From Microbacteriaceae bacterium VKM Ac-2854 (GTDB lineage Bacteria; Actinomycetota; Actinomycetes; Actinomycetales; Microbacteriaceae): 64,000 nt of DNA. Under the pieces are notes generated by a model. It worked only from the letters and a program-made list of their open reading frames with translations, was not told the DNA's origin and did no database searches. Within the stretch, counting starts at the first letter, position 1; each line of letters starts with the position of its first letter. Location of the stretch: assembly GCA_013205085.1 (NCBI GenBank), contig JABMLH010000004.1, positions 124,001 to 188,000 of the forward strand. The letters run 5' to 3'. A program made the translations under genes and the position numbers. Positions 1 through 64,000 of the stretch are shown here, piece after piece.

Positions 1-1
1 C

Positions 2-1093
2 GGCGCGATGATGTTCTCCCTCGCCGCCTGCGCAGGCGGCTCCTCCTCCGGCGGCTCCGGTGACGGTGGTGGCGACGGCGGCCTGATCGGTGTCGCGATG
101 CCGACGAAGTCCTCCGAGCGCTGGATCGCGGACGGCGACAACGTCAAGAAGCAGCTCGAGGAGGCCGGATACCAGGTCGACCTGCAGTACGCCGAGGACG
201 ACATCCCGACCCAGGTCTCGCAGATCGAGAACATGATCACCAAGGGTGCGAAGGCCCTGATCATCGCGTCGATCGACGGCACCACGCTCACCAACGTGCT
301 GCAGGACGCGGCCGACAGCGACATCAAGGTGATCGCCTACGACCGCCTGATCCGCGACTCCGAGAACGTGGACTACTACGCCACCTTCGACAACTACAAG
401 GTCGGCGTGCAGCAGGCCACCTCGCTCCTCGCGGGCCTCGGCCTGACCGACCTCGACGGTGCTGCCGCGGCGAGCGCCCCCGCCGGTCCGTTCAACGTGG
501 AGCTGTTCGCCGGTAGCCCCGACGACAACAACGCGACCTTCTTCTTCAACGGCGCGATGGACACCCTCCAGCCCTACATCGACAACAAGACCCTCGTCGT
601 CAAGAGCGGCGAGACCGAGTTCAACACCGTCGCCACGCTGCGCTGGGACGGCGAGGCCGCCCAGAGCCGCATGGAGGACATCCTCACCAAGACGTACTCC
701 GACGGCTCGAAGGTCAGTGGTGTGCTCTCGCCGTACGACGGCATCTCGCGCGGCATCATCTCCGCGCTGACGGATGCGGGCTACGCGGTCGGCACCGACT
801 TCCCGATCATCACCGGTCAGGATGCGGAGCTGGACTCGGTCAAGGCGATCATCGCGGGCGAGCAGTACGCGACGATCTACAAGGACACCCGCGAGCTGGC
901 CAAGGAGGCCGTGTCGATGGCGCAGGCCGTGCTCGAGGGCACCGAGCCTGAGGTGAACGACACCGAGACGTACGACAACGGCAAGAAGGTCGTCCCGTCC
1001 TACCTGCTCGAGCCGGTCATCGTCACCAAGGACCAGATCCAGTCCGTGCTCGTCGACGGCGGCTACTACACCGACGCCGAGGTCAACGGCTAG
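2..1093 (+). CDS. chvE: Multiple-sugar ABC transporter substrate-binding lipoprotein ChvE (5' end cut off)
   Basis: Extracellular sugar-binding lipoprotein of the ChvE/XylF type, feeding the ATPase and permease encoded just downstream. The reading frame is open to the left edge of the window, so the true start and the first part of the signal peptide lie outside. What remains begins with the end of a lipoprotein signal, S-L-A-A-C, whose Cys is the expected lipidation site, then a Gly/Ser-rich linker and about 330 residues of periplasmic-binding fold. Motifs typical of the family include [11 protein letters not shown] near the start and PIITGQDAE in the C-terminal lobe. Actinobacterial ChvE-MmsA-MmsB operons have exactly this order. 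The sugar (glucose, galactose, arabinose, xylose and others in known systems) cannot be read from the sequence. Confidence 0.9.
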
Positions 1094-1107
1094 CAGACCC
1101 CTCCCCG

Positions 1108-1168
1108 CTGATTGAGCTTGCCGAAATCACCCTTCTCAGGAGGCATTGGTTTCGGCAAGCTCAACCAG
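1108..1168. repeat. Intergenic palindrome, GGTTGAGCTTG-CGAAACC family
   Basis: Two 21-base arms, 1108-1128 and 1148-1168, are inverted copies with two mismatches and a 19-base loop. Each arm is a form of CTGGTTGAGCTTGCCGAAAC. Two more, tandem, copies of the arm occur at 58571-58612. I recall this sequence as very frequent between genes in Microbacteriaceae. Here it sits between chvE and mmsA inside one operon, where a transcript hairpin could protect or attenuate the message; that role is inference. Confidence 0.75.
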
Positions 1169-1197
1169 CACATTCCCCGACGAAGGAGTCGCACAAC

Positions 1198-2727
1198 GTG
1201 AGCACGAACATCCTCGAGATGCGCTCGATCACCAAGACCTTCCCCGGCGTGAAGGCGCTGCAGGACGTCACGCTGAACGTCGCCCGCGGCGAGGTGCACG
1301 CGATCTGCGGCGAGAACGGCGCCGGCAAATCCACCCTGATGAAGGTGCTCTCGGGCGTCTACCCGCACGGCAGCTACGAGGGCGACATCGTCTTCGAGGG
1401 CGAGACCATGTCGTTCGCGTCCATCCGCGACAGCGAGGCGCAGGGCATCGTCATCATCCACCAGGAGCTCGCCCTCAGCCCCTACCTCTCCATCGCGGAG
1501 AACATCTTCCTCGGCAACGAGGTCCGCGGCTTCGCGGGGCTGATCGACTGGAACAAGACCAACCAGGAGGCGGCCGCGCTGCTGGCCCGCGTGGGCCTGG
1601 CCGAGAACCCCACCACCAAGATCCTCGACATCGGCGTCGGAAAGCAGCAGCTCGTCGAGATCGCCAAGGCGCTCTCCAAGCGGGTGAAGCTGCTCATCCT
1701 CGACGAGCCCACCGCGGCCCTGAACGACGAGGACTCGGCGCACCTGCTCGACCTGATCCTGCACCTGAAGGAGCAGGGCATCACGTCGATCATCATCAGC
1801 CACAAGCTGAACGAGATCAAGAAGATCTCGGACACGGTGACCGTCATCCGCGACGGAAAGACCATCGAGACGATCGCGAAGAGCGACGTCACGGAGGACC
1901 GGATCATCAAGGACATGGTCGGCCGCGACCTCGACCACCGCTACCCCGATCACACGCCGCACATCGGCGAGGAGATCCTGCGCGTGGAGAACTGGACGGC
2001 CCACCATCCGCAGGACCCGACCCGCGTGATGGTCGACAACGTCAATCTCAACGTGCACCGCGGCGAGATCGTCGGCATCGCCGGCCTGATGGGCGCCGGG
2101 CGCACGGAGTTCGCGATGTCGCTGTTCGGCCGCTCCTACGGCTCCCGGATCTCGGGCTCCGTCTTCAAGGCCGGCAAGGAGATCCGCATCCGCAACGTGT
2201 CGGAGGCGATCGCCCACGGCCTCGCCTACGCCACGGAGGACCGCAAGCACTACGGCCTCAACCTCATCGACGACATCAAGCGCAACATCTCGCTCGCGTC
2301 GCTGGGCAAGGTGTCCAAGGGCGGCCTCGTCGACGACAACCTCGAGTTCGGCGTCGCCAATGAGTACCGCAGCTCGATGAACATCAAGTCGCCGACCGTG
2401 CTGGCCAAGACCGGGAAGCTGTCGGGCGGCAACCAGCAGAAAGTCGTGCTGTCGAAGTGGATCTACTCCGACCCCGACGTGCTGATCCTGGACGAGCCCA
2501 CCCGCGGCATCGACGTCGGCGCGAAGTACGAGATTTACACCATCATCAACAAGCTCGCGGCGCAGGGTAAGGGGATCATCGTCATCTCCTCCGAACTGCC
2601 CGAGCTGCTGGGCATCTGCGACCGCGTCTACGCGCTGTCGGAGGGCCGCATCACGGGCGAACTGCCCATCAGCGAGGCGACGCCCGAGGCGGTCCTCACC
2701 CTTATGACTCAGGAGAAGCAACGATGA
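1198..2727 (+). CDS. mmsA: Multiple-sugar ABC transporter ATP-binding protein MmsA
   Basis: Cytoplasmic ATPase of the sugar importer (509 aa). It is a tandem of two ABC modules, as in RbsA/XylG/GguA. The first module has a Walker [10 protein letters not shown] at residues 38-46 and [10 protein letters not shown] as Walker B. The second has the usual degenerate P-loop (GLMGAGRTE), the signature LSGGNQQKV near residue 404 and [13 protein letters not shown]. The GTG start is supported by AAGGAG about 10 bases upstream, and the length is standard. It overlaps mmsB by 4 bp (ATGA), so translation is coupled. The inverted repeat in the gap to chvE may set different expression of the binding protein and the membrane complex. 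Confidence 0.95.
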
Positions 2728-3959
2728 CCGACCTCCAGGACAAGCCCGCCGCCGGCGCCGCCGTGCAGCCGGTGGAGAACGCGTTCACCAAGCGCATCAG
2801 CCACGTGCTGGGCGACCTCGGCAAGAACGGCATCTTCATCGCCCTGCTCGTGGTGGTGCTGCTATTCGAGGTGCTGACCAACGGGATCCTGCTGCGCCCG
2901 CAGAACATCTCCAACCTGATCGTCCAGAACGGCTACATCCTCATCCTCGCCATCGGCATGGTGATGGTGATCGTGGCCGGCCACATCGACCTCTCCGTCG
3001 GTTCGATCGCCGCGTTCGTCGGCGCCGTCTCGGGCGTCTTCGCGGTCAACATGGGGCTGCCGTGGTGGCTCTCCATCGTGCTGTCGCTGCTGATCGGCGC
3101 CCTCGTCGGCGCCTGGCAGGGCTTCTGGATCGCCTACGTCGGGATACCCGCGTTCATCGTCACCCTGGCAGGCATGCTGATCTTCCGCGGCCTCGCGCTG
3201 GTCGTGCTCGGCAATGCGAACATCGGCTCCTTCCCCGCCGAATACCGGGCGCTGGGCAACGGCTTCCTCACCGACATCTTCGGCGAACTCGAACTGGACC
3301 CGCTGTCGCTCGGCGTCGGCGCGCTCGCGATCATCGCCTTCATCGTGCAGGCCGTCCGCACCCGCCGCGGCCGCCAGAAGTACAACCAGGAAGTCGAGCC
3401 CGCCGCCTGGTTCGTCACCAAGCTGGTGCTCGTCTCGGCCGGCATCGCGCTCTTCGCCTACGCCCTGTCCACCTTCAAGGGCATCCCGATCACCCTGATC
3501 GTGCTCGCCGTGCTCGTTATGGTCTACGGCGTCGTGATGTCGCGCTCCGTCTTCGGCCGCCACGTCTACGCCATCGGCGGCAACCTGCACGCCGCCGAAC
3601 TCTCCGGCATCAAGACCCGCAACGTCACCTTCTGGCTGTTCGTGAACATGGGCTTCCTCGCCGCCCTCGCCGGGCTTGTCTTCACCGCCCGACTCAACCT
3701 CGCCGGACCCAAGGCCGGCGACGGCTTCGAACTCGAAGCGATCTCCGCCGCGTTCATCGGCGGCGCGGCCGTGCAGGGCGGCGTCGGCACCATCGGCGGC
3801 GCCATCATCGGTGGCCTGATCATCGGCGTGCTGAACAACGGCATGTCGATCATGGGCATCGGCATCGAATGGCAGCAGGCCGTCAAGGGCCTCGTGCTGC
3901 TGCTCGCCGTCGCCTTCGACGTCTACAACAAGCGCCGCTCCGGCAGCCGCATCGGCTAG
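2724..3959 (+). CDS. mmsB: Multiple-sugar ABC transporter permease MmsB
   Basis: Membrane-spanning subunit of the importer (411 aa) with about ten hydrophobic segments. The conserved permease signatures are visible: [13 protein letters not shown] after the third membrane segment and a Gly-rich stretch with [11 protein letters not shown] before the last segments. The lengthened, charged central loop (residues about 205-235, [15 protein letters not shown]) is typical of MmsB/GguB rather than RbsC. The start codon overlaps the mmsA stop. It closes the three-gene transporter; the next gene starts 9 bases later and may be cotranscribed. Confidence 0.93.
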
Positions 3960-3968
3960 CGTCGGCCC

Positions 3969-4547
3969 ATGCCTGACTTCTCGCGGTACCTCCCGCTGAG
4001 TCAGCGTGCCCAGGTCGACGAGACGGGCGTCAGCAACGACTGGCGCCCGTTCGTCGCGCAGCGGCTCACACGTCTGGCCGGCGTCGATGCCGCGTGGGAT
4101 GCGCCCGCGCGCGGCGGCGGCACCACCGGGTCGGTCTTGAACGCGTTGGTCGACCGGCTCGGATCCTCGCGGCGGCAGCGGCTCGCGTCCCGCCTCGGCG
4201 TCGGCGCGGATGCCGTGGCGCTCGGGGCCGAGCAGGTGCGGATCGCGCTCGCTTCGTTCGCCGCTCGACGCGCCGCCGGATTCGGCCCGCACGGTGTCGC
4301 CGAGCTCGTCGCCGTCGTCGCGGCCGAACTCGCGATCGGCTCCGACCTCGATCTCCCGGCACGCGTCTCCGGCGCCGTCGCGCTGCACCTGTCGCTCGCC
4401 GCGCCTCTCCCCATCCGCGCCGCCATCCGCGACCGCGCCCTGGTCGCCACCGACGCCGGCTGGCGCTTCGGCTCCGGCGCCCCCCTCGAGGCGCCCGCCG
4501 AGGCCCACCTGGCCTTCCTCTGCGGCCTCGCCCCGTTCCCGTCCTGA
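3969..4547 (+). CDS. Hypothetical protein, Ala/Arg-rich, helical
   Basis: I do not recognise this 192-aa protein. It has no signal peptide or membrane segment. It is rich in Ala, Arg and Leu, probably largely helical, and ends with an acidic/hydrophobic tail. It begins 9 bases after the permease stop on the same strand and shows the codon use of its neighbours, which argues that it is a real gene at the end of the transporter operon. No Shine-Dalgarno is visible before the ATG, so it may rely on translational coupling. An inverted repeat (4565-4609) follows directly and looks like the end of the transcription unit. Confidence 0.6.
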   Translation: MPDFSRYLPLSQRAQVDETGVSNDWRPFVAQRLTRLAGVDAAWDAPARGGGTTGSVLNALVDRLGSSRRQRLASRLGVGADAVALGAEQVRIALASFAARRAAGFGPHGVAELVAVVAAELAIGSDLDLPARVSGAVALHLSLAAPLPIRAAIRDRALVATDAGWRFGSGAPLEAPAEAHLAFLCGLAPFPS

Positions 4548-4564
4548 CGCCGACCCTCCCTTTA

Positions 4565-4609
4565 GCGAGAAGTTGCAGCCCCGGGCCCATCAGGGCTGCA
4601 ACTTTTCGC
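4565..4609. repeat. Hairpin repeat, AGTTGCAGCC family, copy 1 (terminator-like)
   Basis: Arms of 17 bases, 4565-4581 and 4593-4609, with a single G:U-type mismatch: GCGAGAAGTTGCAGCCC and GGGCTGCAACTTTTCGC around an 11-base loop. The same arm sequence forms a perfect palindrome at 42585-42631. It lies immediately after a gene end, so it may act as a transcription terminator or message-stabilising stem. There is no T-run. Confidence 0.75.
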
Positions 4610-4637
4610 CAGAACGGGCGGGGATCTGGCAGGATGG

Positions 4638-4802
4638 ACGACAGAAGGGGAGTAGTTCCCACCGGCCGCGGCGAGACCGCGGGCGATGCAGTGGCGTCGA
4701 CATAGTGGCGATCAGGATGATCGACCCGGCCCACCGATCCGCGCGAGCGGGTGAACGAGACCTTCGGCACGAATCCGTGCCGAAGTGTCGAACCCGGCGC
4801 CT
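4638..4802 (+). promoter_or_regulatory. Probable yybP-ykoY (Mn2+) riboswitch upstream of mntP
   Basis: The leader has AAGGGGAGTAG at 4645-4655, the block I know as the hallmark of this riboswitch class, and CGAGACC twice (4672-4678 and 4756-4762). The second CGAGACC precedes a 9-bp stem, CTTCGGCAC/GTGCCGAAG at 4762-4785. It ends just before the mntP ribosome binding site. Binding of Mn2+ in this class turns on exporters such as MntP. The boundaries are approximate. A covariance-model search (Rfam RF00080) would settle it. Confidence 0.8.
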
Positions 4803-4828
4803 CGGCCCGCCAGAACCAAAGGCCGACC

Positions 4829-5395
4829 ATGACCTTCGTCCCCCTGTTCTTCGTCGCGCTCGGCGTCTCCGCCGACGCGTTCGCCGTCGCCCTCGGCAAG
4901 GGCCTGCACATGCGGGTGCTCGCGTACCGCAACGCCCTCGCCGTCGCCCTCACCTTCGGCGTCTTCCAGGCGGTCATGCCGCTGATCGGCTGGCTGCTCG
5001 GTACCGGGCTGGCCGACTACATCCGCGACTACGACCACTGGGTCGCCTTCGGCCTGCTGCTGCTGATCGGCGGCAAGATGCTGTGGGAGGCGATCGTCGC
5101 CAAGGATGACGAGAAGGACTCCGATGGCACCATCAAGCTGCGCGAACTGCTGCTGCTCGCCGTCGCGACCAGCATCGACGCGCTCGCCGTCGGCATCACC
5201 TTCGCCTTCCTGCAGGTGTCGATCCTCGGCGCCGTCGCGCTCATCGGCGCGGTCGCCTTCGCGCTCACCTTCGTGGGCGTTGTGCTCGGCCACCGCGTCG
5301 GCGCCCGGTTCCGCGGCCCCGCCGAGATCGCCGGCGGCCTCATCCTGATCGGCATCGGCGTGCGCATCCTGTTCGACCACCTCGGCATCTGGTGA
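4829..5395 (+). CDS. mntP: Manganese efflux pump MntP
   Basis: Inner-membrane Mn2+ exporter of 188 aa, the normal family length, with six hydrophobic segments. The two internal repeats each carry the family's metal-binding motif: LGVSADAFAVALGKG near the N-terminus and VATSIDALAVGITF near residue 115, with conserved Asp residues in both. I place the start at the ATG giving MTFVPLFF. A longer reading from GTG 4751 would add 26 non-family residues encoded inside the riboswitch stem, so I reject it. The riboswitch directly upstream means the gene is probably induced by excess manganese. A hairpin follows the stop codon. Confidence 0.93.
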   Translation: MTFVPLFFVALGVSADAFAVALGKGLHMRVLAYRNALAVALTFGVFQAVMPLIGWLLGTGLADYIRDYDHWVAFGLLLLIGGKMLWEAIVAKDDEKDSDGTIKLRELLLLAVATSIDALAVGITFAFLQVSILGAVALIGAVAFALTFVGVVLGHRVGARFRGPAEIAGGLILIGIGVRILFDHLGIW

Positions 5396-5401
5396 TCTCC
5401 G

Positions 5402-5451
5402 AAAGGGTGGTCACTTTCTCCGCTACCACCCGACGAAGTGACAACCCTTTT
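5402..5451. terminator. Hairpin between mntP and MFS gene
   Basis: A 16-base arm at 5402-5417 (AAAGGGTGGTCACTTT) pairs with 5436-5451 (AAGTGACAACCCTTTT), with one mismatch and an 18-base loop. It starts seven bases after the mntP stop and ends in TTTT, so it is a plausible intrinsic terminator of mntP read from the plus strand. Confidence 0.6.
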
Positions 5452-5471
5452 CTGCGGGTAGCCTGAGCCGG

Positions 5472-6662
5472 ATGACCTCCCTCCTCCGCCGCCGCACGGA
5501 GGGGCTCTCCCGCGACGTGCTCGTGCTCGGCGCCGTCGCCTTCTTCGTGATGCTCGGCTTCGGCGTCGTGGTGCCGGTGCTGCCGGTGTACGTGCGCAGC
5601 TTCGACGTCGGCTACGTCGAAGTCGGCGCCGTGCTCTCGGCCTTCGCGCTGATGCGCCTGGTCGCGAATCCGTTCGTCGGCAAGCTCGTCGATCTGATCG
5701 GCGAGCGCGTGGTGCTCGCCGTCGGCATCGGCATCGTCGCGCTCTCCAGCGCGCTCGTCGGCCTCGCCCAGGACTACCTGCACGTGCTGCTGCTGCGCGG
5801 ACTCGGCGGGATCGGCTCCGCGATGTTCACCGTCGCCGCGATGACGCTGCTGCTGCGCTCCACGGACCCCGCCCGCCGCGGCCGCTCCGTCGGCTTCTAC
5901 CAGGGCGGCTTCCTGCTCGGCGGTATGGCCGGACCCGCCGTGGGCGGCATCCTCTCGGCGATCTCGCTCACCGCTCCCTTCTTCTTCTACGCCGCCACCC
6001 TCGCTGTCGCGGGCCTGGTCGGACTCGTGCTGCTGCGCGGCGAGACCCACGAGTCGATGGCCGGCGCCGAACCGCCGCGGCCGTTCCGCGTCGTCATCCG
6101 CGACCGCCGTTACCAGAGCGCGTTGCTGGCCAACTTCGCCACCGGCTGGTCCGCGATGGGCGTGCGGGGTGCGTTGGTGCCGGTGCTCGTCGTCGAGTCG
6201 CTGCACCAGGAGCCCGCCTGGACCGGCATCGCCTTCGCGATCGCCGCCGTGGTGCAGACCATCGCCCTCGGGCCGGCGGGCAGGTACGTCGACACCGTCG
6301 GCCGCCGGCCCGCGATCATCGGCGCCTTCGCCGTCGGCGCCGCGACGATGGCGGCCATCCCCTTCGTCACCGAACTCTGGATGCTCATCGCCCTGCTCGG
6401 CGTGTACGGCGCGGCCGCCGCCTTTATGGGAACGGCGCCGGCCGCCTCCGTCGGCGATGCCGCGGGCGGACGCGGTGGCCAGCCGGTGGCCGTGTTCCAG
6501 GCCGTCGGCGACGCCGCTGCGATCGTCGGCCCCCTCGCCGCCGGTGCGCTGATGGACGCGTTCTCCTACCCCGCCGCCTTCGCCTCCGCCGTCGTCCTCA
6601 TGCTCGCCGCGTCCCTCCTCGCCCTCCGGATGCCCGCGCCGCGACTCATAGACGGCGCATAG
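5472..6662 (+). CDS. MFS transporter (multidrug-efflux-like)
   Basis: Twelve-segment major facilitator of 396 aa, most like small drug or sugar efflux proteins (DHA1 type). The loop between segments 2 and 3 has the conserved GKLVDLIGERVV (G-x-x-x-D-x-x-G-x-R-x-x), and segment 5 has the antiporter-like GGMAGPAVGGILS. The second half repeats the first (AGRYVDTVGRRPAIIG). The substrate is unknown. It follows mntP on the same strand but behind a terminator-like hairpin, so it probably has its own promoter. There is no clear Shine-Dalgarno before the ATG. Confidence 0.88.
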   Translation: MTSLLRRRTEGLSRDVLVLGAVAFFVMLGFGVVVPVLPVYVRSFDVGYVEVGAVLSAFALMRLVANPFVGKLVDLIGERVVLAVGIGIVALSSALVGLAQDYLHVLLLRGLGGIGSAMFTVAAMTLLLRSTDPARRGRSVGFYQGGFLLGGMAGPAVGGILSAISLTAPFFFYAATLAVAGLVGLVLLRGETHESMAGAEPPRPFRVVIRDRRYQSALLANFATGWSAMGVRGALVPVLVVESLHQEPAWTGIAFAIAAVVQTIALGPAGRYVDTVGRRPAIIGAFAVGAATMAAIPFVTELWMLIALLGVYGAAAAFMGTAPAASVGDAAGGRGGQPVAVFQAVGDAAAIVGPLAAGALMDAFSYPAAFASAVVLMLAASLLALRMPAPRLIDGA

Positions 6663-6730
6663 CCGGCGCATCGGCGCCTCATCGAACGCTCACGTGAAAT
6701 AGCGGACGTATCGAGGCGGAGGAGCGCGAC

Positions 6731-7633
6731 ATGACCCAGCAGAAGAACGACGACACCCGGTGGATCGACGCCGAGGGTCTGGTGATCGACGAGGACGACC
6801 GCGGCCTCGTCTACGACATCCGCACCCTCGTGAACCGCCGACGCGCCCTCGGACTGTTCGGCGGGATCGCCGGGGTCACCCTGCTCGCGGCGTGCTCCGC
6901 TGCGGAGACGACCGCATCGGCCACCGCGACAGCCACAGCGAGCGCCACGGCCACGCCGTCCGCCACCGCTACCGCCACACCGACCCCGACCGCCACGGCC
7001 GATGTCCCGATCGACGAGGTCCCGGATGAGACGGCCGGCCCGTATCCCGGCGACAACTCCAACGGCGTGAACGTGCTCGACGACTCCGGGATCGTGCGCA
7101 GCGACATCCGCTCCAGCTTCGGATCCTCGACCACCACCGCGGCCGGGGTTCCCCTCACGATCCAGCTCAGCGTCCGCACCGCGGCCACCGGGGCCGCCCT
7201 CGCCGGCGCCGCCGTCTACCTCTGGCACTGCAACATCGACGGCGAGTACTCGCTCTACGGCGACGGACTCGAGAACGAGAACTACCTGCGCGGAGTGCAG
7301 GAGGTCGACGGCACCGGAACCGTGACCTTCACCTCCATCTTCCCCGCGGCGTATTCGGGCCGATGGCCGCACATCCACTTCGAGGTCTATTCCGACGTCG
7401 CGACCGCGGTCGCGGCGGGACCGATCGTGAAGACCTCGCAGATCGCCCTCCCGGCCGAAGCCTGCGACGCCGTATACGCGACGGCGGGCTACGAACAGAG
7501 CGTCCGCAACATGCAGCAGACCAGCCTCGCCTCCGACAACGTGTTCGGCGAGGACAGCGGCATCCACCAGATCGCCACGATGTCGGGCGACGCCGCCACG
7601 GGCTACACCGCTGCGCTGACGATCGGGGTCTGA
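6731..7633 (+). CDS. Secreted/lipoprotein intradiol ring-cleavage dioxygenase-like protein
   Basis: Protein of the protocatechuate 3,4-dioxygenase fold (300 aa). The N-terminus holds a twin-arginine signal (NRRRALGLF, residues 35-43) and a lipobox LLAAC with Cys55. A low-complexity Thr/Ala/Ser linker follows (residues 58-90), then the catalytic domain. The four Fe(III) ligands of the family are all present: Tyr173 (DGEYSLY), Tyr208, His214 and His216 (YSGRWPHIHFEVY). The GPYPGD motif at 103-108 also fits. It is therefore probably an active enzyme exported folded with its iron and anchored outside the cell. Related secreted proteins are usually annotated only as intradiol-dioxygenase-like; the aromatic substrate is unknown. 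It is not in an operon with other aromatic catabolism genes. Confidence 0.88.
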   Translation: MTQQKNDDTRWIDAEGLVIDEDDRGLVYDIRTLVNRRRALGLFGGIAGVTLLAACSAAETTASATATATASATATPSATATATPTPTATADVPIDEVPDETAGPYPGDNSNGVNVLDDSGIVRSDIRSSFGSSTTTAAGVPLTIQLSVRTAATGAALAGAAVYLWHCNIDGEYSLYGDGLENENYLRGVQEVDGTGTVTFTSIFPAAYSGRWPHIHFEVYSDVATAVAAGPIVKTSQIALPAEACDAVYATAGYEQSVRNMQQTSLASDNVFGEDSGIHQIATMSGDAATGYTAALTIGV

Positions 7634-7685
7634 TCATGGCCGACCGTACCGAGACCCGATGCACCTCACTCGAGGGCAGGTGCAC

Positions 7686-7727
7686 GGATCTCGATACGGT
7701 CGGACGGCCTCGCTACTCGATCAGCAG
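7686..7727. repeat. Intergenic repeat, GATCTCGATACG...CTACTCGATCAGCAG type
   Basis: A short element between two convergent genes. Its left end, GGATCTCGATACG, and right end, CGCTACTCGATCAGCAG, match from memory a very common Microbacteriaceae intergenic repeat whose centre varies. It is preceded by a small inverted repeat, GCACCT at 7662-7667 and AGGTGC at 7678-7683. Only one copy lies in this window, so the family assignment rests on memory. Confidence 0.5.
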
Positions 7728-7750
7728 ATGGAGAGCCCCATCACCGTGTC

Positions 7751-9241
7751 CTAGGACCAGCCGTTGTCGTACCAGGCGTGCCAGACGGCGTTGTCGAGGC
7801 CGCGGCCGACGATGTCCAGTCGGCCGGGGCCCCAGCTCGCGGCATCCAGCCCCGAGGAGAAGCCGCCGCCGAGGTACTCCCAGTCGCTCCAGCCGTTGTC
7901 GAACCACTTGTGCCAGCACGCGTTGTCCAGGCCGCGGGCCACGATGTCGAGCCGACCCGCCGCCCAGGAGGCGATGCCCGGGCTCGAGCTGAGACCGCCG
8001 CCGAGCGACTCCCAGCCGCTCCAGCCGCCGTCGAACCAGATGTGCCACAGCGCGTTGTCGCCGCCGCGCGCGACCACATCGATCCGCCCGTTCCCCCAAC
8101 TCACGGCCGCGGGATCCGAGGTGATCACGCCGCCCAGCGACTCCCAGTCGTGCCAGGAGCCGTCGAACCACCGGTGCCAGAGCGCATTGTCGGTGCCGCG
8201 GACGAACACGTCCAGGCGCCCACTGCCCCAGCTCGCCGCGGCCGGGCCCGAGGTCGCCACACCGCCGAGCGATTCCCAGTCGTGCCAGCCGCCGTCGAAC
8301 CAGCGGTGCCACACCGCGTTGTCGGTGCCGCGCGCCACGATGTCGAGCCGGCCGGAGGCCCAACAGGAAGCCGCCGGATCGGAGGTGATCACGCCGCCCA
8401 GCGACTCCCAGTCGTGCCAGCCGCCATCGAACCACTTGTGCCACAGCGCGTTGTCCGTGCCGGCGACCAGCACGTCCAACCGCCCGGATCCCCACGAGGC
8501 GGCACCCGGACCGGTGTTTCCGACGCCGCCGAGCGACTCCCAGCCCACGCCGCTCGCCAACTGAGCGACCGCCCCGGTGACCCGGTAGTCGACGCCCGAG
8601 GGGGTGTAGCGCAGCGAGATCGGCTGGTCGGCGAGCTTCGCGACCGCGATCGGCACGCTCGCATCCACCGCAGCGAACGTCAGGGCCGTGATCCCGATGA
8701 CATCATCGGGATCGCCGAACGACTGGAAGAACAGGCCGATCTTCTCCCCGGTGGACGGTTCGACGGACGCACGGATGGCGTTGATCGCCCGGTCGATGTC
8801 GGGCTGCGGATTCGCCAGGTTCAGCCCGCCGTCCTCCACCAAGGACTTCAACTGGCTGCGGATAGCGGTGCGCACGTCGCCGATGATGCTGCGAATCGCG
8901 CTGAACGGCGTGGCATCCGACTCGAACGTGATCACGAGCGCTCCCACGATCTCCGGCATCGCGCCGGCCGTGATCTGCGCCACGTTCGGCCGGTCGACCC
9001 CGTCGAAGCGCACCACGCCCTGGTTCTTCGGGATGTTGCGAGCTTCGTTGTCGTCGATCCCGTTCGCCCAGTCCTCGTCGAGCACTCCGCTCCAGGTCAC
9101 CTGCGTCGAGTTCGGCGTGCGGAACTTCGAGCGGAAGCCGAGCAGCACGAAATACGGCTCGTCGCCATCGCTCCAGAAATCGTCCTCGTCGGCGTTCTTC
9201 ACTTCCAGTCGGTCCAGTCGGATCGTCCAGTTCTCTGACAT
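7751..9241 (-). CDS. PLL-like (DUF346) six-repeat beta-propeller protein
   Basis: Protein of 496 aa with two parts. Residues 1-234 form an unrecognised N-terminal domain. Residues 235-496 are six tandem repeats of 44 residues, each with the pattern ESLGG-SxPxAASWGxGRLDVxxRGxDNALWHxWxDGGWxxW, which is the DUF346/PLL-like propeller repeat; relatives in this family bind sugars such as fucose. The last repeat stops two residues short. There is no signal peptide. The start is the ATG of MSENWTIRLDR, with AAGGAG six bases upstream; a longer reading to 9364 adds Arg/Pro-rich residues unlike a protein. Neighbours give no functional clue. Confidence 0.85.
   Translation of the reverse strand: MSENWTIRLDRLEVKNADEDDFWSDGDEPYFVLLGFRSKFRTPNSTQVTWSGVLDEDWANGIDDNEARNIPKNQGVVRFDGVDRPNVAQITAGAMPEIVGALVITFESDATPFSAIRSIIGDVRTAIRSQLKSLVEDGGLNLANPQPDIDRAINAIRASVEPSTGEKIGLFFQSFGDPDDVIGITALTFAAVDASVPIAVAKLADQPISLRYTPSGVDYRVTGAVAQLASGVGWESLGGVGNTGPGAASWGSGRLDVLVAGTDNALWHKWFDGGWHDWESLGGVITSDPAASCWASGRLDIVARGTDNAVWHRWFDGGWHDWESLGGVATSGPAAASWGSGRLDVFVRGTDNALWHRWFDGSWHDWESLGGVITSDPAAVSWGNGRIDVVARGGDNALWHIWFDGGWSGWESLGGGLSSSPGIASWAAGRLDIVARGLDNACWHKWFDNGWSDWEYLGGGFSSGLDAASWGPGRLDIVGRGLDNAVWHAWYDNGWS
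7754..8539 (-). repeat. Six tandem 132-bp coding repeats
   Basis: The propeller half of the gene consists of five full 132-bp units and one 126-bp unit. The units code for nearly identical peptides, and the second and fourth share GGVITSDPAA. The high similarity suggests recent amplification and could allow unit number to vary by recombination. Confidence 0.85.
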
Positions 9242-9346
9242 CGTCGTCACTCCTTGTCGTGTGGAAAGTGGAAATCTGCCCCGCCTCCGGTGTACTCGGG
9301 GGCGATCGGAGGCGGCATCGGGGCAGACCCTGGCTGCAGGGTTCTC

Positions 9347-10931
9347 ACGCTGTGGAGTTGTCAAAGTGCGGGCTCGGTTGAGCGGGGTCTAGCCGGTTCT
9401 TCGTTGTCGGTCGGGGATGCTCTCGGTGAGCGGGTTTCTGCTGGGTAGTTCGGTGAGTCTCCTTCCGGGGTCTGTTTCTCGGGGCCGGTACAGGTAGTAC
9501 CGGGAACCGGTGCGGGTGATGCGCCAGTGCTGGTTGTGCAGCAGCAGGTGGTGGGCCCGGCAGAGCAGGACCCCGTCGGCGAGGTCGGTGCGGCCGGCGT
9601 CCTTCTGCCATTCGTTGAGGTGGTGGGCGTCGCACCAGGACGCGGGCCGGTCGCAACCGCTCCAGCGGCAACCACCATCGCGGACCGTGAGCGCGAGCCG
9701 CTGCCAGCGATCGAAGAGTCGTTGGGTGCGGCCCAGGTTCAGCACCCGCCCGTCCGCCGCGAGGGTGATCGGCGCGATCCCGTCCGCGCACGCGGCGGTA
9801 CGCACGAACGCCGCGGACACCACGCCGCGCGAGTTGCCGAGGACACCGAGCCCGTCATCGGCCCGGTCGGCGGCGTCGTCATCGAGTGCATCGAAGTCTT
9901 CGACCGCGGGTGCGATCTCGGTGTCGCGGATGATCACCGCGACCGGTGATCCCTGCCGCGGCAGCGTCTTCTCGTCGCTGTTCACCGCGACCCGCAGCGC
10001 CGCGCCGAGCGCGTCGTGCCACAACTGCGCCACCGTCGGCGCGTCCTGGACCGCGGGCGCCTCCGTGAACCGCGGCCGACGCAACGACGCCGCGACCACC
10101 CCGTCGCACAGCGTGCGGAGGTTCTCCGCGACGTCCGCCATCAGGAATCCGGATACCCGGTGCATCCCGTCCTCGACCGGCCCGATCGTCAGGGCGCGGC
10201 GGGCAAGGTTGCGCCGCTCGCGGGACAACACCAGCGTGCGGTCGAGCCCGTCGCGTCGGTACTTCGCCTCCTTGAACAATGCCTCCGGAGTCAAAGCGCC
10301 ACGGTCGCGGACCAGCACGAGCAGGTCCCGCAACGCCCCGGCGAGCGCATGCCCGGACACATCCCGAGTCGGTTCCCCGATCCCTCGGATGACCGCCGCA
10401 GCTCCCGCGGGCGAGAGCAACCCCGCGGCCACGAAGCGGGAGAGCGCAGCGTTCCACCCGGTCGCGCACACGCAGAACGCCCCGCCGGAGCACGCCTCAC
10501 CCAACGGGTCCCCAGAAACCGACCCCGCAGAAGTCGACGCGAGCAGCGTCCCCACCTGGATCGCCCCCGCGGTCTCCCGCTTCGACGCCCCGGTCATCCC
10601 CGCGATCAACTCGACCGCATCCCGAGCCCCGGACCGCTTCGCCAGCGAATCCGCACCGAGCGCGGGAGCGGACCGTCGCGCGATCTCCGCACACACCGCA
10701 GCAGACGCAACCCCGTGCGCCTTCCCGATCGTCGCGAACACCTCCACCAGCCGCAGCGCCTCCTCGTCGCGCAGCTCGGCGAGCGACCCGGCACCCGCCG
10801 GGAGCGGGGTGCCGAGCAGTTCGCCCGCCGCCCGCCAGATCGTGTCGCTGAGTGTGTCCATACGAACAATGCTCGCATCTGTCTTCGATTCGAGCAAGAC
10901 TCGAAACGTCCGAAACGCGCCAGGTTTCGAA
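9347..10931 (-). repeat. DUF222/HNH repeat unit, copy 1 (pairs with 35602-37221)
   Basis: Sequence similarity to the second unit extends past the gene on both sides. The downstream flank begins ACGCTGTGGAGTTGTCAA in both copies. The upstream flank shares ACGAACAATGCTCGCATCT directly before the start codon, and CGAAACGCGCCAGG about 60 bases further out. This is what is expected of a REP13E12-like dispersed element rather than of two ordinary paralogues. Confidence 0.7.
9389..10861 (-). CDS. DUF222 / HNH endonuclease (REP13E12 family), copy 1
   Basis: 490-aa protein with an N-terminal helical DUF222 region and a C-terminal HNH nuclease. The HNH core is visible as CRWSGCDRP, then DAHHLNEWQ, then LLCRAHHLLLHNQHW, including the zinc Cys pairs and the His-Asn-His residues. 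The family is repeated many times per genome in actinobacteria (the M. tuberculosis 13E12 repeats). The start MDTLSDTIW is chosen by alignment with copy 2 at 35655-37151; a reading from 11020 adds 53 residues without homology there. No Shine-Dalgarno precedes the ATG, but the last 20 bases upstream are conserved between copies, so the message may be nearly leaderless. The biological role is not known. Confidence 0.88.
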   Translation of the reverse strand: MDTLSDTIWRAAGELLGTPLPAGAGSLAELRDEEALRLVEVFATIGKAHGVASAAVCAEIARRSAPALGADSLAKRSGARDAVELIAGMTGASKRETAGAIQVGTLLASTSAGSVSGDPLGEACSGGAFCVCATGWNAALSRFVAAGLLSPAGAAAVIRGIGEPTRDVSGHALAGALRDLLVLVRDRGALTPEALFKEAKYRRDGLDRTLVLSRERRNLARRALTIGPVEDGMHRVSGFLMADVAENLRTLCDGVVAASLRRPRFTEAPAVQDAPTVAQLWHDALGAALRVAVNSDEKTLPRQGSPVAVIIRDTEIAPAVEDFDALDDDAADRADDGLGVLGNSRGVVSAAFVRTAACADGIAPITLAADGRVLNLGRTQRLFDRWQRLALTVRDGGCRWSGCDRPASWCDAHHLNEWQKDAGRTDLADGVLLCRAHHLLLHNQHWRITRTGSRYYLYRPRETDPGRRLTELPSRNPLTESIPDRQRRTG

Positions 10932-11065
10932 CCTTTGCGCGCCACGGCCGAGACGCGCGCCACCAAGGAGCACACCACACTCCCCCGCGTTCCGAGCACG
11001 CATGTTTCCGAAAACCGCACCCCCAGAAGTCAGGCGTGTTTCGCCACCCTCGGCCGCCCTCCATT

Positions 11066-11081
11066 TACGGACACGTCCGTA
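11066..11081. promoter_or_regulatory. Palindromic operator candidate TACGGACacGTCCGTA
   Basis: Seven-base perfect arms with a two-base spacer, TACGGAC-AC-GTCCGTA. The dyad is nested in a wider one, CATTTACGG (11062-11070) and CCGTAAATG (11083-11091). The size and symmetry are typical of TetR-family operators. The cluster downstream ends with a TetR gene (21014-21607), which is the natural candidate, but this is inference. The dyad is not shared with the other HNH copy's flank. Confidence 0.5.
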
Positions 11082-11203
11082 CCCGTAAATGCCCGAGATC
11101 CGCACGGTGACGCGGATCCGCCAGCGCCCGATCCTCCGCGACCGAGCCGCCGAACTCGCGAATCGCCGCCCGTCACGGCCGCGCAGGGTGGCTTAATGCC
11201 AGC

Positions 11204-11219
11204 GAAACGGAAGCGTTTC
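11204..11219. promoter_or_regulatory. Dyad GAAACGgaagCGTTTC upstream of ABC/rut-like cluster
   Basis: Perfect six-base arms separated by GAAG, about 205 bases upstream of the binding-protein start. It resembles operators of LacI- or GntR-type regulators. The cluster encodes a GntR/UTRA protein, so an autoregulatory site is possible. Confidence 0.45.
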
Positions 11220-11423
11220 AGGACCGTTACGGCAGCGCACATTTCAGCCCACAGCTGCCGGATACATTCGCTTCAGACCCGCAGGCTCCGGCGCATCAAC
11301 CGGAGCCGCAGGACCATCAGCCCCCTGTCGTCGCTCGCACACCCCGCCGCGAGCTTCGTCGCCATGCCCAGCACCATGCCTCTGCACTCCCCGTCGCACC
11401 ATCTCACCGCACCTGGAGACTCC

Positions 11424-12593
11424 ATGCCTTCCCTCACCACCGCCCGCCGATCGGGCGTCGCCGCGCTCGCCGTCGCCGGCGTCGTCCTGCTCGCCGGCTG
11501 CTCCGGCGGCACCTCCGCCGCCACCTCGTCCGAAGGCTCCGCCGACGGCATCGCCTACGCCTCCGCCCAGATCGAGGCCGCCAGCGTCGACCCCGCTTTC
11601 ACCTTCGAGGGCGACGCCTTCGACCTCTCCGCCATCGCCGGGAAGACCATCTTCAACATCCCCAACTCCTCCGCCGTCCCCTTCATCACCGCGGTCGATG
11701 AGGAAGGCAAGGCGCTCGTCGAGAAGTACGGGGCCACCTGGGTCGAGTACACCAACCAGGGCACCCCCACCGAGCACTCCTCGGGCATCGACCAGGCGAT
11801 CAGCCAGAAGGCCGACGTCATCATCCTCGCCCAGGGCGTCAACGGCGAGCTGATCATCCCGGCGCTGGAGCGCGCGAAGGCCGCGGGCATCCCCGTCGTG
11901 ATCAGCCACACCTACCAGAACGGCGAGGAGCTCCCCGAAGACCTGCAGCCGCTGATCGCCGCGCAGATCACGGCGCCGTTCGCCGAGTCCGGCCGCCTCA
12001 ACGCCGACTGGGCGATCCAGGAGACCGAGGGCACCGGCGACATCCTGATCATCACCTCCGCCGAGGTGCCGCCCTCGGACGGCATCGTCGAGGCGATGCA
12101 GGGCGAGTTCGACGAGTACTGCCCCGGCTGCACCGTCAAGGTCGTGAACGTTCCGGTCGCCGACTGGGCCACAAAGATCGCCTCCACCGTGCAGTCCGAG
12201 CTGCAGATCAACCCGAACCTCGACTACGTGCTGCCCGTCTACGACTCGATGACCCTCTTCGTCGAGGCCGGCGTCACCGCGGCCGGCAAGGTCGGCTCGG
12301 TCTTCACCTCCTCCTACAACGGCACCCCCGACGTGATGAAGATCATGCAGGACGGCGACGTGCTCACCATGGACATCGGCGAGAACATGCAGTGGCTCGC
12401 CTGGGCCACCATCGATCAGGTCGGCCGGGTGCTCACCGGCACCCCGATCATCGAGGACGGCGACGAGAAGACCCCGCTGAAGATCTTCACCGACGAGAAC
12501 GTCGACGAGGCCGGCACCCCGCCCACCGGCAGCACCGGCTACGGCGACGCGCACGTCGCCGGCTACGAGGCGATCTGGGGACCCGCAGAGTGA
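11424..12593 (+). CDS. RbsB-type ABC transporter substrate-binding lipoprotein
   Basis: Extracellular receptor of the second importer (389 aa). A signal peptide of about 30 residues ends in the lipobox LLAGC, and the mature part is a Peripla_BP_4-type two-lobe fold with VIILAQGVNG, IPVVISHTYQ and DYVLPVYDSMT. The start is the ATG of MPSLTTARR with GGAG nine bases upstream; the open frame continues far upstream only because it runs antisense to the HNH gene. It overlaps the ATPase gene by 4 bp. RbsB-like receptors bind sugars or ribosides in most known cases. The RutA and hydrolase genes downstream suggest that a nucleoside, base or other ureide is carried here, which is inference. Confidence 0.88.
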   Translation: MPSLTTARRSGVAALAVAGVVLLAGCSGGTSAATSSEGSADGIAYASAQIEAASVDPAFTFEGDAFDLSAIAGKTIFNIPNSSAVPFITAVDEEGKALVEKYGATWVEYTNQGTPTEHSSGIDQAISQKADVIILAQGVNGELIIPALERAKAAGIPVVISHTYQNGEELPEDLQPLIAAQITAPFAESGRLNADWAIQETEGTGDILIITSAEVPPSDGIVEAMQGEFDEYCPGCTVKVVNVPVADWATKIASTVQSELQINPNLDYVLPVYDSMTLFVEAGVTAAGKVGSVFTSSYNGTPDVMKIMQDGDVLTMDIGENMQWLAWATIDQVGRVLTGTPIIEDGDEKTPLKIFTDENVDEAGTPPTGSTGYGDAHVAGYEAIWGPAE

Positions 12594-14215
12594 CCACCAC
12601 CCGGGAGGCGCCCGCGCCGACGACCACGACCGCTGAAGCGACCCCGCTGCTGCGCATCCGCGATCTCACCAAGCGCTTCGGCGGCCTCACCGCCCTCGAC
12701 GGCGTCGACCTCGAGATCCGGCCCGGCCAGGTGCATGCGCTCCTGGGCGAGAACGGCTCGGGCAAGTCGACCCTGATCAAGATCCTCTCCGGCACCTACG
12801 CGCCGGAACCGGGAGCCACGATCCAGGTGCGCGGCGCGTCGGTTCCGGTGCCCGTGCCTCCCGGGTACTTCCGCCGCCTCGGCATCAGCTTCGTGCACCA
12901 GGACCTCGCGCTGGTGCCGCAGCTCAGCGTGACCGAGAACCTGCGCCTGGCGACCGTCGTCGCCGGCCGCGGCCCATTCATCCGCTGGGGTCACGAGCGC
13001 CGCCAGGCCGCCGAGCTCTTCGCCCGCTACGGCATCGCGATCGACCCGGCCGCCACGGTCGACTCGCTCACCGACACGCAGAAGGCGCTGGTCGCCATCC
13101 TGCGCGCCGTCGCCGAGCTGGGTGACAGCCGCTCGCTGCTGGTGCTCGACGAGCCGACCGTCTTCCTGCCCAAGGAGGACGCCGACCTGCTGTTCCGCGT
13201 CGTGAAGGACCTCGTCCGCGACGGCGGCATGTCGGCGCTGCTCGTCTCGCACGACATGGCCGAGGTGCTGGAGCACGCGGATCGGGTCACCGTGCTCCGC
13301 GCCGGCCGGGTGCAGGCGCATCGCGACACGGCCGACACCACCGCGGATGAACTGGTCGCGCTGATCGTGGGCCGCGGCCTCACCGCTCCCGAGCCGCGCG
13401 GCATCCGCGCGAGCAGCGGTGCGCCGGTGGTCAGCGTCCGCGGGCTCAGCGCCCGTGCCGTCGACGGCCTCTCCTTCGACGTCGCCGACGGCGAGATCGT
13501 CGGCGTCACGGGCCTCGCCGGCTCGGGCGTCGAGGATGTGCTGCCCGGCCTGTACGGCGCGATCCCGGCCGCCGGCGCGCTGCACGTGCACGGCGAGAAC
13601 CGCGACCTGGCCGCCGCGAGCCCGCGCGCCTCGATCGCCGGCGGCATCGTCTACGTGCCCGCCGACCGCAAGGTCCAGGGCGGCGTCGGCACCCTGAGCG
13701 TGGAGCAGAACATCACGCTGCCGGTGCTGCACCGGCTGCGCGGGATGCTCGGCGTCTCGCCGGCCCGCGAGCGCGAGCACGCCGGGCAGCTGGCGAAGGA
13801 CTACGACGTGCGCCCCGCCGATCCGTCGGCCCTGTTCGGCACCCTCAGCGGCGGCAACCAGCAGAAGGCCGTCCTGGCCAAGTGGATGCAGGACTCGCCG
13901 CGGCTGGTGCTGCTGCAGGAGCCGACCCAGGGCATCGACGTCGGCGCCCGAGCCAGCATCTTCGCGATGCTGCGCCGCACTGCGGAGCAGGGCGTCTCGA
14001 TCGTCTGCGCCTCCACCGACTACGACCAGCTCGCCTCCGTCTGCGACCGGGTGATCGTGCTCGCGCACGGCCGGGTGCACGACGTGCTCGAGGGCGAGCG
14101 GATCGACCGCGACATCATCGCCTCCGCCGTCGTCGCCAGCCTCGTGGCGACTCCCTCCGAACTCGAAACCGCAGACACCGCAGAACCCGAAGAACCCGCC
14201 AAGGAGATCGTCTGA
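12590..14215 (+). CDS. Sugar-type ABC transporter ATP-binding protein (double ABC module)
   Basis: 541-aa tandem ATPase of the RbsA/MglA class. A Thr/Ala-rich N-terminal 20 residues precede module 1, which has Walker A GENGSGKST at 53-61 and LLVLDEPTVF as Walker B. Its signature is degenerate (SLTDTQKALVA), as in this class. Module 2 has the canonical signature [14 protein letters not shown], but its Walker B reads LVLLQEPTQGIDVG, with Gln in place of the usual Asp. The start is GTG overlapping the receptor's stop (GTGA), chosen over an in-frame ATG 198 bases upstream that lies inside the receptor gene. The permease gene overlaps its own stop by one base (TGATG). Confidence 0.92.
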   Translation: MTTTREAPAPTTTTAEATPLLRIRDLTKRFGGLTALDGVDLEIRPGQVHALLGENGSGKSTLIKILSGTYAPEPGATIQVRGASVPVPVPPGYFRRLGISFVHQDLALVPQLSVTENLRLATVVAGRGPFIRWGHERRQAAELFARYGIAIDPAATVDSLTDTQKALVAILRAVAELGDSRSLLVLDEPTVFLPKEDADLLFRVVKDLVRDGGMSALLVSHDMAEVLEHADRVTVLRAGRVQAHRDTADTTADELVALIVGRGLTAPEPRGIRASSGAPVVSVRGLSARAVDGLSFDVADGEIVGVTGLAGSGVEDVLPGLYGAIPAAGALHVHGENRDLAAASPRASIAGGIVYVPADRKVQGGVGTLSVEQNITLPVLHRLRGMLGVSPAREREHAGQLAKDYDVRPADPSALFGTLSGGNQQKAVLAKWMQDSPRLVLLQEPTQGIDVGARASIFAMLRRTAEQGVSIVCASTDYDQLASVCDRVIVLAHGRVHDVLEGERIDRDIIASAVVASLVATPSELETADTAEPEEPAKEIV

Positions 14216-15243
14216 TGGCCACCCTCGAATCCCCCGCGACCGCGGCCCCGCGGCTCGCCCGCCCGCGCTTCTCCTGGGGTCACACCGAGCGCTACGCCCT
14301 GCTGGGCGCCTGGGTCGTGATCGTCGCGGCGTTCAGCATCCTGCTGCCGCAGACCTACTTCACCCTCGGCAACCTGCAGAACGTGTTCGGCTCGCAATCG
14401 GTGCTGCTGATCCTCGCCCTCGGCTTCCTCTTCCCGCTCACCGCCGGCGAGTTCGACCTCTCCGGCGCCTCGACGATGTCGCTCTCCGCCATGACCATCG
14501 CCGTGCTGAACGCGCAGCTGGGGCTGCCGCTGGGCGTCGCGATCCTCGCGGGCCTCACCGCCGGCGTGCTGGTCGGCCTCATCAACGGCCTGCTGACCGT
14601 GGCGTTCCGGATCGACTCCTTCATCGTCACCCTCGGCACCTCGACGCTGATGATCGGCCTGATCCAGTGGATGAGCAACGCCTCCTCCGTCACGGGCGTC
14701 GACTCGGCGCTGGTGCAGGCGACGGTCGGCTGGCGCGGCTTCCTCGGCCTGCCGCTCGCCTTCGTCTACGGCCTGATCGCGACCGTGATCGTGCTGATCA
14801 TCCTGACCTCGACCCCGGTCGGCCGCCGGCTGCTGTTCGTCGGGATGGGCCGCCCCGTCGCCGAGCTCAGCGGCCTGAACGTGCGCCGGCTGCGCGTTGG
14901 CGCCTTCGTCGGCGCGGGCCTGACCGCCGCGGTCGCGGGCGTCGTCTACGCCGGCACCCTCGGCGGCGCCGACCCCTCCTCCGGCCAGTCCTTCCTGCTG
15001 CCCGCCTTCGCCGCCTGCTACCTCGGCGCGACGGCGATCGTGCCCGGCCGCTTCAACGCGATCGGCACCTTCATCGCGGTCTACTTCCTCTTCTCCGGCG
15101 TCGTCGGCCTGCAGATGCTCGGCGCGCAGAACTTCGTGCAGCAGCTCTTCTACGGCGGCGCGCTGATCATCGCGGTCGCGGTGTCGCAGACCATCCGCCG
15201 GCACGCGGTCAAATCGGCCGCGAACGCAGCCAAGTCCTCCTAA
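14215..15243 (+). CDS. Sugar-type ABC transporter permease
   Basis: 342-aa integral membrane protein of the RbsC/BPD_transp_2 family with eight to ten hydrophobic segments. The diagnostic FPLTAGEFDLSGASTMSLS corresponds to the GxIDLSVGS motif, and LSGLNVRRLRVGAFVGAG is the cytoplasmic loop that contacts the ATPase. It completes a receptor-ATPase-permease importer with overlapping genes. The rutA gene begins 29 bases later behind AAAGGAA, so importer and catabolic genes are probably on one message. Confidence 0.92.
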   Translation: MATLESPATAAPRLARPRFSWGHTERYALLGAWVVIVAAFSILLPQTYFTLGNLQNVFGSQSVLLILALGFLFPLTAGEFDLSGASTMSLSAMTIAVLNAQLGLPLGVAILAGLTAGVLVGLINGLLTVAFRIDSFIVTLGTSTLMIGLIQWMSNASSVTGVDSALVQATVGWRGFLGLPLAFVYGLIATVIVLIILTSTPVGRRLLFVGMGRPVAELSGLNVRRLRVGAFVGAGLTAAVAGVVYAGTLGGADPSSGQSFLLPAFAACYLGATAIVPGRFNAIGTFIAVYFLFSGVVGLQMLGAQNFVQQLFYGGALIIAVAVSQTIRRHAVKSAANAAKSS

Positions 15244-15272
15244 TCCCCCTGTAACCGAAAGGAATCCCTCCC

Positions 15273-16349
15273 ATGGATATCGGCGTCTTCATCCCGATCG
15301 GCTCCAACGGCTGGCTCATCTCCACCACCTCGCCGCAGTACAAGCCCTCCTACGACCACAACCTCGCAGTCGTGCAGGCGGCCGAGAAGCACGGCTTCGA
15401 CTTCGCGCTCTCGATGATCAAGCTGCACGGCTACGGCGGCCCGAGCGAGTTCTGGGACTACAACCTCGAGTCGTTCACGCTGATGGCGGGCCTCGCCGCC
15501 CAGACCGAGCGGATCAAGCTCTTCGCGACCACGGCCGTGCTGACCATCCCGCCGGCGATCGCCGCACGGATGGCCTCGACCATCGACTCCATCTCGCACG
15601 GCCGCTTCGGCCTCAACCTCGTCGCCGGCTGGCAGAAGGCGGAGTACGACCAGATGGGCCTGTGGCCCGGCGACGCCGTGCACTTCGAGCGCCGCTACCG
15701 CTACCAGACCGAGTACATGCAGGTCATGAAGGAGCTGTGGGAGACCGGCGAGAGCAACTTCAAGGGCGAGTTCTTCACCATGGACGACTGCCAGATGAAG
15801 CCGCAGCCCTCCACGCACATCCCGATCGTGTCGGCCGGCCAGTCCAGCCAGGGCATGGAGTTCGCGGCGAAGTACTCCGACTACAACTTCTCGATGGGCG
15901 TCGGCGTGAACACGCCCACCGCCTACGCGCCGCAGAACCAGGCGCTGATCGCGGCCGCCGCCAAGACCGGCCGCGATGTCGGCAGCTACGTGCTCTTCAT
16001 GATCATCGCCGAGGAGACCGACGAGGCCGCGCAGGCCAAGTGGCAGCTCTACAACGACGGCGTCGACCACGAGGCGATCGGCTGGATGACCGGCCAGGCC
16101 AAGACCGACGTCAACGCAGAGGAGGGCAACACCGCCTCGCGGATCTCGCTGCCCGAGGGCGCCGTGAACATGAACATGGGCACCCTGGTCGGCTCCTACG
16201 AGAACGTCGCCCGGATGCTCGACGAGGCCGGCGAGGTCGAGGGCACCAAGGGCGTCCTGTTGGTCTTCGACGACTTCGTCGAGGGCGTCGAGAAGTTCGG
16301 CACGCACATCATGCCCAAGCTGAGCTCGCGCACCACGGTGATGGTATGA
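15273..16349 (+). CDS. rutA: Pyrimidine monooxygenase RutA
   Basis: FMN-dependent luciferase-fold oxygenase (358 aa). In E. coli, RutA opens the uracil ring between N3 and C4 using a flavin peroxide. Similarity to E. coli RutA, as I recall its sequence, is close and ungapped over the first 130 residues ([46 protein letters not shown]). The oxygen-pocket residues known there as Thr105, Asn134 and Glu143 align with Thr86, Asn115 and Glu124 here. The protein lacks the roughly 19-residue N-terminal extension of the E. coli enzyme. No flavin reductase (RutF) gene lies in the window, so reduced FMN must come from elsewhere. It overlaps the next gene by 4 bp. Confidence 0.93.
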
Positions 16350-17251
16350 CCGCCGCCCCGGTTCTCAACGTCGTCGTGGTGCAGGCCGGCGAGACCCCCG
16401 CCGACCGCACGGAGGCGCTGGATGAGCTGATCGCGCTGTTCGAGCAGGCGGCGGGCCCCGAGGTCGACCTCGTGGTCTTCCCGGAGCTGTGCACCACGCC
16501 GTACTTCTGCGGCGGCACCAACGACGCCTACAAGTCGTGGGCGCAGACCATCCCGGGGCCCGACACCGAGCGCTTCGCGAGCGCGGCGAAGCGGCTGAAG
16601 ACCGGCGTCGTCTTCGGGCTCTACGAGGACGCCGGCGACGCGCAGTACAACTCGGCGGTGATGATCGACGCGAACGGCGAGCTCGTGCGCGGCACGGACA
16701 TCAACGGCGACGAGCGCTGGAGCTACCGCAAAACCTCGATCCCGAAGAACGACATCTCGGATGTGGATGAGAAGTACTTCTTCGCGCCCGGCACCGGGCC
16801 CGTGATCTTCGAGGCCTTCGGCACCCGCTTCGGCATGCTGATCTGCTACGACCGCTCCTTCCCCGAGTACTGGCTCGCCTCCCGCGCCGCCGGCGCCGAG
16901 GTGATGCTGGTGCTGGTCTCGTCGATGGGCTTTCGCGAGACGCTGTTCACCCAGGAGCTGCAGGTGCGGGGGCTCGAGACCCAGACCTGGATCATCGCGC
17001 CGAACCGCGGCGGCGTCGAGACGCTCGACGGCAAGACGGTCAGCTACTTCGGCCGCTCCTGCATCGTGGCGCCCGACGGCACGCTGATCGACACCGCCGC
17101 CCCGCACACGGCCGGCGACTCCATCGCCGCCACGATCGACATCGGCCAGGTGGCCGCCCAGCGCGCCGCTTTCCCGCTCGGTTCCGACCGTGTGCCCGGC
17201 GTGTTCCGCTACCTCGCCGAGGCGCACGCCGCCGTGCCGGTGCCGGCGTGA
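16346..17251 (+). CDS. Nitrilase-superfamily hydrolase (carbamoyl/ureido amidase-like)
   Basis: 301-aa carbon-nitrogen hydrolase. The catalytic triad is plain: Glu47 (VVFPELCT), Lys129 (SYRKTSIP) and Cys167 ([10 protein letters not shown]). Its overall pattern resembles N-carbamoylputrescine amidase and beta-ureidopropionase. Placed directly after RutA with a 4-bp overlap (ATGA), it is well suited to hydrolyse a ureido product of ring opening, but the exact substrate is inference. It is not a RutB, which belongs to the isochorismatase fold. The next gene also overlaps by 4 bp. Confidence 0.88.
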
Positions 17252-18873
17252 GCCACTTCGCGACGGTGCTCGCCACGATCACGCCGCAGCTCGACGGCGC
17301 GCTCGTGGCGAGCCGGGCCCGGCCGCTGCCCGCGTCGCCCTCCGCGCTGGCCGCCGAGCCCGCGCACAGCGCCCAGCTGTTCGAGCGCCTCCTCGGTGAG
17401 GCGATCGGGCCGGTCGCTCCGGTTGCGCTGCCGCCGGTGCCCGCCTCATTCGATGCGGCGAGCGCCGACGTCTCCGAACTGCTCGCCGCCTACGCCGCGG
17501 GCGTCACCACTCCAAGCGCCGTTCTCGCCGAGTTGACCCCGCTCTGGAGCGCCCCCGCGGTGTGGTCGGATGCCGTGCTGCGGCTGATCGACGGCGCCGC
17601 CGACGCCGCTGCCGAGAGCAGCGCGCGCTGGGCCGCGGGCACCGCGCGAGCGCTGGAGGGCATCCCCTTCGCCGTCAAGGACATCATCGACGTCGAGGGC
17701 GTTGTCGTCACCAGCGGATCGCTGCAGACCGGCGACCGGGTCGCCCCCGCCGACGCCACCGCGGTGGCCCGGCTGCGCGCCGCGGGCGCCATCCCCGTTT
17801 TTATGGCGGCCACCACCGAGTTCGCCTGCGGCGGCCCCGTCAGCTCGCGCTACGGCGCCGTGCGCAATCCGTGGGATCCCGAGCGCTGGACCGGCGGCTC
17901 CTCCACCGGCTCCGGATCCGCTCTGGCCGCGCGGATCGTGCCGCTCGCCCTGGGCAGCGACACCGGCGGCAGCATCCGTGTGCCCGCCGCGCTCTGCGGC
18001 ATCACCGGTATCAAGCCGACGTACGGCCTGGTGCCGCGCACCGGTGTCGCGAGCCTCTCCTGGACCCTCGATCACGTCGGGCCGATGGCCCGCAGCGCCC
18101 GCGACCTCGCCCGGGCCCTCGCCGTGCTGGCCGGCGCCGACGGCGTCGACCCGAGCAGCCACGACGCGGTGCCGCGGCTCGCCGCGGATGCCGCCCTCGT
18201 CGCCGGGCTGCGCATCGGCGTGCCCCGCGCCTGGTTCACCGAGCGCAGCGACTCCGCCGTGCTCGCCGCGTTCGAGACCGCGATCGCGACCTTCCGCGAG
18301 CTGGGCGCCGCGATCGTCGAGCTCGACTTCGACGGCATGGAGCACGTCGGCGGCCTCGCCGACATCGACGGCGAGTGCTGGACGATCTTCTACGGCGAGC
18401 TCGCCGCGAATCAGGAGGCGAACGCCGCGACCGCCGAGCTCTTCGACGACGGCACCCGCGCGCGCTTCGACCTCAGCTTCACGCCCACCGCGGCCGACTA
18501 CCTCCGTGCCCTGCGCCGGCGCCCGCTCGCGCAGCGCGCCGTGCTCCAGCGGATGGACGAGGCCGGCGTCGACGTGCTGCTCACCCCCGGCATCGGCGCC
18601 ACCGCGCCGCGCCTGGACGATCTGACCATGTCGGTCGACGGCGAGCGGTTCAACCTGCACGACGTGATCCCGCGCAACACCCGGCTGTTCGACTACCTGG
18701 GCTTCCCCGCCCTGATGATGCCGGCCGGTGTCGCGCCCGACGGCCTGCCCGTCGGCGTGCAACTCGTCGGCCGCCCCTGGCACGATCGGCTCTGCCTCTC
18801 GGCGGCGGTGGCGTTCCAGGATGCGACCTCGTTCCACCTCCGGGCGCCCGCCGCGTCCGCGTCGAAAGGCTAA
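17248..18873 (+). CDS. Amidase-signature hydrolase (AtzF/GatA-like) with N-terminal extension
   Basis: 541-aa amidase. The Ser-cisSer-Lys triad is intact: Lys144 (FAVKDIID), the Ser pair 218-219 (GGSSTGSGSA) and nucleophile Ser242 (DTGGSIRVP). About 70 residues precede the amidase fold proper. They are largely helical and resemble in position the small AtzG/DUF4089 subunit that accompanies AtzE, which suggests, as inference, a fused subunit. Relatives act on carboxybiuret, allophanate or acyl amides, all of which would fit degradation of a cyclic ureide. GTG start by 4-bp overlap with the preceding stop. Confidence 0.87.
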   Translation: MSHFATVLATITPQLDGALVASRARPLPASPSALAAEPAHSAQLFERLLGEAIGPVAPVALPPVPASFDAASADVSELLAAYAAGVTTPSAVLAELTPLWSAPAVWSDAVLRLIDGAADAAAESSARWAAGTARALEGIPFAVKDIIDVEGVVVTSGSLQTGDRVAPADATAVARLRAAGAIPVFMAATTEFACGGPVSSRYGAVRNPWDPERWTGGSSTGSGSALAARIVPLALGSDTGGSIRVPAALCGITGIKPTYGLVPRTGVASLSWTLDHVGPMARSARDLARALAVLAGADGVDPSSHDAVPRLAADAALVAGLRIGVPRAWFTERSDSAVLAAFETAIATFRELGAAIVELDFDGMEHVGGLADIDGECWTIFYGELAANQEANAATAELFDDGTRARFDLSFTPTAADYLRALRRRPLAQRAVLQRMDEAGVDVLLTPGIGATAPRLDDLTMSVDGERFNLHDVIPRNTRLFDYLGFPALMMPAGVAPDGLPVGVQLVGRPWHDRLCLSAAVAFQDATSFHLRAPAASASKG

Positions 18874-20350
18874 GCGCATCACGAGCCCCACCTCGGACGA
18901 GGCCGACGTCCAGCGTCGCGCGTGGAAGATCCTCTTCACGTCGAGCCTGAGCGTCGTCCTCGTCTTCATCAACTCCAGCGCGCTGCTGATCGCGTTGCCG
19001 CAGCTCAGCCGCGACCTCTCCGCCACCGGCGCCGAGTCCAGCTGGGTGCTGCTGTCGTACATGCTCAGCACCACCACGCTGATCCTGGTCTTCGGCCGGA
19101 TCGCCGACATCGTCGGCCGGCGCCGGCTCTACATCCTGGGCATCCTGCTGTTCCTGCTCGCCTCGCTGGCGTGCGGATTCGCGCCGAACGCCGGCCTGCT
19201 GATCGCGGCCCGGCTGGTGCAGGGCGTCGGCGCGGCCGCGATCGTGACCAACACGACGGCACTGCTGACGGATGCGTTCCCGGAGCGCACCCTGAGCCTC
19301 GGCCTCGGCCTGAACGCCACGGTCGCGGCGGTCGGTCAGGTGGTCGGGCCGCTCGTCGGCGGCGTGGTCACCGAGGCGCTCGGCTGGCGCTGGATCTTCC
19401 TCGCCGGCATCCCGATCAGCCTGGCCGGCCTGCTGTGGTCGCTGCGGCTGATCCCCCGCCGGGCCCGCCCGCGCGAACCGGAGCGGCTGGACGTGATCGG
19501 CAGCGTGCTCTCCATCGCGGCGATCGGCGCGATGGTCGCGGCCGTCTCGCTCGGCGGCGCGCTCGGCTGGACCTCGCCGCTGGTGCTCGGCACCGGCTCC
19601 ATCGCCATCGCGCTGTGCATCGTCTTCGTCTGGAGCCAGCGCGTGGTCGCGCATCCGCTGGTCGATCCCGACATCTTCCAGGACCGCGCCACCATCACGC
19701 TCTACACCTCCGCCGCGCTCTGCGCTCTGAGCAGCTACGCGCTGGTGCTGCTGGCCTCGCTCTCGTTCCAGGCGGTGGACGGGATGAGCGCGCTGGACGC
19801 GGCCGTCGCGATCCTGCCCGCGCCGCTGGGCACCACGATCGCCGCCGCCGCGGCCGGGCTGCTGGCCCGGCGGTTCCGGGCGCGAACTCTGGCCACGATC
19901 GGTATGACCCTGATCGGCTGCGGCGCGCTGCTGCTCGCGTTCAGCCTCGGCAGCGCGGCGGCCTACCCCGTCTCGGCAGCGGGCCTGGGCGCGATGGGCG
20001 CGGGCACGGGCATCTTCATGACGCCCTCGACGGCGGCGCTGATGACCCGCATTCCGGAGCGACGCCGCGGCATCGCGAACGCCATCCGCTCGGCGCTGCA
20101 GAACGCGGGCTACCTGTTCAGCACGGCGATCGGCCTGGCCATCGCGACCAGCGGGCTGACCATCGCGCAGCAGGCCGCCGCCTACAACGGCTCGCTGCTG
20201 GACCTCTCCCCCGCGGATGTGCAGGCCTTCGTCGACGGCGTGCGCACGGCCGCACTCACCTTCGCGGGCCTCGCCTTCGCCGGCGCCGCGGTGACCGGCT
20301 TCGGACCCTTCGGCGGGCCGGTCGTTGTGCCGGACCCGCGTTCCACCTGA
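18821..20350 (+). CDS. MFS transporter, DHA2 (14-segment) family
   Basis: Drug/proton antiporter-type permease of about 490-509 aa with fourteen hydrophobic segments. It has GRIADIVGRRRLYILG between segments 2 and 3 and the long second half of the DHA2 family. The start is uncertain. The nearest in-frame ATG (18821) lies inside the amidase gene and gives an Arg-rich leader. By contrast, GAAAGG at 18864-18869 sits eight bases before an in-frame ATC (18878), which would give the natural-looking N-terminus ITSPTSDEAD. Within this catabolic cluster it may export a toxic or surplus intermediate, or import an alternative substrate; direction cannot be told from sequence. Confidence 0.85.
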   Translation: MRPRSTSGRPPRPRRKAKRITSPTSDEADVQRRAWKILFTSSLSVVLVFINSSALLIALPQLSRDLSATGAESSWVLLSYMLSTTTLILVFGRIADIVGRRRLYILGILLFLLASLACGFAPNAGLLIAARLVQGVGAAAIVTNTTALLTDAFPERTLSLGLGLNATVAAVGQVVGPLVGGVVTEALGWRWIFLAGIPISLAGLLWSLRLIPRRARPREPERLDVIGSVLSIAAIGAMVAAVSLGGALGWTSPLVLGTGSIAIALCIVFVWSQRVVAHPLVDPDIFQDRATITLYTSAALCALSSYALVLLASLSFQAVDGMSALDAAVAILPAPLGTTIAAAAAGLLARRFRARTLATIGMTLIGCGALLLAFSLGSAAAYPVSAAGLGAMGAGTGIFMTPSTAALMTRIPERRRGIANAIRSALQNAGYLFSTAIGLAIATSGLTIAQQAAAYNGSLLDLSPADVQAFVDGVRTAALTFAGLAFAGAAVTGFGPFGGPVVVPDPRST

Positions 20351-20369
20351 CCGACCCTTGGGAGAAACC

Positions 20370-21017
20370 ATGACCGACACCGCCACCGACGCCACCGCCG
20401 CACACACCGACGCCACCGATTACGCCTCCGCCGGGCTCGCCGGCCACCTCGAGGCCGGCACCCGCACCGCCCTCGTGATCGTCGATCCGGTCCGCGCCTA
20501 CATCGACCCGGAGTGCCCGTTGTACGCCGGCGTCGAGGAGCCGGTCGAGCGGATGCGCGAGCTGCTCGCCGCCGCGCGCGCGGCCGGCGTCCACGTCGCG
20601 ATCACCACGATGTCGCTCTCCGCCGACGGCTCCAACGCCGGCGTGTTCTATCGCAAGGTGCCCGCGCTGAAGGCCTATCTGCCCGGCAACCCGTTCGGAG
20701 ACTTCATCGACGGCCTCGCGCCAGAGCCGCAGGACACCCTGGTGCCCAAACAGTACCCGAGCGCGTTCTTCGGCACCTCGCTCGCCGCCGGACTGCACGC
20801 GCGCGGCGTGGACACGGTGATCCTGGCCGGACTGAGCACCAGCGGCTGCATCCGCGCCACCGCGACCGACGCGATGCAGCACGGCTTCGTACCGATCGTC
20901 GCCCGCGAGGCCGTCGGCGACCGGCTGCCCAGCGTGCACGAGGCGAACCTGTTCGACATCGCCGCCAAGATCGGCGAGGTCTGGCCGATCGAGAAGGTGA
21001 CGGCTCTGTGGTCGTGA
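20370..21017 (+). CDS. Isochorismatase-fold cysteine hydrolase (N-carbamoylsarcosine amidase/maleamate amidase-like)
   Basis: 215-aa cysteine hydrolase with the triad Asp39 (LVIVDPVRAY), Lys127 (VPKQYPSAFFGT) and Cys160 (LSTSGCIRATA). The C-terminal pattern HEANLFDIAAKIGEVW is that of N-carbamoylsarcosine amidohydrolase and maleamate amidase rather than E. coli RutB. Either activity, removal of carbamoyl or amide nitrogen from a linear product, fits the pathway. The start follows GGAGAAACC and gives a Thr/Ala-rich leader of about 30 residues. Its TGA overlaps the TetR GTG. Confidence 0.9.
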   Translation: MTDTATDATAAHTDATDYASAGLAGHLEAGTRTALVIVDPVRAYIDPECPLYAGVEEPVERMRELLAAARAAGVHVAITTMSLSADGSNAGVFYRKVPALKAYLPGNPFGDFIDGLAPEPQDTLVPKQYPSAFFGTSLAAGLHARGVDTVILAGLSTSGCIRATATDAMQHGFVPIVAREAVGDRLPSVHEANLFDIAAKIGEVWPIEKVTALWS

Positions 21018-21607
21018 CCCGCGGTCGGCCACGCAGCGCGTCCTCCAGCGAGGCGATCGACGCCGCGTGCATCCGACTGCTCACCGCGGGCGAGGCGCTG
21101 ACGATCCGCGCGGTCGCCGACGCCGCCGGCGTCGGTGCCGCGACGATCTACCGCCGCTATCCCAGCCGCGAGATCCTGCTGACCGAGACGATCATCCGGC
21201 TGATGGAGCGGAGCATCCCCGCGCTGCTCGACGTGCCGATCGAGCAGGGCGTCCTCGCGCTCACGCGGGGCTGGGTGCACGCGATCGTCGCGACGCCGGT
21301 GGGCAAGGCGCTGCCCGCGATCGTCGAACTCGCCTCGCGCGACGAGCGTGTGGCGCAGGCCGTCGCCGACTGGCACACCGATCGCCGGCTGCGAGTGAAC
21401 GCCATGCTGCAGCGCGCGATGGACGCCGGCGAGCTGCGGCCCGACATCGATCTCGGCATCGCCGTCGACCTGCTCGGCGGGCCCACCTTCTACCGGCGCT
21501 TCTTCGTCTCGCTCGACATCGAATCGCCCGACTACGCGGACCGGCTCGCGCGCGAGTTCCTGCGCTGGGCGGGCTGGACCGGCTCCTCGCTAGGCTCACC
21601 GTCGTGA
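21014..21607 (+). CDS. TetR-family transcriptional regulator
   Basis: 197-aa repressor-type protein. The N-terminal helix-turn-helix is LTIRAVADAAGVGAATIYRRYPSREIL with the usual YRRYPSRE end; the C-terminal ligand domain resembles TetR_C_11. GTG start overlapping the upstream stop (GTGA); another GTG lies 6 bases upstream. It sits at the end of the ABC/rut-like cluster in the same direction, so it is probably produced with its targets and senses the substrate or a product. The palindrome at 11066-11081 is a candidate operator. Confidence 0.88.
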   Translation: MTRGRPRSASSSEAIDAACIRLLTAGEALTIRAVADAAGVGAATIYRRYPSREILLTETIIRLMERSIPALLDVPIEQGVLALTRGWVHAIVATPVGKALPAIVELASRDERVAQAVADWHTDRRLRVNAMLQRAMDAGELRPDIDLGIAVDLLGGPTFYRRFFVSLDIESPDYADRLAREFLRWAGWTGSSLGSPS

Positions 21608-22401
21608 CCGATCTCCCCGCCGCCGCCCCGAGTTGGACCGATCCGCTGCAGTACCCGAACAGCGGCTTCGCCGTCGGATTCTCGCGCCGATCGGACGCGG
21701 CGCGCCAGGTCTCCGACCTGATCCGCGCCGACATCGTGGCCGGCCGGTTCACCGGCCCGCTGCCCTACGAGTGGGAGCTGCTGACGATGTACGGCACCAC
21801 CCGCAACGTGCTGCGCGCGGCGCTGGCGCTGCTGAAGGAGCAGCGGCTGCTCACGCGCGCACCGCGTTCGGGTACCTTCGGCGTGATGCCGGTCGCCTCG
21901 GTGAGCATGGCGCGCACCTCGAAGGAGGTCACCATCTACGGCGACGCGACCGGCGGCAGCGTCTTCGATTCGCCGCGGCTGAGCATCGTGCACCTCAGCG
22001 CCCAGCTGGTCGAGGCGCCCGAGACGGTGCGCACGAATCTGCGGAGCACCGACTCGCGCGCGTTCTTCGTCGAGAGTCTGATCTCGTTCGACGGCGAGCC
22101 GAGCCGGCTGCGCACGAGTTGGGTGCCGCACGAGCGCTTCCCCGACCTGCTGGCGGCACCGCTCACCGAATACGTGCCGGACGTGCTCGCCCGCAGCCTG
22201 GGCGCCCGGACGGAGGCGCGCCGGCTGCTCTTGAGCGCGGTGAACGCCGACCAGTGGGTCGCCGACCTGCTCGACATCCAGCCCGGCATGGCCATCTTCC
22301 ACATCGAACGACTGATGTGCCTGCCCGACGGCACCCCGGTGGAGTACGGCTTCTCGCGCTACCGCGGCGACCGCGCCGTGATCGACACCCGCATCGACTG
22401 A
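21604..22401 (+). CDS. GntR-family regulator with UTRA-type ligand domain
   Basis: 265-aa regulator. A GntR winged helix (QVSDLIRADIVAGRFTGPLP, then LLTMYGTTRNVLRAALALLK) is followed by about 170 residues of UTRA/chorismate-lyase-like ligand domain ending in GTPVEYGFSRYRGDRAVIDTR, which is diagnostic of HutC-type proteins. It starts with GTG overlapping the TetR stop. A cluster carrying both a TetR and a HutC-type regulator suggests control by two signals. The dyad at 11204-11219 is a candidate site. Confidence 0.9.
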   Translation: MTDLPAAAPSWTDPLQYPNSGFAVGFSRRSDAARQVSDLIRADIVAGRFTGPLPYEWELLTMYGTTRNVLRAALALLKEQRLLTRAPRSGTFGVMPVASVSMARTSKEVTIYGDATGGSVFDSPRLSIVHLSAQLVEAPETVRTNLRSTDSRAFFVESLISFDGEPSRLRTSWVPHERFPDLLAAPLTEYVPDVLARSLGARTEARRLLLSAVNADQWVADLLDIQPGMAIFHIERLMCLPDGTPVEYGFSRYRGDRAVIDTRID

Positions 22402-22414
22402 CCGGGCCGACGCC

Positions 22415-23350
22415 CTACAGCTCCGGCCCGATGGCCGCGATCGTCCACGACGCGGCGTGCCGCTCGCCCGGGGCCAGCCGGATCAGACCGGCGCCCGAGT
22501 TGAACGCATCCGGAGCGCAGGTCATCGGCTCGACGGCGAGGCCCAGCCGGCTCTGCGCCGGCTGCTCGGGCAGATCCGCGGTGTGCACCTGCACCCACGG
22601 GCACGCCGCGTTCCAGCTCATCCGCACGCCCGACTCGTCCGGCTCGGTCAGCTCGACCGTCGCGATGCCCGCGTCGTCGCGCACGATCGCCGTGAATGCG
22701 TGATCGATGAAGGTCTGGGCGATCGCCCGCGGTTCGCGGTAGTCGAAGCCCTCGACCGCGACGTCGGCGAGCCCGACCGGGATCAGTCGATCCTCGGTCA
22801 CCGTGAGCACCTGCTCCGCCGGCAGCAGCAGCGTCCAGTCATCCACGCGGCCATCGCCGGCCACGAGGTACGGATGCGGGCCGGTGCCCCACGGCGCCAA
22901 GGTCTCGCCGGCGTTGTGGCCGGTCACCGTCTCGGTCAGGCCGTCGTCGGCCAGCGCGTAGCGCACCGTGACGTGCACCTGGTGCGGGTAACCGACCTGA
23001 GCCGGGATCTTCGCTCGGAGCACCACGCTCGCTGCGTCCTGCTCCAGCAGCTCGAAGTCCTGCCAGCCGACCAAGCCGTGCAACGCGTGGCCGCGCTTGG
23101 GCTCGGTCAGCGCGAGCAGCTGCTCCTCGCCGTCGAACGCGTAGCGACCGTCGACCACACGGTTCGGCCACGGAGCGAGCGTCGCGCCGCGGAAGTTCGG
23201 CCGCACCTCATCCGCATTGAACGGCAGCACCAGGTGCCGGCCGCGGTGCCGCAGCTCGCGCAACGAGGCGCCGACGGAGGCGATCACGGCGATGTATTCA
23301 CCGTGGCGCAGCTCGAACTGGGTGCCGGAGAGGGGTCCGTCGGTCGTCAT
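22415..23350 (-). CDS. Aldose 1-epimerase family protein
   Basis: 311-aa galactose-mutarotase-like protein that interconverts anomers of aldoses. It shows the family's conserved pieces: NRVVDGRYAFDGEEQLL, HALHGLVGWQDF (with the conserved His pair), GTGPHPYLVAG and a C-terminal GLAVEPMTCAPDAFN with the catalytic Glu. The start at MTTDGPLSG is preceded by AAGGAG with good spacing. It converges with the GntR gene and stands alone; no sugar operon is attached. Sugar specificity is not readable. Confidence 0.88.
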   Translation of the reverse strand: MTTDGPLSGTQFELRHGEYIAVIASVGASLRELRHRGRHLVLPFNADEVRPNFRGATLAPWPNRVVDGRYAFDGEEQLLALTEPKRGHALHGLVGWQDFELLEQDAASVVLRAKIPAQVGYPHQVHVTVRYALADDGLTETVTGHNAGETLAPWGTGPHPYLVAGDGRVDDWTLLLPAEQVLTVTEDRLIPVGLADVAVEGFDYREPRAIAQTFIDHAFTAIVRDDAGIATVELTEPDESGVRMSWNAACPWVQVHTADLPEQPAQSRLGLAVEPMTCAPDAFNSGAGLIRLAPGERHAASWTIAAIGPEL

Positions 23351-23388
23351 GATGCTCCTTCGCAAGGCGTTCCCGACGATGTTATCGG

Positions 23389-24447
23389 TCACATCAGATA
23401 GGCGCCGACGAGCAATTCTCCGCGGATCACGCCCAACTCGTCGACGATCCGCTCGATCAGCGCCGCTGACACGCCGGGGGCCACGAGGTCGTGCGGGCCC
23501 AGCGATTGCAGCGCACCCATCCGCAGCCGGATCACCTCCCAGCCGACCGCGCGCAGGAGCCTGTCTTTTCGCCGGTCGACGTCCTCGCGACGGCCGACGT
23601 GCTCGAGCCCGTCGCGTCCGACGGTGTCGTACTCGATCGCCACTCGCAGCTCGGCGAACACGAAGTCGGGCCAGACCTCGACGTGTTGGAAGAACGGTCG
23701 GGCGACCTTCACCGCGTTCACCTCGAAGTCGAGCTGCAGCCGGGCGGCGAGGCGTTGGCGCAGCTCCGCCTCCACCGCCGAGGCCGGTTTCGGCGCCCAC
23801 CGGCTGACGAACGCATCACCCACCGCGACAGCATCCGCCCCGGCTCGCGCGTGTCGGCAGATCACGCAGCGGCGGCCCTCGATCACCTTCTCGATCGCCG
23901 CGTCGTAGCCGCCGTGGCCCACCGGGCAGACCCAGGAGTAGCGCGCCTCTGGCCGCGTCTCCGCGGCGAGCGCCGCCCGGCGACCGGGGGCGACCAGCTC
24001 GAGCAGCTCCTCCCGGGTGATCGGCGCGCGATCCAGCCGCTCGCACAGGCGGCAGCGGTCGCCGGGGGTCAGGTGGATCGCCCGCGGATCCAGCGGATGC
24101 CCGCACGCGTACCGTCCGGGCGCGGCGGCGACCGGTGTGCGCCGCGGCACGGCGAGCGTCGCGCACTCCGGGCACCACGTGGACCGCCGCCGCGAACCGC
24201 CGGGGCGGGCGCGCTGCTCCTCCGGGGTCGCCGCGAAGCGGTGCCCCGCGTCGCAGACCCACAGCAGCAGCACCTCGGCGGCCGGCGGGATCTGGGTGAG
24301 CAGGACACCGTGGTTGAGATCGGCGTGGTACTGCCGGATCAGCACCGGATAGCGCGCCCAGGCATCCCGATACGTGCCGACGGCGTACGGCACGTCGGTG
24401 CCCTTCGACCATTGGCGGCGCGCCCACCACCTGTCCACCGTGTCCAC
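23389..24447 (-). CDS. Zinc-ribbon protein with C-terminal PD-(D/E)xK/VSR-like nuclease fold
   Basis: 352-aa protein. It has three zinc-binding treble-clef modules: C65/H69 with C92/C95, C115/H117 with C132/C135, and C174/H178 with C194/C197. Residues 225-310 look like a restriction-endonuclease fold of the VSR/DUF559 kind. They include WPDFVFAELRVAIEYDT (Asp261, Glu272, Asp274), then DRRKDRLLRAVGWEVIRLR, the same order as in DUF559 proteins. The usual catalytic E-x-K/Q is E-Y-D here, so activity is uncertain. Likely DNA-binding. It is divergent from a GIY-YIG protein that also carries zinc ribbons, across a palindromic gap. Start is GTG. Confidence 0.75.
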   Translation of the reverse strand: MDTVDRWWARRQWSKGTDVPYAVGTYRDAWARYPVLIRQYHADLNHGVLLTQIPPAAEVLLLWVCDAGHRFAATPEEQRARPGGSRRRSTWCPECATLAVPRRTPVAAAPGRYACGHPLDPRAIHLTPGDRCRLCERLDRAPITREELLELVAPGRRAALAAETRPEARYSWVCPVGHGGYDAAIEKVIEGRRCVICRHARAGADAVAVGDAFVSRWAPKPASAVEAELRQRLAARLQLDFEVNAVKVARPFFQHVEVWPDFVFAELRVAIEYDTVGRDGLEHVGRREDVDRRKDRLLRAVGWEVIRLRMGALQSLGPHDLVAPGVSAALIERIVDELGVIRGELLVGAYLM

Positions 24448-24464
24448 CCGAGCACGCTAACCCG

Positions 24465-24514
24465 GACCACCGACATCGAGCCCGCGTGCCGGTGCTCGTC
24501 GAGTGTCGGTGGTC
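24465..24514. repeat. Palindrome in the gap between the two zinc-ribbon nuclease genes
   Basis: Perfect 11-base arms GACCACCGACA (24465-24475) and TGTCGGTGGTC (24504-24514), with CGAGC/GCTCG inside. It fills most of the 85-base divergent gap, where both promoters must lie, so it may be a shared operator or a REP-like element. Confidence 0.6.
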
Positions 24515-24532
24515 GCGCGTACGGTGACCGCT

Positions 24533-25057
24533 ATGCACTGCGCCGCCTGCTCCGATCCCGTCGTTCCCGGCGCGCCGGTGCCGCTATGCGCTCGACACCT
24601 CGAACTCGCGCACGACTGGGCCGAGCGCGAACGGGAGGATGCGCTGCCCGGCCCCTGCACCGTCTGCGGCTCGCGGCTCGGCGTGCGGTTCCCCTCCGGC
24701 TGGCTCTGCGCCGTCTGCGAGTGGCGCTTCGGCGAGCAGCCCGACGCCGAGCTGCCGCCGCCGCGGGTCGACGTGGTCTACTACATCCGCTTCGACGAGC
24801 GGATCAAGATCGGCACCACCGCCAACCCGCGCCAACGGCTGGGCCGGCTCTGGCACCAGGAGTTGCTCGCGTTGGAGCGCGGCGATCGACACACGGAGCG
24901 GCGTCGGCACGAACAGTTCGGTGCGCACCGACTCGGGCACAGCGAATGGTTCGACCGGCACGAGGAACTGGACGCCCACATCCGCTCCCTCGCGCATCCC
25001 GATCCGTGGGCCCTGCACGCGCGCTGGTGCAGCGAGGCGCTGGCGCTGCGCGGCTGA
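24533..25057 (+). CDS. GIY-YIG (MUG113-type) nuclease with N-terminal zinc ribbon
   Basis: 174-aa protein. Residues 1-62 contain Cys/His pairs (C3/C6, C19/H22, C42/C45, C59/C62), suggesting two small zinc sites. Residues 80-150 match the MUG113/T5orf172 branch of GIY-YIG: VYYIRF (82-87), IKIGTT (91-96), RQRLGRLW, RRRHEQF with His126, Arg133 and the catalytic-type Glu138 in SEWF. The start is the ATG of MHCAACSD. It is divergently paired with another zinc-ribbon nuclease-like gene. The stop codon is the first unit of a 14-bp tandem array. Confidence 0.8.
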   Translation: MHCAACSDPVVPGAPVPLCARHLELAHDWAEREREDALPGPCTVCGSRLGVRFPSGWLCAVCEWRFGEQPDAELPPPRVDVVYYIRFDERIKIGTTANPRQRLGRLWHQELLALERGDRHTERRRHEQFGAHRLGHSEWFDRHEELDAHIRSLAHPDPWALHARWCSEALALRG

Positions 25058-25110
25058 GGTGGGGCGCCTGAGGCGGGGCGGCTGAGGCGGGGCGGCTGAG
25101 GCGGGGCGCC
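25055..25110. repeat. 4 x 14-bp tandem array starting at a stop codon
   Basis: Four units of consensus TGAGGCGGGGCGGC, beginning exactly with the TGA of the GIY-YIG gene; the first unit has one T change and the last differs by one base. The period and the stop-codon anchoring match the array at 29275-29330. Confidence 0.9.
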
Positions 25111-25112
25111 GG

Positions 25113-25538
25113 CTACCCGAACGCCAGTGGCTCGCCCGTCTCCAGCAGCGACTTCAGGCTCGCCACGATCATCGGCCAACCACCGCTGACACCCTCGCGG
25201 ATCTCGCTGCCCACCGGGAATCCGCTCTGCGTCACCGTCAGCTTGACCGACTCGCCCATCGGCTCGATGTCGAACGCGACGCGCGAGCGCCCCTCCGGCG
25301 CCAGCGTCGCGACCTCCTCCGAACTCGCTCCCGTGGCCGCCCCGAACTCGGGCGTCACCGGGTGCCAGCTGAAGGCGAGTCGGCGCGGGCGGTCGGATTC
25401 GTAGACGCGCTGCTCCGGGTGCGCCATGGTCGCTCCGGCGTACACCCAGGTGATCTCGGAGCCGGCCTTCCAGTCGGAGATCAGCTCGACGGGTCGTGAC
25501 GGAAATACAGGGTCAGGACGGGAATGAGGGTGGAACAT
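25113..25538 (-). pseudogene. AHSA1/SRPBCC-family gene, N-terminal part lost
   Basis: The last ~115 residues are a good AHSA1-type lipid/ligand-binding fold: SDWKAGSEITWVY, RLAFSWHP, RSRVAFDIEPMGESVKLTV and GWPMIVASLKSLLETGEP. The first strand and helix, normally about 40 residues with a pattern like P-E-x-V-W-x-A-L-T-D, are missing. In their place is a Pro/Arg-rich stretch (MFHPHSRPDPVFPSRP), and the frame has no family-like start. A 14-bp inverted repeat (25500-25580) spans the suspect junction, which suggests a rearrangement or deletion. I call it a probable pseudogene; a short functional form cannot be excluded. Confidence 0.6.
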
Positions 25539-25580
25539 GCGGATGCGCACGCTAACCTCGCCGCTCACCCTGTATTTCCG
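25500..25580. repeat. 14-bp perfect inverted repeat at the broken end of the AHSA1 gene
   Basis: CGGAAATACAGGGT (25500-25513) and ACCCTGTATTTCCG (25567-25580) surround 53 bases. The A+T content of the arms is higher than the surroundings. It lies where homology to the AHSA1 family stops. Confidence 0.7.
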
Positions 25581-25638
25581 GCAGGCGAACGGGCGATCTC
25601 GGCGCAGTGCCTCTCGGCGCCTCGCGGCACCGTGCCCG

Positions 25639-26352
25639 CTACTGCACGCCGCGGACGCGATGCCCGATGGCGACGGTCTCACCCGAGATGGCGCCCGCGA
25701 TCTCGGAGGCGAGGAACACCACCAGCGCGGCCACCTGCTCCGGGCTCGACTCCCCCGGCCGGGCCGGAGCGACCTCGACCGACGGATGCTCGGTCACGAC
25801 GCCCGGGTTGACGGAGTTCACCGTCACGCCGGACCCGGCCAGCGCATCCGCCAGCCCCTTGGCCGCGAGTTGCACCACGCCGTTGCGCGCCGCCGCGGTG
25901 ATCGAGCCGCTCAGGAACGCGTTCTGCCCGTTCACATTCACGATCCGCCCGTAGCCGGCCGCGCGCATCGTCGGGATCACCGCGTTCGCGCAGCGCAGGT
26001 ATCCCATCGCCTTGCCGTCGATCGCGGCGAGCACCTGCGCGGGATCCGCGTCCTTCGCCGGGTCCAGCGTGCGGGCGGAGGGCGCCGCCGTGTTGATCAG
26101 CACATCCAGCCGGCCGTGCTCCGCCAGCACGGCATCGACGACGGCGGCCACCGACGCGTCGTCGCCCGTGTCGATCACGTGCGTCGACACCCCGCCGAGC
26201 CACACCGACGCCTCCGCGAGGCGCCCCGGGTTGCGGGCGGCGAGGGCGACGGTGGCACCGGAGGCGATGAGCTGTCGCGCGATCTCCCGCCCGATGTAGC
26301 CGGACCCGCCGACGACGAGGGCGACACGGCCGGTGAAAGTGGGTTCTGTCAT
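25639..26352 (-). CDS. Short-chain dehydrogenase-like protein with altered active site
   Basis: 237-aa SDR fold. The nucleotide-binding glycines (VGGSGYIGREIA, residues 14-25), the LDVLINTAA strand and the C-terminal NPGVVTEHPS are intact. The catalytic Tyr-x-x-x-Lys is not: the aligned stretch SITAAARNGVV puts Thr152 and Arg156 there, and the usual catalytic Ser is Asn141 or Gly142. It probably binds NAD(P) but may not act as a classical dehydrogenase. It is the second gene of a TetR-SDR operon (4-bp overlap). Confidence 0.83.
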   Translation of the reverse strand: MTEPTFTGRVALVVGGSGYIGREIARQLIASGATVALAARNPGRLAEASVWLGGVSTHVIDTGDDASVAAVVDAVLAEHGRLDVLINTAAPSARTLDPAKDADPAQVLAAIDGKAMGYLRCANAVIPTMRAAGYGRIVNVNGQNAFLSGSITAAARNGVVQLAAKGLADALAGSGVTVNSVNPGVVTEHPSVEVAPARPGESSPEQVAALVVFLASEIAGAISGETVAIGHRVRGVQ

Positions 26353-26915
26353 GAATCCAGGCTAGTCAGCGCCCGCAGCTGCTCGAAGGCCGAGCGGATG
26401 CTGCCCGCCAGATCCGCGGACGCGTCGCCGCGCACCCAGCGCTGGAAGCCGACCGAGAACACCATCACCGCCGTCTCGGCGGCGAGCCCGGCCGTCGATT
26501 CTTCGACGCCGCGCTCGCGCAGCGCCCCAGCGACCGCTCTCGCCAGGGTCGACATCTTGAGCAACTCGCGCTCCGTCAGGCTCGCGTTCGCCTCGATGAC
26601 ACGGAGGCGGCGGGCCGCGTAGCCGCGATCGAGCTCGAGGAAGGCCGCTCCCGACTGGATCGCCCCCACGGCGATGTCCGCCGGAGCCGCGTCGGCAGCG
26701 TCGCGCACCGCGGCGACGACCTCCTCGAGCAGCCGCTCCGAGCCGGCGAAGAGCGCCTCCCGCTTGTCGGCGAAGTGGCGGAAGTACGTGCGCTCGGTGA
26801 CCCCGGCGCGCTCCGCGATGTCCGCCGCCGTGGTCTGCTCGAAACCGCGCTCCTCGTACAGCTCGATCGCGGCGCCGACGAGTCGCCCGCGCGCATCCGG
26901 CAACCAACGTCCCAT
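26349..26915 (-). CDS. TetR-family transcriptional regulator
   Basis: 188-aa regulator with HTH FEQTTAADIAERAGVTERTYFRHFADKREALF and a TetR C-terminal domain. Its stop overlaps the SDR start by 4 bp, and it is divergent from an NAD-epimerase gene. A near-perfect 21-bp palindrome lies in the 98-bp gap (26961-26981). TetR genes with divergent oxidoreductase targets usually repress both directions and respond to a small-molecule substrate. Confidence 0.9.
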   Translation of the reverse strand: MGRWLPDARGRLVGAAIELYEERGFEQTTAADIAERAGVTERTYFRHFADKREALFAGSERLLEEVVAAVRDAADAAPADIAVGAIQSGAAFLELDRGYAARRLRVIEANASLTERELLKMSTLARAVAGALRERGVEESTAGLAAETAVMVFSVGFQRWVRGDASADLAGSIRSAFEQLRALTSLDS

Positions 26916-26960
26916 ACCTTCAGCCTACCGTGATGACAGTGACCGACATCGGGTGTACGG

Positions 26961-26981
26961 TGACGTCAGTACCTGACATCA
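26961..26981. promoter_or_regulatory. Operator candidate TGACGTCAGtacCTGACATCA
   Basis: A 21-bp dyad with eight of nine arm positions matching; the arms are TGAyGTCAG and CTGACrTCA. A weaker related sequence, TGATGACAGTGACCGACATC, lies at 26932-26951. It is centred between the divergent TetR and epimerase genes and is the obvious site for that TetR. Confidence 0.7.
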
Positions 26982-27013
26982 CGCCCGGACCGACCGGGCA
27001 CGAAGGAGTTCTT

Positions 27014-27904
27014 ATGCGCGTTTTCGTCACCGGAGCCTCCGGATGGATCGGATCGGCCGCCGTCGGCGAGCTGATCGCCGCGGGCCACGAGGTCACCGGC
27101 CTCGCCCGCTCCGACACGTCCGCCGCGGCGCTCGTCGCCGCCGGCGCCACCCCGCACCCGGGCAGCCTGGACGACCTCGACAGCCTGCGCTCGGGCGCCG
27201 AGGCAGCCGACGGCGTGGTGCACCTCGCCTTCAACCACGACTTCTCGGACTACGTCGGCGCCGGCCGCACCGAACGCGCCGCCGTGACCGCCCTCGGCGA
27301 CGTGCTCGCCGAATCCGATCGCCCACTCCTGCTCGCCGCCGGCGTCGCGGGACTCTCGACCGGTGTCGCCACGGAGCAGGACGAGCCGGCATTCCGCGGA
27401 CCGGACGCACCCCGCGGCGGCAGCGAGGGCCTCGCCCTGGACTACGCGGAGCGCGGCGTGCGCTCGATCAGCGTGCGCTTCGCGCCCACGGTGCACGGCG
27501 AGGGCGATCACGGCTTCATCTCCGCGATCGTCGCCGCCGCTCGTCGCACCGGCGTCGCGGGCTACGTCGGCGACGGCGCGAACCGCTGGTCGGCCGTCGC
27601 CCGGGCGGATGCGGGCCGGGTCGTGCGCCTCGCTCTGGAGCAGGCGCCGGCCGGCACCGTGGTGCATGCCGTCGGCGAAGAGGGCATCGCCACGAGGGAC
27701 ATCGCCGCCGAGATCGGGCGCGGCCTCGGCCTGCCCACCGCATCGATCGAGCCCGACGCCGCAGTGGAGCACTTCGGCTGGATCGGTCGCTTCTTCGGGA
27801 TGAACGCCGCCGCCTCGAGCGCCGCGACTCAGGCGCGACTGGGTTGGACGCCCACCGGGCCCGGCCTGCTGGCTGATCTGGAGGCCGGCTACTACTACCG
27901 CTGA
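27014..27904 (+). CDS. NAD(P)-dependent epimerase/dehydratase-type (extended SDR) protein
   Basis: 296-aa atypical/extended SDR. The Rossmann start MRVFVTGASGWIGSA is immediate. Later features are the HLAFNHDF strand, the region LALDYAERGVRSISVRFAPTVHG in place of the usual YxxxK helix, and VGDGANRWSAVARAD, typical of the YeeZ/SDR_a5-like group. The start has AAGGAG five bases upstream; earlier in-frame ATGs fall in the operator region. Control by the divergent TetR is likely. Substrate unknown. Confidence 0.88.
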   Translation: MRVFVTGASGWIGSAAVGELIAAGHEVTGLARSDTSAAALVAAGATPHPGSLDDLDSLRSGAEAADGVVHLAFNHDFSDYVGAGRTERAAVTALGDVLAESDRPLLLAAGVAGLSTGVATEQDEPAFRGPDAPRGGSEGLALDYAERGVRSISVRFAPTVHGEGDHGFISAIVAAARRTGVAGYVGDGANRWSAVARADAGRVVRLALEQAPAGTVVHAVGEEGIATRDIAAEIGRGLGLPTASIEPDAAVEHFGWIGRFFGMNAAASSAATQARLGWTPTGPGLLADLEAGYYYR

Positions 27905-27981
27905 GCGCCGGCGCGGGAGGGGCCCGCTCGGCCCGCGTTCGCGCGGAGCCGGCGCACAACCGAGGTGCCTAGGCTCGGCTG

Positions 27982-29277
27982 GTGCTTCGCGTGAACCCTC
28001 CCTGCGGCCCGCTCGACGGCTGGCGCGACGGCGCCGTGACGCGGTACACGGGCATCCCGTACGCCACCGCCGCGCGCTTCGCCGCACCGATCCCGGCGGC
28101 CGACCACGCGGATCCGCTCGCCGCCACCAGCTGGTCGCCGCCGTGTCCGCAGCTCCCGTCGCCCCTGATGAACGAGCTGCTCGGCCGCGCTTTCGGTGAC
28201 GCCGCGCCGAGCGAGGACTGCCTCAACCTCTCGGTCACGGTGCCCGCCGACGGCGGCGAGAAGATGCCGGTGATGGTCTGGATCCACGGCGGCTCGTACG
28301 CGATCGGCGCCGGCGACGTGCCGATCATGGACCCGGCCGCCCTGGTCGCCGAGCAGCACGTGATCGTCGTGACCGTCACGTACCGGCTCGGACTCTTCGG
28401 CTACGGGGGCGGCGCCCCTGGCCGCCCCGCCAACCTCGGCCTGCTCGATCAGCGGGAGGCGTTGCGCTGGGTACAACGCAACATCGCCGCGTTCGGCGGC
28501 GACGCCACCCAGGTCACCGCCTTCGGGCAGTCGGCCGGCGGCGACGCCGTGGCGAACCTGATGGCCCTCGAAGAGGCGCCGACGTTGTTCGCTCGCGCGA
28601 TCATCCAGAGCGCCCCGCTCGGCATCGCCCGTCGCCGGGAGCGGATGAACGTGGCGGTCGCGCGGGTCGCGGCCGGCGTCGCGGCGGACGCTCCGGTCGC
28701 GGACGTCGTCGCGGCGGAGTCGGCCGTGGCGAAGGTCGGCCTGCGATTCGGCCTGAAGGGCGCCATGCCATTCGCCACCCGGTTCGGCCACGACCCGCTG
28801 CCGACCGAAGACCGGATCGACGCCGCCCAGAACGCCGTCGCGCCGCGGATCGACGTGCTCATCGGCAACACCGCTCAGGAGGCGCGGCTGTTCGCGCCGG
28901 CGGTACTGCAGCGCCTGGGCCGCGTCGGCGCGGTGCTCTCGCCGCTCGTCGCCGCCGCGCTGACCGAGGTCGTCTACGGACGAGCGGGGCGTCGCTTCGC
29001 GCGCCGGCACGCGCGCTCCGGTGGCCGCGCGCTGCACTACGTGATCGGCTGGCGCGCGCCGGGGAACGCCTGGGGCTCGGCGCACATGGTCGACCTGCCG
29101 CTCCTGTTCGGTGCGGAGGAGACCTGGCGGGGAGCGGGACTGGTCGCGGGCAGCTCCTGGAGCGACCTCACGGCGGCCGGTAGCTCGCTCCGCGCGGTCT
29201 GGGGCGGCTTCGCCCGCGGCGAGGCGCTCGGCTCCCGCGGATCGGTGCCGGGCGTGCTGCGCTGGCGGCGCGTCTGA
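27982..29277 (+). CDS. Carboxylesterase type B (alpha/beta hydrolase)
   Basis: 431-aa esterase of the carboxylesterase/para-nitrobenzyl-esterase family. The nucleophile elbow is FGQSAGG, the oxyanion-hole motif is WIHGGSYAIG, and the family's SEDCLNLSVTVP precedes it. It is shorter than typical members (around 500 aa) through reductions in the C-terminal half. The catalytic His is probably in WGSAHMVDLPLLFG. GTG start; no Shine-Dalgarno, so the message may be leaderless. The stop codon opens a 14-bp tandem array. Confidence 0.88.
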   Translation: MLRVNPPCGPLDGWRDGAVTRYTGIPYATAARFAAPIPAADHADPLAATSWSPPCPQLPSPLMNELLGRAFGDAAPSEDCLNLSVTVPADGGEKMPVMVWIHGGSYAIGAGDVPIMDPAALVAEQHVIVVTVTYRLGLFGYGGGAPGRPANLGLLDQREALRWVQRNIAAFGGDATQVTAFGQSAGGDAVANLMALEEAPTLFARAIIQSAPLGIARRRERMNVAVARVAAGVAADAPVADVVAAESAVAKVGLRFGLKGAMPFATRFGHDPLPTEDRIDAAQNAVAPRIDVLIGNTAQEARLFAPAVLQRLGRVGAVLSPLVAAALTEVVYGRAGRRFARRHARSGGRALHYVIGWRAPGNAWGSAHMVDLPLLFGAEETWRGAGLVAGSSWSDLTAAGSSLRAVWGGFARGEALGSRGSVPGVLRWRRV

Positions 29278-29330
29278 GGCGCAGTTCGTGAGGCGCTGTT
29301 CGTGACGCGCAGTTCGTGAGGCGCTGTTCG
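29275..29330. repeat. 4 x 14-bp tandem array starting at a stop codon
   Basis: Units TGAGGCGCAGTTCG, TGAGGCGCTGTTCG, TGACGCGCAGTTCG, TGAGGCGCTGTTCG. The first TGA is the stop of the carboxylesterase. The alternating A/T at position 9 shows a 28-bp higher-order period. Period, copy number and anchoring match the array at 25055-25110. Confidence 0.92.
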
Positions 29331-29345
29331 ATCGACATTCAGGCG

Positions 29346-29651
29346 TCACCGTCGCCGCGTGTCCGACGCCCACACCCAGGCCGACTCTCCCGTGCCCGCT
29401 TCGACCGACCAGCACACGTGCACCGCGACGTCGCTCCACGCGATGGCGTGGCCCTCGACCGACACCGGCTGCTCACCCCAGAGCACCGTGGCCCGCACCG
29501 GCACCGGGATGCGCGCCCGCGCGGCGGGGTGCTCGCGTTCGAATCGCTCCTGCGGCGACAGGCTGCGCAGCGCCGAGGCCTCGAACCGCTCGACGATGCG
29601 CGCATCGATCGCACGGGAGATCGAATCCGCGTACCGCTTGGAGGTGCCCAT
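29346..29651 (-). CDS. Small hypothetical protein
   Basis: 101-aa protein starting MGTSKRYADSISRAID. The N-terminal half is a charged helix (KRYADSISRAIDARIVERFEA), the C-terminal half a beta-rich stretch with Trp residues (VRATVLWGEQPVSVEGHAI, HVCWSVEAGTGESAWVW). I have an impression of similar small proteins in related actinobacteria, but no known function. It has no membrane segment. The gene stands alone between the 14-bp array and a PCD-VOC gene on the same strand. Confidence 0.6.
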   Translation of the reverse strand: MGTSKRYADSISRAIDARIVERFEASALRSLSPQERFEREHPAARARIPVPVRATVLWGEQPVSVEGHAIAWSDVAVHVCWSVEAGTGESAWVWASDTRRR

Positions 29652-29689
29652 GCTCCGACCGTACGTCCGACCTCCGACACGCGATGCGC

Positions 29690-30355
29690 TCACCCCTCGC
29701 CGTCCGCCCAACCCGCGATGTCCACACCGTGGTTGTCGGGGGAGGCGAGCGTCCACCAGCGCGGCGCGAAGCTGTCGTCCACGATCCGCCCGCCGGCCTC
29801 GACCGCGGCCCGCACCCGCGCCTGCGCCTGATCGGCCGGCACCGAGACGTCGATGTGGCTGCGTCCGCGACCGGGGCGCGGCCGCCTCAACTCGTGGAAC
29901 CACAGGTGCGGCCCCCGACGCAGCGGGTCGATCAGATCCTCATCGCCCACCCGCGTGTAGCCGGACACCGCCTCCCAGAACGGACGCGTGTCGACTCCCG
30001 CATCCTGAGCGACCGCGATTCCGACCACGCTCAGCGCACTCGGATCCGCGGTGAGCCCCATCCGCTCGGCTGCGGCCCCGATCGCCGCCGCGAGGCGAGC
30101 ATCCGCTGCGCTCAGGGCACCGTCGGCCCGCGAACTGGTGCGGATCGCCACCCCCTCCGGCCGGAGGTCCACATCCGGTTCGTGACCGATGAGCTGCACC
30201 GCCGCGGCGATGTGCGCGACGAACTCCGCCGATTGCGCGAAGCCGGAGGTGCGGTAGAAGGCCTGCGCGCCCCAGAACAGTACGCGCCAGTCGCGCACCC
30301 CCGGCGCCGCATGGAACTCGTCCGGGCCGATCACGGCCGCCTCGTCACTCGTCAT
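29690..30355 (-). CDS. Fusion of pterin-carbinolamine-dehydratase-like and VOC (glyoxalase-like) domains
   Basis: 221-aa two-domain protein. Residues about 14-75 follow the PCD/DCoH pattern (DWRVLFWGAQAFYRTSGFAQSAEFVAHI, then GHEPDVDLRPEGVAIRTSS), though the usual His-His-Pro is Gly-His-Glu-Pro, so dehydratase activity is doubtful. Residues about 100-221 form a glyoxalase-like VOC domain (LWFHELRRPRPGRGRSHIDVSV with the metal-site His). This fusion recurs in actinobacteria and is usually annotated as VOC family; function unknown. It overlaps the small upstream gene by 11 bp. Confidence 0.8.
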   Translation of the reverse strand: MTSDEAAVIGPDEFHAAPGVRDWRVLFWGAQAFYRTSGFAQSAEFVAHIAAAVQLIGHEPDVDLRPEGVAIRTSSRADGALSAADARLAAAIGAAAERMGLTADPSALSVVGIAVAQDAGVDTRPFWEAVSGYTRVGDEDLIDPLRRGPHLWFHELRRPRPGRGRSHIDVSVPADQAQARVRAAVEAGGRIVDDSFAPRWWTLASPDNHGVDIAGWADGEG

Positions 30356-30590
30356 CGGGACCGTGTTCCTCCTCCTCCGGCCGCGTGCTGCCCTCTTCCA
30401 CCCGCAGCTCGTGCTCGAGCGTCGTCTCCAGGAGCGCGATCAACGCCGCGGCGAAGCCGGCATTCACAGCGCCGGGGCTGCGAAGCGCAGCAATGAGCTC
30501 GCGGAGGGCGACCTCCGGGCCGGGGTCGCGACGCGAAGGATCGCGATCCGAGGCATCGCGACCCGGGGCGGGCGGGTTCTGCGCAGCCAT
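30345..30590 (-). CDS. Small acidic hypothetical protein
   Basis: 81 aa, starting MAAQNPPAPG after GAGGAG. A Pro/Asp/Arg-rich N-terminus leads to one amphipathic helix (ALRELIAALRSPGAVNAGF) and a very acidic tail. Its stop overlaps the PCD-VOC start, which supports a real, coupled gene. No homologue is recognised. Confidence 0.5.
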   Translation of the reverse strand: MAAQNPPAPGRDASDRDPSRRDPGPEVALRELIAALRSPGAVNAGFAAALIALLETTLEHELRVEEGSTRPEEEEHGPDDE

Positions 30591-30752
30591 CACGCTCCTC
30601 CCCTCGAAACGTCGCGGGCTCGACGACGATCACCGACGGGGTCCGGGCCGGTACCGCCTACGCTACGCCCCTCCCCCGTCGCTGCACCGGGCGACGCGGC
30701 GCACCCGTTCTGGACATTGACGACGCCCGCGTCGGCTCTCCAGAATCCGAGT

Positions 30753-31238
30753 GTGTTGGAGGCATGGAAAGACTTCTTCGTGGCGACCGCCGGTGCCGGC
30801 GGCGCCCTCGCCGGGCTGATCATCGTCGCGATGACCGTCAACATCAAAGAGATCATCGCCATCCCGAGCATGCCGTCCCGCGCCGCGACGACGATCGGCT
30901 CGCTCGTGCTGATCGTGGTCACCGCCGCCGCAGGACTGATCCCGGAGCAGCCGAGCTGGGTCTTCGGCGCCTGGGTGCTGCTGTTCTCCCTCGGCGAGCT
31001 CGGACTCACGATCGACTCCGGCGTTCGGATGCTGCGCGTCAGCGAACCCGGCTCGCCCGGGCCGGCCTGGCTGAAGTTCGCCATCGCCCTCGTGCAGGTC
31101 GTGCCGTTCGTCGCCGGCGCCGCGCTCCTGTTCCTCGGCGCCGGATTCGGCGTGCAGCCGATGGCGGCGGGCATCCTCCTCGTCTTCGTCGGGTCCGTCG
31201 CGAACGCTTGGGTGCTGCTGGTCGAGATCCTGCGCTGA
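30753..31238 (+). CDS. Four-segment membrane protein of unknown function
   Basis: 161-aa integral membrane protein. It starts with a short cytoplasmic helix (VLEAWKDFFVATAGAGGALAGL), then four hydrophobic segments separated by short loops, ending LLVEIL. I recall many actinobacterial proteins with the same W-x-x-F-F-x-A-T-A-G-A-x-A-A-L-x-G-L opening, all uncharacterised. The start is GTG 30753 (TTG 30756 is an alternative). It has its own transcription unit. Confidence 0.75.
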   Translation: MLEAWKDFFVATAGAGGALAGLIIVAMTVNIKEIIAIPSMPSRAATTIGSLVLIVVTAAAGLIPEQPSWVFGAWVLLFSLGELGLTIDSGVRMLRVSEPGSPGPAWLKFAIALVQVVPFVAGAALLFLGAGFGVQPMAAGILLVFVGSVANAWVLLVEILR

Positions 31239-31293
31239 GGGGCGTTCCACCAGTCCCTGTTTCGTCGGCGCGGCGAGGCCTAACGTCGCAGAC

Positions 31294-32169
31294 ATGGACA
31301 CTTTCACCCTGAACAACGGCGTCGAGATCCCGGCGCTCGGCCTCGGCGTCTTCCAGACCCCGCCCGACGAGACCATCTCGGCGGTCGACTCCGCACTGCG
31401 GACCGGCTACCGGCACATCGACACCGCCGCCGCGTACGGCAATGAGCGCGAGGTCGGCACCGCGATCGCCGAGTCCGGCGTCGATCGCGGCGAGGTCTTC
31501 ATCGAGACCAAGATCTGGATCAGCGACTACGGCTACGACGAGACCCTGCACGGCTTCGAGAAGAGCATCGGCAAGCTCGGCATCGAGCAGATCGACCTCC
31601 TGATCCTGCACCAGGCCCTTCCGAGCGAGTTCGAACGCACCCTCGGCGCCTACAAGGCCCTCGAGAAGCTGCTCGCGGACGGCCGGGTCCGCGCCATCGG
31701 CGTCAGCAACTTCATGGTCGAGCACCTCACCACTCTGCTCGAGCGCAGCAGCGTTGTGCCCGCGGTCAACCAGATCGAGGTGCACCCCTACTTCCAGCAG
31801 CGCGAGGTCGAGGCCTTCGGCGCTCAGCACGGCATCCTGACCCAGGCCTGGTCGCCGATCGGCGGCATCACCTCCTACCGCGATTCCGAGAAGCGCAGCT
31901 TCGACGAGCCGGTCATCCTCGCCCTGGGCGAGAAGTACGGCAAGTCGGCCGCCCAGGTGATGCTGCGCTGGCACATCCAGGAGGGACGCCAGGTCATCCC
32001 CAAGTCGGTCAAGCCCGCGCGGATCGCCGAGAACATCGACGTCTTCGACTTCGAGCTCACCGCCGAAGAACTCGCCTCGATCGACGCGTTGGAGACCGGC
32101 ACCCGCGGTGGCCCCGAGCCCGAGGCGATCACGATGGCTGCATTCGGGCGGCCGATCCCGGAGGCCTGA
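31294..32169 (+). CDS. Aldo/keto reductase (2,5-diketo-D-gluconate reductase type)
   Basis: 291-aa NADPH-dependent reductase with a TIM-barrel fold. The catalytic tetrad is evident: Asp and Tyr in GYRHIDTAAAYGNE, Lys in FIETKIWI and His in LLILHQALP. The C-terminal cofactor motif is VIPKSVKPARIAENIDVF. This sequence class (AKR5-like) reduces diketogluconates, methylglyoxal or various ketones. Single gene, ATG start, normal length. Confidence 0.92.
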   Translation: MDTFTLNNGVEIPALGLGVFQTPPDETISAVDSALRTGYRHIDTAAAYGNEREVGTAIAESGVDRGEVFIETKIWISDYGYDETLHGFEKSIGKLGIEQIDLLILHQALPSEFERTLGAYKALEKLLADGRVRAIGVSNFMVEHLTTLLERSSVVPAVNQIEVHPYFQQREVEAFGAQHGILTQAWSPIGGITSYRDSEKRSFDEPVILALGEKYGKSAAQVMLRWHIQEGRQVIPKSVKPARIAENIDVFDFELTAEELASIDALETGTRGGPEPEAITMAAFGRPIPEA

Positions 32170-32245
32170 GTCCAAGGCGCCGGCGTTCAGACCCGACGTA
32201 GCGCGATCGCTCGCTCCGTCGCCTCGGAGCGAGCATGCTGGTCGT

Positions 32246-33373
32246 ATGGACGAGCACGCGATCGACGATCTGCGGGCGCGCATCCGCGCGACTCGCTGGG
32301 CGACCCCGGCCGATGGCTCCGGCGCCGATGTGGGCTGGAGCCTCGGGGCCGACGCCGGGACGCTTCGGCGCCTCGCCGACTACTGGGCCGACGGCTTCGA
32401 CTGGGCGGCGCAGCGGGCGGCGATCGACCGCCTCCCCCATCGCCGGGTCACCGTCGGTGGCATCGGTGTCACCCTCATCCACGCGAGGGCCGCCGGCGGC
32501 CACGGCCTGCCGCTGCTGCTCAATCACGGCTGGCCCGACTCCTCCTGGCGCTACCGCAAGGTCGTGCCGCTGCTGAGCGATCCGGCCGCGCACGGGGGCG
32601 ACCCCGCCGATGCCTTCGATGTCATCGTTCCCGACCTGCCCGGCTTCGGTCGCTCGGATCCGCCTCCTGGCGCGGCCCTGAACTCCCGCGAGGTCGCCGC
32701 GCTCTGGGCCGAGCTCATGACCGCCCTCGGCTACGACCGCTTCGTCACCGCCGGCGGCGACCTCGGCAGTCACGTCAGCCGCTACCTCGCCCTCGATCAC
32801 CCCGAGCGCGTGATCGCCGTGCACCGCACCGACGCCGGGCTGCCGGCGCCCGGCCTCGACACCGCGGCCCTGACCCCCGAAGAACGCGACTGGATCGCCG
32901 AGGTGGCGCGTTGGAGTGCGAGCGAGGGCGGCTACGCAGCCATGCACCGCACCAAGCCGCAGACCATCGCCGCCGCCCTGAGCGACTCGCCCGTCGGACT
33001 GCTCGCCTGGATCGCCGAGAAGCTGCACGCCTGGAGCGACGGCGATCTGCTGCAGAGCTACTCGATGGACGAGGTGCTGACCCTCGTCACGGAGTACTGG
33101 CTGAACAACGCCATCGGCGCATCCATGCGGATGTACGCCGCGAACGCGGCGCTGCCGCCGGAGCAGCTGGCACGCCGGGTGGAGGTGCCCTCCGGATTCT
33201 CGCTCTTCGCCGGCGACATCGTCCGACCTCCGCGCGCCTGGATGGAGCGCACGGCGAACACCGTCTGGGTCTCCGAACCCGAACACGGCGGACACTTCGC
33301 CCCGTTCGAGCAGCCCGACGCGTACACGGAGCAGCTGCGGACGTTCTTCCGGCGGTTCCGCCCGGTGAGCTGA
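32246..33373 (+). CDS. Epoxide hydrolase-like alpha/beta hydrolase (EHN family)
   Basis: 375-aa protein. An N-terminal EHN segment (IDDLRARIRATRWATP, then FDWAAQRAAIDRLPH) wraps the alpha/beta-hydrolase core. The oxyanion motif HGWPDSSW, nucleophile Asp in TAGGDLGSHVSRY and catalytic His in PEHGGHFAPFEQP are all present, so it is probably an active epoxide hydrolase of the juvenile-hormone/microsomal type. ATG at MDEHAIDD; an in-frame longer reading overlaps the reductase gene and is less likely. Confidence 0.9.
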   Translation: MDEHAIDDLRARIRATRWATPADGSGADVGWSLGADAGTLRRLADYWADGFDWAAQRAAIDRLPHRRVTVGGIGVTLIHARAAGGHGLPLLLNHGWPDSSWRYRKVVPLLSDPAAHGGDPADAFDVIVPDLPGFGRSDPPPGAALNSREVAALWAELMTALGYDRFVTAGGDLGSHVSRYLALDHPERVIAVHRTDAGLPAPGLDTAALTPEERDWIAEVARWSASEGGYAAMHRTKPQTIAAALSDSPVGLLAWIAEKLHAWSDGDLLQSYSMDEVLTLVTEYWLNNAIGASMRMYAANAALPPEQLARRVEVPSGFSLFAGDIVRPPRAWMERTANTVWVSEPEHGGHFAPFEQPDAYTEQLRTFFRRFRPVS

Positions 33374-33422
33374 CCCACCGTGCGCCGCGACCCGACCAGC
33401 ATCGCGCCGCGACGGCCCGGCG

Positions 33423-35423
33423 CTACGCCCGCGGACCCTCCATCAGCACGTGCCGCACGGCGCGCAGGATTCCGAGGAATCCGACGAAACCGATGATGCC
33501 GCCCAGCAGCTCGAACAGCGTCAGGTGCGGCGCCAGTTGCGGCCCCGCTCCGCTGACCACCAGCACGATCGCCAGCACCACCGCCGTGATCGATACCAGG
33601 GCACCGACCACCTGCGCGACCAGAGCACTCACGAACGAGCGCTCGCCCTCACCCGCGAAGCTGCGCACCCGCACGCTCAGCGTGCCCCGCTCCAGCTGAG
33701 AGGTCAGCGCCTCCAGTCGCCGCGGCAGCTTCCGCGCGAACGCCGCCGCGACCGCCGCCTGCGCCTGCGTCGACACCGCGAGGCGCTTGATGCTCAGCAT
33801 CCGCTTCATCAGTGCCGGCATGTGATCCAGCGCCCGGGCCACCATGTCGAAATCCGGGTCGAGCACCCGAAGGCACCCCTCCAGCGTCGCGAAGCTGCGG
33901 AACGCCGAGGCGAGCGTCGCGGGTAGCGCGATGTGGTGGCTGCGGATCACATCCAGCATCAGTGTGAAGATCGAGCCGTCCCCGGACGGGCGGTGCCGCA
34001 CCGACGTCAGCACGATGCCGATGTCGTGCCGGAACGCGTCCACGTCCGCGTCGTCCGGCACGTCCACGATCAGCAACAGCGCATCCGTCGCCGCGATGTC
34101 GTCCTCAGCGGAGGCCGCGAGCAGCAGCGCCGCGAGGTGCTCGCGCTGGCTCCGTTCGATGATGCCGATCGCGCCGAAATCGATCAGGCCCAGGCTCTCG
34201 TCCTCCTTCAGGATCACGTTGCCCGGATGCAGATCCGCGTGGAAGACGCCGTAGACCAGGATCTGTTCCAGCACCGCGCCCATCAGGCCCGCCGCGATCC
34301 GCTCGCGATTCTCCGTCGGCATCGTGGCGAGCACGTCGCCCGCCTTGCTGAGTGGTACACCTTCGACCAGGTCCATCGTCAGCATCCGCTTGCTGCTGGC
34401 CTGACGGTAGATGGTCGGCACCGAGATCGCGAGCGCGTCCGGCTCGTGCGCCGCGATGTCGGCCAGGGTCGACCGGATCATCTCGGTGTTGCTGAGCTCG
34501 ATGCCGTAGTCCAGCTCGTCCAGCAGCGTCGTGGTGAAGCCGCGCGCCACCGACTCCGCCCGTAGATCGCGGCCCTGCACGGTGTGCTGTTCCGCGCGTC
34601 GCGCCAGGCGCAGGATGATGTCGACGTCGGCCTCGACCTGCGCCCGCGCCGTCGGCCGCTGCACCTTGACCACCACGCTGCTCCCGTCGAGCAGCACCCC
34701 GGTGTGCACCTGGGCGACCGAGGCCGCGGCCAACGGCTCCTCGTCGATGCGATCGAACACCTCGCTGATCGGGCGCCCCAGTTCCTCCTCGATCACCGTT
34801 CGGATCGTCGGCCACGGCAACGTCGTCGCCCCGGACTGCAACGAACCGAGCGCGCTCAGGTACGGCTCTGGAACCAGATCGCGTCGCGTCGAGAGCACCT
34901 GACCGAGCTTCACAAAACTCACGCCCGACGCGTTGATCGTCTCGACGACCGCGCCCGCGCGCTGTTCGGCGGTCGTGCCCTCCCGGTGGCCGCGGCCGTG
35001 GAAGATCCACCCCGCGCCGTGCCGGGAGGCGATCGTCAGGATCTGCAGGTACCGCTGCGTGCGCCGACGACGATCCAGAGCCGAACGGATCGCGACCAGC
35101 GGATTCGGCAACGAACGTGTCGGCCAGATCGCCTCCAACCCGACCAGCACCGCGACCCCGAGCGCGAAGACCCACGCCATCGCGAGCAGGATCACGATCA
35201 CCGCGACGCTCGTGGTGCTCTGCACCGTGCCGCGATCCTCCGTGACGATGCCCGTCTCGGTCGCGACCCAGAGCGCGATGGGCAGGCCCGTGGCGAACAC
35301 CAGGAGACCGACGACGATACTGCGCGGCCAGCCGACCGGGGTGCCGAGGATGCGCCGGCTGACCCAGCCGACCAGGCCCGCGGAGAGGATGGCGAGCACC
35401 ACCGAGAGAACAGTTGCGAGCAT
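33423..35423 (-). CDS. ABC1/UbiB-family atypical kinase, membrane-anchored
   Basis: 666-aa protein with three N-terminal membrane segments, a kinase-like domain, and two C-terminal membrane segments. UbiB-specific signatures are visible: the KxGQ motif (SFVKLGQVLSTRRDLVP), the Ala-rich loop (LAAASVAQVHTG), the Lys strand (VVVKVQRP), DLHPGN and LIDFGAIG. Members support quinone or lipid metabolism and have ATPase rather than protein-kinase activity. The start MLATVLSVVL places the first membrane segment at the N-terminus; a longer reading adds Arg-rich residues. It is not linked to quinone genes. Confidence 0.9.
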   Translation of the reverse strand: MLATVLSVVLAILSAGLVGWVSRRILGTPVGWPRSIVVGLLVFATGLPIALWVATETGIVTEDRGTVQSTTSVAVIVILLAMAWVFALGVAVLVGLEAIWPTRSLPNPLVAIRSALDRRRRTQRYLQILTIASRHGAGWIFHGRGHREGTTAEQRAGAVVETINASGVSFVKLGQVLSTRRDLVPEPYLSALGSLQSGATTLPWPTIRTVIEEELGRPISEVFDRIDEEPLAAASVAQVHTGVLLDGSSVVVKVQRPTARAQVEADVDIILRLARRAEQHTVQGRDLRAESVARGFTTTLLDELDYGIELSNTEMIRSTLADIAAHEPDALAISVPTIYRQASSKRMLTMDLVEGVPLSKAGDVLATMPTENRERIAAGLMGAVLEQILVYGVFHADLHPGNVILKEDESLGLIDFGAIGIIERSQREHLAALLLAASAEDDIAATDALLLIVDVPDDADVDAFRHDIGIVLTSVRHRPSGDGSIFTLMLDVIRSHHIALPATLASAFRSFATLEGCLRVLDPDFDMVARALDHMPALMKRMLSIKRLAVSTQAQAAVAAAFARKLPRRLEALTSQLERGTLSVRVRSFAGEGERSFVSALVAQVVGALVSITAVVLAIVLVVSGAGPQLAPHLTLFELLGGIIGFVGFLGILRAVRHVLMEGPRA

Positions 35424-35601
35424 GGCGGCCCCCTGTGTGTGTTCGGCTCCGCTCCCCCTTCGTCGTCGCCTCGCGGCAGTCGGCGGGTGCAGGTAGCGGC
35501 TTTTCGCAGAGCCTATTGCGGCGGCCACGAAGAATTCGCTGCAACCCGCGTTTTCGTCGCGGCCGGCGAGCGGAGGTGGACCCAGCACCGATACGGGAGT
35601 G

Positions 35602-37221
35602 ACGCTGTGGAGTTGTCAAGGTGCGGGCTCGGATGAGCGGGATTGGACGGCCGGTCAGCCGGTGGGTCTGTCGCGTTGTGGGATGGAGCTGTGTAGTGGG
35701 TTCTTGCCGGGGAGTTCGGTGAGCCTCCTTTCTGGGTCGTGTTCTCGTGGCCGGTACAGGTAGTACCGGGAGCCGGTGCGGGTGATCCGCCAGTGCTGGT
35801 TGTGTAAGAGCAGGTGGTGGGCTCGGCAGAGCAGGATCCCGTCGGGGACGTCGGTGTTGCCGCCGTCGCGCTGCCACTCATTGAGGTGATGCGCGTCGCA
35901 CCAGGATGCGGGTCGGTCGCAGCCGAGCCAACGGCAACCGCCATCCCGGGACACCAGTGCGATGCGCTGCTTCTTCGAGAACAGCCGCTGTGTGCGACCG
36001 AGGTTGAGTACCACGCCGTCATCGGTCATCGTGATCGGCGCGATCCCGTCGGCGCAGGCGGCGGTGCGCACGAACGCGGCGGACACGACATCGCGGGAGG
36101 TGCCCAGCACCCCGAGTCCGTCGTCGGCGGCGTCCGCTGCGGTGTCATCGAGCTGGTCGAAGCCCTCCTCGTCCAGGGTGGTCCCGCGCTCGTCGGCGGG
36201 GTGGAGTTCGGTGGCGCGGATGATCACCGCGACCGGAGCACCCTGACGCGGCAGTGCATCCTTGTCCGTGGTGACCGCAATACGCAGGGCGGCACCGAGC
36301 GCGTCATGCCACAGCTGCGGCACCGTCGGCGCATCCTCGACCGCGGGCTGATCCGTGAATCGGGGCTGGCGCAGTGCCGCGGCGACGACGCCGTCGCAGA
36401 GGGTGCGTAGGTTCTCCGCGACGTCGGCGGTCAGGAACCCGGACACGCGGTGCATCCCGTCCTCGACGGGACCGATGCTCAGCGAGCGGCGGGACAAAGC
36501 GAGCCGCTCACGCGAGAGCACGAGGCTGCGATCGAGCCCGTCACGGCGGTACTTCGCCTCCTTCAGCAGCACCTCCGGCGTCATCGCCCCGCGGTCGCGA
36601 ACCTGAACCAGCAGATCGCGGATCGCGCCAGCCAGCGTATGACCGGTGACGTCCCGGGTCGGCGCCCCGATCCCGCGGATGATCGCCGCCGCACCGGCGG
36701 CGGAGAGCAGTCCGCTCTCCACGAACCGGGAGATCGCGGCGTTCCATCCCGACGCGCACGCGCAGAACGCGCCCCCGCGGCAGGCCTCGCCCAGCGGATC
36801 CGCAAGAGCCGGTTCACCAGAGGAAATCGCCAGCAGCGTCCCCACCTCGATCGCCTCCGCCGTCTCCCGTTTCGATGCCCCGGTCATCCCCGCGATCAGC
36901 TCGACCGCATCCTTCGCGCCGGCCCGCTTCGCCAACGACTCCGCCCCGAGCGCGGGGGCGGAGCGTCGTGCGATCTCCGCACACACCGCCGCGGACGCGA
37001 CCCCGTGCGCCTTCCCGATCGCCCCGAACACCTCCACGAGCTTCAGCGCGTCTTCATCGCCCAGCCCGGGAAGCGATGCCGCGCCTGCCGGGAGCGGGGT
37101 GTCGAGCTGGGTGCTCGCGATCCGCCAGATCGTGTCGATGAGAGGTTCCATACGAACAATGCTCGCATCTATCTTCTAACCGAGCAAGCCTCAAAGGGAG
37201 CGAAACGCGCCAGGATTCGAA
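35602..37221 (-). repeat. DUF222/HNH repeat unit, copy 2
   Basis: Second copy of the unit at 9347-10931, in the same orientation 26 kb away. The shared flanks are ACGCTGTGGAGTTGTCAA on the left and ACGAACAATGCTCGCATCT, then CGAAACGCGCCAGG, on the right. Confidence 0.7.
35655..37151 (-). CDS. DUF222 / HNH endonuclease (REP13E12 family), copy 2
   Basis: 498-aa paralogue of the protein at 9389-10861, alike over the whole length. It has the same HNH core (CRWLGCDRP, DAHHLNEWQRDG, LLCRAHHLLLHNQHW), and the main length difference is an insertion after IIRATE. The start MEPLIDTIW matches copy 1's start. Again no Shine-Dalgarno is seen and the 20 bases before the ATG are conserved. Both copies keep an intact frame and nuclease residues, so both are probably expressed. 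Confidence 0.9.
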   Translation of the reverse strand: MEPLIDTIWRIASTQLDTPLPAGAASLPGLGDEDALKLVEVFGAIGKAHGVASAAVCAEIARRSAPALGAESLAKRAGAKDAVELIAGMTGASKRETAEAIEVGTLLAISSGEPALADPLGEACRGGAFCACASGWNAAISRFVESGLLSAAGAAAIIRGIGAPTRDVTGHTLAGAIRDLLVQVRDRGAMTPEVLLKEAKYRRDGLDRSLVLSRERLALSRRSLSIGPVEDGMHRVSGFLTADVAENLRTLCDGVVAAALRQPRFTDQPAVEDAPTVPQLWHDALGAALRIAVTTDKDALPRQGAPVAVIIRATELHPADERGTTLDEEGFDQLDDTAADAADDGLGVLGTSRDVVSAAFVRTAACADGIAPITMTDDGVVLNLGRTQRLFSKKQRIALVSRDGGCRWLGCDRPASWCDAHHLNEWQRDGGNTDVPDGILLCRAHHLLLHNQHWRITRTGSRYYLYRPREHDPERRLTELPGKNPLHSSIPQRDRPTG

Positions 37222-37261
37222 GATGTGATCGTCGCTAAAACGTCGGCCGCAGCCGAGGCAA

Positions 37262-38197
37262 TCAGCCCACCTCGACGGCACTCCCCGCGCCGAACTCCAG
37301 CGCCGCGTCGCCCCGCAGCGACGGCGTGAAGATCGCCGTTCTGATGATCTCATCGCCTTCCACCTCCGTCGACAGCGCGCGCAACTGCTCCGCCACCCGG
37401 GACTCCGACGGCTCGCCGACCAGGTCGACGGCCGCGACGAGGAAGAGTTGGGCCGGCCCGACGAACTCGAGGTGCAGGTACGTCAGCCGTGCCACCTCGG
37501 GGCGCTCGAGAAGACGGCGCCCCACGGCGTCCCGCACCGCTGCCGGCGGCGCGGCCCCGAGTAGGAAGCGCCGGTTCCGGTTGATCAGCACCAGCGCCAC
37601 GACGCCCAGGAGCAGACCGATCGCGATCGAACCCAACGCATCCCACACCGCCTGCCCCGTGATCTGATGCAGGAAGATGCCCAGGAACGCCAGCACCAGG
37701 CCGATCAACGCGGCCGAGTCCTCGGCGACGACGGCGCGCAGCGTCGCGTTCGAGCTGTTCAGCACGTAGTCCAGCGGGTCGCGCCGAAAACGTCGCGAAT
37801 CACGTCGCACCTGCAGCACCGACTGGGCGAGCGAGGCTCCCTCGAGCACGAACGACACCGCGAGCACCACGTAGCCGATCGTGTAATCGGTGTCCGCCTC
37901 CGTCTCGAACAGGCTCTGCACGCCGTGCATCACCGACACCACGGCGCCCGCGGTGAACACCCCGACCGCGGCGAACAGCGACCAGATGTACGAGTCGCGC
38001 CCGTATCCGAGCGGATGCGCGGCGTCGCGGCGTCGCCCCGGGGCGCGGTCCGCGAGCAGCAGGAAGATCTCGTTGCCCGCATCCGCCCACGAATGCGCCG
38101 CCTCCGCGACGAGCGAGGCGGAGCCCGTCAGCGCCGCGGCGACGGACTTCGCGATGGCGACGAGGACGTTGGCGACGAAGGCGATGACAACGGTCAC
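37262..38197 (-). CDS. Cation diffusion facilitator (CDF) family transporter
   Basis: 311-aa metal-cation/proton antiporter. The N-terminal membrane domain has the site-A motifs AAHSWADAGNE (His35, Asp39) in segment 2 and VVAEDSAALIG in segment 5. A cytoplasmic ferredoxin-like domain follows (RRLLERPEVARLTYLHLEFVGP). Zn2+, Fe2+ or Mn2+ are usual substrates; the His-x-x-x-Asp site is compatible with several. GTG start; 96-bp divergent gap to pdxY. Confidence 0.88.
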   Translation of the reverse strand: MTVVIAFVANVLVAIAKSVAAALTGSASLVAEAAHSWADAGNEIFLLLADRAPGRRRDAAHPLGYGRDSYIWSLFAAVGVFTAGAVVSVMHGVQSLFETEADTDYTIGYVVLAVSFVLEGASLAQSVLQVRRDSRRFRRDPLDYVLNSSNATLRAVVAEDSAALIGLVLAFLGIFLHQITGQAVWDALGSIAIGLLLGVVALVLINRNRRFLLGAAPPAAVRDAVGRRLLERPEVARLTYLHLEFVGPAQLFLVAAVDLVGEPSESRVAEQLRALSTEVEGDEIIRTAIFTPSLRGDAALEFGAGSAVEVG

Positions 38198-38293
38198 GCC
38201 TCCGAGCGTAAGCGCGCGGGCGCCGCGCGCGGCGAACCCCCGCCCTTTCTGTACGTCCCCTCATTCTGCGGCCCGCCGTCCGGATGGAGGATC

Positions 38294-39154
38294 ATGGACG
38301 GCGTGAAGATTCTCTCGATCCAGTCGGCCGTCGCGTACGGACACGTCGGTAACGCGGCGGCGGTGTTCCCCCTGCAGCGCATCGGAGCGGAGGTGCTCCC
38401 CGTCAACACGGTGAACTTCTCCAACCACACCGGTTACGGCGCGTGGCGCGGGGCGCTGATCGCGCCGGAGGAGGTGTACGACGTCATCCTCGGTATCGAG
38501 GAGCGCGGCGTGCTGCCCGAGATCGACATCGTGCTGTCGGGATACCAGGGCGGCACGGGCATCGGCGATGTGATCGTGGACGCCGTTCGCCGGGTGAAGG
38601 CTGCGAACCCGTCGGCCATCTACGCCTGCGACCCGGTGATGGGCAACGCGAAGTCGGGCTGCTTCGTGGCGCCGGAGATCCCGGATCTGCTGCGCGACCG
38701 GGTCGTTCCCGTCGCCGACATCATCACCCCGAACCAGTTCGAACTCGGCTACCTGACCGGCACCGAGCCGTCGACGCTCGAGTCGACGCTCGAGTCCGTC
38801 GACCTCGCCCGGGCGATGGGCCCGTCGACCGTGCTGGTGACCAGCGTCGAGCGACCGGATCGCGACCCGGACACGATCGAGATGCTCGCCGTAGACGAGT
38901 CCGGTGCGTGGTCGATTCGCACGCCCTATCTCCCATTCAAGGCGAACGGATCCGGCGACGTCACGGCGGCGCTCTTCTCGGCGCACTACCGCTCGACCGG
39001 CGACGCTGCGGCCGCCCTGGAGCGCACCGCCTCCAGCGTCTTCGACTTGATCGAGCTGACGCACCGCTCCGGCGAGCGCGAGCTGCAGCTCATCCAGGCA
39101 CAGGAGTCCTACGCGCACCCGCGCCTCCAGTTCGCGGCGGAGCGCGTGCGCTGA
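38294..39154 (+). CDS. pdxY: Pyridoxal kinase PdxY
   Basis: 286-aa ribokinase-fold kinase phosphorylating pyridoxal in B6 salvage. It has [15 protein letters not shown] at the substrate site, [37 protein letters not shown], and [17 protein letters not shown] with the catalytic Asp in GSGD. ATG preceded by GGAGG. Single gene; the downstream gap contains a long inverted repeat facing the convergent gntK. Confidence 0.93.
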
Positions 39155-39167
39155 GCGCAGCGCCGAC

Positions 39168-39284
39168 GTCGTAACTTCGGATCGCTCACGCAGCCACCCC
39201 TGGACGTCGTGGCGTGAACCGCAGGAAACCGGGGTCGACGGCCCGCGCCACCGAGTGGCCGTGGGAGCGATCCGAAGTTGTGAC
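39168..39284. repeat. Long-armed inverted repeat between convergent pdxY and gntK
   Basis: Twenty-base arms, 39168-39187 and 39265-39284, are inverted copies with two mismatches (core AACTTCGGATCGCTC), separated by 77 bases. It fills the 130-base convergent gap. It could serve as a bidirectional terminator or be a miniature mobile element; no target duplication is obvious. Confidence 0.65.
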
Positions 39285-39788
39285 TCAGCGCACGGCGAGC
39301 GAGCCCACCGCAGCGGCGACCAGGACCGGCACCGGAGCGTCGATATCGATCGCGAAGCCGGGCTCGTCCGGATCCAAGGCCTCGAGGGTCGCGAGTTGCG
39401 ACGCCAGCAGGGACGCGGGCATGAAGTGGTCGCTGCGGCCCTGCATCCGTTCCGCGAGCACCGCCTCCGTGCCGTCCAGGTGCACGAACACGGCGTTCGG
39501 CGCTGCGGCGAGGATCGCGTCGCGGTAGCGCCGTCGCAGCGCCGAACACGCCACCACCACGTCCGCGGCGCTCAGCGTCTCGCCGACCGCGGCGAGCCAC
39601 GGCCACCGATCGGTGTCGTCCAGCGGGAATCCCGCCGCCATCTTGCGCACGTTCGCCAGCGGATGCAACGCGTCGCCGTCCACGAACGGCACGCCCAGTT
39701 CGGCCGCGATGAGCGCCCCGATGGTGCTCTTGCCGCACCCCGAGACGCCCATCACCACCACCTGGTGCGGAGTGACGGAACCGCTCAC
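39285..39788 (-). CDS. gntK: Gluconokinase GntK
   Basis: 167-aa kinase of the small gluconokinase family, making 6-phosphogluconate. P-loop [11 protein letters not shown] near residue 14, then the signature [32 protein letters not shown] and [18 protein letters not shown] start overlapping the manD stop by 4 bp, so it is the last gene of the hexuronate operon. It could also act on related aldonates from that pathway. Confidence 0.92.
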
Positions 39789-41023
39789 CAGTCGTGCACG
39801 GTGCCGTCGGCGAGGCGGTTGTAGGGCAGGTAGGCCTGCACGTACGGGTACTTCCCGGCCTCGTCGAGGTCGAGTTCGACGCCGAGGCCGGGCTTGTCAC
39901 CGGGGTGCAGGTAGCCGTCGGTCCAGGTGAAGGACTGCTCGAACGTCGCGTCGGTCTTCGCGCCGTGCTGCATGTACTCCTGGATGCCGAAGTTGTGGAT
40001 CGACAGGCCCAGGTGCATCGCGGCGGCCATCCCGACGGGCGAGATGTCGGTGGGTCCGTGCATGCCCGACTTGATCTGGTACTGCGCCGCGTACTCCAGC
40101 GTCTTCTTCAACGCGGAGATGCCGCCCATGTGGGTGACCGCGCCGCGGACGTAGTCGATCAGCTGCTCCCGGATGAGGTCTTTGAAGTCCCAGACGGTGT
40201 TGAAGATCTCCCCGATCGCGAGCGGGGTGGTGGTGTGCTGGCGCACCAGGCGCAGCGCCTCCTGATTCTCGGCCGGGGTGCAGTCCTCGAGCCAGAACAG
40301 GTCGTAGGGTTCGAGCGACTTGCCCAGCTTCGCGGCTTGGATCGGGGTCATCCGGTGGTGCCCGTCGTGCAGCAGCGGCAGCTCGGGGCCGAACTCGTTG
40401 CGCACCGCCTCGAACACGGTCGGCAGGTGGCGCAGGTAGGAGCGGGTATCCCAGTCCTCCTCCGCCGGCAGGCCGCCGCGCTGGGCGGGCTCGTGGTCGT
40501 AACGGACACCCTTGTTCGCTTCGGTGGTGATGTTCGACGCGATGCCGTAGATCGACTTCAAACCCGGCACCGCGGTCTGCACCCGGATCGAGCGGTAGCC
40601 CTGCTCCTGGTGCGATCGGATGCTGTCGAAGAGTTCGCTGTTGGTCTTGCCGGACGCGTGCCCGTAAGCCATCAGGCCGGTGCGCGACGCGCCGCCGAGC
40701 AGCTGATACACGGGCATCCCCGCGGCCTTGCCCTTAATGTCCCACAACGCCATATCCACCGACGCGATCGCGGCCATCGTGACCGGGCCGCGGCGCCAGT
40801 AGGCGGAGCGGTACAGGAACTGCCAGGTGTCCTCGATGTTCGACGCATCACGCCCGATCAGCAGCGGCACCACGTGGTCGCGCAGGTAGGAGACCACCGC
40901 CAGCTCGCGGCCGTTGAGCGTCGCATCGCCCAGGCCGGTCAGGCCGTCCTCGGTGGTGAGTTTGAGGGTGACGAAATTGCGATCCGGGCTGGTGACGATC
41001 ACTTCGGCGCGGTCGATACGCAT
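39785..41023 (-). CDS. manD: D-mannonate dehydratase ManD (enolase superfamily)
   Basis: 412-aa enolase-superfamily enzyme converting D-mannonate to 2-keto-3-deoxygluconate. The ManD catalytic loop has Arg147 and Tyr159 ([14 protein letters not shown]). Mg2+ ligands are Asp220, Glu246 and Glu272, with His222 and His322 (MHGPTD) completing the site. Some family members also use gluconate or are inactive, but the neighbours UxaC and a mannonate oxidoreductase support the mannonate role here. The Shine-Dalgarno is weak. Its stop overlaps gntK. Confidence 0.93.
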
Positions 41024-41056
41024 AGGAGTAGTGCCTTTCTGGAGAGCAGAGAACGA

Positions 41057-42490
41057 TTACTTGGCCGGCGGGGCGGAGTTCGGCCCGCGGTCGATGGAGA
41101 AGGATGCGGTGGACAGGTCGGGCGCGATCGGCTCGGCCTCCCCGGCGACGGCGCGACGCTCGGCGATCGCGGCGACGATCTCGGCGTGCTTCGCATCCGT
41201 CAGCGGGTAGAAGATCATCACGACGATCGCGAGCAGTGCGCAGACCGCGGGGATGAGCCCGGTCGCGGCGCGGATGCCGAACTCGGCGGCTCCGCTCTGC
41301 ACCTCGGCGCCGGCGACGTAGCCGCCCCAGGCCAGCGCGTAGGCGGCGAGAGCGCCGCCGACGGCCTGGCCCGTCTTGCGGGTGAACGAGAACAGCGCGT
41401 AGGTGATGCCCTCGGTGCGCACGCCGGTCTTCCACTCGCCGTACTCGACGGTGTCGGCCTCCAGGGCCCAGACCAGCATGTTCACCAGCATGATGCCGAT
41501 GTAGGCCACCACGAGGCCACCGAAGCCGACCGCGACGGCACCGGCCGGCGCGATCAGGATGGCGAGACCGCCGACGATCATAAAACCCGCGCCGCCCATG
41601 TAGGCGTTGCGCTTGCCGAAGCGGCGCACGATCTTCGGGATGAAGCCCGCGAGGCCGAAGGTCAGCACGAGCTGGATGATCGCCATCCAGGAGTAGAGCT
41701 GGATCGAGCCGAGCACGTCGCGCAGGTAGTACAGCTGCACGGTCGACAGGGCGAGCATGCCGGTGAGGAAGAGGAACGAGCTCACGCAGAGCAGCAGCAG
41801 CGGCTTGTTGCTCCGGAGGGTCTCGATGCTCTGCTTCGTGGTGACGTGAGCGACGTCGCGCTGCACCTTCTCCTTCGCGGTGAAGACCGTGAAGAAGTAC
41901 AGCGCGGTGCCGACGACCACAAAACTCAGCGTCATCGTGGTGAAGATCGCCTGCAGGTCGGCGCCGGGCACGATCAGCGGGGCGATGAACACTCCGAGCC
42001 CCGCGCTCACGAGCGCGCCGCCGATGGCGCGAGCGCTGGCGAGCTTGGCCCGTTCGGTGCCCACCTGGGTCATCGCTCCGGCGAGCGAGCCGTAGGGGAT
42101 GTTGACCAGGCTGTAGGCGAGGCCGAGCGCCGCGTAGCTGAGGTAGGCGTAGAGCAGCATCCCGGATTCGCCGATCTGCGGCACCGAGAAGGTGGCGGCC
42201 GACAGCAGCAGCAGCGGGATCGAGCCGAACATGATGAACGGGCGGAACTTGCCGAAGCGCTCGCTGAACGTGCGGTCGACCACTCGGCCGGCGAACACAT
42301 CCGCGAAGGCGTCGAAGACCCGCACCACGAGCAGCAGGGTTCCGGCCGCGGCGGCGGAGATGCCGGCGACGTCGGTGTAGTACACGAGGAGGAACATCGT
42401 CGCGGTGGTGAACGCGAGGTTGTTGGCCGCGTCCCCCGCCCCGTATCCGACGACGGAGAGCTTCGAGAGGCGGTCGGTGGTGCTTGTCAT
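41057..42490 (-). CDS. GPH-family sugar/hexuronide:cation symporter
   Basis: 477-aa twelve-segment permease of the glycoside-pentoside-hexuronide family (MelB/UidB-like). It begins LSVVGYGAGDAANNLAFTT, with the family's VVRVFDAFADVFAGRVVDRT in segment 2 and loop, and FGKFRPFIMFGSIPL after it. Given the genes around it, the likely load is a hexuronide or free hexuronate. The start has AAAGGAG at good spacing. A LacI-type operator lies 70 bp upstream (42558-42573). Confidence 0.92.
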   Translation of the reverse strand: MTSTTDRLSKLSVVGYGAGDAANNLAFTTATMFLLVYYTDVAGISAAAAGTLLLVVRVFDAFADVFAGRVVDRTFSERFGKFRPFIMFGSIPLLLLSAATFSVPQIGESGMLLYAYLSYAALGLAYSLVNIPYGSLAGAMTQVGTERAKLASARAIGGALVSAGLGVFIAPLIVPGADLQAIFTTMTLSFVVVGTALYFFTVFTAKEKVQRDVAHVTTKQSIETLRSNKPLLLLCVSSFLFLTGMLALSTVQLYYLRDVLGSIQLYSWMAIIQLVLTFGLAGFIPKIVRRFGKRNAYMGGAGFMIVGGLAILIAPAGAVAVGFGGLVVAYIGIMLVNMLVWALEADTVEYGEWKTGVRTEGITYALFSFTRKTGQAVGGALAAYALAWGGYVAGAEVQSGAAEFGIRAATGLIPAVCALLAIVVMIFYPLTDAKHAEIVAAIAERRAVAGEAEPIAPDLSTASFSIDRGPNSAPPAK

Positions 42491-42557
42491 GGGTGGGGCT
42501 CCTTTACCCGGGCGGCTGGCGGGCCGCGCCTTCAGTGTGACACGAGGTGCGTGGTTC

Positions 42558-42573
42558 TGGCAACCGATTGCCA
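42558..42573. promoter_or_regulatory. LacI-type operator TGGCAACCGATTGCCA
   Basis: Near-perfect 16-bp dyad upstream of the GPH symporter gene. It is one of at least six sites in the region with core CAACCGRTTG. The probable ligand is the LacI-family protein at 47199-48245. Confidence 0.8.
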
Positions 42574-42584
42574 GCCCCCACTCC

Positions 42585-42631
42585 GGCGAAAAGTTGCAGC
42601 CCTGCCCCGGCGAGGGCTGCAACTTTTCGCC
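42585..42631. repeat. Hairpin repeat, AGTTGCAGCC family, copy 2
   Basis: Perfect 19-base arms GGCGAAAAGTTGCAGCCCT (42585-42603) and its complement (42613-42631) with a 9-base loop. It begins six bases after the uxuB-like stop, between that gene and the GPH operator, and has the same arm as the hairpin at 4565-4609. Confidence 0.85.
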
Positions 42632-42636
42632 AGGGG

Positions 42637-43980
42637 TCAGGGGCGAACGGCGGCGACGAGCGCCGGGTCGGCGGCGAGGTCGGGCGAGACGAGGGCCAGC
42701 AGGGCGGGCACCGGGTCGGGCGCGGCGACCGCGGCGGCGAGCGCATCGGCGTGAGCGTCGGGCAGGGCGGCGCCGTCGAGGTGCAGCGCGATCCAGGCCG
42801 ACAGGGCGCGGATGCTCGCCGCGCCGGAGCGGCCCGCCGCGCGTTCCGCGAGCAGCGTCGGCACGATCCGCACCCGCAGCTTGGTCACGCCCTCGGCGCC
42901 GATCTGCTCCAGCCGGTGCTCGATCCGCGCGTTGTCGTAGCGCTCCAGCAACGCGGCGCGATACGCCTCCAGGTCGAGGCCCGCCGGCAGATGCCGCACC
43001 GCCTCGTCCCAGAACGCGTTCACCCAGCCGCGGCAGACCGGATCCGCCACCGCCGCCGCGACCGTCTTGTGCCCGCGCAACCGGGCCGCGTAGGCGAGCA
43101 GGCTGTGCGAGCCGTTCAGCAGCCAGAGCTTGCGCCGCTCGAACGGCTCGATGTCGTCGACGAAACGCGCGCCCGCCTCCTCCCAGGCCGGTCGCCCGGC
43201 GGGGAAGTCGCCGCTGAGCACCCAGTCGCGGAACGGCTCGGTGACCACGGCCGCCGCATCCGCGAACCCGGTCAGCTCGGCCGCCGTCTCCAGATCGGCC
43301 GCCGTGGTCTTCGGGGTGATCCGGTCGACCGAGGTCGAGACGAAGGAGACGTTCTCCCCGATCCACGCGGCGAGCTGCGGATCCGCGCGCTCGGCGAGCA
43401 GCCGCAGCCCGCGGCCGACGAACGGCCCGTTGTCGGGCATGTTGTCGCAGGGCACGATCGCGATCGGCCCGGCCCCCGCGGCGCGGCGGGCGGCGAGGCC
43501 CCGCAGGATCCGGCCGAGGGAGGTGGTCGGTGAAACGGCCGGGTCGAGATCGGCGAGCACGGCCGGGTCGTCGACGTTCGGTGCGCCGTCAGCCAGGAGC
43601 CGGTAGCCCGCCTCGGTGACGGTGGTCGTGATGATCGCCGTCTCGGGAGCCGCGATCAACGCGATCAGCCGCTCGGTATCGGCGCTCGCCTCGACGATAC
43701 TGCCGACGATCGCGGCGCCGTCGCCCGCCGCGGAGCGCTCGATCACCGTGAACAAGCCGTCCTGCGGCGCCAGCTCCTCCGCGGCGGTCGCGCTGCGGCC
43801 GGTGAAAGCGGCGATGCCCCAGTCGTGCGCGGTGTCGACCGCATCCGTGTACCAGGCCTGATGCGCACGATGGAAGGCGCCGAGCCCGAGGTGCACGATG
43901 CGGATGGGCGCGGCCGGGCGGCCGGTCCCGGCGCGGGAGAGCCGAGTGAGCGTGGCGGTCGCAGCCTCGGTGTTGTTCAT
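42637..43980 (-). CDS. uxuB: Mannitol dehydrogenase-family oxidoreductase, probably fructuronate reductase
   Basis: 447-aa polyol dehydrogenase of the UxuB/MtlD long-chain family. It has the NAD-binding start IRIVHLGLGAFHRAHQAWY, the central IAIVPCDNMPDNG and SVDRITP, and the catalytic stretch KLWLLNGSHSLLAYAARLRG (Lys, Asn, His). Family members reduce fructuronate, tagaturonate or fructose. The 4-bp overlap with uxaC and the presence of ManD make D-fructuronate to D-mannonate the best assignment, by context rather than by residue. Confidence 0.85.
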   Translation of the reverse strand: MNNTEAATATLTRLSRAGTGRPAAPIRIVHLGLGAFHRAHQAWYTDAVDTAHDWGIAAFTGRSATAAEELAPQDGLFTVIERSAAGDGAAIVGSIVEASADTERLIALIAAPETAIITTTVTEAGYRLLADGAPNVDDPAVLADLDPAVSPTTSLGRILRGLAARRAAGAGPIAIVPCDNMPDNGPFVGRGLRLLAERADPQLAAWIGENVSFVSTSVDRITPKTTAADLETAAELTGFADAAAVVTEPFRDWVLSGDFPAGRPAWEEAGARFVDDIEPFERRKLWLLNGSHSLLAYAARLRGHKTVAAAVADPVCRGWVNAFWDEAVRHLPAGLDLEAYRAALLERYDNARIEHRLEQIGAEGVTKLRVRIVPTLLAERAAGRSGAASIRALSAWIALHLDGAALPDAHADALAAAVAAPDPVPALLALVSPDLAADPALVAAVRP

Positions 43981-45377
43981 AGCTTGAAGACCTTTCGAGG
44001 CTGGGTGTCGACCAGGTCGACGATGATCCGCTCGGCGCTGGGCGCGTCGATCCGACCCTCGGCGACCAGACGAGCGAGGAAGGCGGCGTCGAGGCGACGC
44101 GACATGTCGTGCCGGGCGGGGATGGAGAGGAAGGCGCGCGTGTCGTCGATGAAGCCCGAGCTGCGCGAGAATCCGGCGGTCTCGGTGGTCGCCGCGCGGA
44201 ACCGCAGCACCGCATCCGGCGCATCGAGGAACCACCACGGCGCTCCGATGTACACGGAGGAGTAGTAGCCGGCCAGCGGCGCGATCTCGCGCGAGTAGAT
44301 CGTCTCGTCGATGCTGAACAGCACCAGGTGGAAGTCCTTCGTGTTGCCGTACTTCTGCAGCAGCGGGCGCAGCGGCTCCACGTAGCCGGTCGCAACGGGC
44401 AGGTCGTTGCCCATGTCGGCACCGAAACGCTCGAAGGTGGGTGCGTCGTGGTTGCGGAGAACGCCGGGGTGCACGGTCATCACGAGGCCGTCCTCGGTCG
44501 ACATCCGAGCCGACTGCAGCAGCATGTGGGCGGCGAAGAGGCGGGATTCGGCCGCCTCGATCGTTCCGGCCCGAGCCTTGTCGAACAGGCGCGCCGCCTC
44601 CCGGTCGTCGAGGTCGACGGTGAGCGGTTGCAGGACGCCGTGGTCGGCGGAGACGGCGCCGTGCTCGACGAAGTAGCGGCGGCGTTCCTCCAGCGCGGCG
44701 ATGTAGCCGGCGTAGTCCGACGAGCCTGCGGCGGTGAGCGTCGCGATGCGCTCGCCCCAGCCCGGCGCGCTCGGGTCGAGGTACGCATCCGGTCGGAACG
44801 TGGGCAGCACTCGGCCGCGGAATCCCGGATCCGACGCCAGCGCCCGGTGCGCGGCGAGGTCGTCCATCGGATCGTCCGTGGTCGCCATCACCTCGATGCC
44901 GAAGGAGTCGAACAGCGCGCGCGGCCTGAAGGAATCGGTTGCCAAAGCAGTGCCGATGCAGTCGAACAACGCGTCGGCATTGGCCGGCTCCGGCTGCTCG
45001 GTGATGCCGAACTGCTCGGCCAGGATGTTCGCCAGCCAGTAGCCGGACGCGGTGCCGGCGTAGAGGGGCCAGTGCGCGCAGAAGGTGCGCCACACCTCGC
45101 GCGGCTCCGCGAGCGTCGCGCCGCCGGGGATGCCCAGCTCGCCGAGGTCGACGCCCGCCGCGTGCATCAGCCGCGTCACATAGTGGTCGTAGCGGATGAA
45201 CAGCTCGGCCGCGTTCGCGAACGGTACGTCGTCGAACAGGATCCGCGGGTCCACGTGGCCGTGCGGCGACAGGATGGGGTGCCCCGCCACGCGTTCGTAG
45301 AGGTCGCGCGCGATGGCTCGCGTGGTGGGCTCGACCGGGAACAGCCGGTCCGGATCGTTCAGCAGCTTCGTTGGCAC
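43977..45377 (-). CDS. uxaC: Uronate (glucuronate) isomerase UxaC
   Basis: 466-aa amidohydrolase-fold isomerase converting glucuronate to fructuronate (and galacturonate to tagaturonate). Metal site His39-x-His41 (SPHGHVDP), then IRYDHYVTRLMHAAGV, VMATTDDPMDDLAAHRAL, VHPGVLRNHD and the C-terminal GFIDDTRAFLSIPARHDMSRR. I choose GTG 45377, giving VPTKLLNDPDRLF; TTG 45389 would add four residues. The LacI-type operator at 45407-45422 lies 30 bp upstream and probably overlaps the promoter. Confidence 0.93.
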   Translation of the reverse strand: MPTKLLNDPDRLFPVEPTTRAIARDLYERVAGHPILSPHGHVDPRILFDDVPFANAAELFIRYDHYVTRLMHAAGVDLGELGIPGGATLAEPREVWRTFCAHWPLYAGTASGYWLANILAEQFGITEQPEPANADALFDCIGTALATDSFRPRALFDSFGIEVMATTDDPMDDLAAHRALASDPGFRGRVLPTFRPDAYLDPSAPGWGERIATLTAAGSSDYAGYIAALEERRRYFVEHGAVSADHGVLQPLTVDLDDREAARLFDKARAGTIEAAESRLFAAHMLLQSARMSTEDGLVMTVHPGVLRNHDAPTFERFGADMGNDLPVATGYVEPLRPLLQKYGNTKDFHLVLFSIDETIYSREIAPLAGYYSSVYIGAPWWFLDAPDAVLRFRAATTETAGFSRSSGFIDDTRAFLSIPARHDMSRRLDAAFLARLVAEGRIDAPSAERIIVDLVDTQPRKVFKL

Positions 45378-45406
45378 GGGATGATTCAAGCGGGCGCGGC
45401 CACCTT

Positions 45407-45422
45407 TGTCAACCGGTTGCCA
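45407..45422. promoter_or_regulatory. LacI-type operator TGTCAACCGGTTGCCA upstream of uxaC
   Basis: 16-bp dyad with core CAACCGGTTG, close enough to the uxaC start to block transcription when bound. Same family as the sites at 42558, 53448, 53515, 56625 and 56716. Confidence 0.8.
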
Positions 45423-45454
45423 CCCGCCGGGTCCCTCAGCGCCCCCACTAACCT

Positions 45455-45484
45455 CACGCGCGGCCGTCCGGACGGCCGTGCGTG
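45455..45484. terminator. 30-bp palindrome between hipA end and uxaC operator
   Basis: CACGCGCGGCCGTCC followed by its near-perfect complement; one mismatched pair in 15. It lies 52 bases downstream of the hipA stop and 33 bases upstream of the uxaC operator, a sensible place for a terminator insulating hipBA from the uronate operon. No T-run. Confidence 0.55.
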
Positions 45485-45536
45485 GGGTCAAGAGCCGCGC
45501 GGAACGACGTGTTGGAGCCGCAGTGCCTGAGGGCGA

Positions 45537-46781
45537 CTACCCGCGGCTCGTCCGGCTCGCAGCCGCGGCGACGACGCCGATCGTCGACTCCAACGTCGGG
45601 CGGAACCGCTCGAGTTCCGACGCTGGAACTCCGTTTCGCCGAGCCTCGTCGGCCCACCTGCGTGCGGCGTCGACGACGTCGGCCAGAATCGCTTTCGCCG
45701 ACGCAACGGTGAGGTCGAACGATGACGCGTAGTCGAGCAGCACCCGCACCTCGGCCGCCGGATCGGCCGCCCCGCCGATCCCTGTGACGCGCCGCGCTGA
45801 CGCATCCGGATTCGGATTGACGTCGAACGCCGGGGCGAGTCGCCAGCCACCGCGACGGCGGAGGAAGCCGTGATTACGCAGGTGGTCGTCCGTGTTGTGG
45901 ATCGCGATCGAGAAGGCGAGTCGTCGCCACAACTCGTGGAGGTCTGCCGACGGCGACGCACCGTGATCCGTCAGGGCGTCCGCGATCTCCAGGTAGTCCC
46001 GTGGGCTGCCGTCATCGGCCTCGAGGAGGGTCATCGCACTGATGTAGCCGATGCGGGCCGGGCCGTCGCGGTCGAACCGTTCCAGGAGCAGGACGGGTTG
46101 GTCGTGAACTCCGACCAGGCGGATGTTCGGCACGGTGATCCCCGCGTCCGCGGCGAGGCTCAACGCCGTCTTCTCCCAGGCGATGACGCTCCACTCGTCG
46201 CTGTGATGCGGGAACTTCGCGATCGTCAGCCGATCACCATCGCGCACGGAGGCCTTGGGTCGTGCTCCGCCCAGGGATCCCGTTCCGGCGTCCAGGAGGA
46301 ATTTCACTGCGGCCAGATCGTCGGCCCCGTCGCGGGCGACCTCCCGCGCGGCGTCGAGTAGTTCGGGTAAAGCGATCAGCTTCGGGACGTCGAGCGACGG
46401 ATGCTGGAACTCGCCGTCGAGCGAGAACCGTAGCGCTCCCTGGCGGCTGACGTCGCTGACGCCGAGAAGGAAGTCACGATCGTCGATCTGGCGGGCGGCT
46501 TCGCCGACCGGCGCCTCGGCGCGAATCCTCTTGGCTATGAGGTTCCGCCCCCATCGGTCGGGCGCCGCATCATCGAACGAGCGCGGTAGGCTGCGCTGCA
46601 ACGCCCACGAGCCCGAGCTGAGCGGCAGTGCCGGTTCGAGGGCGTAGGCGCCCGCCCGCCCGATGAACTCCGGGGCGTAGCCGAAGCTCGACGCCAGGCG
46701 CCCGCGCCGGATCGTCGAGAAGAGCTGACCTGCGGAGACGGTCTCGCCGTCGATCTCGACGTCGACATCGATCGGGCTCAT
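45537..46781 (-). CDS. hipA: HipA-family serine/threonine kinase toxin
   Basis: 414-aa HipA-like kinase. N-terminal HipA_N region, a Ser-containing P-loop-like element (GTGSLGGARPKA, Ser169), Lys189 in IAKFPH, catalytic loop HNTDDHLRNHGF (Asp298) and metal Asp320 in APAFDVNPN. All key kinase positions are present, so it is probably active; E. coli HipA phosphorylates GltX. The gene follows hipB with a 4-bp overlap. The TA pair sits between the LacI regulator and the uronate operon but shows no CAACCGRTTG site. Confidence 0.9.
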   Translation of the reverse strand: MSPIDVDVEIDGETVSAGQLFSTIRRGRLASSFGYAPEFIGRAGAYALEPALPLSSGSWALQRSLPRSFDDAAPDRWGRNLIAKRIRAEAPVGEAARQIDDRDFLLGVSDVSRQGALRFSLDGEFQHPSLDVPKLIALPELLDAAREVARDGADDLAAVKFLLDAGTGSLGGARPKASVRDGDRLTIAKFPHHSDEWSVIAWEKTALSLAADAGITVPNIRLVGVHDQPVLLLERFDRDGPARIGYISAMTLLEADDGSPRDYLEIADALTDHGASPSADLHELWRRLAFSIAIHNTDDHLRNHGFLRRRGGWRLAPAFDVNPNPDASARRVTGIGGAADPAAEVRVLLDYASSFDLTVASAKAILADVVDAARRWADEARRNGVPASELERFRPTLESTIGVVAAAASRTSRG

Positions 46782-47077
46782 CCGCGCACCCGTTTCGGCA
46801 GCTGCTCATCCGCCCGCGCGCGACCGAGGTCTGTTTCGTACGGGTCGGTCGCCGTCACGATCGCGTCGAGGATGCCGAGCGCGCGTGCGACCTTGAGCAC
46901 CGCCTCGAAGCTGACGCCGGCGTCACCGTTCTCGATCTTCGTGAGCGAGCTGCGCGAGATCCCGGCGCGCTCGGCGACCTGCACGGCGGTGAGCGACTGC
47001 AGCTTGCGCCACGCGGCCAGCTGCTCGCCGATGCTGCGCGCCGCAGAGGTGATCCGGGCAGGGGTCGGGCGAGGCAT
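46778..47077 (-). CDS. hipB: HipB-like Xre-family antitoxin
   Basis: 99-aa helix-turn-helix protein: LQSLTAVQVAERAGISRSSLTKIENGDAGVSFEAVLKVARALGI split over two HTH halves, as in Cro/Xre proteins. A C-terminal tail with RADEQLPKRVRG is similar in position to the tail by which HipB holds HipA. AGGAG precedes the ATG by six bases. A strong promoter with a partial dyad (47106-47134) lies upstream and is the likely autoregulatory site. Confidence 0.9.
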   Translation of the reverse strand: MPRPTPARITSAARSIGEQLAAWRKLQSLTAVQVAERAGISRSSLTKIENGDAGVSFEAVLKVARALGILDAIVTATDPYETDLGRARADEQLPKRVRG

Positions 47078-47105
47078 GGCTGCTCCTACGAAGGTGATTG
47101 CAGTC

Positions 47106-47134
47106 AGTATCGGCTTTTAGGCCCACGATCACAA
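47106..47134 (-). promoter_or_regulatory. hipBA promoter, TTGTGA-17-GATACT
   Basis: On the minus strand, a -35 TTGTGA and a -10 GATACT are separated by 17 bases, ending about 30 bases before the hipB start. The spacer contains GGCCTAAAAGCC, an imperfect dyad suited to a HipB dimer. Confidence 0.65.
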
Positions 47135-47198
47135 GCGTAGAGCGTTGGTTTCGGCCGAGGCGACCGGCGAGCGCAGGCTCACTCGCCGAAAGCCCGGC

Positions 47199-48245
47199 CT
47201 ACGCGCGCTCGCCCGTCGTGCCGCGCAGCACGAACTCGGTGGGCAGGTCGGCCGCCGACTCCGGGGCCGCGGTGTCGCCGAGCAGGCGGCGTACGGCGCG
47301 CTCGCCCATCGGACCGAGGGGCGTGCGGATGGTCGAAAGCGGCGGCGAGGTGAAGTCGCTGCCGAAGATGTCGTCGAAGCCGATCAGGCTCAGACGCCCG
47401 GGCACGGAGAGCCCGGCCTCCTGCGCCGCGCGCATCAGGCCGATCGCGATCAGGTCGTTGTACGCGATCACCGCGGTAACCCCCGAGGCGAGCACCCGTG
47501 GCAGCGCGGCCACGCCGCCGTCCAGCGTCGGCACCCCCGGCCCGATCTCGACGATCGTCATGCCGCGCTCGGGCGCCCGGCGCAGCAGGAACTCCCACCG
47601 CGCCCGGCTCATCCACGAACTCGACGGCCCCGACACGTACGCGAGCGAGGTGTGGCCGAGCCCCGCGAGGTGCTCCAGCGCCGCGTCGATCCCCGGCTCC
47701 AGGTCCGGCACGATGCCGCCGACGCCCGGCACCTCGCGGTTGATCACCGCGACCGGGACGGTGGCGGCGAGTTCGATGATCTGCTCGTCCGAGAGCCGGG
47801 TGCTGACCAGGATCAGGCCGTCGGTCGACGGCGCGATCCGGTCGGCGGTGGCCTGCTCGCGCTCGGCCGACTCCTGCGACTCCGCGAGGATCAGCGTGTA
47901 GCCGCGCAGCGACGCCGCCTGCTCCGCCCCGCGCACGGCGCGGAAGAACATCGGGTTCGTGATGTCGGCGATCAGCAAGCCGATCGTCGAGGTGCGCCCG
48001 GTCGGCAGCGCCCGAGCCATCGGGTTCAGCCGATAGTTCAGCTCTTTAGCCGCCTCGTGGATGCGCTGCTCGGTCTTCGCATTGATCCGCCCCGGCTTGC
48101 CGAGCGCGCGCGACACCGTTGAGGGCGCGACGCCGGCGAGCTTGGCGATGTCGTAGATCGTCGCGGCCGAGCGGCCCCGCTTCGCAGCGGCAACCGGTTC
48201 GTCGGCAGAGGCGACGGGCTCTTCGCTGGACAGGATCGAACTCAT
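47199..48245 (-). CDS. LacI-family transcriptional regulator, probable local carbohydrate repressor
   Basis: 348-aa LacI/GalR protein. The HTH is TIYDIAKLAGVAPSTVSRALGKPGRI, preceded by about 25 Ser/Ala/Glu-rich residues. The hinge is LNYRLNPMARAL and the effector domain has IGLLIADITNPMFFRAVRG and SLIGFDDIFGSDFTSPPLSTI. I choose ATG 48245 (MSSILSSEE); ATG 48260 is possible. The recognition helix VAPSTVSRAL is of the type that binds CG-centred operators, matching the CAACCGGTTG-core sites found through 42-57 kb. One such site (48334-48349) lies about 90 bp upstream, consistent with autoregulation. Confidence 0.93.
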   Translation of the reverse strand: MSSILSSEEPVASADEPVAAAKRGRSAATIYDIAKLAGVAPSTVSRALGKPGRINAKTEQRIHEAAKELNYRLNPMARALPTGRTSTIGLLIADITNPMFFRAVRGAEQAASLRGYTLILAESQESAEREQATADRIAPSTDGLILVSTRLSDEQIIELAATVPVAVINREVPGVGGIVPDLEPGIDAALEHLAGLGHTSLAYVSGPSSSWMSRARWEFLLRRAPERGMTIVEIGPGVPTLDGGVAALPRVLASGVTAVIAYNDLIAIGLMRAAQEAGLSVPGRLSLIGFDDIFGSDFTSPPLSTIRTPLGPMGERAVRRLLGDTAAPESAADLPTEFVLRGTTGERA

Positions 48246-48315
48246 TCCCGGAAGCCCCATCGTGGCGGAGCGTAAGCACTGCGCGGCGGGTCCGCCGCGA
48301 GCCAATGCTGCCACA

Positions 48316-49143
48316 TCAGGACACCGCGGCGAGGCGCAACCGGTTGGCGCGCCGCTGCTGCTGCCGATCCGGATCCGGCACCGGCGAGGCCAGCAGCAGA
48401 CGCTGGGTGTACGGATGCGTCGGCGCGCTGGTCACGGTGCGCGCCTCGCCCTGCTCCACGATCTCGCCGCGGTACATCACGGCCACGCGGTGGCTGATGT
48501 GCCGCACCACGTCGAGGTCGTGCGAGACGAACAAGTACGAGACCCCGGTGTCGCGCTGGATCTGCAGGAAGAGGTCGAGCACACGGGCCTGGGTGGTGAG
48601 GTCGAGCGCCGAGACCGGCTCGTCGCAGACGATCAGCTTGGGCGAGAGCGCCAGCGCCCGAGCGATGGCGACCCGCTGCCGCTGCCCGCCGCTGAACTCC
48701 CGCGGCAACCGCTCGATCGCATCCGCGGGCAGCCCCACCTGGTCGAGCAGCTCGCGCACCCGGCGCCGCGACTCCGCGGCCGACACGCCCTGGATGCCCA
48801 GCGGCTCCGCGAGGATGTCGCCGATCGTCATCGCCGGGTTCAGCGAGGTGTACGGATCCTGGAACACCACCTGCAGGTCGCGGCTCAGCGCCTTGCGGGC
48901 GGAGCGCGATGCGTGACCGATCTCCTTGCCGCTGAACTGGATGGAGCCGCTCGTCACCGGCGCGAGCCCCAGTACCGCGCGGCCCAGCGTGGTCTTGCCC
49001 GAACCGGACTCGCCCACCAGGCCCAGGGTCTCCCCCGCGCCGATCTCGATCGAGATGTCGGTCAGCGCCCGGAACGGCTTGGCCCGGAAGCCCTTGGTCG
49101 GGTACTCCACCACGAGGTCCGAGACCTCCAACAGTGCACTCAT
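48316..49143 (-). CDS. Peptide-type ABC transporter ATP-binding protein (DppF/OppF-like)
   Basis: 275-aa ATPase of the dipeptide/oligopeptide/nickel importer class. Walker A GESGSGKTT near residue 45, signature FSGGQRQRVAIARAL, Walker B LIVCDEPVSALD, and the C-terminal HPYTQRLLLASPVPDP typical of OppF. Last gene of a four-gene importer (receptor, permease, permease-ATPase fusion, ATPase), joined by 4-bp overlaps. In this LacI-controlled, glycosidase-rich context an oligosaccharide is a likelier load than a peptide. Confidence 0.93.
   Translation of the reverse strand: MSALLEVSDLVVEYPTKGFRAKPFRALTDISIEIGAGETLGLVGESGSGKTTLGRAVLGLAPVTSGSIQFSGKEIGHASRSARKALSRDLQVVFQDPYTSLNPAMTIGDILAEPLGIQGVSAAESRRRVRELLDQVGLPADAIERLPREFSGGQRQRVAIARALALSPKLIVCDEPVSALDLTTQARVLDLFLQIQRDTGVSYLFVSHDLDVVRHISHRVAVMYRGEIVEQGEARTVTSAPTHPYTQRLLLASPVPDPDRQQQRRANRLRLAAVS
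48334..48349. promoter_or_regulatory. CAACCGGTTG dyad upstream of the LacI gene
   Basis: GCGCAACCGGTTGGCG around a perfect CAACCGGTTG core, within the last codons of the ABC ATPase gene and about 90 bp before the lacI-type start. A weaker relative, GGCAACCGGTTC, lies at 48190-48201 inside the regulator gene. Could mediate autoregulation; being coding sequence, it could also be chance. Confidence 0.5.
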
Positions 49144-50936
49144 CGTCCGCTCCCGGTCAGCATCGTCATCGGTTCCTTGTTCTCCAGCATCGAGCTCAGC
49201 AGGATCTGGGTGTAGCGCTTCTGCGGATTGCGCAGGATCTCGCGCACCGGGCCCTCCTCGATCAGGCGGCCGCCCTGCATCACGACCACGCGGTCGCAGA
49301 GGTCGGCCACCACGCCGAAGTTGTGGGTGACCAGGATCACGCCGACGCCGAGTCGCTGTTGCAGGTCGCGCAGCAGGTCGAGCACCTCGGCCTGCACCGT
49401 CACGTCCAGCGCGGTGGTCGGCTCGTCGGCGATGATCAGGTCGGGCTCGCAGCTGATCGCGCCGGCGATCAGCACCCGCTGGGCCATCCCGCCCGAGACC
49501 TCGTGCGGATACGCGGCGAAGGTGCGCTGCGGATTCACGATGCCGACGTCGGCCAGCAGGGCCAGGGCGCGCTTGCGGGCCTCCGCCTTCGAGATGCCCA
49601 GGATCGCGACCATCGGCGAGACCAGCTGCGAGCCGATCGTGAACGCCGGGTCGAGGTTCGACATCGGCTCCTGCGGGATGTACGCGATGCGCTTGCCGCG
49701 CAGCGACACCAGTCGCGACTGCGGCACGGTCTCATCCCCGGGGGCCACGGTGTACTTCCCGTCGAACTGGATGGACCCGCCAGTGATCCGCGCGTTGCCG
49801 GGCAGCAGCCCGAGCACCGAGAACGCGGTCTGCGACTTGCCGGAGCCCGACTCGCCCACGATGCCGAGGATCTCGCCGCGGTCGATCGAGAACGAGACGT
49901 CGTCGACGACCTTCTTCACGGATCCGTCGGCCTGCGGGTAGCCGACGCCGAGGTGCGAGACCTTCAGCAGGTGGTGTTCGGTGCCGGCGTCGACGGCGAC
50001 CTCGGAGACCGCGCGGGCCGGCTTGACGCGCTGCGACCGCGGCACCTTCACGGTGACCGCGTCCTCCAACGCATCCCGGATCGCGTTGCCGAGCAGCACG
50101 AGGGCGCCGATGGTCGCGCCGATCGCGAGGGCCGGCCAGAGCAGCAGGCCCGGCGTGAGGTAGACGTTCTTGAAGCCCTCGCTGAGCATCACACCCCAGG
50201 TGGCGACCGTCGGGTCGCCGAGGCCCAGGAACTCCAGGCCCGACTGGATGCTGATCGCCACACCGCAGACCATGGCGGTCTGGATGATGATCGGCGCCCG
50301 CACCACCGAGAGGATGTGCCGGGAGATGATCCGCCCGTCGCCCAGGCCCGAGACTCGAGCGGCGTCGACGTAGAGCTCGCCCCGCACCGACTGCACCGCG
50401 GTGCGGGTCAGCCGGAAGTAGCCGGGACTGATCAGGATGCCGAAGGCGATCATCGAGACCCAGACCGACGGCCCGAAGGCGGCGCGGATGGTCAGCAGCA
50501 CGATGATGCTCGGCAGCGCCATCAGCACGTTGGTCACCCAGTTGGCCGCTCCGTCGAACTTACCGCCGTAGTAGCCGCCGAGCAGGCCGGCCGGTAGGCC
50601 GATCGCGATCGCGACGGCGGCGCAGAGCAGCGCCGAGAGCAGCGTGATCCGGGTGCCGAAGACGAGCCGGCTGAAGGTGTCGCGGCCGGCGCTGTCGGTG
50701 CCGAGCCAGTTCACCGCATCCGGCGCGGCCAGGGTCTTGCCGATGTTCGCGGCGTTCTCGCCGAACGGCGCGATCAGGTCGGCGAAGATCGCGACCAGCA
50801 CCAGCACGGTGAGGATGAGCAGGGCCAGCAAGCCGAAGGGGTTGCGCAGCACGCGCTTGATCACGTGCGGGCGGACGACGACACCGGCTTGCCCGGTGAC
50901 GACGGCCTCGGTGGGCGGATGCACGGCATCGGTCAT
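49140..50936 (-). CDS. Peptide-type ABC transporter permease/ATP-binding fusion (DppC-DppD)
   Basis: 598-aa single protein combining two subunits that are separate in most bacteria. Residues about 30-290 are a DppC-type permease (WLGTDSAGRDTFSRLVFGTR, ELYVDAARVSGLGDGRIISRHI, GLEFLGLGDPTVATWGVML). Residues about 310-598 are a DppD-type ATPase (GESGSGKSQTAFSVLG, VSGGMAQRVLIAGAI, LIIADEPTTALDVTVQ). The join has no stop or frame change. The same fusion is known in other actinobacteria. The start MTDAVHPP overlaps the upstream permease gene's stop by 4 bp. Confidence 0.92.
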   Translation of the reverse strand: MTDAVHPPTEAVVTGQAGVVVRPHVIKRVLRNPFGLLALLILTVLVLVAIFADLIAPFGENAANIGKTLAAPDAVNWLGTDSAGRDTFSRLVFGTRITLLSALLCAAVAIAIGLPAGLLGGYYGGKFDGAANWVTNVLMALPSIIVLLTIRAAFGPSVWVSMIAFGILISPGYFRLTRTAVQSVRGELYVDAARVSGLGDGRIISRHILSVVRAPIIIQTAMVCGVAISIQSGLEFLGLGDPTVATWGVMLSEGFKNVYLTPGLLLWPALAIGATIGALVLLGNAIRDALEDAVTVKVPRSQRVKPARAVSEVAVDAGTEHHLLKVSHLGVGYPQADGSVKKVVDDVSFSIDRGEILGIVGESGSGKSQTAFSVLGLLPGNARITGGSIQFDGKYTVAPGDETVPQSRLVSLRGKRIAYIPQEPMSNLDPAFTIGSQLVSPMVAILGISKAEARKRALALLADVGIVNPQRTFAAYPHEVSGGMAQRVLIAGAISCEPDLIIADEPTTALDVTVQAEVLDLLRDLQQRLGVGVILVTHNFGVVADLCDRVVVMQGGRLIEEGPVREILRNPQKRYTQILLSSMLENKEPMTMLTGSGR

Positions 50937-51874
50937 GAGACACGCACCTTCGGGTTGAGCCAGCCGTTCGCGAGGTCCACGAGCAGGTTGACGACGATGA
51001 CGATGACGACCGTGTAGAGCACGACCCCCATCACGAGCGGGATGTCGCCGAGGGTGGTCGACTGCACGGCGAGCGAGCCCATGCCGGGCAGGGCGAAGAT
51101 CTGCTCGATGATCACGACGCCGCCGAGCATGCCGATGAACTGCAGGCTGAGCACGGTCAGCCCCGCCGGGGCGGCGCTGCGCAGCACGTGCTTGAACAGG
51201 ATGGTGCGCTCGCTGATGCCGCGCGAGCGCAGCGTCTTCACGTAGTCCTTCTCCAGCTGCTTGATGATCGCGCTGCGCACCTGCTGCGCGGCACTGGTGA
51301 CGCCGTTGATCACGATCGCGATCACGGGCAGCGTCAGCGAGGCGGCCCAGGCCGAGGCCGGCGAATCCGGAGCGATGCTGCTCGTCGCCGGGAACCAGCG
51401 CAGCTGGATCGCGAAGAGGGTGACCAGGATGATCGCCATCACGAAGCCGGGGATCGCGTCGCCGATCACGGCGGCGGCCTGCACGATGCGGTCGATCGCG
51501 CCGCGCTTGACCGCGGCGGCCATCCCCAGCAGCGTCGCGACGACCGCGATCAGCAGGATGGCCGTGACGATCAGGGCGAGGGTGACCGGCAGCCGGCCGG
51601 CGATGGCGGCGGCGACCGACTGCCCGGTGAACCAGGAGGTGCCGAAGTCGCCGGTGACCACGCCGCCCAGCCACTCGACGAAGCGCACGGGCAGCGGCTG
51701 GTCCAGGCCGAGCTCGGCCGACTTCAGCGCGACCTGCTCCTGCGTCGCGTACTCCCCCAGCAGGTTCCTGGCGATGTTCGCGCTGGAGAAGTAGAGCAGG
51801 AAGTAGGTCAGGCAGGCGATGGCGATCAGCACCACCACCCCGGCGCCGAGGCGCTTGAGGATGAAGGTCAGCAT
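50933..51874 (-). CDS. Peptide-type ABC transporter permease (DppB-like)
   Basis: 313-aa permease with six hydrophobic segments. It has the DppB pattern LGLDQPLPVRFVEWLGGVVTGDFGTSW and the EAA-type loop LEKDYVKTLRSRGISERTILFKHVLRSA. It starts two bases after the receptor's stop and overlaps the fusion gene by 4 bp. Partner of the fused DppC half. Confidence 0.92.
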   Translation of the reverse strand: MLTFILKRLGAGVVVLIAIACLTYFLLYFSSANIARNLLGEYATQEQVALKSAELGLDQPLPVRFVEWLGGVVTGDFGTSWFTGQSVAAAIAGRLPVTLALIVTAILLIAVVATLLGMAAAVKRGAIDRIVQAAAVIGDAIPGFVMAIILVTLFAIQLRWFPATSSIAPDSPASAWAASLTLPVIAIVINGVTSAAQQVRSAIIKQLEKDYVKTLRSRGISERTILFKHVLRSAAPAGLTVLSLQFIGMLGGVVIIEQIFALPGMGSLAVQSTTLGDIPLVMGVVLYTVVIVIVVNLLVDLANGWLNPKVRVS

Positions 51875-51876
51875 GA

Positions 51877-53409
51877 TCAGCTCGCCGGGGAGTAGTTGTA
51901 GAGGTTCGGCACGGCCTGCTGGATCTGCGGCACCAGGGTGACCTTGGAGGAGTTGCTGTAGTACATCTGGTTCGGCGTGTAGAAGGGCACGAACCAGGCG
52001 TTCTCGGTGACGTATTCGTTCACCTGAGCGGCGAGGGCGCCGCTCTCGTCGCCGCCGGCCTGCACCTCGTCGAGCATCGCCTGCAGTTCGGGTGTGGTGG
52101 TCTTGAACGGGTTGTAGGCGGCGTTCGGCGCGACGATCTGCTTGATCGCGACCCAGGGCTCGCCCTGGAAGGTGCTGAACCAGGCGGCGGCGTACTTCGC
52201 ACCGGAGATGTCGGCGACGTAATTGGCCTGCGGCACCGCCTCCTGCTGCACGGTCACGCCGATGTCGGCGAGCTGCTGAACCACGACGGCCATGATGTTC
52301 TCGGTGCCGGGCAGGATGGGCAGCGTCAGCGTGAAGCCGTCGGCGTAGCCCGCCTCGGCCAGCAGCGACTTCGCCTTCGCCGGGTCGTACGGGTACAGCT
52401 CGTTCAGCTTCTCGTCGTAGGCCTCCGTGCTGGAGCCGAAGACCTGCTCCGTGACGACGCCGGCGCCGAGGGCGAGCTGCTCGAGCATGGTCTCGCGGTC
52501 GAAGGCGTAGTTGAGCGCCTGACGCACCCGGACGTCCGAGAGCGCGGGCTGGATCGCGCCGTCGCGGTCGAAGAGGTAGAGGCCCTGCCAGTCGACGGGG
52601 TACTCGGTGAGTTCGAGCCCGGCGCCCTCGGCCTGCTTGCCGGTTTTGGCGTCGAGCAGGGCGGCGTCCACCTGGCCGGAGACGACGGCGTTGGTGCGGG
52701 CGGTCACGTCGAGCAGCACCTTGAAGACGACGGTGCCGTACTTCTGCAGATCGGGGTTCCAGTAGTCGGGGTTCGCCGTGAAGGTGAACTGCGAGCCGGG
52801 CACGGTCTTCGCGACGTCGAGGATGTACGGGCCGGTACCGACCGGGTCGGTCACGATCTCGGTGCCGCCCAGCGCCTCGGGACTGCCCATCATGCCGGCG
52901 GCCTGGCTGAGGTAGTAGGTCAGCGCCGGGTCGGCGGCCTTGAGCGTGATGGTGAGGTGCGTCGCGTCGACGACCGCGACGGAGTCGATGGAGGAGGCCT
53001 GCGCCGCATCCGGACCGTTCGCCGTCATGAAGTGGTCGAGGTTCGCCTTCGCGGCGGCGGCGTCGAAGACGGCGCCGTCCGAGAACGTGACGTCGTCGCG
53101 GAGGGTGAGCGTGAGCACCGTCTGGTCCTCGTTGTACTCCCACGCGGTGGCGAGCATCGGCTGCAGCTCGCCCTCTGGGGAACGCAGGATGAGGGTGTCG
53201 TAGCTGGCCTGGTAGATCGGCATCTGGTGACCGAGGTGGGCCTGGGCCGGGTCGAACGACTTGATGTCGTTCACCGAGCCCAGCGTCAGGGTGGCGGAGG
53301 CGGTGCCGCCGCCGGATTCGGCGGGAGCGGCACCGGCGCATCCGGTCAAGGCCAGGGCTGCGGCGGCGATCACGGCGACGACGGCTGTCGTCCGGGAGCG
53401 GAACTTCAT
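51877..53409 (-). CDS. Peptide-type ABC transporter substrate-binding lipoprotein (DppA-like family 5)
   Basis: 510-aa SBP_bac_5 receptor. Signal peptide with lipobox ALTGC (Cys24), then the family features LTLTLRDDVTFSDGAVFDA, VGTGPYILD, FTANPDYWNPD and VRQALNYAFDRETM. First gene of the importer operon, with AGGAGAACAACA before the ATG. Two LacI-type operators upstream (53448-53463 and 53515-53530) tie it to the carbohydrate regulon. Some family-5 receptors carry cello- or xylo-oligosaccharides, which would suit the GH3 enzyme nearby. Confidence 0.93.
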   Translation of the reverse strand: MKFRSRTTAVVAVIAAAALALTGCAGAAPAESGGGTASATLTLGSVNDIKSFDPAQAHLGHQMPIYQASYDTLILRSPEGELQPMLATAWEYNEDQTVLTLTLRDDVTFSDGAVFDAAAAKANLDHFMTANGPDAAQASSIDSVAVVDATHLTITLKAADPALTYYLSQAAGMMGSPEALGGTEIVTDPVGTGPYILDVAKTVPGSQFTFTANPDYWNPDLQKYGTVVFKVLLDVTARTNAVVSGQVDAALLDAKTGKQAEGAGLELTEYPVDWQGLYLFDRDGAIQPALSDVRVRQALNYAFDRETMLEQLALGAGVVTEQVFGSSTEAYDEKLNELYPYDPAKAKSLLAEAGYADGFTLTLPILPGTENIMAVVVQQLADIGVTVQQEAVPQANYVADISGAKYAAAWFSTFQGEPWVAIKQIVAPNAAYNPFKTTTPELQAMLDEVQAGGDESGALAAQVNEYVTENAWFVPFYTPNQMYYSNSSKVTLVPQIQQAVPNLYNYSPAS

Positions 53410-53447
53410 TGTTGTTCTCCTGGTGTTGAGGATCCTCGGCGATGAGG

Positions 53448-53463
53448 AAGCAACCGATTGCCG
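53448..53463. promoter_or_regulatory. LacI-type operator AAGCAACCGATTGCCG (importer, proximal)
   Basis: Dyad with core GCAACCGATTGC, 39 bp upstream of the receptor start. Together with the distal site 67 bp away it could form a looped or cooperative pair. Confidence 0.75.
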
Positions 53464-53514
53464 TATCCGAGGATCGCGGGCTGCTGGGGCAAAGGTAGCG
53501 CGGGTTCGTGGGTT

Positions 53515-53530
53515 TGGCAACCGATTACCA
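53515..53530. promoter_or_regulatory. LacI-type operator TGGCAACCGATTACCA (importer, distal)
   Basis: The symmetry extends to TTTGGCAACCGATTACCAAAA (53513-53533). The centre-to-centre distance to the proximal site is 67 bp, between six and seven helical turns. Confidence 0.75.
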
Positions 53531-53557
53531 AAAGTCTTGGCCGCACCGGAACGTCGG

Positions 53558-53624
53558 AAAGCCCGGGTTGTCAGGACGCGTCCGTTTCGCGGGGAAACGG
53601 ACGCGACGCGACAACCCGGGCTTC
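53558..53624. terminator. Long hairpin downstream of a Gfo/Idh/MocA gene
   Basis: Left arm 53558-53588 and right arm 53594-53624 pair through AAGCCCGGGTTGTC and GCGTCCGTTTC stems with a short internal mismatch and a five-base loop. It lies 16 bases after the stop of the oxidoreductase operon and before the importer promoter, the right place for a terminator. No T-run. Confidence 0.65.
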
Positions 53625-53639
53625 ACCCGGCGGCGGCGC

Positions 53640-54803
53640 TCACGCGCGCTCGGCGAAGGTGCCCTCCGTGCGGATGCGGTCGTTCAGCTCACCGAGGAAG
53701 GTCGCCTCGTCGAAGTCGAGACCGACCTCGCGGCCCGTCCAGCTGGAGAGGTGGATGGCGTTCGCCAGCCGCACGCCGAGGATCCCGTCGGCTCCCGGCG
53801 CGAGCAGCGGCTCGCCGCGCAGGATGTTCGCGGCGAAGTTCTGCAGCACGCCCGCGTGCTGCCCACCCCACGCCGACTCGAACTCGATCGTCTCGGTCGT
53901 GTAGAGCTTCGTCGCATCCAGCTGGCCCATAAAGAGCCGCAGCACGTCGTTCATGTCCATGCCGGCCGAGAGCTCGCGCTCCGGCTTGTTCAGCCGGGTC
54001 ACCGTCGCGACCTTCGAGCCCTCGACCACGATCTTGCCCTGGTCGCCGAGGATCTCCAGTCGATCGGTGCCCACGAGGTCGTGCGTCGCGGTCACGAACA
54101 CCCCGGTCACGCCGTCGCCGTAGTCGGCGAGCACCGTCACCTCGTCCTCCACCGCGATCTCGCGGCGGAAGCCGTAGGCCACCTTCGAGAACACCGACTT
54201 CGGCACGCCGCAGAGCCATTGCCACAGGTCGAGCTGGTGCGGCGCCTGGTTCACCAGCACGCCGCCGCCCTCGCCGCCCCAGGTCGCGCGCCAGGCCGAC
54301 TGGTCGTAGTAGCCCTGCGGGCGCCACCAGTTGGTGATGATCCAGTTCGAGCGCAGGATCGAGCCGATCTCGCCGGCCTCGATGATCTCCTTCAGCCGGA
54401 TGTAGAGCGGATTGTTGCGCTGGTTGAACATGATCGCGAAGCTCAGCTCCGGATGCTCAGCGGCGTACGCGTTCAGCTCGGCGACCTGCTTCGTGTACAC
54501 GCCGGCCGGCTTCTCGACCAGAGCGTGCAGTCCGCGCGAGAGCGCATCCATTCCCGCCTGCGGGTGCAGGAAGTGTGGGATGCAGGTGATCACGGCGTCG
54601 ACCGTGCCGCTGTCCATCAGCGCGAGGTAGTCGTCGAAGAACGGCACCTCGGGGTAGGTCTCCGCCGCGACGGCGGCCTTCGCGGGGTCGATGTCGGCGA
54701 TCGCGCCGATCACCATGTCGGGAACCTGCCCGCCGGCGATCAGCTTCGCGTACATCGAGCCCTGGGCGCCCAGCCCGATGATGCCGAGACGGACTGCGTT
54801 CAT
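53640..54803 (-). CDS. Gfo/Idh/MocA-family oxidoreductase
   Basis: 387-aa NAD(P)-dependent sugar dehydrogenase-like protein. Rossmann start LGIIGLGAQGSMYAKLI, the family Glu-Lys-Pro (VEKPAG), and GGGVLVNQAPHQLDLWQWLCG, which carries the catalytic Asp/His region. Last gene of a three-gene minus-strand operon with a second Gfo-type oxidoreductase and a TIM-barrel isomerase, each overlapping by 4 bp. Such trios often oxidise and epimerise sugars or inositols; the sugar here is unknown. Confidence 0.9.
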   Translation of the reverse strand: MNAVRLGIIGLGAQGSMYAKLIAGGQVPDMVIGAIADIDPAKAAVAAETYPEVPFFDDYLALMDSGTVDAVITCIPHFLHPQAGMDALSRGLHALVEKPAGVYTKQVAELNAYAAEHPELSFAIMFNQRNNPLYIRLKEIIEAGEIGSILRSNWIITNWWRPQGYYDQSAWRATWGGEGGGVLVNQAPHQLDLWQWLCGVPKSVFSKVAYGFRREIAVEDEVTVLADYGDGVTGVFVTATHDLVGTDRLEILGDQGKIVVEGSKVATVTRLNKPERELSAGMDMNDVLRLFMGQLDATKLYTTETIEFESAWGGQHAGVLQNFAANILRGEPLLAPGADGILGVRLANAIHLSSWTGREVGLDFDEATFLGELNDRIRTEGTFAERA

Positions 54804-55804
54804 GCGTTGATTCCTACCTTTTCGAGACGGTGATTCTGTTCGTAGACGTCCTGGATGACGTCGAGGGTCTTGCGGGCCTCGGCGGGCGAGATCCAGAACG
54901 GATCCGCGTCACCGAGTCGGGCGTAGAAGTCCTGGATGAGCAGCTCGTGCGAGACGCCCCAGTAGGCGCGTTCACCCTCGGCGGTCTCGCGCTCCGGCGT
55001 GACCTCGACCGAGCCGTCGGCGTACGTGACCGTGAGCGCGCCGCGCAGCGAGAGCAGCGCGTTCTCGGTCTCGATCTCGACCGTGACCGGGGCGTTCCAG
55101 GCGTTGGCGAGGGTGGCGTAGAAGGTGCTCCGGATGCCGGACGCGTGCGTGAGAACCAGCTCGGCCGTGTCCTCGACCTCGATCGGCAGCGCCCGGGTCG
55201 AGACCCCGCCGCGAACCGACTCGACGTCGCCGACCAGCCACTGCACCAGGTCGAGGGTGTGGATCGCCTGATTCATCAGCAGCCCGCCACCGCCGCCCGC
55301 CCAGGTGCCGCGCCACGGACGATCGGCGTAGTACTCGGCGGTGCGGTGCCAGACCACGGTCGCGCTCGCGCCGCGGACGGCGCCGACCGCGCCGGAGTCG
55401 AGCAGCTCGCGCATCCGCTCGACGGGCTGGTTGTAGCGGTTCTGGAAGCAGACGGCGATCTTCGCGCCGGAGGCAGCCGCGGCGGCGACGACCCGCTCGC
55501 CCTCCTCGCGCGTGTGGGCGAGCGGCTTCTCGAGCACGACCGAGATGCCGCGTTCGAGCGCGGCGATCGCCAGCGCCGCGTGCGTGTTGTGCGGCGTGCA
55601 GATGTGCACCACGTCGGGCTTCGCGACGTCGAACAGCTCCTCGGCGTCGAGGAAGCCGGGCACTGCGTAAGCGGTGGCGGCGATGGCGAGTCGGCCGGCC
55701 TCGATGTCGCAGACGGCGACCAACTCGGCGTCGGCGACGGTGCCGATCGCGGCCAAGTGCAGGGCGGAGATGTCGCCGCAGCCGACGACGGCGGCGCGGG
55801 TCAT
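54800..55804 (-). CDS. Gfo/Idh/MocA-family oxidoreductase
   Basis: 334-aa member with GCGDISALHLAAIG, HICTPHNTHAALAI, VVLEKPLAHT (Glu-Lys-Pro) and GGGGGLLMNQAIHTLDLVQWLVG. It differs clearly from its neighbour, so the pair is not a recent duplication. Both could act in sequence (oxidation, then reduction) as in keto-intermediate glycoside cleavage, in which a 3-keto sugar is formed and handled by a TIM-barrel protein; that is inference from gene content. Confidence 0.9.
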   Translation of the reverse strand: MTRAAVVGCGDISALHLAAIGTVADAELVAVCDIEAGRLAIAATAYAVPGFLDAEELFDVAKPDVVHICTPHNTHAALAIAALERGISVVLEKPLAHTREEGERVVAAAAASGAKIAVCFQNRYNQPVERMRELLDSGAVGAVRGASATVVWHRTAEYYADRPWRGTWAGGGGGLLMNQAIHTLDLVQWLVGDVESVRGGVSTRALPIEVEDTAELVLTHASGIRSTFYATLANAWNAPVTVEIETENALLSLRGALTVTYADGSVEVTPERETAEGERAYWGVSHELLIQDFYARLGDADPFWISPAEARKTLDVIQDVYEQNHRLEKVGINA

Positions 55805-56649
55805 CGCAGCTCGATTCCGAGGCCGTCGGTGAGCCCGCGGAACGCGCGCGCCGCCGATCCGAAGGCCTCCGGTCCGGAGAATCCGCCCAGCTCGTGCGCG
55901 GAGGCGAGGTGCGGCTCCAGCGACGCGAAGCCGGTGTAGCCGTCGTCGCGCAAAGCGGTGAGCGTCTCGAGCAGCTGCCCGTCGCCTTCGCCGCTCGGCA
56001 CAACGGCGCCCGTCGTGGCCACGGCGTCCTTCACCTGCAGGTAGTCCAGGTAGGGGCGCAGCTTCGCGTAGCCCTCGTCGAACGGACGCACCCCCACCTG
56101 AACGAAGTTGGCGTTGTCCCAGGCGAGGCGCAGGGCGGGCGAGCCGACCGACTCGACCAGGTCGAGCACGCGCTCGGGGGTGTCGCCGTAGATGTCCTTC
56201 TCGTTCTCGTGCAGCAGCACAACGCCCTCGCGCTCGGCGAGGTCGGCGAGCAGGCGCATCCGCACCAGCACGTCGTCGCGGACGCTCTCCACGGTGACGC
56301 CGGGCGAGCGGAAGAACGAGAAGACGCGGATGTTCGGGGTGCCCAGGGCCTGCGCGACCCGGATGATGCGCGCCAGTCGGGCGACCTCCAGCTCGGCATC
56401 GAGCGCGACGTCGACCTTGCCGATGGGTGAGGCGACGGCGGAGACGCCGAACTCCTTCGCCCGCACCAGCTCGGCGAGCCGCGCGAGCTGCTCGTCGTCG
56501 AGGTCGACCACGTTCACACCCCAGGCGCTGCGGACCTCGATGGACCCGGCGCCGAGCGCCCGCAGTACCGCCAACTGGATGGTCGGGTCGGGGTCGATCT
56601 CGTCGCCGAACCCGGAAAGGGTCCAGGCAACCGGTTGAATTTCGTTCAC
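55801..56649 (-). CDS. Sugar phosphate isomerase/epimerase-family TIM barrel
   Basis: 282-aa AP_endonuc_2/xylose-isomerase-like barrel. Metal-type residues appear in VVLLHENEKDIYGDTPERVLDLV (Glu), LRLAWDNANFVQVG (Asp) and GFASLEPHL (Glu). First gene of the oxidoreductase operon. Codons 4-9 form a LacI-type operator (56625-56640). Members include isomerases, epimerases and the lyases that cleave 3-keto-glycosides. Confidence 0.88.
   Translation of the reverse strand: MNEIQPVAWTLSGFGDEIDPDPTIQLAVLRALGAGSIEVRSAWGVNVVDLDDEQLARLAELVRAKEFGVSAVASPIGKVDVALDAELEVARLARIIRVAQALGTPNIRVFSFFRSPGVTVESVRDDVLVRMRLLADLAEREGVVLLHENEKDIYGDTPERVLDLVESVGSPALRLAWDNANFVQVGVRPFDEGYAKLRPYLDYLQVKDAVATTGAVVPSGEGDGQLLETLTALRDDGYTGFASLEPHLASAHELGGFSGPEAFGSAARAFRGLTDGLGIELR
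56625..56640. promoter_or_regulatory. LacI-type operator AGGCAACCGGTTGAAT inside the 5' codons of the isomerase gene
   Basis: Core CAACCGGTTG overlapping codons 4-9 (IQPVAW). Placed to act as a roadblock, or with the site at 56716 as one of a pair with centres 91 bp apart. Confidence 0.65.
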
Positions 56650-56715
56650 GAGCGCATCCGCCTCATCGGTCTCTCATCGTCGGGATCTCCGTAAGTCCTT
56701 CGACCGTAGCCGGTT

Positions 56716-56731
56716 TGGCAACCGATTGACA
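56716..56731. promoter_or_regulatory. LacI-type operator TGGCAACCGATTGACA in a divergent gap
   Basis: Lies in the 179-bp gap between the minus-strand isomerase operon and the plus-strand GH3 gene, so it could control both. One mismatch from the 42558 site in the right arm. Confidence 0.75.
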
Positions 56732-56828
56732 AGACCGAGGCGAAAGCCCATTCTGGAACCGTGCACATCAGCGTGCGGCCCCGACGTGGTGGTCGTTGCG
56801 GTGCCCCGAAACACGAGGATTCACAGTC

Positions 56829-58565
56829 ATGGTCGACCTCCGCGCCGCGCCCTTCCGTCTGAGCGACGACGACATCGCCTGGGTCCGCGGCACCATCGCC
56901 GGGATGACCCTGGAGGAGAAGATCGGCCAGCTCTTCATCAACCTGAACACGAGTTTCGAGCCGGAGTACCTCGACCGCGTGGTGAACGAGTTCCACGTGG
57001 GCGGCATCCGCTACCGCGGCGCCGACTCGGCGTCCGTGCAGCAGCACATCCGCTACGCGCAGTCGGTCGCGAAGATCCCGCTGCTCGTCGCCTCCAACCC
57101 CGAGATGGGCGGCGCCGGCAGCGCCGACGACGGCACCCTCGTGGCGACCCACCTGCAGGCGGGTTCGCATCCGGATGCGTCGATCGCCCGTGAGATGGGC
57201 CGCATCGCCGGCATCGAGACCGCCGCGATGGGCTGCAACTGGGCCTTCGCGCCGATCGTCGACATCGCGTACAACTGGCGCAACACGGTGATCGGCACGC
57301 GCGCGTTCGGCAACACCCCCGACGTCGTGATCGAGCGGGCGAAGCAGTACTTCGACGGCATCAGCGAGTCCCCGACCGTCTGCGCGATGAAGCACTTCCC
57401 GGGCGACGGCATCGACGAGCGCGACCAGCACCTGGTCACCACCTACAACACCCTGAGCGCGGCGGAGTGGGATGCGACGTACGGCCGCGTGTACCGCGAG
57501 CTGATCGCGCACGGCGTGCAGTCGATCATGGTGGGCCACATCGGCGCCCCCGCGCTGTCGAAGAAGTTTCGCCCCGGAATGATGGACGCCGAGATCCTGC
57601 CCGCCAGCCTCGCGCCCGAGCTGCTGCAGGATCTGCTGCGCGGCGAACTGGGCTTCAACGGCGTCATCCTTACCGACGCCTCGATGATGGTCGGCATGAC
57701 CCAGGCGATGAAGCGCTCCGAGCAGGTGCCGGCCGCGATCGCGGCCGGCTGCGACATGTTCCTGTTCTTCCGCGATCCGCTGGAGGACCTCGGCTACATG
57801 CTGGAGGGCTACCGCAGCGGCGTGATCACCGAGGCGCGACTGCAGGAGGCGCTGGAGCGCATCCTCGGGCTGAAGGCGTCGCTCGGGCTGCACCGCGCTC
57901 CGCGCGACGAGCTGGTGCCGGAGCCGGCTGCGCTCAGCGTCGTCGGCAGCGTCGAGCACCGCGCGGTCGCCGCGGCGATCGCGGACAAGACCGTGACGCT
58001 GATCAAGGACACCCAGGGCAACCTGCCGTTGGACCCGGCGACGCATCGGCGGATCCGGCTCTACGGCGTGACCGGTTCGGCCGACTTCACCGGCACGGAT
58101 CCGCGCGGCTACCTCGACATCGCCCGCGAAGAGCTCGAGGCGGCCGGCTTCGAGGTGCACGTCTTCAAGGACGTGGCGCAGCGCCGGGCCGAGGGTGAGG
58201 AACAGGTCTACTTCCACACCGTGATGACGGAGGAGGCGAACGCGGAGTACCCGCAGAAGTACGACGCCGCCATCGTGTTCGCGAACGTGGCCGGCTTCGC
58301 GCAGGAGAACGTGCTGCGCATCCGCTGGTCCAGTGCGATGGCGGCGGAGGTGCCCTGGTACGTCACCGAGGTGCCCACGATCTTCGTCTCGCTGTTCCAG
58401 CCGAACCACCTGATCGACGTGCCGATGGTGAAGACCGTCATCCACGCGCACAACCCGAGCCGCGAGGCGATCCACGCCACCGTGCAGAAGATCGTCGGCG
58501 CCTCGGCGTTCGAGGGCACCTTCAACGACAACGTCTGGTGCGACACCTTCGGCACCCGGCTCTGA
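56829..58565 (+). CDS. Glycoside hydrolase family 3 (beta-glucosidase/beta-N-acetylglucosaminidase-like)
   Basis: 578-aa cytoplasmic GH3 enzyme (no signal peptide). The TIM barrel has MTLEEKIGQLF, MKHFPGDGIDERDQH with the conserved Lys-His, and the nucleophile Asp in GVILTDASMMVGM. The second domain (residues about 385-578) is shortened and lacks the usual C-terminal fibronectin domain. The KHFPGDG form is seen in NagZ-like as well as glucosidase members, so specificity is open. Start ATG after GAGGATTCACAGTC. An adjacent LacI operator and the nearby importer suggest that it cleaves imported oligosaccharides. Confidence 0.9.
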   Translation: MVDLRAAPFRLSDDDIAWVRGTIAGMTLEEKIGQLFINLNTSFEPEYLDRVVNEFHVGGIRYRGADSASVQQHIRYAQSVAKIPLLVASNPEMGGAGSADDGTLVATHLQAGSHPDASIAREMGRIAGIETAAMGCNWAFAPIVDIAYNWRNTVIGTRAFGNTPDVVIERAKQYFDGISESPTVCAMKHFPGDGIDERDQHLVTTYNTLSAAEWDATYGRVYRELIAHGVQSIMVGHIGAPALSKKFRPGMMDAEILPASLAPELLQDLLRGELGFNGVILTDASMMVGMTQAMKRSEQVPAAIAAGCDMFLFFRDPLEDLGYMLEGYRSGVITEARLQEALERILGLKASLGLHRAPRDELVPEPAALSVVGSVEHRAVAAAIADKTVTLIKDTQGNLPLDPATHRRIRLYGVTGSADFTGTDPRGYLDIAREELEAAGFEVHVFKDVAQRRAEGEEQVYFHTVMTEEANAEYPQKYDAAIVFANVAGFAQENVLRIRWSSAMAAEVPWYVTEVPTIFVSLFQPNHLIDVPMVKTVIHAHNPSREAIHATVQKIVGASAFEGTFNDNVWCDTFGTRL

Positions 58566-58570
58566 TCGAC

Positions 58571-58612
58571 CTTCGCTGGTTGAGCTTGCCCTTCGCTGGT
58601 TGAGCTTGTCGA
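58571..58612. repeat. Tandem copies of the GGTTGAGCTTG repeat
   Basis: CTTCGCTGGTTGAGCTTG occurs at 58571-58588 and again at 58591-58608 (period 20), the second followed by TCGAAACC. It is the same unit as the palindrome arms at 1108-1168, here arranged head to tail in the gap between the GH3 gene and the next gene. Confidence 0.8.
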
Positions 58613-58650
58613 AACCACACCCGACACCACCCCGACAGAACAGGACGACC

Positions 58651-59508
58651 ATGACCACCATCGGCGTACAAGCGATGATGTTGAAGAACGAGTTCGCGGC
58701 CGACGGGCCGTTCGAAACCCTCAAGAAGGTGAGCGAGATCGGCTACAACGCGGTCGAGATCTCCCAGATCCCGATGACGGCCGAGAACGTGGCCGAGCTG
58801 CGCCGCTCGCGCGACGAGCTCGGGATGGACATCGCCGCCCTCTCCGCGAACCTCGCGCCCGGGCCGAACCCCAGCGACACGCTCGAAGGCGACCTCGACA
58901 AGATCGTGGCGGATGCGCGCGCACTGGATACCGGCATGGTGCGCATCGGCATGCTGCCCTTCGACGCGATGGCCTCGCTCGACGCGGTGCTCGACTTCTG
59001 CGACCGCAGCAACGCCGCCGCCGAGAAGCTCGCCGACCAGGGCATCCGGCTCTACTACCACAACCACCACATCGAGTTCGCGAAGTACGACGGGCGCTTC
59101 CTCCTCGACGTGATCGCCGATCGGGCGCCGCGGATGGGGCTGGAGATCGACGTGCACTGGGTGCAGCGCGGCGGCCTCGATCCGGTCGCGACGCTGGCGA
59201 AGTACGGCGACCGCGTCGCGATGGTGCACCTGAAGGACTACCGGATCGGCCAGCTGCCGCCCGAGGCGTTCGCCTCCCTGGCCGCCGGCGATCACCCGGC
59301 GTTCATGCGTGCGTTCACGGGCGTTGTGCAGTTCGCCGAAGTGGGCGAGGGCAACCTCGACTTCCCGGCCATCATCGCGCAGGCGCAGGCCATCGGTGCC
59401 GAGTACCTGCTCGTCGAACAGGACGACCAGTACGGCCGCGCACCCCTCGACTGCCTGCGCACCTCCCACGATAACCTCGTCGCAATGGGCTTCGCGGGCC
59501 TCTTCTAG
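58651..59508 (+). CDS. Sugar phosphate isomerase/epimerase-family TIM barrel
   Basis: 285-aa xylose-isomerase-like barrel. MTTIGVQAMMLKNEF start, GYNAVEISQIPM, LYYHNHHIEFAKYDG (HNHH-E motif), LGLEIDVHW-type strand (GLEIDVHWVQRGGLDP), HLKDYRIG and YLLVEQDDQ. The H-N-H-x-E and Glu/Asp/His set fits a divalent-metal isomerase and is close to 3-keto-sugar-active members. ATG after CAGGACGACC. It follows GH3 on the same strand and probably belongs to the same regulon. Confidence 0.88.
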   Translation: MTTIGVQAMMLKNEFAADGPFETLKKVSEIGYNAVEISQIPMTAENVAELRRSRDELGMDIAALSANLAPGPNPSDTLEGDLDKIVADARALDTGMVRIGMLPFDAMASLDAVLDFCDRSNAAAEKLADQGIRLYYHNHHIEFAKYDGRFLLDVIADRAPRMGLEIDVHWVQRGGLDPVATLAKYGDRVAMVHLKDYRIGQLPPEAFASLAAGDHPAFMRAFTGVVQFAEVGEGNLDFPAIIAQAQAIGAEYLLVEQDDQYGRAPLDCLRTSHDNLVAMGFAGLF

Positions 59509-59511
59509 CCT

Positions 59512-59582
59512 GCGAGGGACCCCTCCAGCGCGCGAGGGCGCCCCGCACCGCGGCGCCCTCGCGTGCTGGCGGGGTCCCTCGC
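59512..59582. terminator. Long convergent hairpin
   Basis: 31-base arms 59512-59542 and 59552-59582, complementary except for about three positions, around a nine-base loop. It lies between the stop of the plus-strand isomerase (59508) and the stop of the minus-strand DinB gene (59597), so it can terminate both. Arms begin GCGAGGGACCCC. Confidence 0.75.
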
Positions 59583-59596
59583 GAGGAGGGGCGGGG

Positions 59597-60115
59597 TCAG
59601 CCCTCGACGTCGTGCAGGTGGTGCTGCACGTCGTGCAGGTAGTACTTCGAGATGGTGGCGACGGTGAAGGATGCGCCGTCGCTGCGGCGGCCCGGGCGCT
59701 GCCACTGCGGGCCCTGCACGGACTCGAAGCGGGCGGCGATCGCGTCGGCGGCGGCGACCAGCTCCTCACCCACGGTGCGCGGGTCCTGTTCGGCGTAGCG
59801 GTCCTCGACGGCCGTGACGTCCTGATCCCAGTTCGGGAACAGCGGGTCGTCGTTCTGCAGCATCAAGCCGAGCCGCTCGAAGTAGACGCGGTGCACGTCG
59901 CGCACGTGCGCGGCGTACTCCAGGGGCGACCAGGTCTCGTCGTCGGGCCGGCCCGCCGCATCCGCACGATCGAGCACGTACGGCCACGCGGCCGCGTTCT
60001 CGCGGATCAGTGCGGCGACGTCGCCCGGGTCGAAGGAGGCGGCGTCGAAGCCGCACTCGAGGCAGGGGGTGGACAGGACCCAGGTCCAGTCCTTGGTGTC
60101 GGGAACGATCGGCAT
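59597..60115 (-). CDS. DinB-superfamily protein
   Basis: 172-aa four-helix bundle of the DinB/mycothiol-dependent-isomerase-like group. The metal His residues are likely those in EYAAHVRDVH and YYLHDVQHHLHDVEG. Such proteins use bacillithiol or mycothiol as cosubstrate in transfer or isomerisation reactions; mycothiol would fit an actinobacterium. Single gene ending at the convergent hairpin. Confidence 0.85.
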   Translation of the reverse strand: MPIVPDTKDWTWVLSTPCLECGFDAASFDPGDVAALIRENAAAWPYVLDRADAAGRPDDETWSPLEYAAHVRDVHRVYFERLGLMLQNDDPLFPNWDQDVTAVEDRYAEQDPRTVGEELVAAADAIAARFESVQGPQWQRPGRRSDGASFTVATISKYYLHDVQHHLHDVEG

Positions 60116-60191
60116 GCCTGCAGCCTAGGCCGCGTCGGCGCTACGGAAGCCGTCGGCGACTGCCAGCGATCGAAGGATCACTGCCAGCGGA

Positions 60192-61448
60192 TCAGCACAC
60201 CTTCTTCGCGTCCATCGCGGCGCGCACATCGGCCGTCGCCCAGCCGAGACCAGGCATTCCGTCGACGCCGGCCGCCGCGCCGGATTCGGCCGCGATCGCC
60301 GCGAGCCCACGCGCCGCCTCCGCGATGAAGGCGCTGCCGGCGGATGAATTGTTCACCGAAACCGCGACGGTGAGTCCGCTCTTGGGATCCGAGAACGCCG
60401 CCGTCAGAAAGCCCGGCGCCGCACCGCTGAAGCCGTGCAGCACGCCGGAGGAGGTGCCACCGACGTCCGCCGTCTGCCACTCCGGGGCCGATCCCCCCAC
60501 TGGAACCGGCGAAGCCCACGCCTGATCCGAGGTCGGCGATGCCGCCATCCCGGTCGCCAGCCGCCGTAGGTCCGCCAAGGTCGTGACGACTCCGCCCGCC
60601 GCGCCGAGCGCCGACGGCGAGAGGCGGGTGACGTCGAGGGTCACGTCGCACCGCGGCCCGGATCCGGGCCCGCTCATCCCGAACGACTGCCCGGACGGAT
60701 GCGGCTGCGGCAGGTCGACGGTGCTCGCCGACGGCAGCTCGGTGGCCGAGAGGCCGTAGCGATCGGCGATGTATTCGTTGTAGAGGTCGGGCCAGGATCG
60801 GTTGGTCTTCGCGGTGACCACGAGGCCGGCCAGCAACGGCCCGGTTTCGGACGAGGCCCAGCCGACGCCCGGGGCGGCGATCGCGGAGTGGATCTGCGCA
60901 GCCGAGACCAGTTCGAGCGTGGGCCACTCGCGCTCCGGATTGGCGAGGTAGGTGGGCCACAGTGCCGTGGCGAAGTCCGCGAGGCCCGAGGTGTGCTGAC
61001 AGAGCTGACGAAGCGTCATCCCCGTCAGACCCGGCATGGTGGGCAGGTAGGTCGACACATCGGCGTCGAGGTCGAGGGTGCCGTCGTCGGCGAGCGCCGC
61101 CACCACCTGACAGGTCATCGCCTGGGTGCCTCCGGTGCCGAGCCGCACGTGCATGTCGGTGGTCATCGGCGCCTGATCCGTGCTCGAAACGGTGCCGATC
61201 GCGCTCTCCCAGCTGCCGACCCCCGGCGCCCACACCCCCGCCATGGCGCCGCTGGACTTCGCGTCCGCCTGCACCTGCTGGAGGAACGACGTCAGCTCGC
61301 CCGCCACGGCCTCGGAAACCTGCTGCTCCGGCGCGGCGGCGACCTCGACGGCGGAACTGGTACCGGTGCATCCCGCCAGCGCGAGGATGACGAGCGGCAC
61401 GAGGCCCCAGGCTGATAGGCGTGATTTGCGTGGCGGACGCACGGACAT
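60192..61448 (-). CDS. Serine-hydrolase (class C beta-lactamase fold) lipoprotein, active site lost
   Basis: 418-aa lipoprotein (lipobox LALAGC, Cys27) with the beta-lactamase/D-Ala-D-Ala carboxypeptidase fold: LRQLCQHTSGLADF and PGFLTAAFSDPKSGLTVAVSVN are clearly family. The Ser-x-x-Lys motif is T-G-G-T (residues 105-108 in VRLGTGGTQAM). The Tyr-x-Asn motif is S-S-E (199-201 in GWASSETGPLL). Only the third region, HGFSGAAPG, resembles the norm. It is therefore a probable pseudo-enzyme, perhaps binding cell-wall peptides without cutting them. The gene is intact, not a pseudogene. Confidence 0.85.
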   Translation of the reverse strand: MSVRPPRKSRLSAWGLVPLVILALAGCTGTSSAVEVAAAPEQQVSEAVAGELTSFLQQVQADAKSSGAMAGVWAPGVGSWESAIGTVSSTDQAPMTTDMHVRLGTGGTQAMTCQVVAALADDGTLDLDADVSTYLPTMPGLTGMTLRQLCQHTSGLADFATALWPTYLANPEREWPTLELVSAAQIHSAIAAPGVGWASSETGPLLAGLVVTAKTNRSWPDLYNEYIADRYGLSATELPSASTVDLPQPHPSGQSFGMSGPGSGPRCDVTLDVTRLSPSALGAAGGVVTTLADLRRLATGMAASPTSDQAWASPVPVGGSAPEWQTADVGGTSSGVLHGFSGAAPGFLTAAFSDPKSGLTVAVSVNNSSAGSAFIAEAARGLAAIAAESGAAAGVDGMPGLGWATADVRAAMDAKKVC

Positions 61449-61579
61449 GCTCCCCGACTCCCCCGGACTTGTAACGTGTTCGCACTCACCTTATGGTCAA
61501 CCCCGGATGTGGGGCGTCCTCCCCAGGGATGACGGCACCGATCGTCGCGAGACCGTGACATTCCGGCAAGCTGTCAGCC

Positions 61580-61882
61580 ATGCCTCACACTTTCGCGCCC
61601 GAGATCGTCGCCGCCATCCTCAGCCACATGAACGTCGACCACGGCGGCGACGGCCGCACCATCGTGCGGGCCTTCGCCGAGCCGGATGCGGATTCGGTGC
61701 GGATGACCGCGCTGGACGGCGACGCCGGCGAGTGGGATGCGACGGTCGGCACCGAGACCCGGGCCGTTCGCATCCCCTGGACCACGCCGATCACCGAACG
61801 CGCCGAGATCCGCCGCGAGATCGTGGCGCTGTACGACCTCGCGGCCACGAAGCTCGGCCTGCCGCCGCGCGAGAAGCACTGA
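61580..61882 (+). CDS. DUF2470-domain protein
   Basis: 100-aa protein that is a single DUF2470 domain: APEIVAAILSHMNVDHGGD at the N-terminus with the conserved H-M-N-x-D-H, then VRMTALDGDAG and IRREIVALYDLA. This domain is found at the C-terminus of HugZ-type heme-utilisation proteins. The heme oxygenase gene 1.2 kb downstream in the same direction makes a heme or iron link plausible. Confidence 0.85.
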   Translation: MPHTFAPEIVAAILSHMNVDHGGDGRTIVRAFAEPDADSVRMTALDGDAGEWDATVGTETRAVRIPWTTPITERAEIRREIVALYDLAATKLGLPPREKH

Positions 61883-61998
61883 CCCGCGACGGAACCGAGC
61901 CGGGACCACCGGGGTCAGGCAAACCGTTGAGGCTCGTCCCTCCGAAGAGGTGATGCGCGGCACCCGTGCCACGCTCGAAATTCTGGAGGCTGAAAGCC

Positions 61999-62418
61999 AT
62001 GCGTACGTCACCCAATCGCCTGCTCGCGACCGTCTTCGGCGCGGTCTACGTCCTCGTCGGACTCCTGGGCTTCGCCTTCACCGGCGGAGTGAGCTTCCTC
62101 GCCACTCAGGGCGGTCTGCTGCTGGGCATCTTCGAGGTGAACCCGTTGCACAACGTGGCCCACATCCTGATCGGAGCCGCCCTGCTGATCGCCGGCCTCT
62201 CGACCGTCAGTGCCGCGAAGTCGGTGAACACCGTGATCGGTGCGGCCTACCTGCTGCTGGGGATCGTCGGCTTCTTCCTCGTCGGTACCGCCGCGAACGT
62301 GCTCGCACTGAACACACCCGACCACTTCCTGCACCTCGGTAGCGCCATCGTGCTGCTGGGCGTCGGACTGGGCGCCGAGAAGTCGGCCCGCCGGGCCGGC
62401 TCCGCCGCCACGGCCTGA
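61999..62418 (+). CDS. DUF4383 four-segment membrane protein
   Basis: 139-aa membrane protein with four hydrophobic helices. VNPLHNVAHILIGAALL and NTPDHFLHLGSAIVLLGVGL hold the paired His residues typical of DUF4383 proteins. ATG 61999 follows GGAGGCTGAAAGCC. Its stop codon lies in a 14-bp tandem repeat. Function unknown; the conserved intramembrane His/Asn could bind metal or heme. Confidence 0.87.
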   Translation: MRTSPNRLLATVFGAVYVLVGLLGFAFTGGVSFLATQGGLLLGIFEVNPLHNVAHILIGAALLIAGLSTVSAAKSVNTVIGAAYLLLGIVGFFLVGTAANVLALNTPDHFLHLGSAIVLLGVGLGAEKSARRAGSAATA

Positions 62419-62443
62419 CCGCCACGGCCTGACCGCTTCGGGC
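62402..62443. repeat. 14-bp repeat at a stop codon (three units, outer ones imperfect)
   Basis: TGACCGCCACGGCC at 62416-62429 begins with the TGA of the DUF4383 gene. The unit before it matches at 11 of 14 positions and the one after (TGACCGCTTCGGGC) at 10 of 14. Same period and anchoring as the arrays at 25055 and 29275. Confidence 0.65.
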
Positions 62444-62462
62444 GGCGCCATGCGGGGCGCCG

Positions 62463-62526
62463 CCCGAACACGTCGAAACCCGAACACGTCGAAACCCGAA
62501 AACGTCGAGACCCGAACACGTCGAGG
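62463..62526. repeat. 4 x 16-bp tandem array upstream of a membrane-protein gene
   Basis: Four units of CCCGAACACGTCGAAA, the third and fourth with one to two changes, ending directly at the AAGGAG ribosome binding site of the 62539 gene. The array is therefore in or next to the 5' leader, and copy-number change would alter leader or promoter spacing. Confidence 0.9.
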
Positions 62527-62538
62527 AAGGAGCGCGTC

Positions 62539-63030
62539 GTGCGCACACTCATCCGCCAGTGGGCGGCCTTCGCGGCCCTCGGTGCCGGCCTGGTGCACAT
62601 CGCTCTCGGAGCCGGATCGGCCGCGGGACCGGCGATCGCGCTGATCGGCGCCGGAGCCGTCGAGTTGCTCTGGGCCGTGCTCGTGCTGGCGCGCGGGCGG
62701 ATCCTCGCGCCACGCGCCTCCGCCACCGTCGCGACGGCCTACGTCGGGGCGTGGATCGCCGCGATCCTGATCGGCGACGGCTTCGGCGTCGATCCGCTGC
62801 CGATGCTTGCGGCCGTCCTGCTGGACCTCGCCGTCGCGGGTATCGCCATCGCGAGCCTGCGCTCGCCCGGCGTCGACCGCGATCCGACGGCCGGCCGGAT
62901 GCTAGTGGGCGCTTTCGCCGGCGCCCTCATCGTGGCCGGAATCGCCACTCCGGCGCTGGCCGCGACCCCCGCCGGCGGCGGCGACATGGGCGGGATGCAC
63001 ATGACGGTGCCGGCTGGTCATTCGCATTGA
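62539..63030 (+). CDS. Small membrane protein with Met/His-rich tail
   Basis: 163-aa protein with about five hydrophobic segments and the C-terminal tail GGGDMGGMHMTVPAGHSH, rich in Met and His. This is reminiscent of copper- or heme-handling proteins, but no family is recognised. GTG start with AAGGAG six bases upstream. It stands between the DUF4383 gene and heme oxygenase on the same strand. Confidence 0.75.
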   Translation: MRTLIRQWAAFAALGAGLVHIALGAGSAAGPAIALIGAGAVELLWAVLVLARGRILAPRASATVATAYVGAWIAAILIGDGFGVDPLPMLAAVLLDLAVAGIAIASLRSPGVDRDPTAGRMLVGAFAGALIVAGIATPALAATPAGGGDMGGMHMTVPAGHSH

Positions 63031-63065
63031 CCAAGGATCCGCTCCGAGCTCTTGCGGCTCGGTGC

Positions 63066-63080
63066 TTAGGTCACCCTAAG
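63066..63080. promoter_or_regulatory. DtxR/IdeR-like iron box TTAGGTCACCCTAAG
   Basis: Symmetric TTAGG/CCTAA halves match the ends of the actinobacterial iron-box consensus TTAGGTTAGsCTAACCTAA, with a shorter centre. It lies 38 bp upstream of the heme oxygenase GTG, within the expected promoter. Repression by Fe-loaded DtxR/IdeR would link heme breakdown to iron need. Confidence 0.65.
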
Positions 63081-63118
63081 ATGGAGCAACATCCTGCCAG
63101 CCGTCGAGGAGTCCCGCC

Positions 63119-63772
63119 GTGTCGAATGTCATCCCGTTCTCCCAAGCTCTGCGACAGCGCACCTGGAACGGCCACGGTGAGAGCGAAGGCGCCGGCTTCA
63201 TGAGCGACCTGATGACCGGCAAGGGCACCCGCGAGGACTACATCGCCCTCGTCGCGCAGCACTTCTTCATCTACGAGGCCCTGGAGGCCGCAGCGGATCG
63301 GATGCGCACCGACGCCGTCGCTGCTCCCTTCATCTCACCCAAGCTCACGCGACTGCCGGCGATCATCGAGGACCTGCGGTTCCTGATCGGAGAGGACTGG
63401 CGCGAGCAGATCGTGCCGCTGCCGACCACCGTGCGCTACGTCGAGCGGATCGATACCGTCGCTGCGGTGTGGAGCGGCGGATTCGTCGCGCACCACTACA
63501 CCCGATACCTCGGCGACCTGTCGGGTGGCCAGATCATCCGCACCCTGATGCAGCGCCAGTTCGGCTTCGAGACCAACGGCGTCGGCTTCTACCTCTTCGG
63601 CGACATCGCGAAGCCGAAGGAGTTCAAGGAGACCTACCGCGAGCAGCTCGACGCCGTCGGTTGGGACGACGCCGAGCGCGATCGCGTGATCGACGAGGTG
63701 CTGGTCGCCTACCGCTTCAACACCGAGCTGTTCGAGGATCTCGCCCGGGCCAAGGCGTCCGCCGTGGCGTGA
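63119..63772 (+). CDS. Heme oxygenase (biliverdin-producing), HmuO-like
   Basis: 217-aa helical enzyme that opens heme to release iron, CO and biliverdin. Family signatures are LVAQHFFIYEALEAAAD near the proximal region, HHYTRYLGDLSGGQIIRTLMQR on the distal helix and an FGFETNGVGFYLF segment. The proximal His is probably in WNGHGESEGAGFM (residue 19). GTG start after GAGGAG. An iron box precedes it, and a DUF2470 gene is nearby. Confidence 0.92.
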   Translation: MSNVIPFSQALRQRTWNGHGESEGAGFMSDLMTGKGTREDYIALVAQHFFIYEALEAAADRMRTDAVAAPFISPKLTRLPAIIEDLRFLIGEDWREQIVPLPTTVRYVERIDTVAAVWSGGFVAHHYTRYLGDLSGGQIIRTLMQRQFGFETNGVGFYLFGDIAKPKEFKETYREQLDAVGWDDAERDRVIDEVLVAYRFNTELFEDLARAKASAVA

Positions 63773-63940
63773 ACGCGCTCTCCTCGGCGTGTCGTGCCGC
63801 TATTCGCATCGGATGCCGAGTTTCGGGTCGAGAGGCGCGCGTAGCTTAGGTTGCAAACAGTTGCACCCGCGAAGTACCTCGTATCGCGACTCCCCGCTCC
63901 GGATCTCGGAGCGTCCAACGACGGACCACCGGAGGAAACG

Positions 63941-64000
63941 ATGTATGCACCAACCATGTCCCGCGTCTCGGACGATGTGATCGAAGTGAGCGCCGATGGC
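63941..64000 (+). CDS. 5' end of an unidentified gene (cut by window)
   Basis: Twenty codons beginning MYAPTMSRVSDDVIEVSADG behind a strong GGAGG at 63931-63935. Too short to identify. The 168-base leader contains TTAGGTTGCA at 63846-63855, an iron-box half-site, so it may belong with heme oxygenase in iron control. Confidence 0.6.
   Translation, partial: MYAPTMSRVSDDVIEVSADG

Follow-up and report, generated by a model that had tools for sequence, protein, structure and literature searches.

The operon at positions 11424-22401 of the window, the 64-kb stretch of DNA analysed here, appears on balance to be a local version of an alternative RutA pathway. On the basis of sequence comparison, the compound imported and broken down by oxygenolytic ring opening would be a cyclic ureide or imide with a six-membered ring, most likely one other than plain uracil. 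A pathway of this kind looks widespread, and the window would carry one form of it in a plant-associated-type actinobacterium. The genes, their families, the intact catalytic residues, the conserved linkage, the separate RutA lineage and the other contexts of the importer are established. No description of a cluster combining RutA, an ABC importer and amidases was found in the open-licence literature, which was the part searched.

Organisation and conservation of the operon

The operon consists of ten genes on the same strand, and the positions given to them in the first-pass annotation of this DNA were all confirmed:

11424..12593, + strand: CUT2-type substrate-binding protein (SBP), Peripla_BP_4 (PF13407, 89.4 bits), with a lipoprotein-like N-terminus as judged by eye
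12590..14215, + strand: duplicated sugar-type ABC ATPase with a GTG start (PF00005, two stretches)
14215..15243, + strand: CUT2-type ABC permease (PF02653, 108 bits)
15273..16349, + strand: RutA, flavin-dependent ring-opening oxygenase (TIGR03612, 598.7 bits)
16346..17251, + strand: nitrilase-superfamily amidohydrolase (PF00795, 136.9 bits)
17248..18873, + strand: amidase-signature hydrolase with an N-terminal extension (PF01425, 316.6 bits)
18878..20350, + strand: DHA2 major-facilitator exporter with a probable ATC start (TIGR00711, 229.0 bits)
20370..21017, + strand: isochorismatase-fold cysteine hydrolase of the N-carbamoylsarcosine/maleamate amidase type (PF00857, 114.3 bits)
21014..21607, + strand: TetR-family regulator (PF16859, 61.1 bits; PF00440, 32.5 bits)
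21604..22401, + strand: GntR-family regulator with a UTRA ligand domain (PF00392, 43.8 bits; PF07702, 78.5 bits)

The successive intergenic gaps, from 5' to 3', are -4, -1, 29, -4, -4, 4, 19, -4 and -4 bases, so that the GTGA/ATGA overlaps reported earlier are real 4-base overlaps at five of the nine junctions. One start differs from the first-pass annotation: that of the exporter gene is most likely the ATC at 18878, and 12 of 13 DHA2 sequences have ATC at the equivalent position; the nearest in-frame ATG upstream, at 18821, lies within the amidase gene.

Of 12 Microbacteriaceae loci, 10 carry all ten genes in this arrangement, the exceptions being L040, which has no TetR match, and L049, which has no nitrilase, TetR or GntR match. 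The first-pass annotation had made its reading depend on conserved synteny in relatives, and this synteny exists; it argues for a linkage beyond chance and, together with the overlaps, bears out the proposal of one functional unit. The gene cluster is no single-strain oddity. Of the five flanking genes of the window that were compared, the nearest strain (L039) has two and the remaining 11 loci have none, the flanks being shortened in L043, L044 and L047. A candidate operator, GAAACG-GAAG-CGTTTC at 11204-11219, is present in the window and in L039 and missing from the other 11 upstream stretches compared (181 bases in the case of L043); it was set aside on account of this restricted distribution.

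The E. coli rut operon (RutA-G, RutR) is the closest known reference. It shares with the window the RutA family, with the FMNH2/O2 amide cleavage that would be expected from it, an isochorismatase-fold hydrolase after RutA and a TetR-family regulator. The window differs by the CUT2 ABC importer in place of RutG and by its additional nitrilase and amidase. A TBLASTN search of the window with E. coli RutA-G (1e-3) returned nothing beyond RutA itself (61%) and, for RutB, a weak similarity to the cysteine hydrolase (30% over 139 residues), and the absence of RutC, RutD, RutE and RutF noted earlier, as well as the replacement of RutG by an ABC importer, therefore hold over the 64 kb. Neither a RutB nor a RutC label was assigned in the 12 Microbacteriaceae loci.

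A separate RutA lineage and its three amidohydrolases

The RutA of the window is a genuine member of its family, as had been proposed: it exceeds the TIGR03612 equivalog cut-off (498.3 bits), E. coli RutA structures rank first in a PDB search, and the E. coli residues L65, T105, N134, V136, W139, E143 and F224 are all identical. Its role as ring opener is thereby supported. According to PMC10005588 and PMC7662398, T105, N134, V136, L65, F224 and W139 belong to the O2 pocket or cavity of RutA; a search of PMC10005588 for Glu143 gave no match. A possible substrate of another kind, riboflavin or lumichrome, was dropped, the riboflavin lyase 5w48, a luciferase-like relative, being a weak match (1.6e-06).

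Two positions distinguish this protein from canonical RutA, since E. coli L290 and F226 are both replaced by M. Position 290 is L in all 13 canonical RutAs, and 73 of the 79 alternative-context rows have M there; position 226 is F in 10 of the 13 canonical proteins (L in the other three) and in none of the 79 rows. These shifts may leave specificity unaffected. In the RutA tree, the 12 canonical RutAs form one clade (support 100/99) from which the RutA of the window is excluded, falling instead inside a separate group of 79 rows (support 95/89). The alternative-context rows are not monophyletic: their label takes 9 changes on the tree and 8 of the 79 lie outside the group of the window. The lineage of the window RutA spans Actinomycetota and Alphaproteobacteria, apart from the canonical clade. 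This separate lineage had not been foreseen in the first-pass annotation.

Three amidohydrolases of different folds accompany RutA. The nitrilase-fold enzyme carries the motifs FPEL at 45, YRKT at 127 and ICYD at 166, whose Glu, Lys and Cys are presumably catalytic; it stays below the AguB (N-carbamoylputrescine amidase) model TIGR03381, with 120.2 against 410.25 bits. In the amidase, K144, S218, S219 and S242 are invariant in 34 sequences, and K144, S218/S219 and S242 are taken here to be the catalytic residues. AtzE (1-carboxybiuret amidohydrolase, which acts with AtzG) has the same amidase-signature fold and provides the top NCBIfam models, but the score remains under the cut-off (TIGR02715, 257.8 against 425.75 bits), which makes the triazine-derived ureide suggested earlier a weak proposition. 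The N-terminal extension is real and adds about 65-70 residues ahead of the part common to other amidases. Residues 1-104 have no Pfam match, and the predicted model is poor (pLDDT 69.1, most of the extension below 50). A fused AtzG/GatC subunit is not supported, given this Pfam result and the dissimilarity, judged by eye, of the small ORFs preceding the amidases in L120 and L131. A TBLASTN search of the plasmid collection at 1e-80 detected no relative of the amidase.

The third enzyme, the cysteine hydrolase, possesses the triad D39, K127 and C160, conserved in 35 of 35 aligned sequences including E. coli RutB, but it fails the RutB model TIGR03614 (55.7 against 377.95 bits) and is no true RutB. 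Its best PDB relatives, 26st and 1nba (N-carbamoylsarcosine amidohydrolase) and 3ot4, agree with the earlier assignment to the CSHase/maleamate-amidase type. The D-K-C triad and the TSGC motif are likewise shared with N-carbamoylsarcosine amidohydrolase and the maleamate amidase NicF, whereas the gene of the window lies outside any creatinine or nicotinate cluster.

Relatives of the importer

The SBP, ATPase and permease have the fold and domain make-up of CUT2 sugar importers (Pfam, AF2, Foldseek). The best NCBIfam models for the ATPase are of the xylose/arabinose/YtfR type, all below their cut-offs. The AF2 model of the SBP (pLDDT 85.0) is closest in Foldseek to ribose-type SBPs at about 20% identity, a level at which the fold is uninformative on the ligand of the receptor. 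In a low-identity alignment, the stretches DR, ARDRG, QND and FDGT of the T. tengcongensis ribose-binding protein 2ioy, presumably its sugar contacts, become HT, IVEAM, VYD and YNGT in the SBP of the window.

A further clue comes from the seven loci examined in which importer relatives lie outside RutA clusters. Two are located in allantoin operons, in Shinella (L146) and Salipiger (L147), and a third (G125, L164) adjoins hydantoinase A, hydantoinase B and a carbamoylase; in the other four (L145, L165, L166, L167), no ureide ring opener can be clearly recognised. The allantoin operons have in common with the window the SBP-ATPase-permease family and the candidate pocket residues W248, Y273, D274, M276, N299, D317, G319 and W324 of the SBP. 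In contrast with the window, their ring is opened by the allantoinase PuuE (454.0 bits in Shinella and 384.1 in Salipiger, for a cut-off of 424.6), followed by an allantoate-type hydrolase or a ureidoglycolate lyase, and no RutA is annotated in the stretch. The hydantoinase locus similarly unites a related importer, a ring opener and an N-carbamoyl hydrolase, but the opener is a hydrolytic enzyme of the oxoprolinase type and no oxygenase is involved.

These contexts support the cyclic ureide put forward as substrate in the first-pass annotation, as independent though non-uniform evidence, and we infer that the SBP is a cyclic-ureide receptor. The more specific candidates named there (uracil riboside and barbiturate-, hydantoin- or triazine-derived ureides) are conjectural, as is the stepwise action proposed for the three hydrolases. 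The importer link is made by three loci, whose SBPs are 34-35% identical to that of the window, which weighs against a non-uracil reading. A broader and more tentative proposal is that a CUT2-type "sugar" importer family is dedicated to cyclic ureides and was recruited by three unrelated ring-opening chemistries, those of allantoinase, hydantoinase A/B and the O2-dependent RutA. The RutA branch would then possibly be a separate, RutB-independent pathway, present in plant-associated as well as freshwater bacteria and serving an abundant non-uracil cyclic ureide unrecognised as a nutrient.

Neighbouring RutA loci and the candidate pathway

The 80 loci nearest to the RutA of the window were surveyed, each gene label being the best TBLASTN match within the DNA of the locus. 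All three importer proteins are matched in 50 of the 80, an amidase relative in 48, the cysteine hydrolase in 39 and one or more of five amidohydrolase types in 68; 2 loci have RutB and RutC. Among the 50 loci with more than 20 kb of DNA, 49 contain an amidohydrolase, 36 the importer trio and 29 three or four amidohydrolases.

The main competing explanation is the catabolism of uracil or thymine. RutA would produce ureidoacrylate, the cysteine hydrolase would act for RutB, a spontaneous or general deamination would lead to malonic semialdehyde and the ABC importer would stand in for RutG, leaving the other hydrolases accessory. It benefits from the RutA equivalog score, from checked catalytic residues identical to those of the uracil-cleaving enzyme, which speak against a non-uracil substrate, and from the RutB-like fold and triad of the cysteine hydrolase. 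RutE kin in 3 of the 80 loci and in Palleronia L131 would fit malonic semialdehyde as the end product, as is the case for uracil; RutF kin are found in 30 of the 80, and two (methyl)malonate-semialdehyde dehydrogenases exceed the cut-off in this genome. However, three or four amidohydrolases are needed where one should suffice, the cysteine hydrolase is far from RutB, the RutA pocket is shifted at L290 and F226, and kin of the importer serve allantoin operons. The same genome also has a separate dihydropyrimidinase locus with an NMT1-type importer, and dihydropyrimidinase is over cut-off in 15 of 15 genomes of the genus. Uracil or thymine is consequently regarded as a rather unlikely substrate.

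A cyclic imide in place of a ureide is considered improbable. RutA would open a maleimide-like or alkyl-substituted ring, a NicF-like hydrolase would yield the diacid and a lyase would split the alkylmalate. The cysteine hydrolase is indeed about 50% identical to proteins that would take the NicF position in loci with a gene content resembling nicotinate degradation, and 60% identical to a protein encoded next to arylmalonate decarboxylase, CoA-transferase and HMG-CoA lyase. A lyase of the methylisocitrate/alkylmalate type is present in 17 of the 80 loci, an HMGL relative in 16 and a CoA-transferase relative in 12. Against this scheme, the cluster of the window has no such lyase, the three importer kin indicate ureides and the RutE kin a 3-carbon product.

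In the preferred pathway, that of a six-membered ring probably other than plain uracil, the CUT2-type importer would bring the ring compound in, as its genomic context suggests. RutA, with O2 and FMNH2 from a reductase encoded elsewhere, would cleave the amide bond of the ring adjacent to a carbonyl and release a ureido or amide acid, as expected from homology and from the intact active site. The three amidohydrolases could then free the remaining nitrogen as ammonia, the ureido carbon leaving as CO2. In this genome, general enzymes would take up the carbon skeleton; relatives would hand it to a RutE-type reductase, an alkylmalate-type lyase, or the pair formed by a CoA-transferase and an HMG-CoA-lyase-like enzyme. 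The GntR/UTRA and TetR proteins would regulate the operon.

RutAs of this kind are annotated as "pyrimidine utilization protein A" (for example in L120 and L131) and read as uracil use. Should the preferred pathway be correct, a further route of nitrogen salvage, equipped with an importer of its own, lies concealed behind these annotations in rhizobia, Methylobacterium, Curtobacterium and freshwater actinobacteria, and the adjoining sugar-type importers are misannotated. The orthologues constitute a set ready for asking which non-uracil rings are opened by flavin-N5-peroxide chemistry.

The DHA2 protein probably exports a toxic intermediate or a surplus product. When scanned from 18821, it reaches 229.0 bits against the EmrB-type model TIGR00711, whose cut-off is 230.2. 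The presence of an EmrB-type exporter and a TetR regulator in the operon could also denote detoxification or resistance, with these two proteins as the core and the enzymes inactivating a pyrimidine-like antimetabolite. This is very improbable: the ABC importer encoded alongside points to use of the compound rather than defence, and the DHA2 gene is matched in 12 of the 80 RutA loci only, all 12 of them from Microbacteriaceae. With looser clustering, weak DHA2 relatives are also retrieved, for 17 loci in total (L050 and L079, for example), and the rhizobial RutA loci contain a different MFS protein.

The ten-gene operon and its RutA

The cluster delineated in the first-pass annotation at 11424-22401 was confirmed as ten + strand genes separated by gaps of -4 to 29 bases. 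They encode a substrate-binding protein (SBP), ATPase and permease of a CUT2-type ABC importer, RutA, a nitrilase, an amidase, a DHA2 exporter, an isochorismatase-fold cysteine hydrolase and the TetR and GntR/UTRA proteins. The claim that this RutA is genuine and retains Thr105, Asn134 and Glu143 is borne out by a TIGR03612 score of 598.7 bits (cut-off 498.3) and by a full-length alignment to the E. coli RutA structures; E. coli L65, T105, N134, V136, W139, E143 and F224 are all conserved. T105 and N134 are described as the oxygen-binding pair, L65, V136 and F224 are said to line the O2 cavity, and W139 is placed at the edge of the cavity on the substrate side (PMC10005588, PMC7662398); looking for Glu143 in PMC10005588 gave no mention of it. 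When the E. coli Rut proteins were searched against the whole window (1e-3), the sole matches were RutA itself (61%) and the cysteine hydrolase, hit by RutB at 30%, in agreement with the reported absence of RutC, RutD, RutE and RutF. Neither a flavin reductase nor RutE is encoded within the operon; outside it, the 4.75 Mb host genome contains four Flavin_Reduct matches and two (methyl)malonate-semialdehyde dehydrogenases above cut-off. Judging from families and context, the importer would take up the substrate, RutA would open its ring and the three hydrolases would be used in the same pathway. Elsewhere in the window, the - strand at 7751-9364 encodes a protein that contains six DNALWHKWFDGGWHDWESLGG-type repeats and by eye resembles a lectin.

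Conservation in the Microbacteriaceae

Genome contigs were scanned, and 291 stretches proved to contain a relative; the top 80 of these were taken as loci (L numbers). All ten genes are present in the same order in 10 of the 12 Microbacteriaceae loci (L039-L049 and L070), a conserved synteny on which the single-unit reading had been made to depend. Of the relatives that also carry the cluster, Microbacteriaceae bacterium VKM Ac-2855 and Rathayibacter sp. VKM Ac-2754 are the closest. Two of five genes flanking the operon in the window were detected in L039 (1e-20) and none in the other 11 loci, 3 of which have shortened flanks. Within the genus, 3 of 15 genomes have a RutA above cut-off; across the family, 6 of 398 have a match at E <= 1e-120, the window's own being counted each time. 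The cluster is an accessory trait. Elsewhere the host genome encodes a dihydropyrimidinase (545.7 bits, cut-off 393.25) whose neighbors are a nitrilase-fold enzyme, an F420-type oxidoreductase, an NMT1-type importer protein and an aminotransferase; a dihydropyrimidinase above cut-off is present in 15/15 genomes of the genus. The core genome thus probably includes a reductive pyrimidine route, so that plain uracil would be a weaker reason to carry an accessory operon of this kind.

In 12 of 13 DHA2 gene sequences (window position 18878, L039-L048 and L070), a conserved ATC occupies the likely start, where Cryobacterium L049 has ATG instead. Eight of the 13 lack ATG, GTG or TTG between the preceding in-frame stop and this ATC, a candidate natural start codon.

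Phylogeny and neighborhoods of RutA

In a tree of 101 RutA rows, from which L133_1 was omitted, a 100/99 branch separates the 12 rows counted as canonical, those with RutB and RutC alongside, from the rest. The window RutA belongs to a group of 79 rows (support 95/89), 71 with the alternative context and 8 with neither neighbor set. Since eight more alternative rows fall outside this group (six in a deep group, plus L117_2 and L121_1) and the context label needs 9 changes, rows with the alternative context do not form one clade. The deep group holds second or third copies from multi-RutA loci; L050, L057, L076 and L117 carry two or three paralogs in the vicinity of amidases, and most of their additional copies fall in this group. 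With L133 reinstated from its annotation, 13 canonical rows were compared with 79 alternative ones. Position 290 is L in 13/13 canonical and M in 73/79 alternative rows; position 226 is F in 10/13 and 0/79; position 105 is T in 13/13 and S in 67/79, the window being among the 12 alternative rows with T. F226, two residues from the O2-cavity residue F224, may face the substrate. Three MAGs titled Bifidobacterium breve (L095, L098, L109) group by RutA with freshwater Nanopelagicales MAGs, and their titles are probably wrong.

Neighborhoods were scored by best tblastn hits (1e-10) within each locus stretch, 30 of the 80 spanning <=20 kb; because the loci were picked by nearness to the window RutA, the counts describe that neighborhood and not all RutAs. 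The complete importer trio occurs in 50/80 loci, an amidase relative in 48, the cysteine hydrolase in 39, a RutF relative in 30, an AtzE-like amidase (c9) in 27, the nitrilase in 23 and a second amidase (c11) in 21; RutB, RutC and RutD are found in 2 each and RutG in none. RutE relatives (3/80, plus plasmid locus L131 of Palleronia) suggest a malonic-semialdehyde-type product, whereas an alkylmalate-type lyase (17/80), an HMGL relative (16/80) and a CoA-transferase relative (12/80) suggest a hydroxy-diacid skeleton. These hints conflict, so the lineage may handle two or more substrates.

In rhizobial loci, exemplified by L063, one arm (RutF, AtzE-like amidase, permease, ATPase, SBP, MFS) is followed by a divergent arm with GntR, RutA, an amidase or a pair of them, in many cases a methylisocitrate/alkylmalate-type lyase, and finally the cysteine hydrolase. 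In freshwater actinobacteria, for example at L080, RutA is accompanied by a RutD-like hydrolase scoring 83.2 bits against a cut-off of 238.5, FMN reductase, WrbA, an HMG-CoA-lyase relative, CoA-transferase, nitrilase and importer. On plasmids, RutA of Palleronia (L131) accompanies the RutE-type reductase and a small ORF preceding an amidase; the plasmid with the Thioclava RutA cluster (L120) encodes, at another site, an importer of the same family together with a flavin reductase; and in Allorhizobium S4 (L124) RutA, nitrilase, cysteine hydrolase, amidase and flavin reductase adjoin a different type of ABC importer. The small ORFs directly upstream of amidase genes in L120 (10817-10996, 59 aa, no family match) and L131 (1779-1940, 53 aa) share a GRP..PEE.A...HPLIR pattern. 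The Thioclava cluster also encodes a DHBP-synthase-like protein (L120:5548-6123; PF00926 97.5 bits, RibB model 62.4 of 177.45), with an Asp/Glu racemase on one side and a flavin reductase on the other. A 60% identical cysteine hydrolase on a Tistrella mobilis plasmid (L148) lies with arylmalonate decarboxylase, CoA-transferase and HMG-CoA lyase, with no RutA match within the 20 kb stretch; this cluster may share downstream steps with the RutA pathway.

Importer relatives outside RutA clusters

A plasmid search with a rhizobial SBP gave 7 records, 4 of which also gave RutA; the others, two Shinella and one Salipiger, are 46-47% identical to the query. In the Shinella record examined, the importer comes after an allantoate-type hydrolase and the allantoinase PuuE (454.0 bits, cut-off 424.6). 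In Salipiger, also examined, it precedes PuuE (384.1, below cut-off) and a ureidoglycolate lyase that is below NCBIfam cut-offs and passes Pfam PF04115 (86.8, cut-off 23). Both SBPs are 35% identical to the window SBP and share with it H162, W248, Y273, D274, M276, N299, D317, G319, E320 and W324; H162 and E320 are changed in the 7 freshwater rows. Within the phylum, 6 of 396 sampled genomes, including the window's, matched the SBP at 1e-25, and three of the five foreign ones were examined. In G125 the importer adjoins an N-carbamoyl hydrolase and hydantoinases B and A, whose top NCBIfam models, caprolactamase subunits, score far under cut-off. The G064 locus has no evident ureide enzyme, its importer neighboring an FMN oxidoreductase, a metallo-beta-lactamase-fold protein and an alkylmalate-type lyase; that of G352 is a short contig with an alkylmalate-type lyase. 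A Thioclava importer locus (L145) also lies away from the RutA cluster. Altogether, 3 of the 7 importer loci examined outside RutA clusters sit with cyclic-ureide ring openers, which strengthens the cyclic-ureide pathway put forward as the central idea of the first-pass annotation. One of the seven, a second such importer in the host genome itself (L166, G000:C11:661000-680500; SBP 28-29% identical), adjoins a 40% RutA relative and a number of luciferase-like oxygenases.
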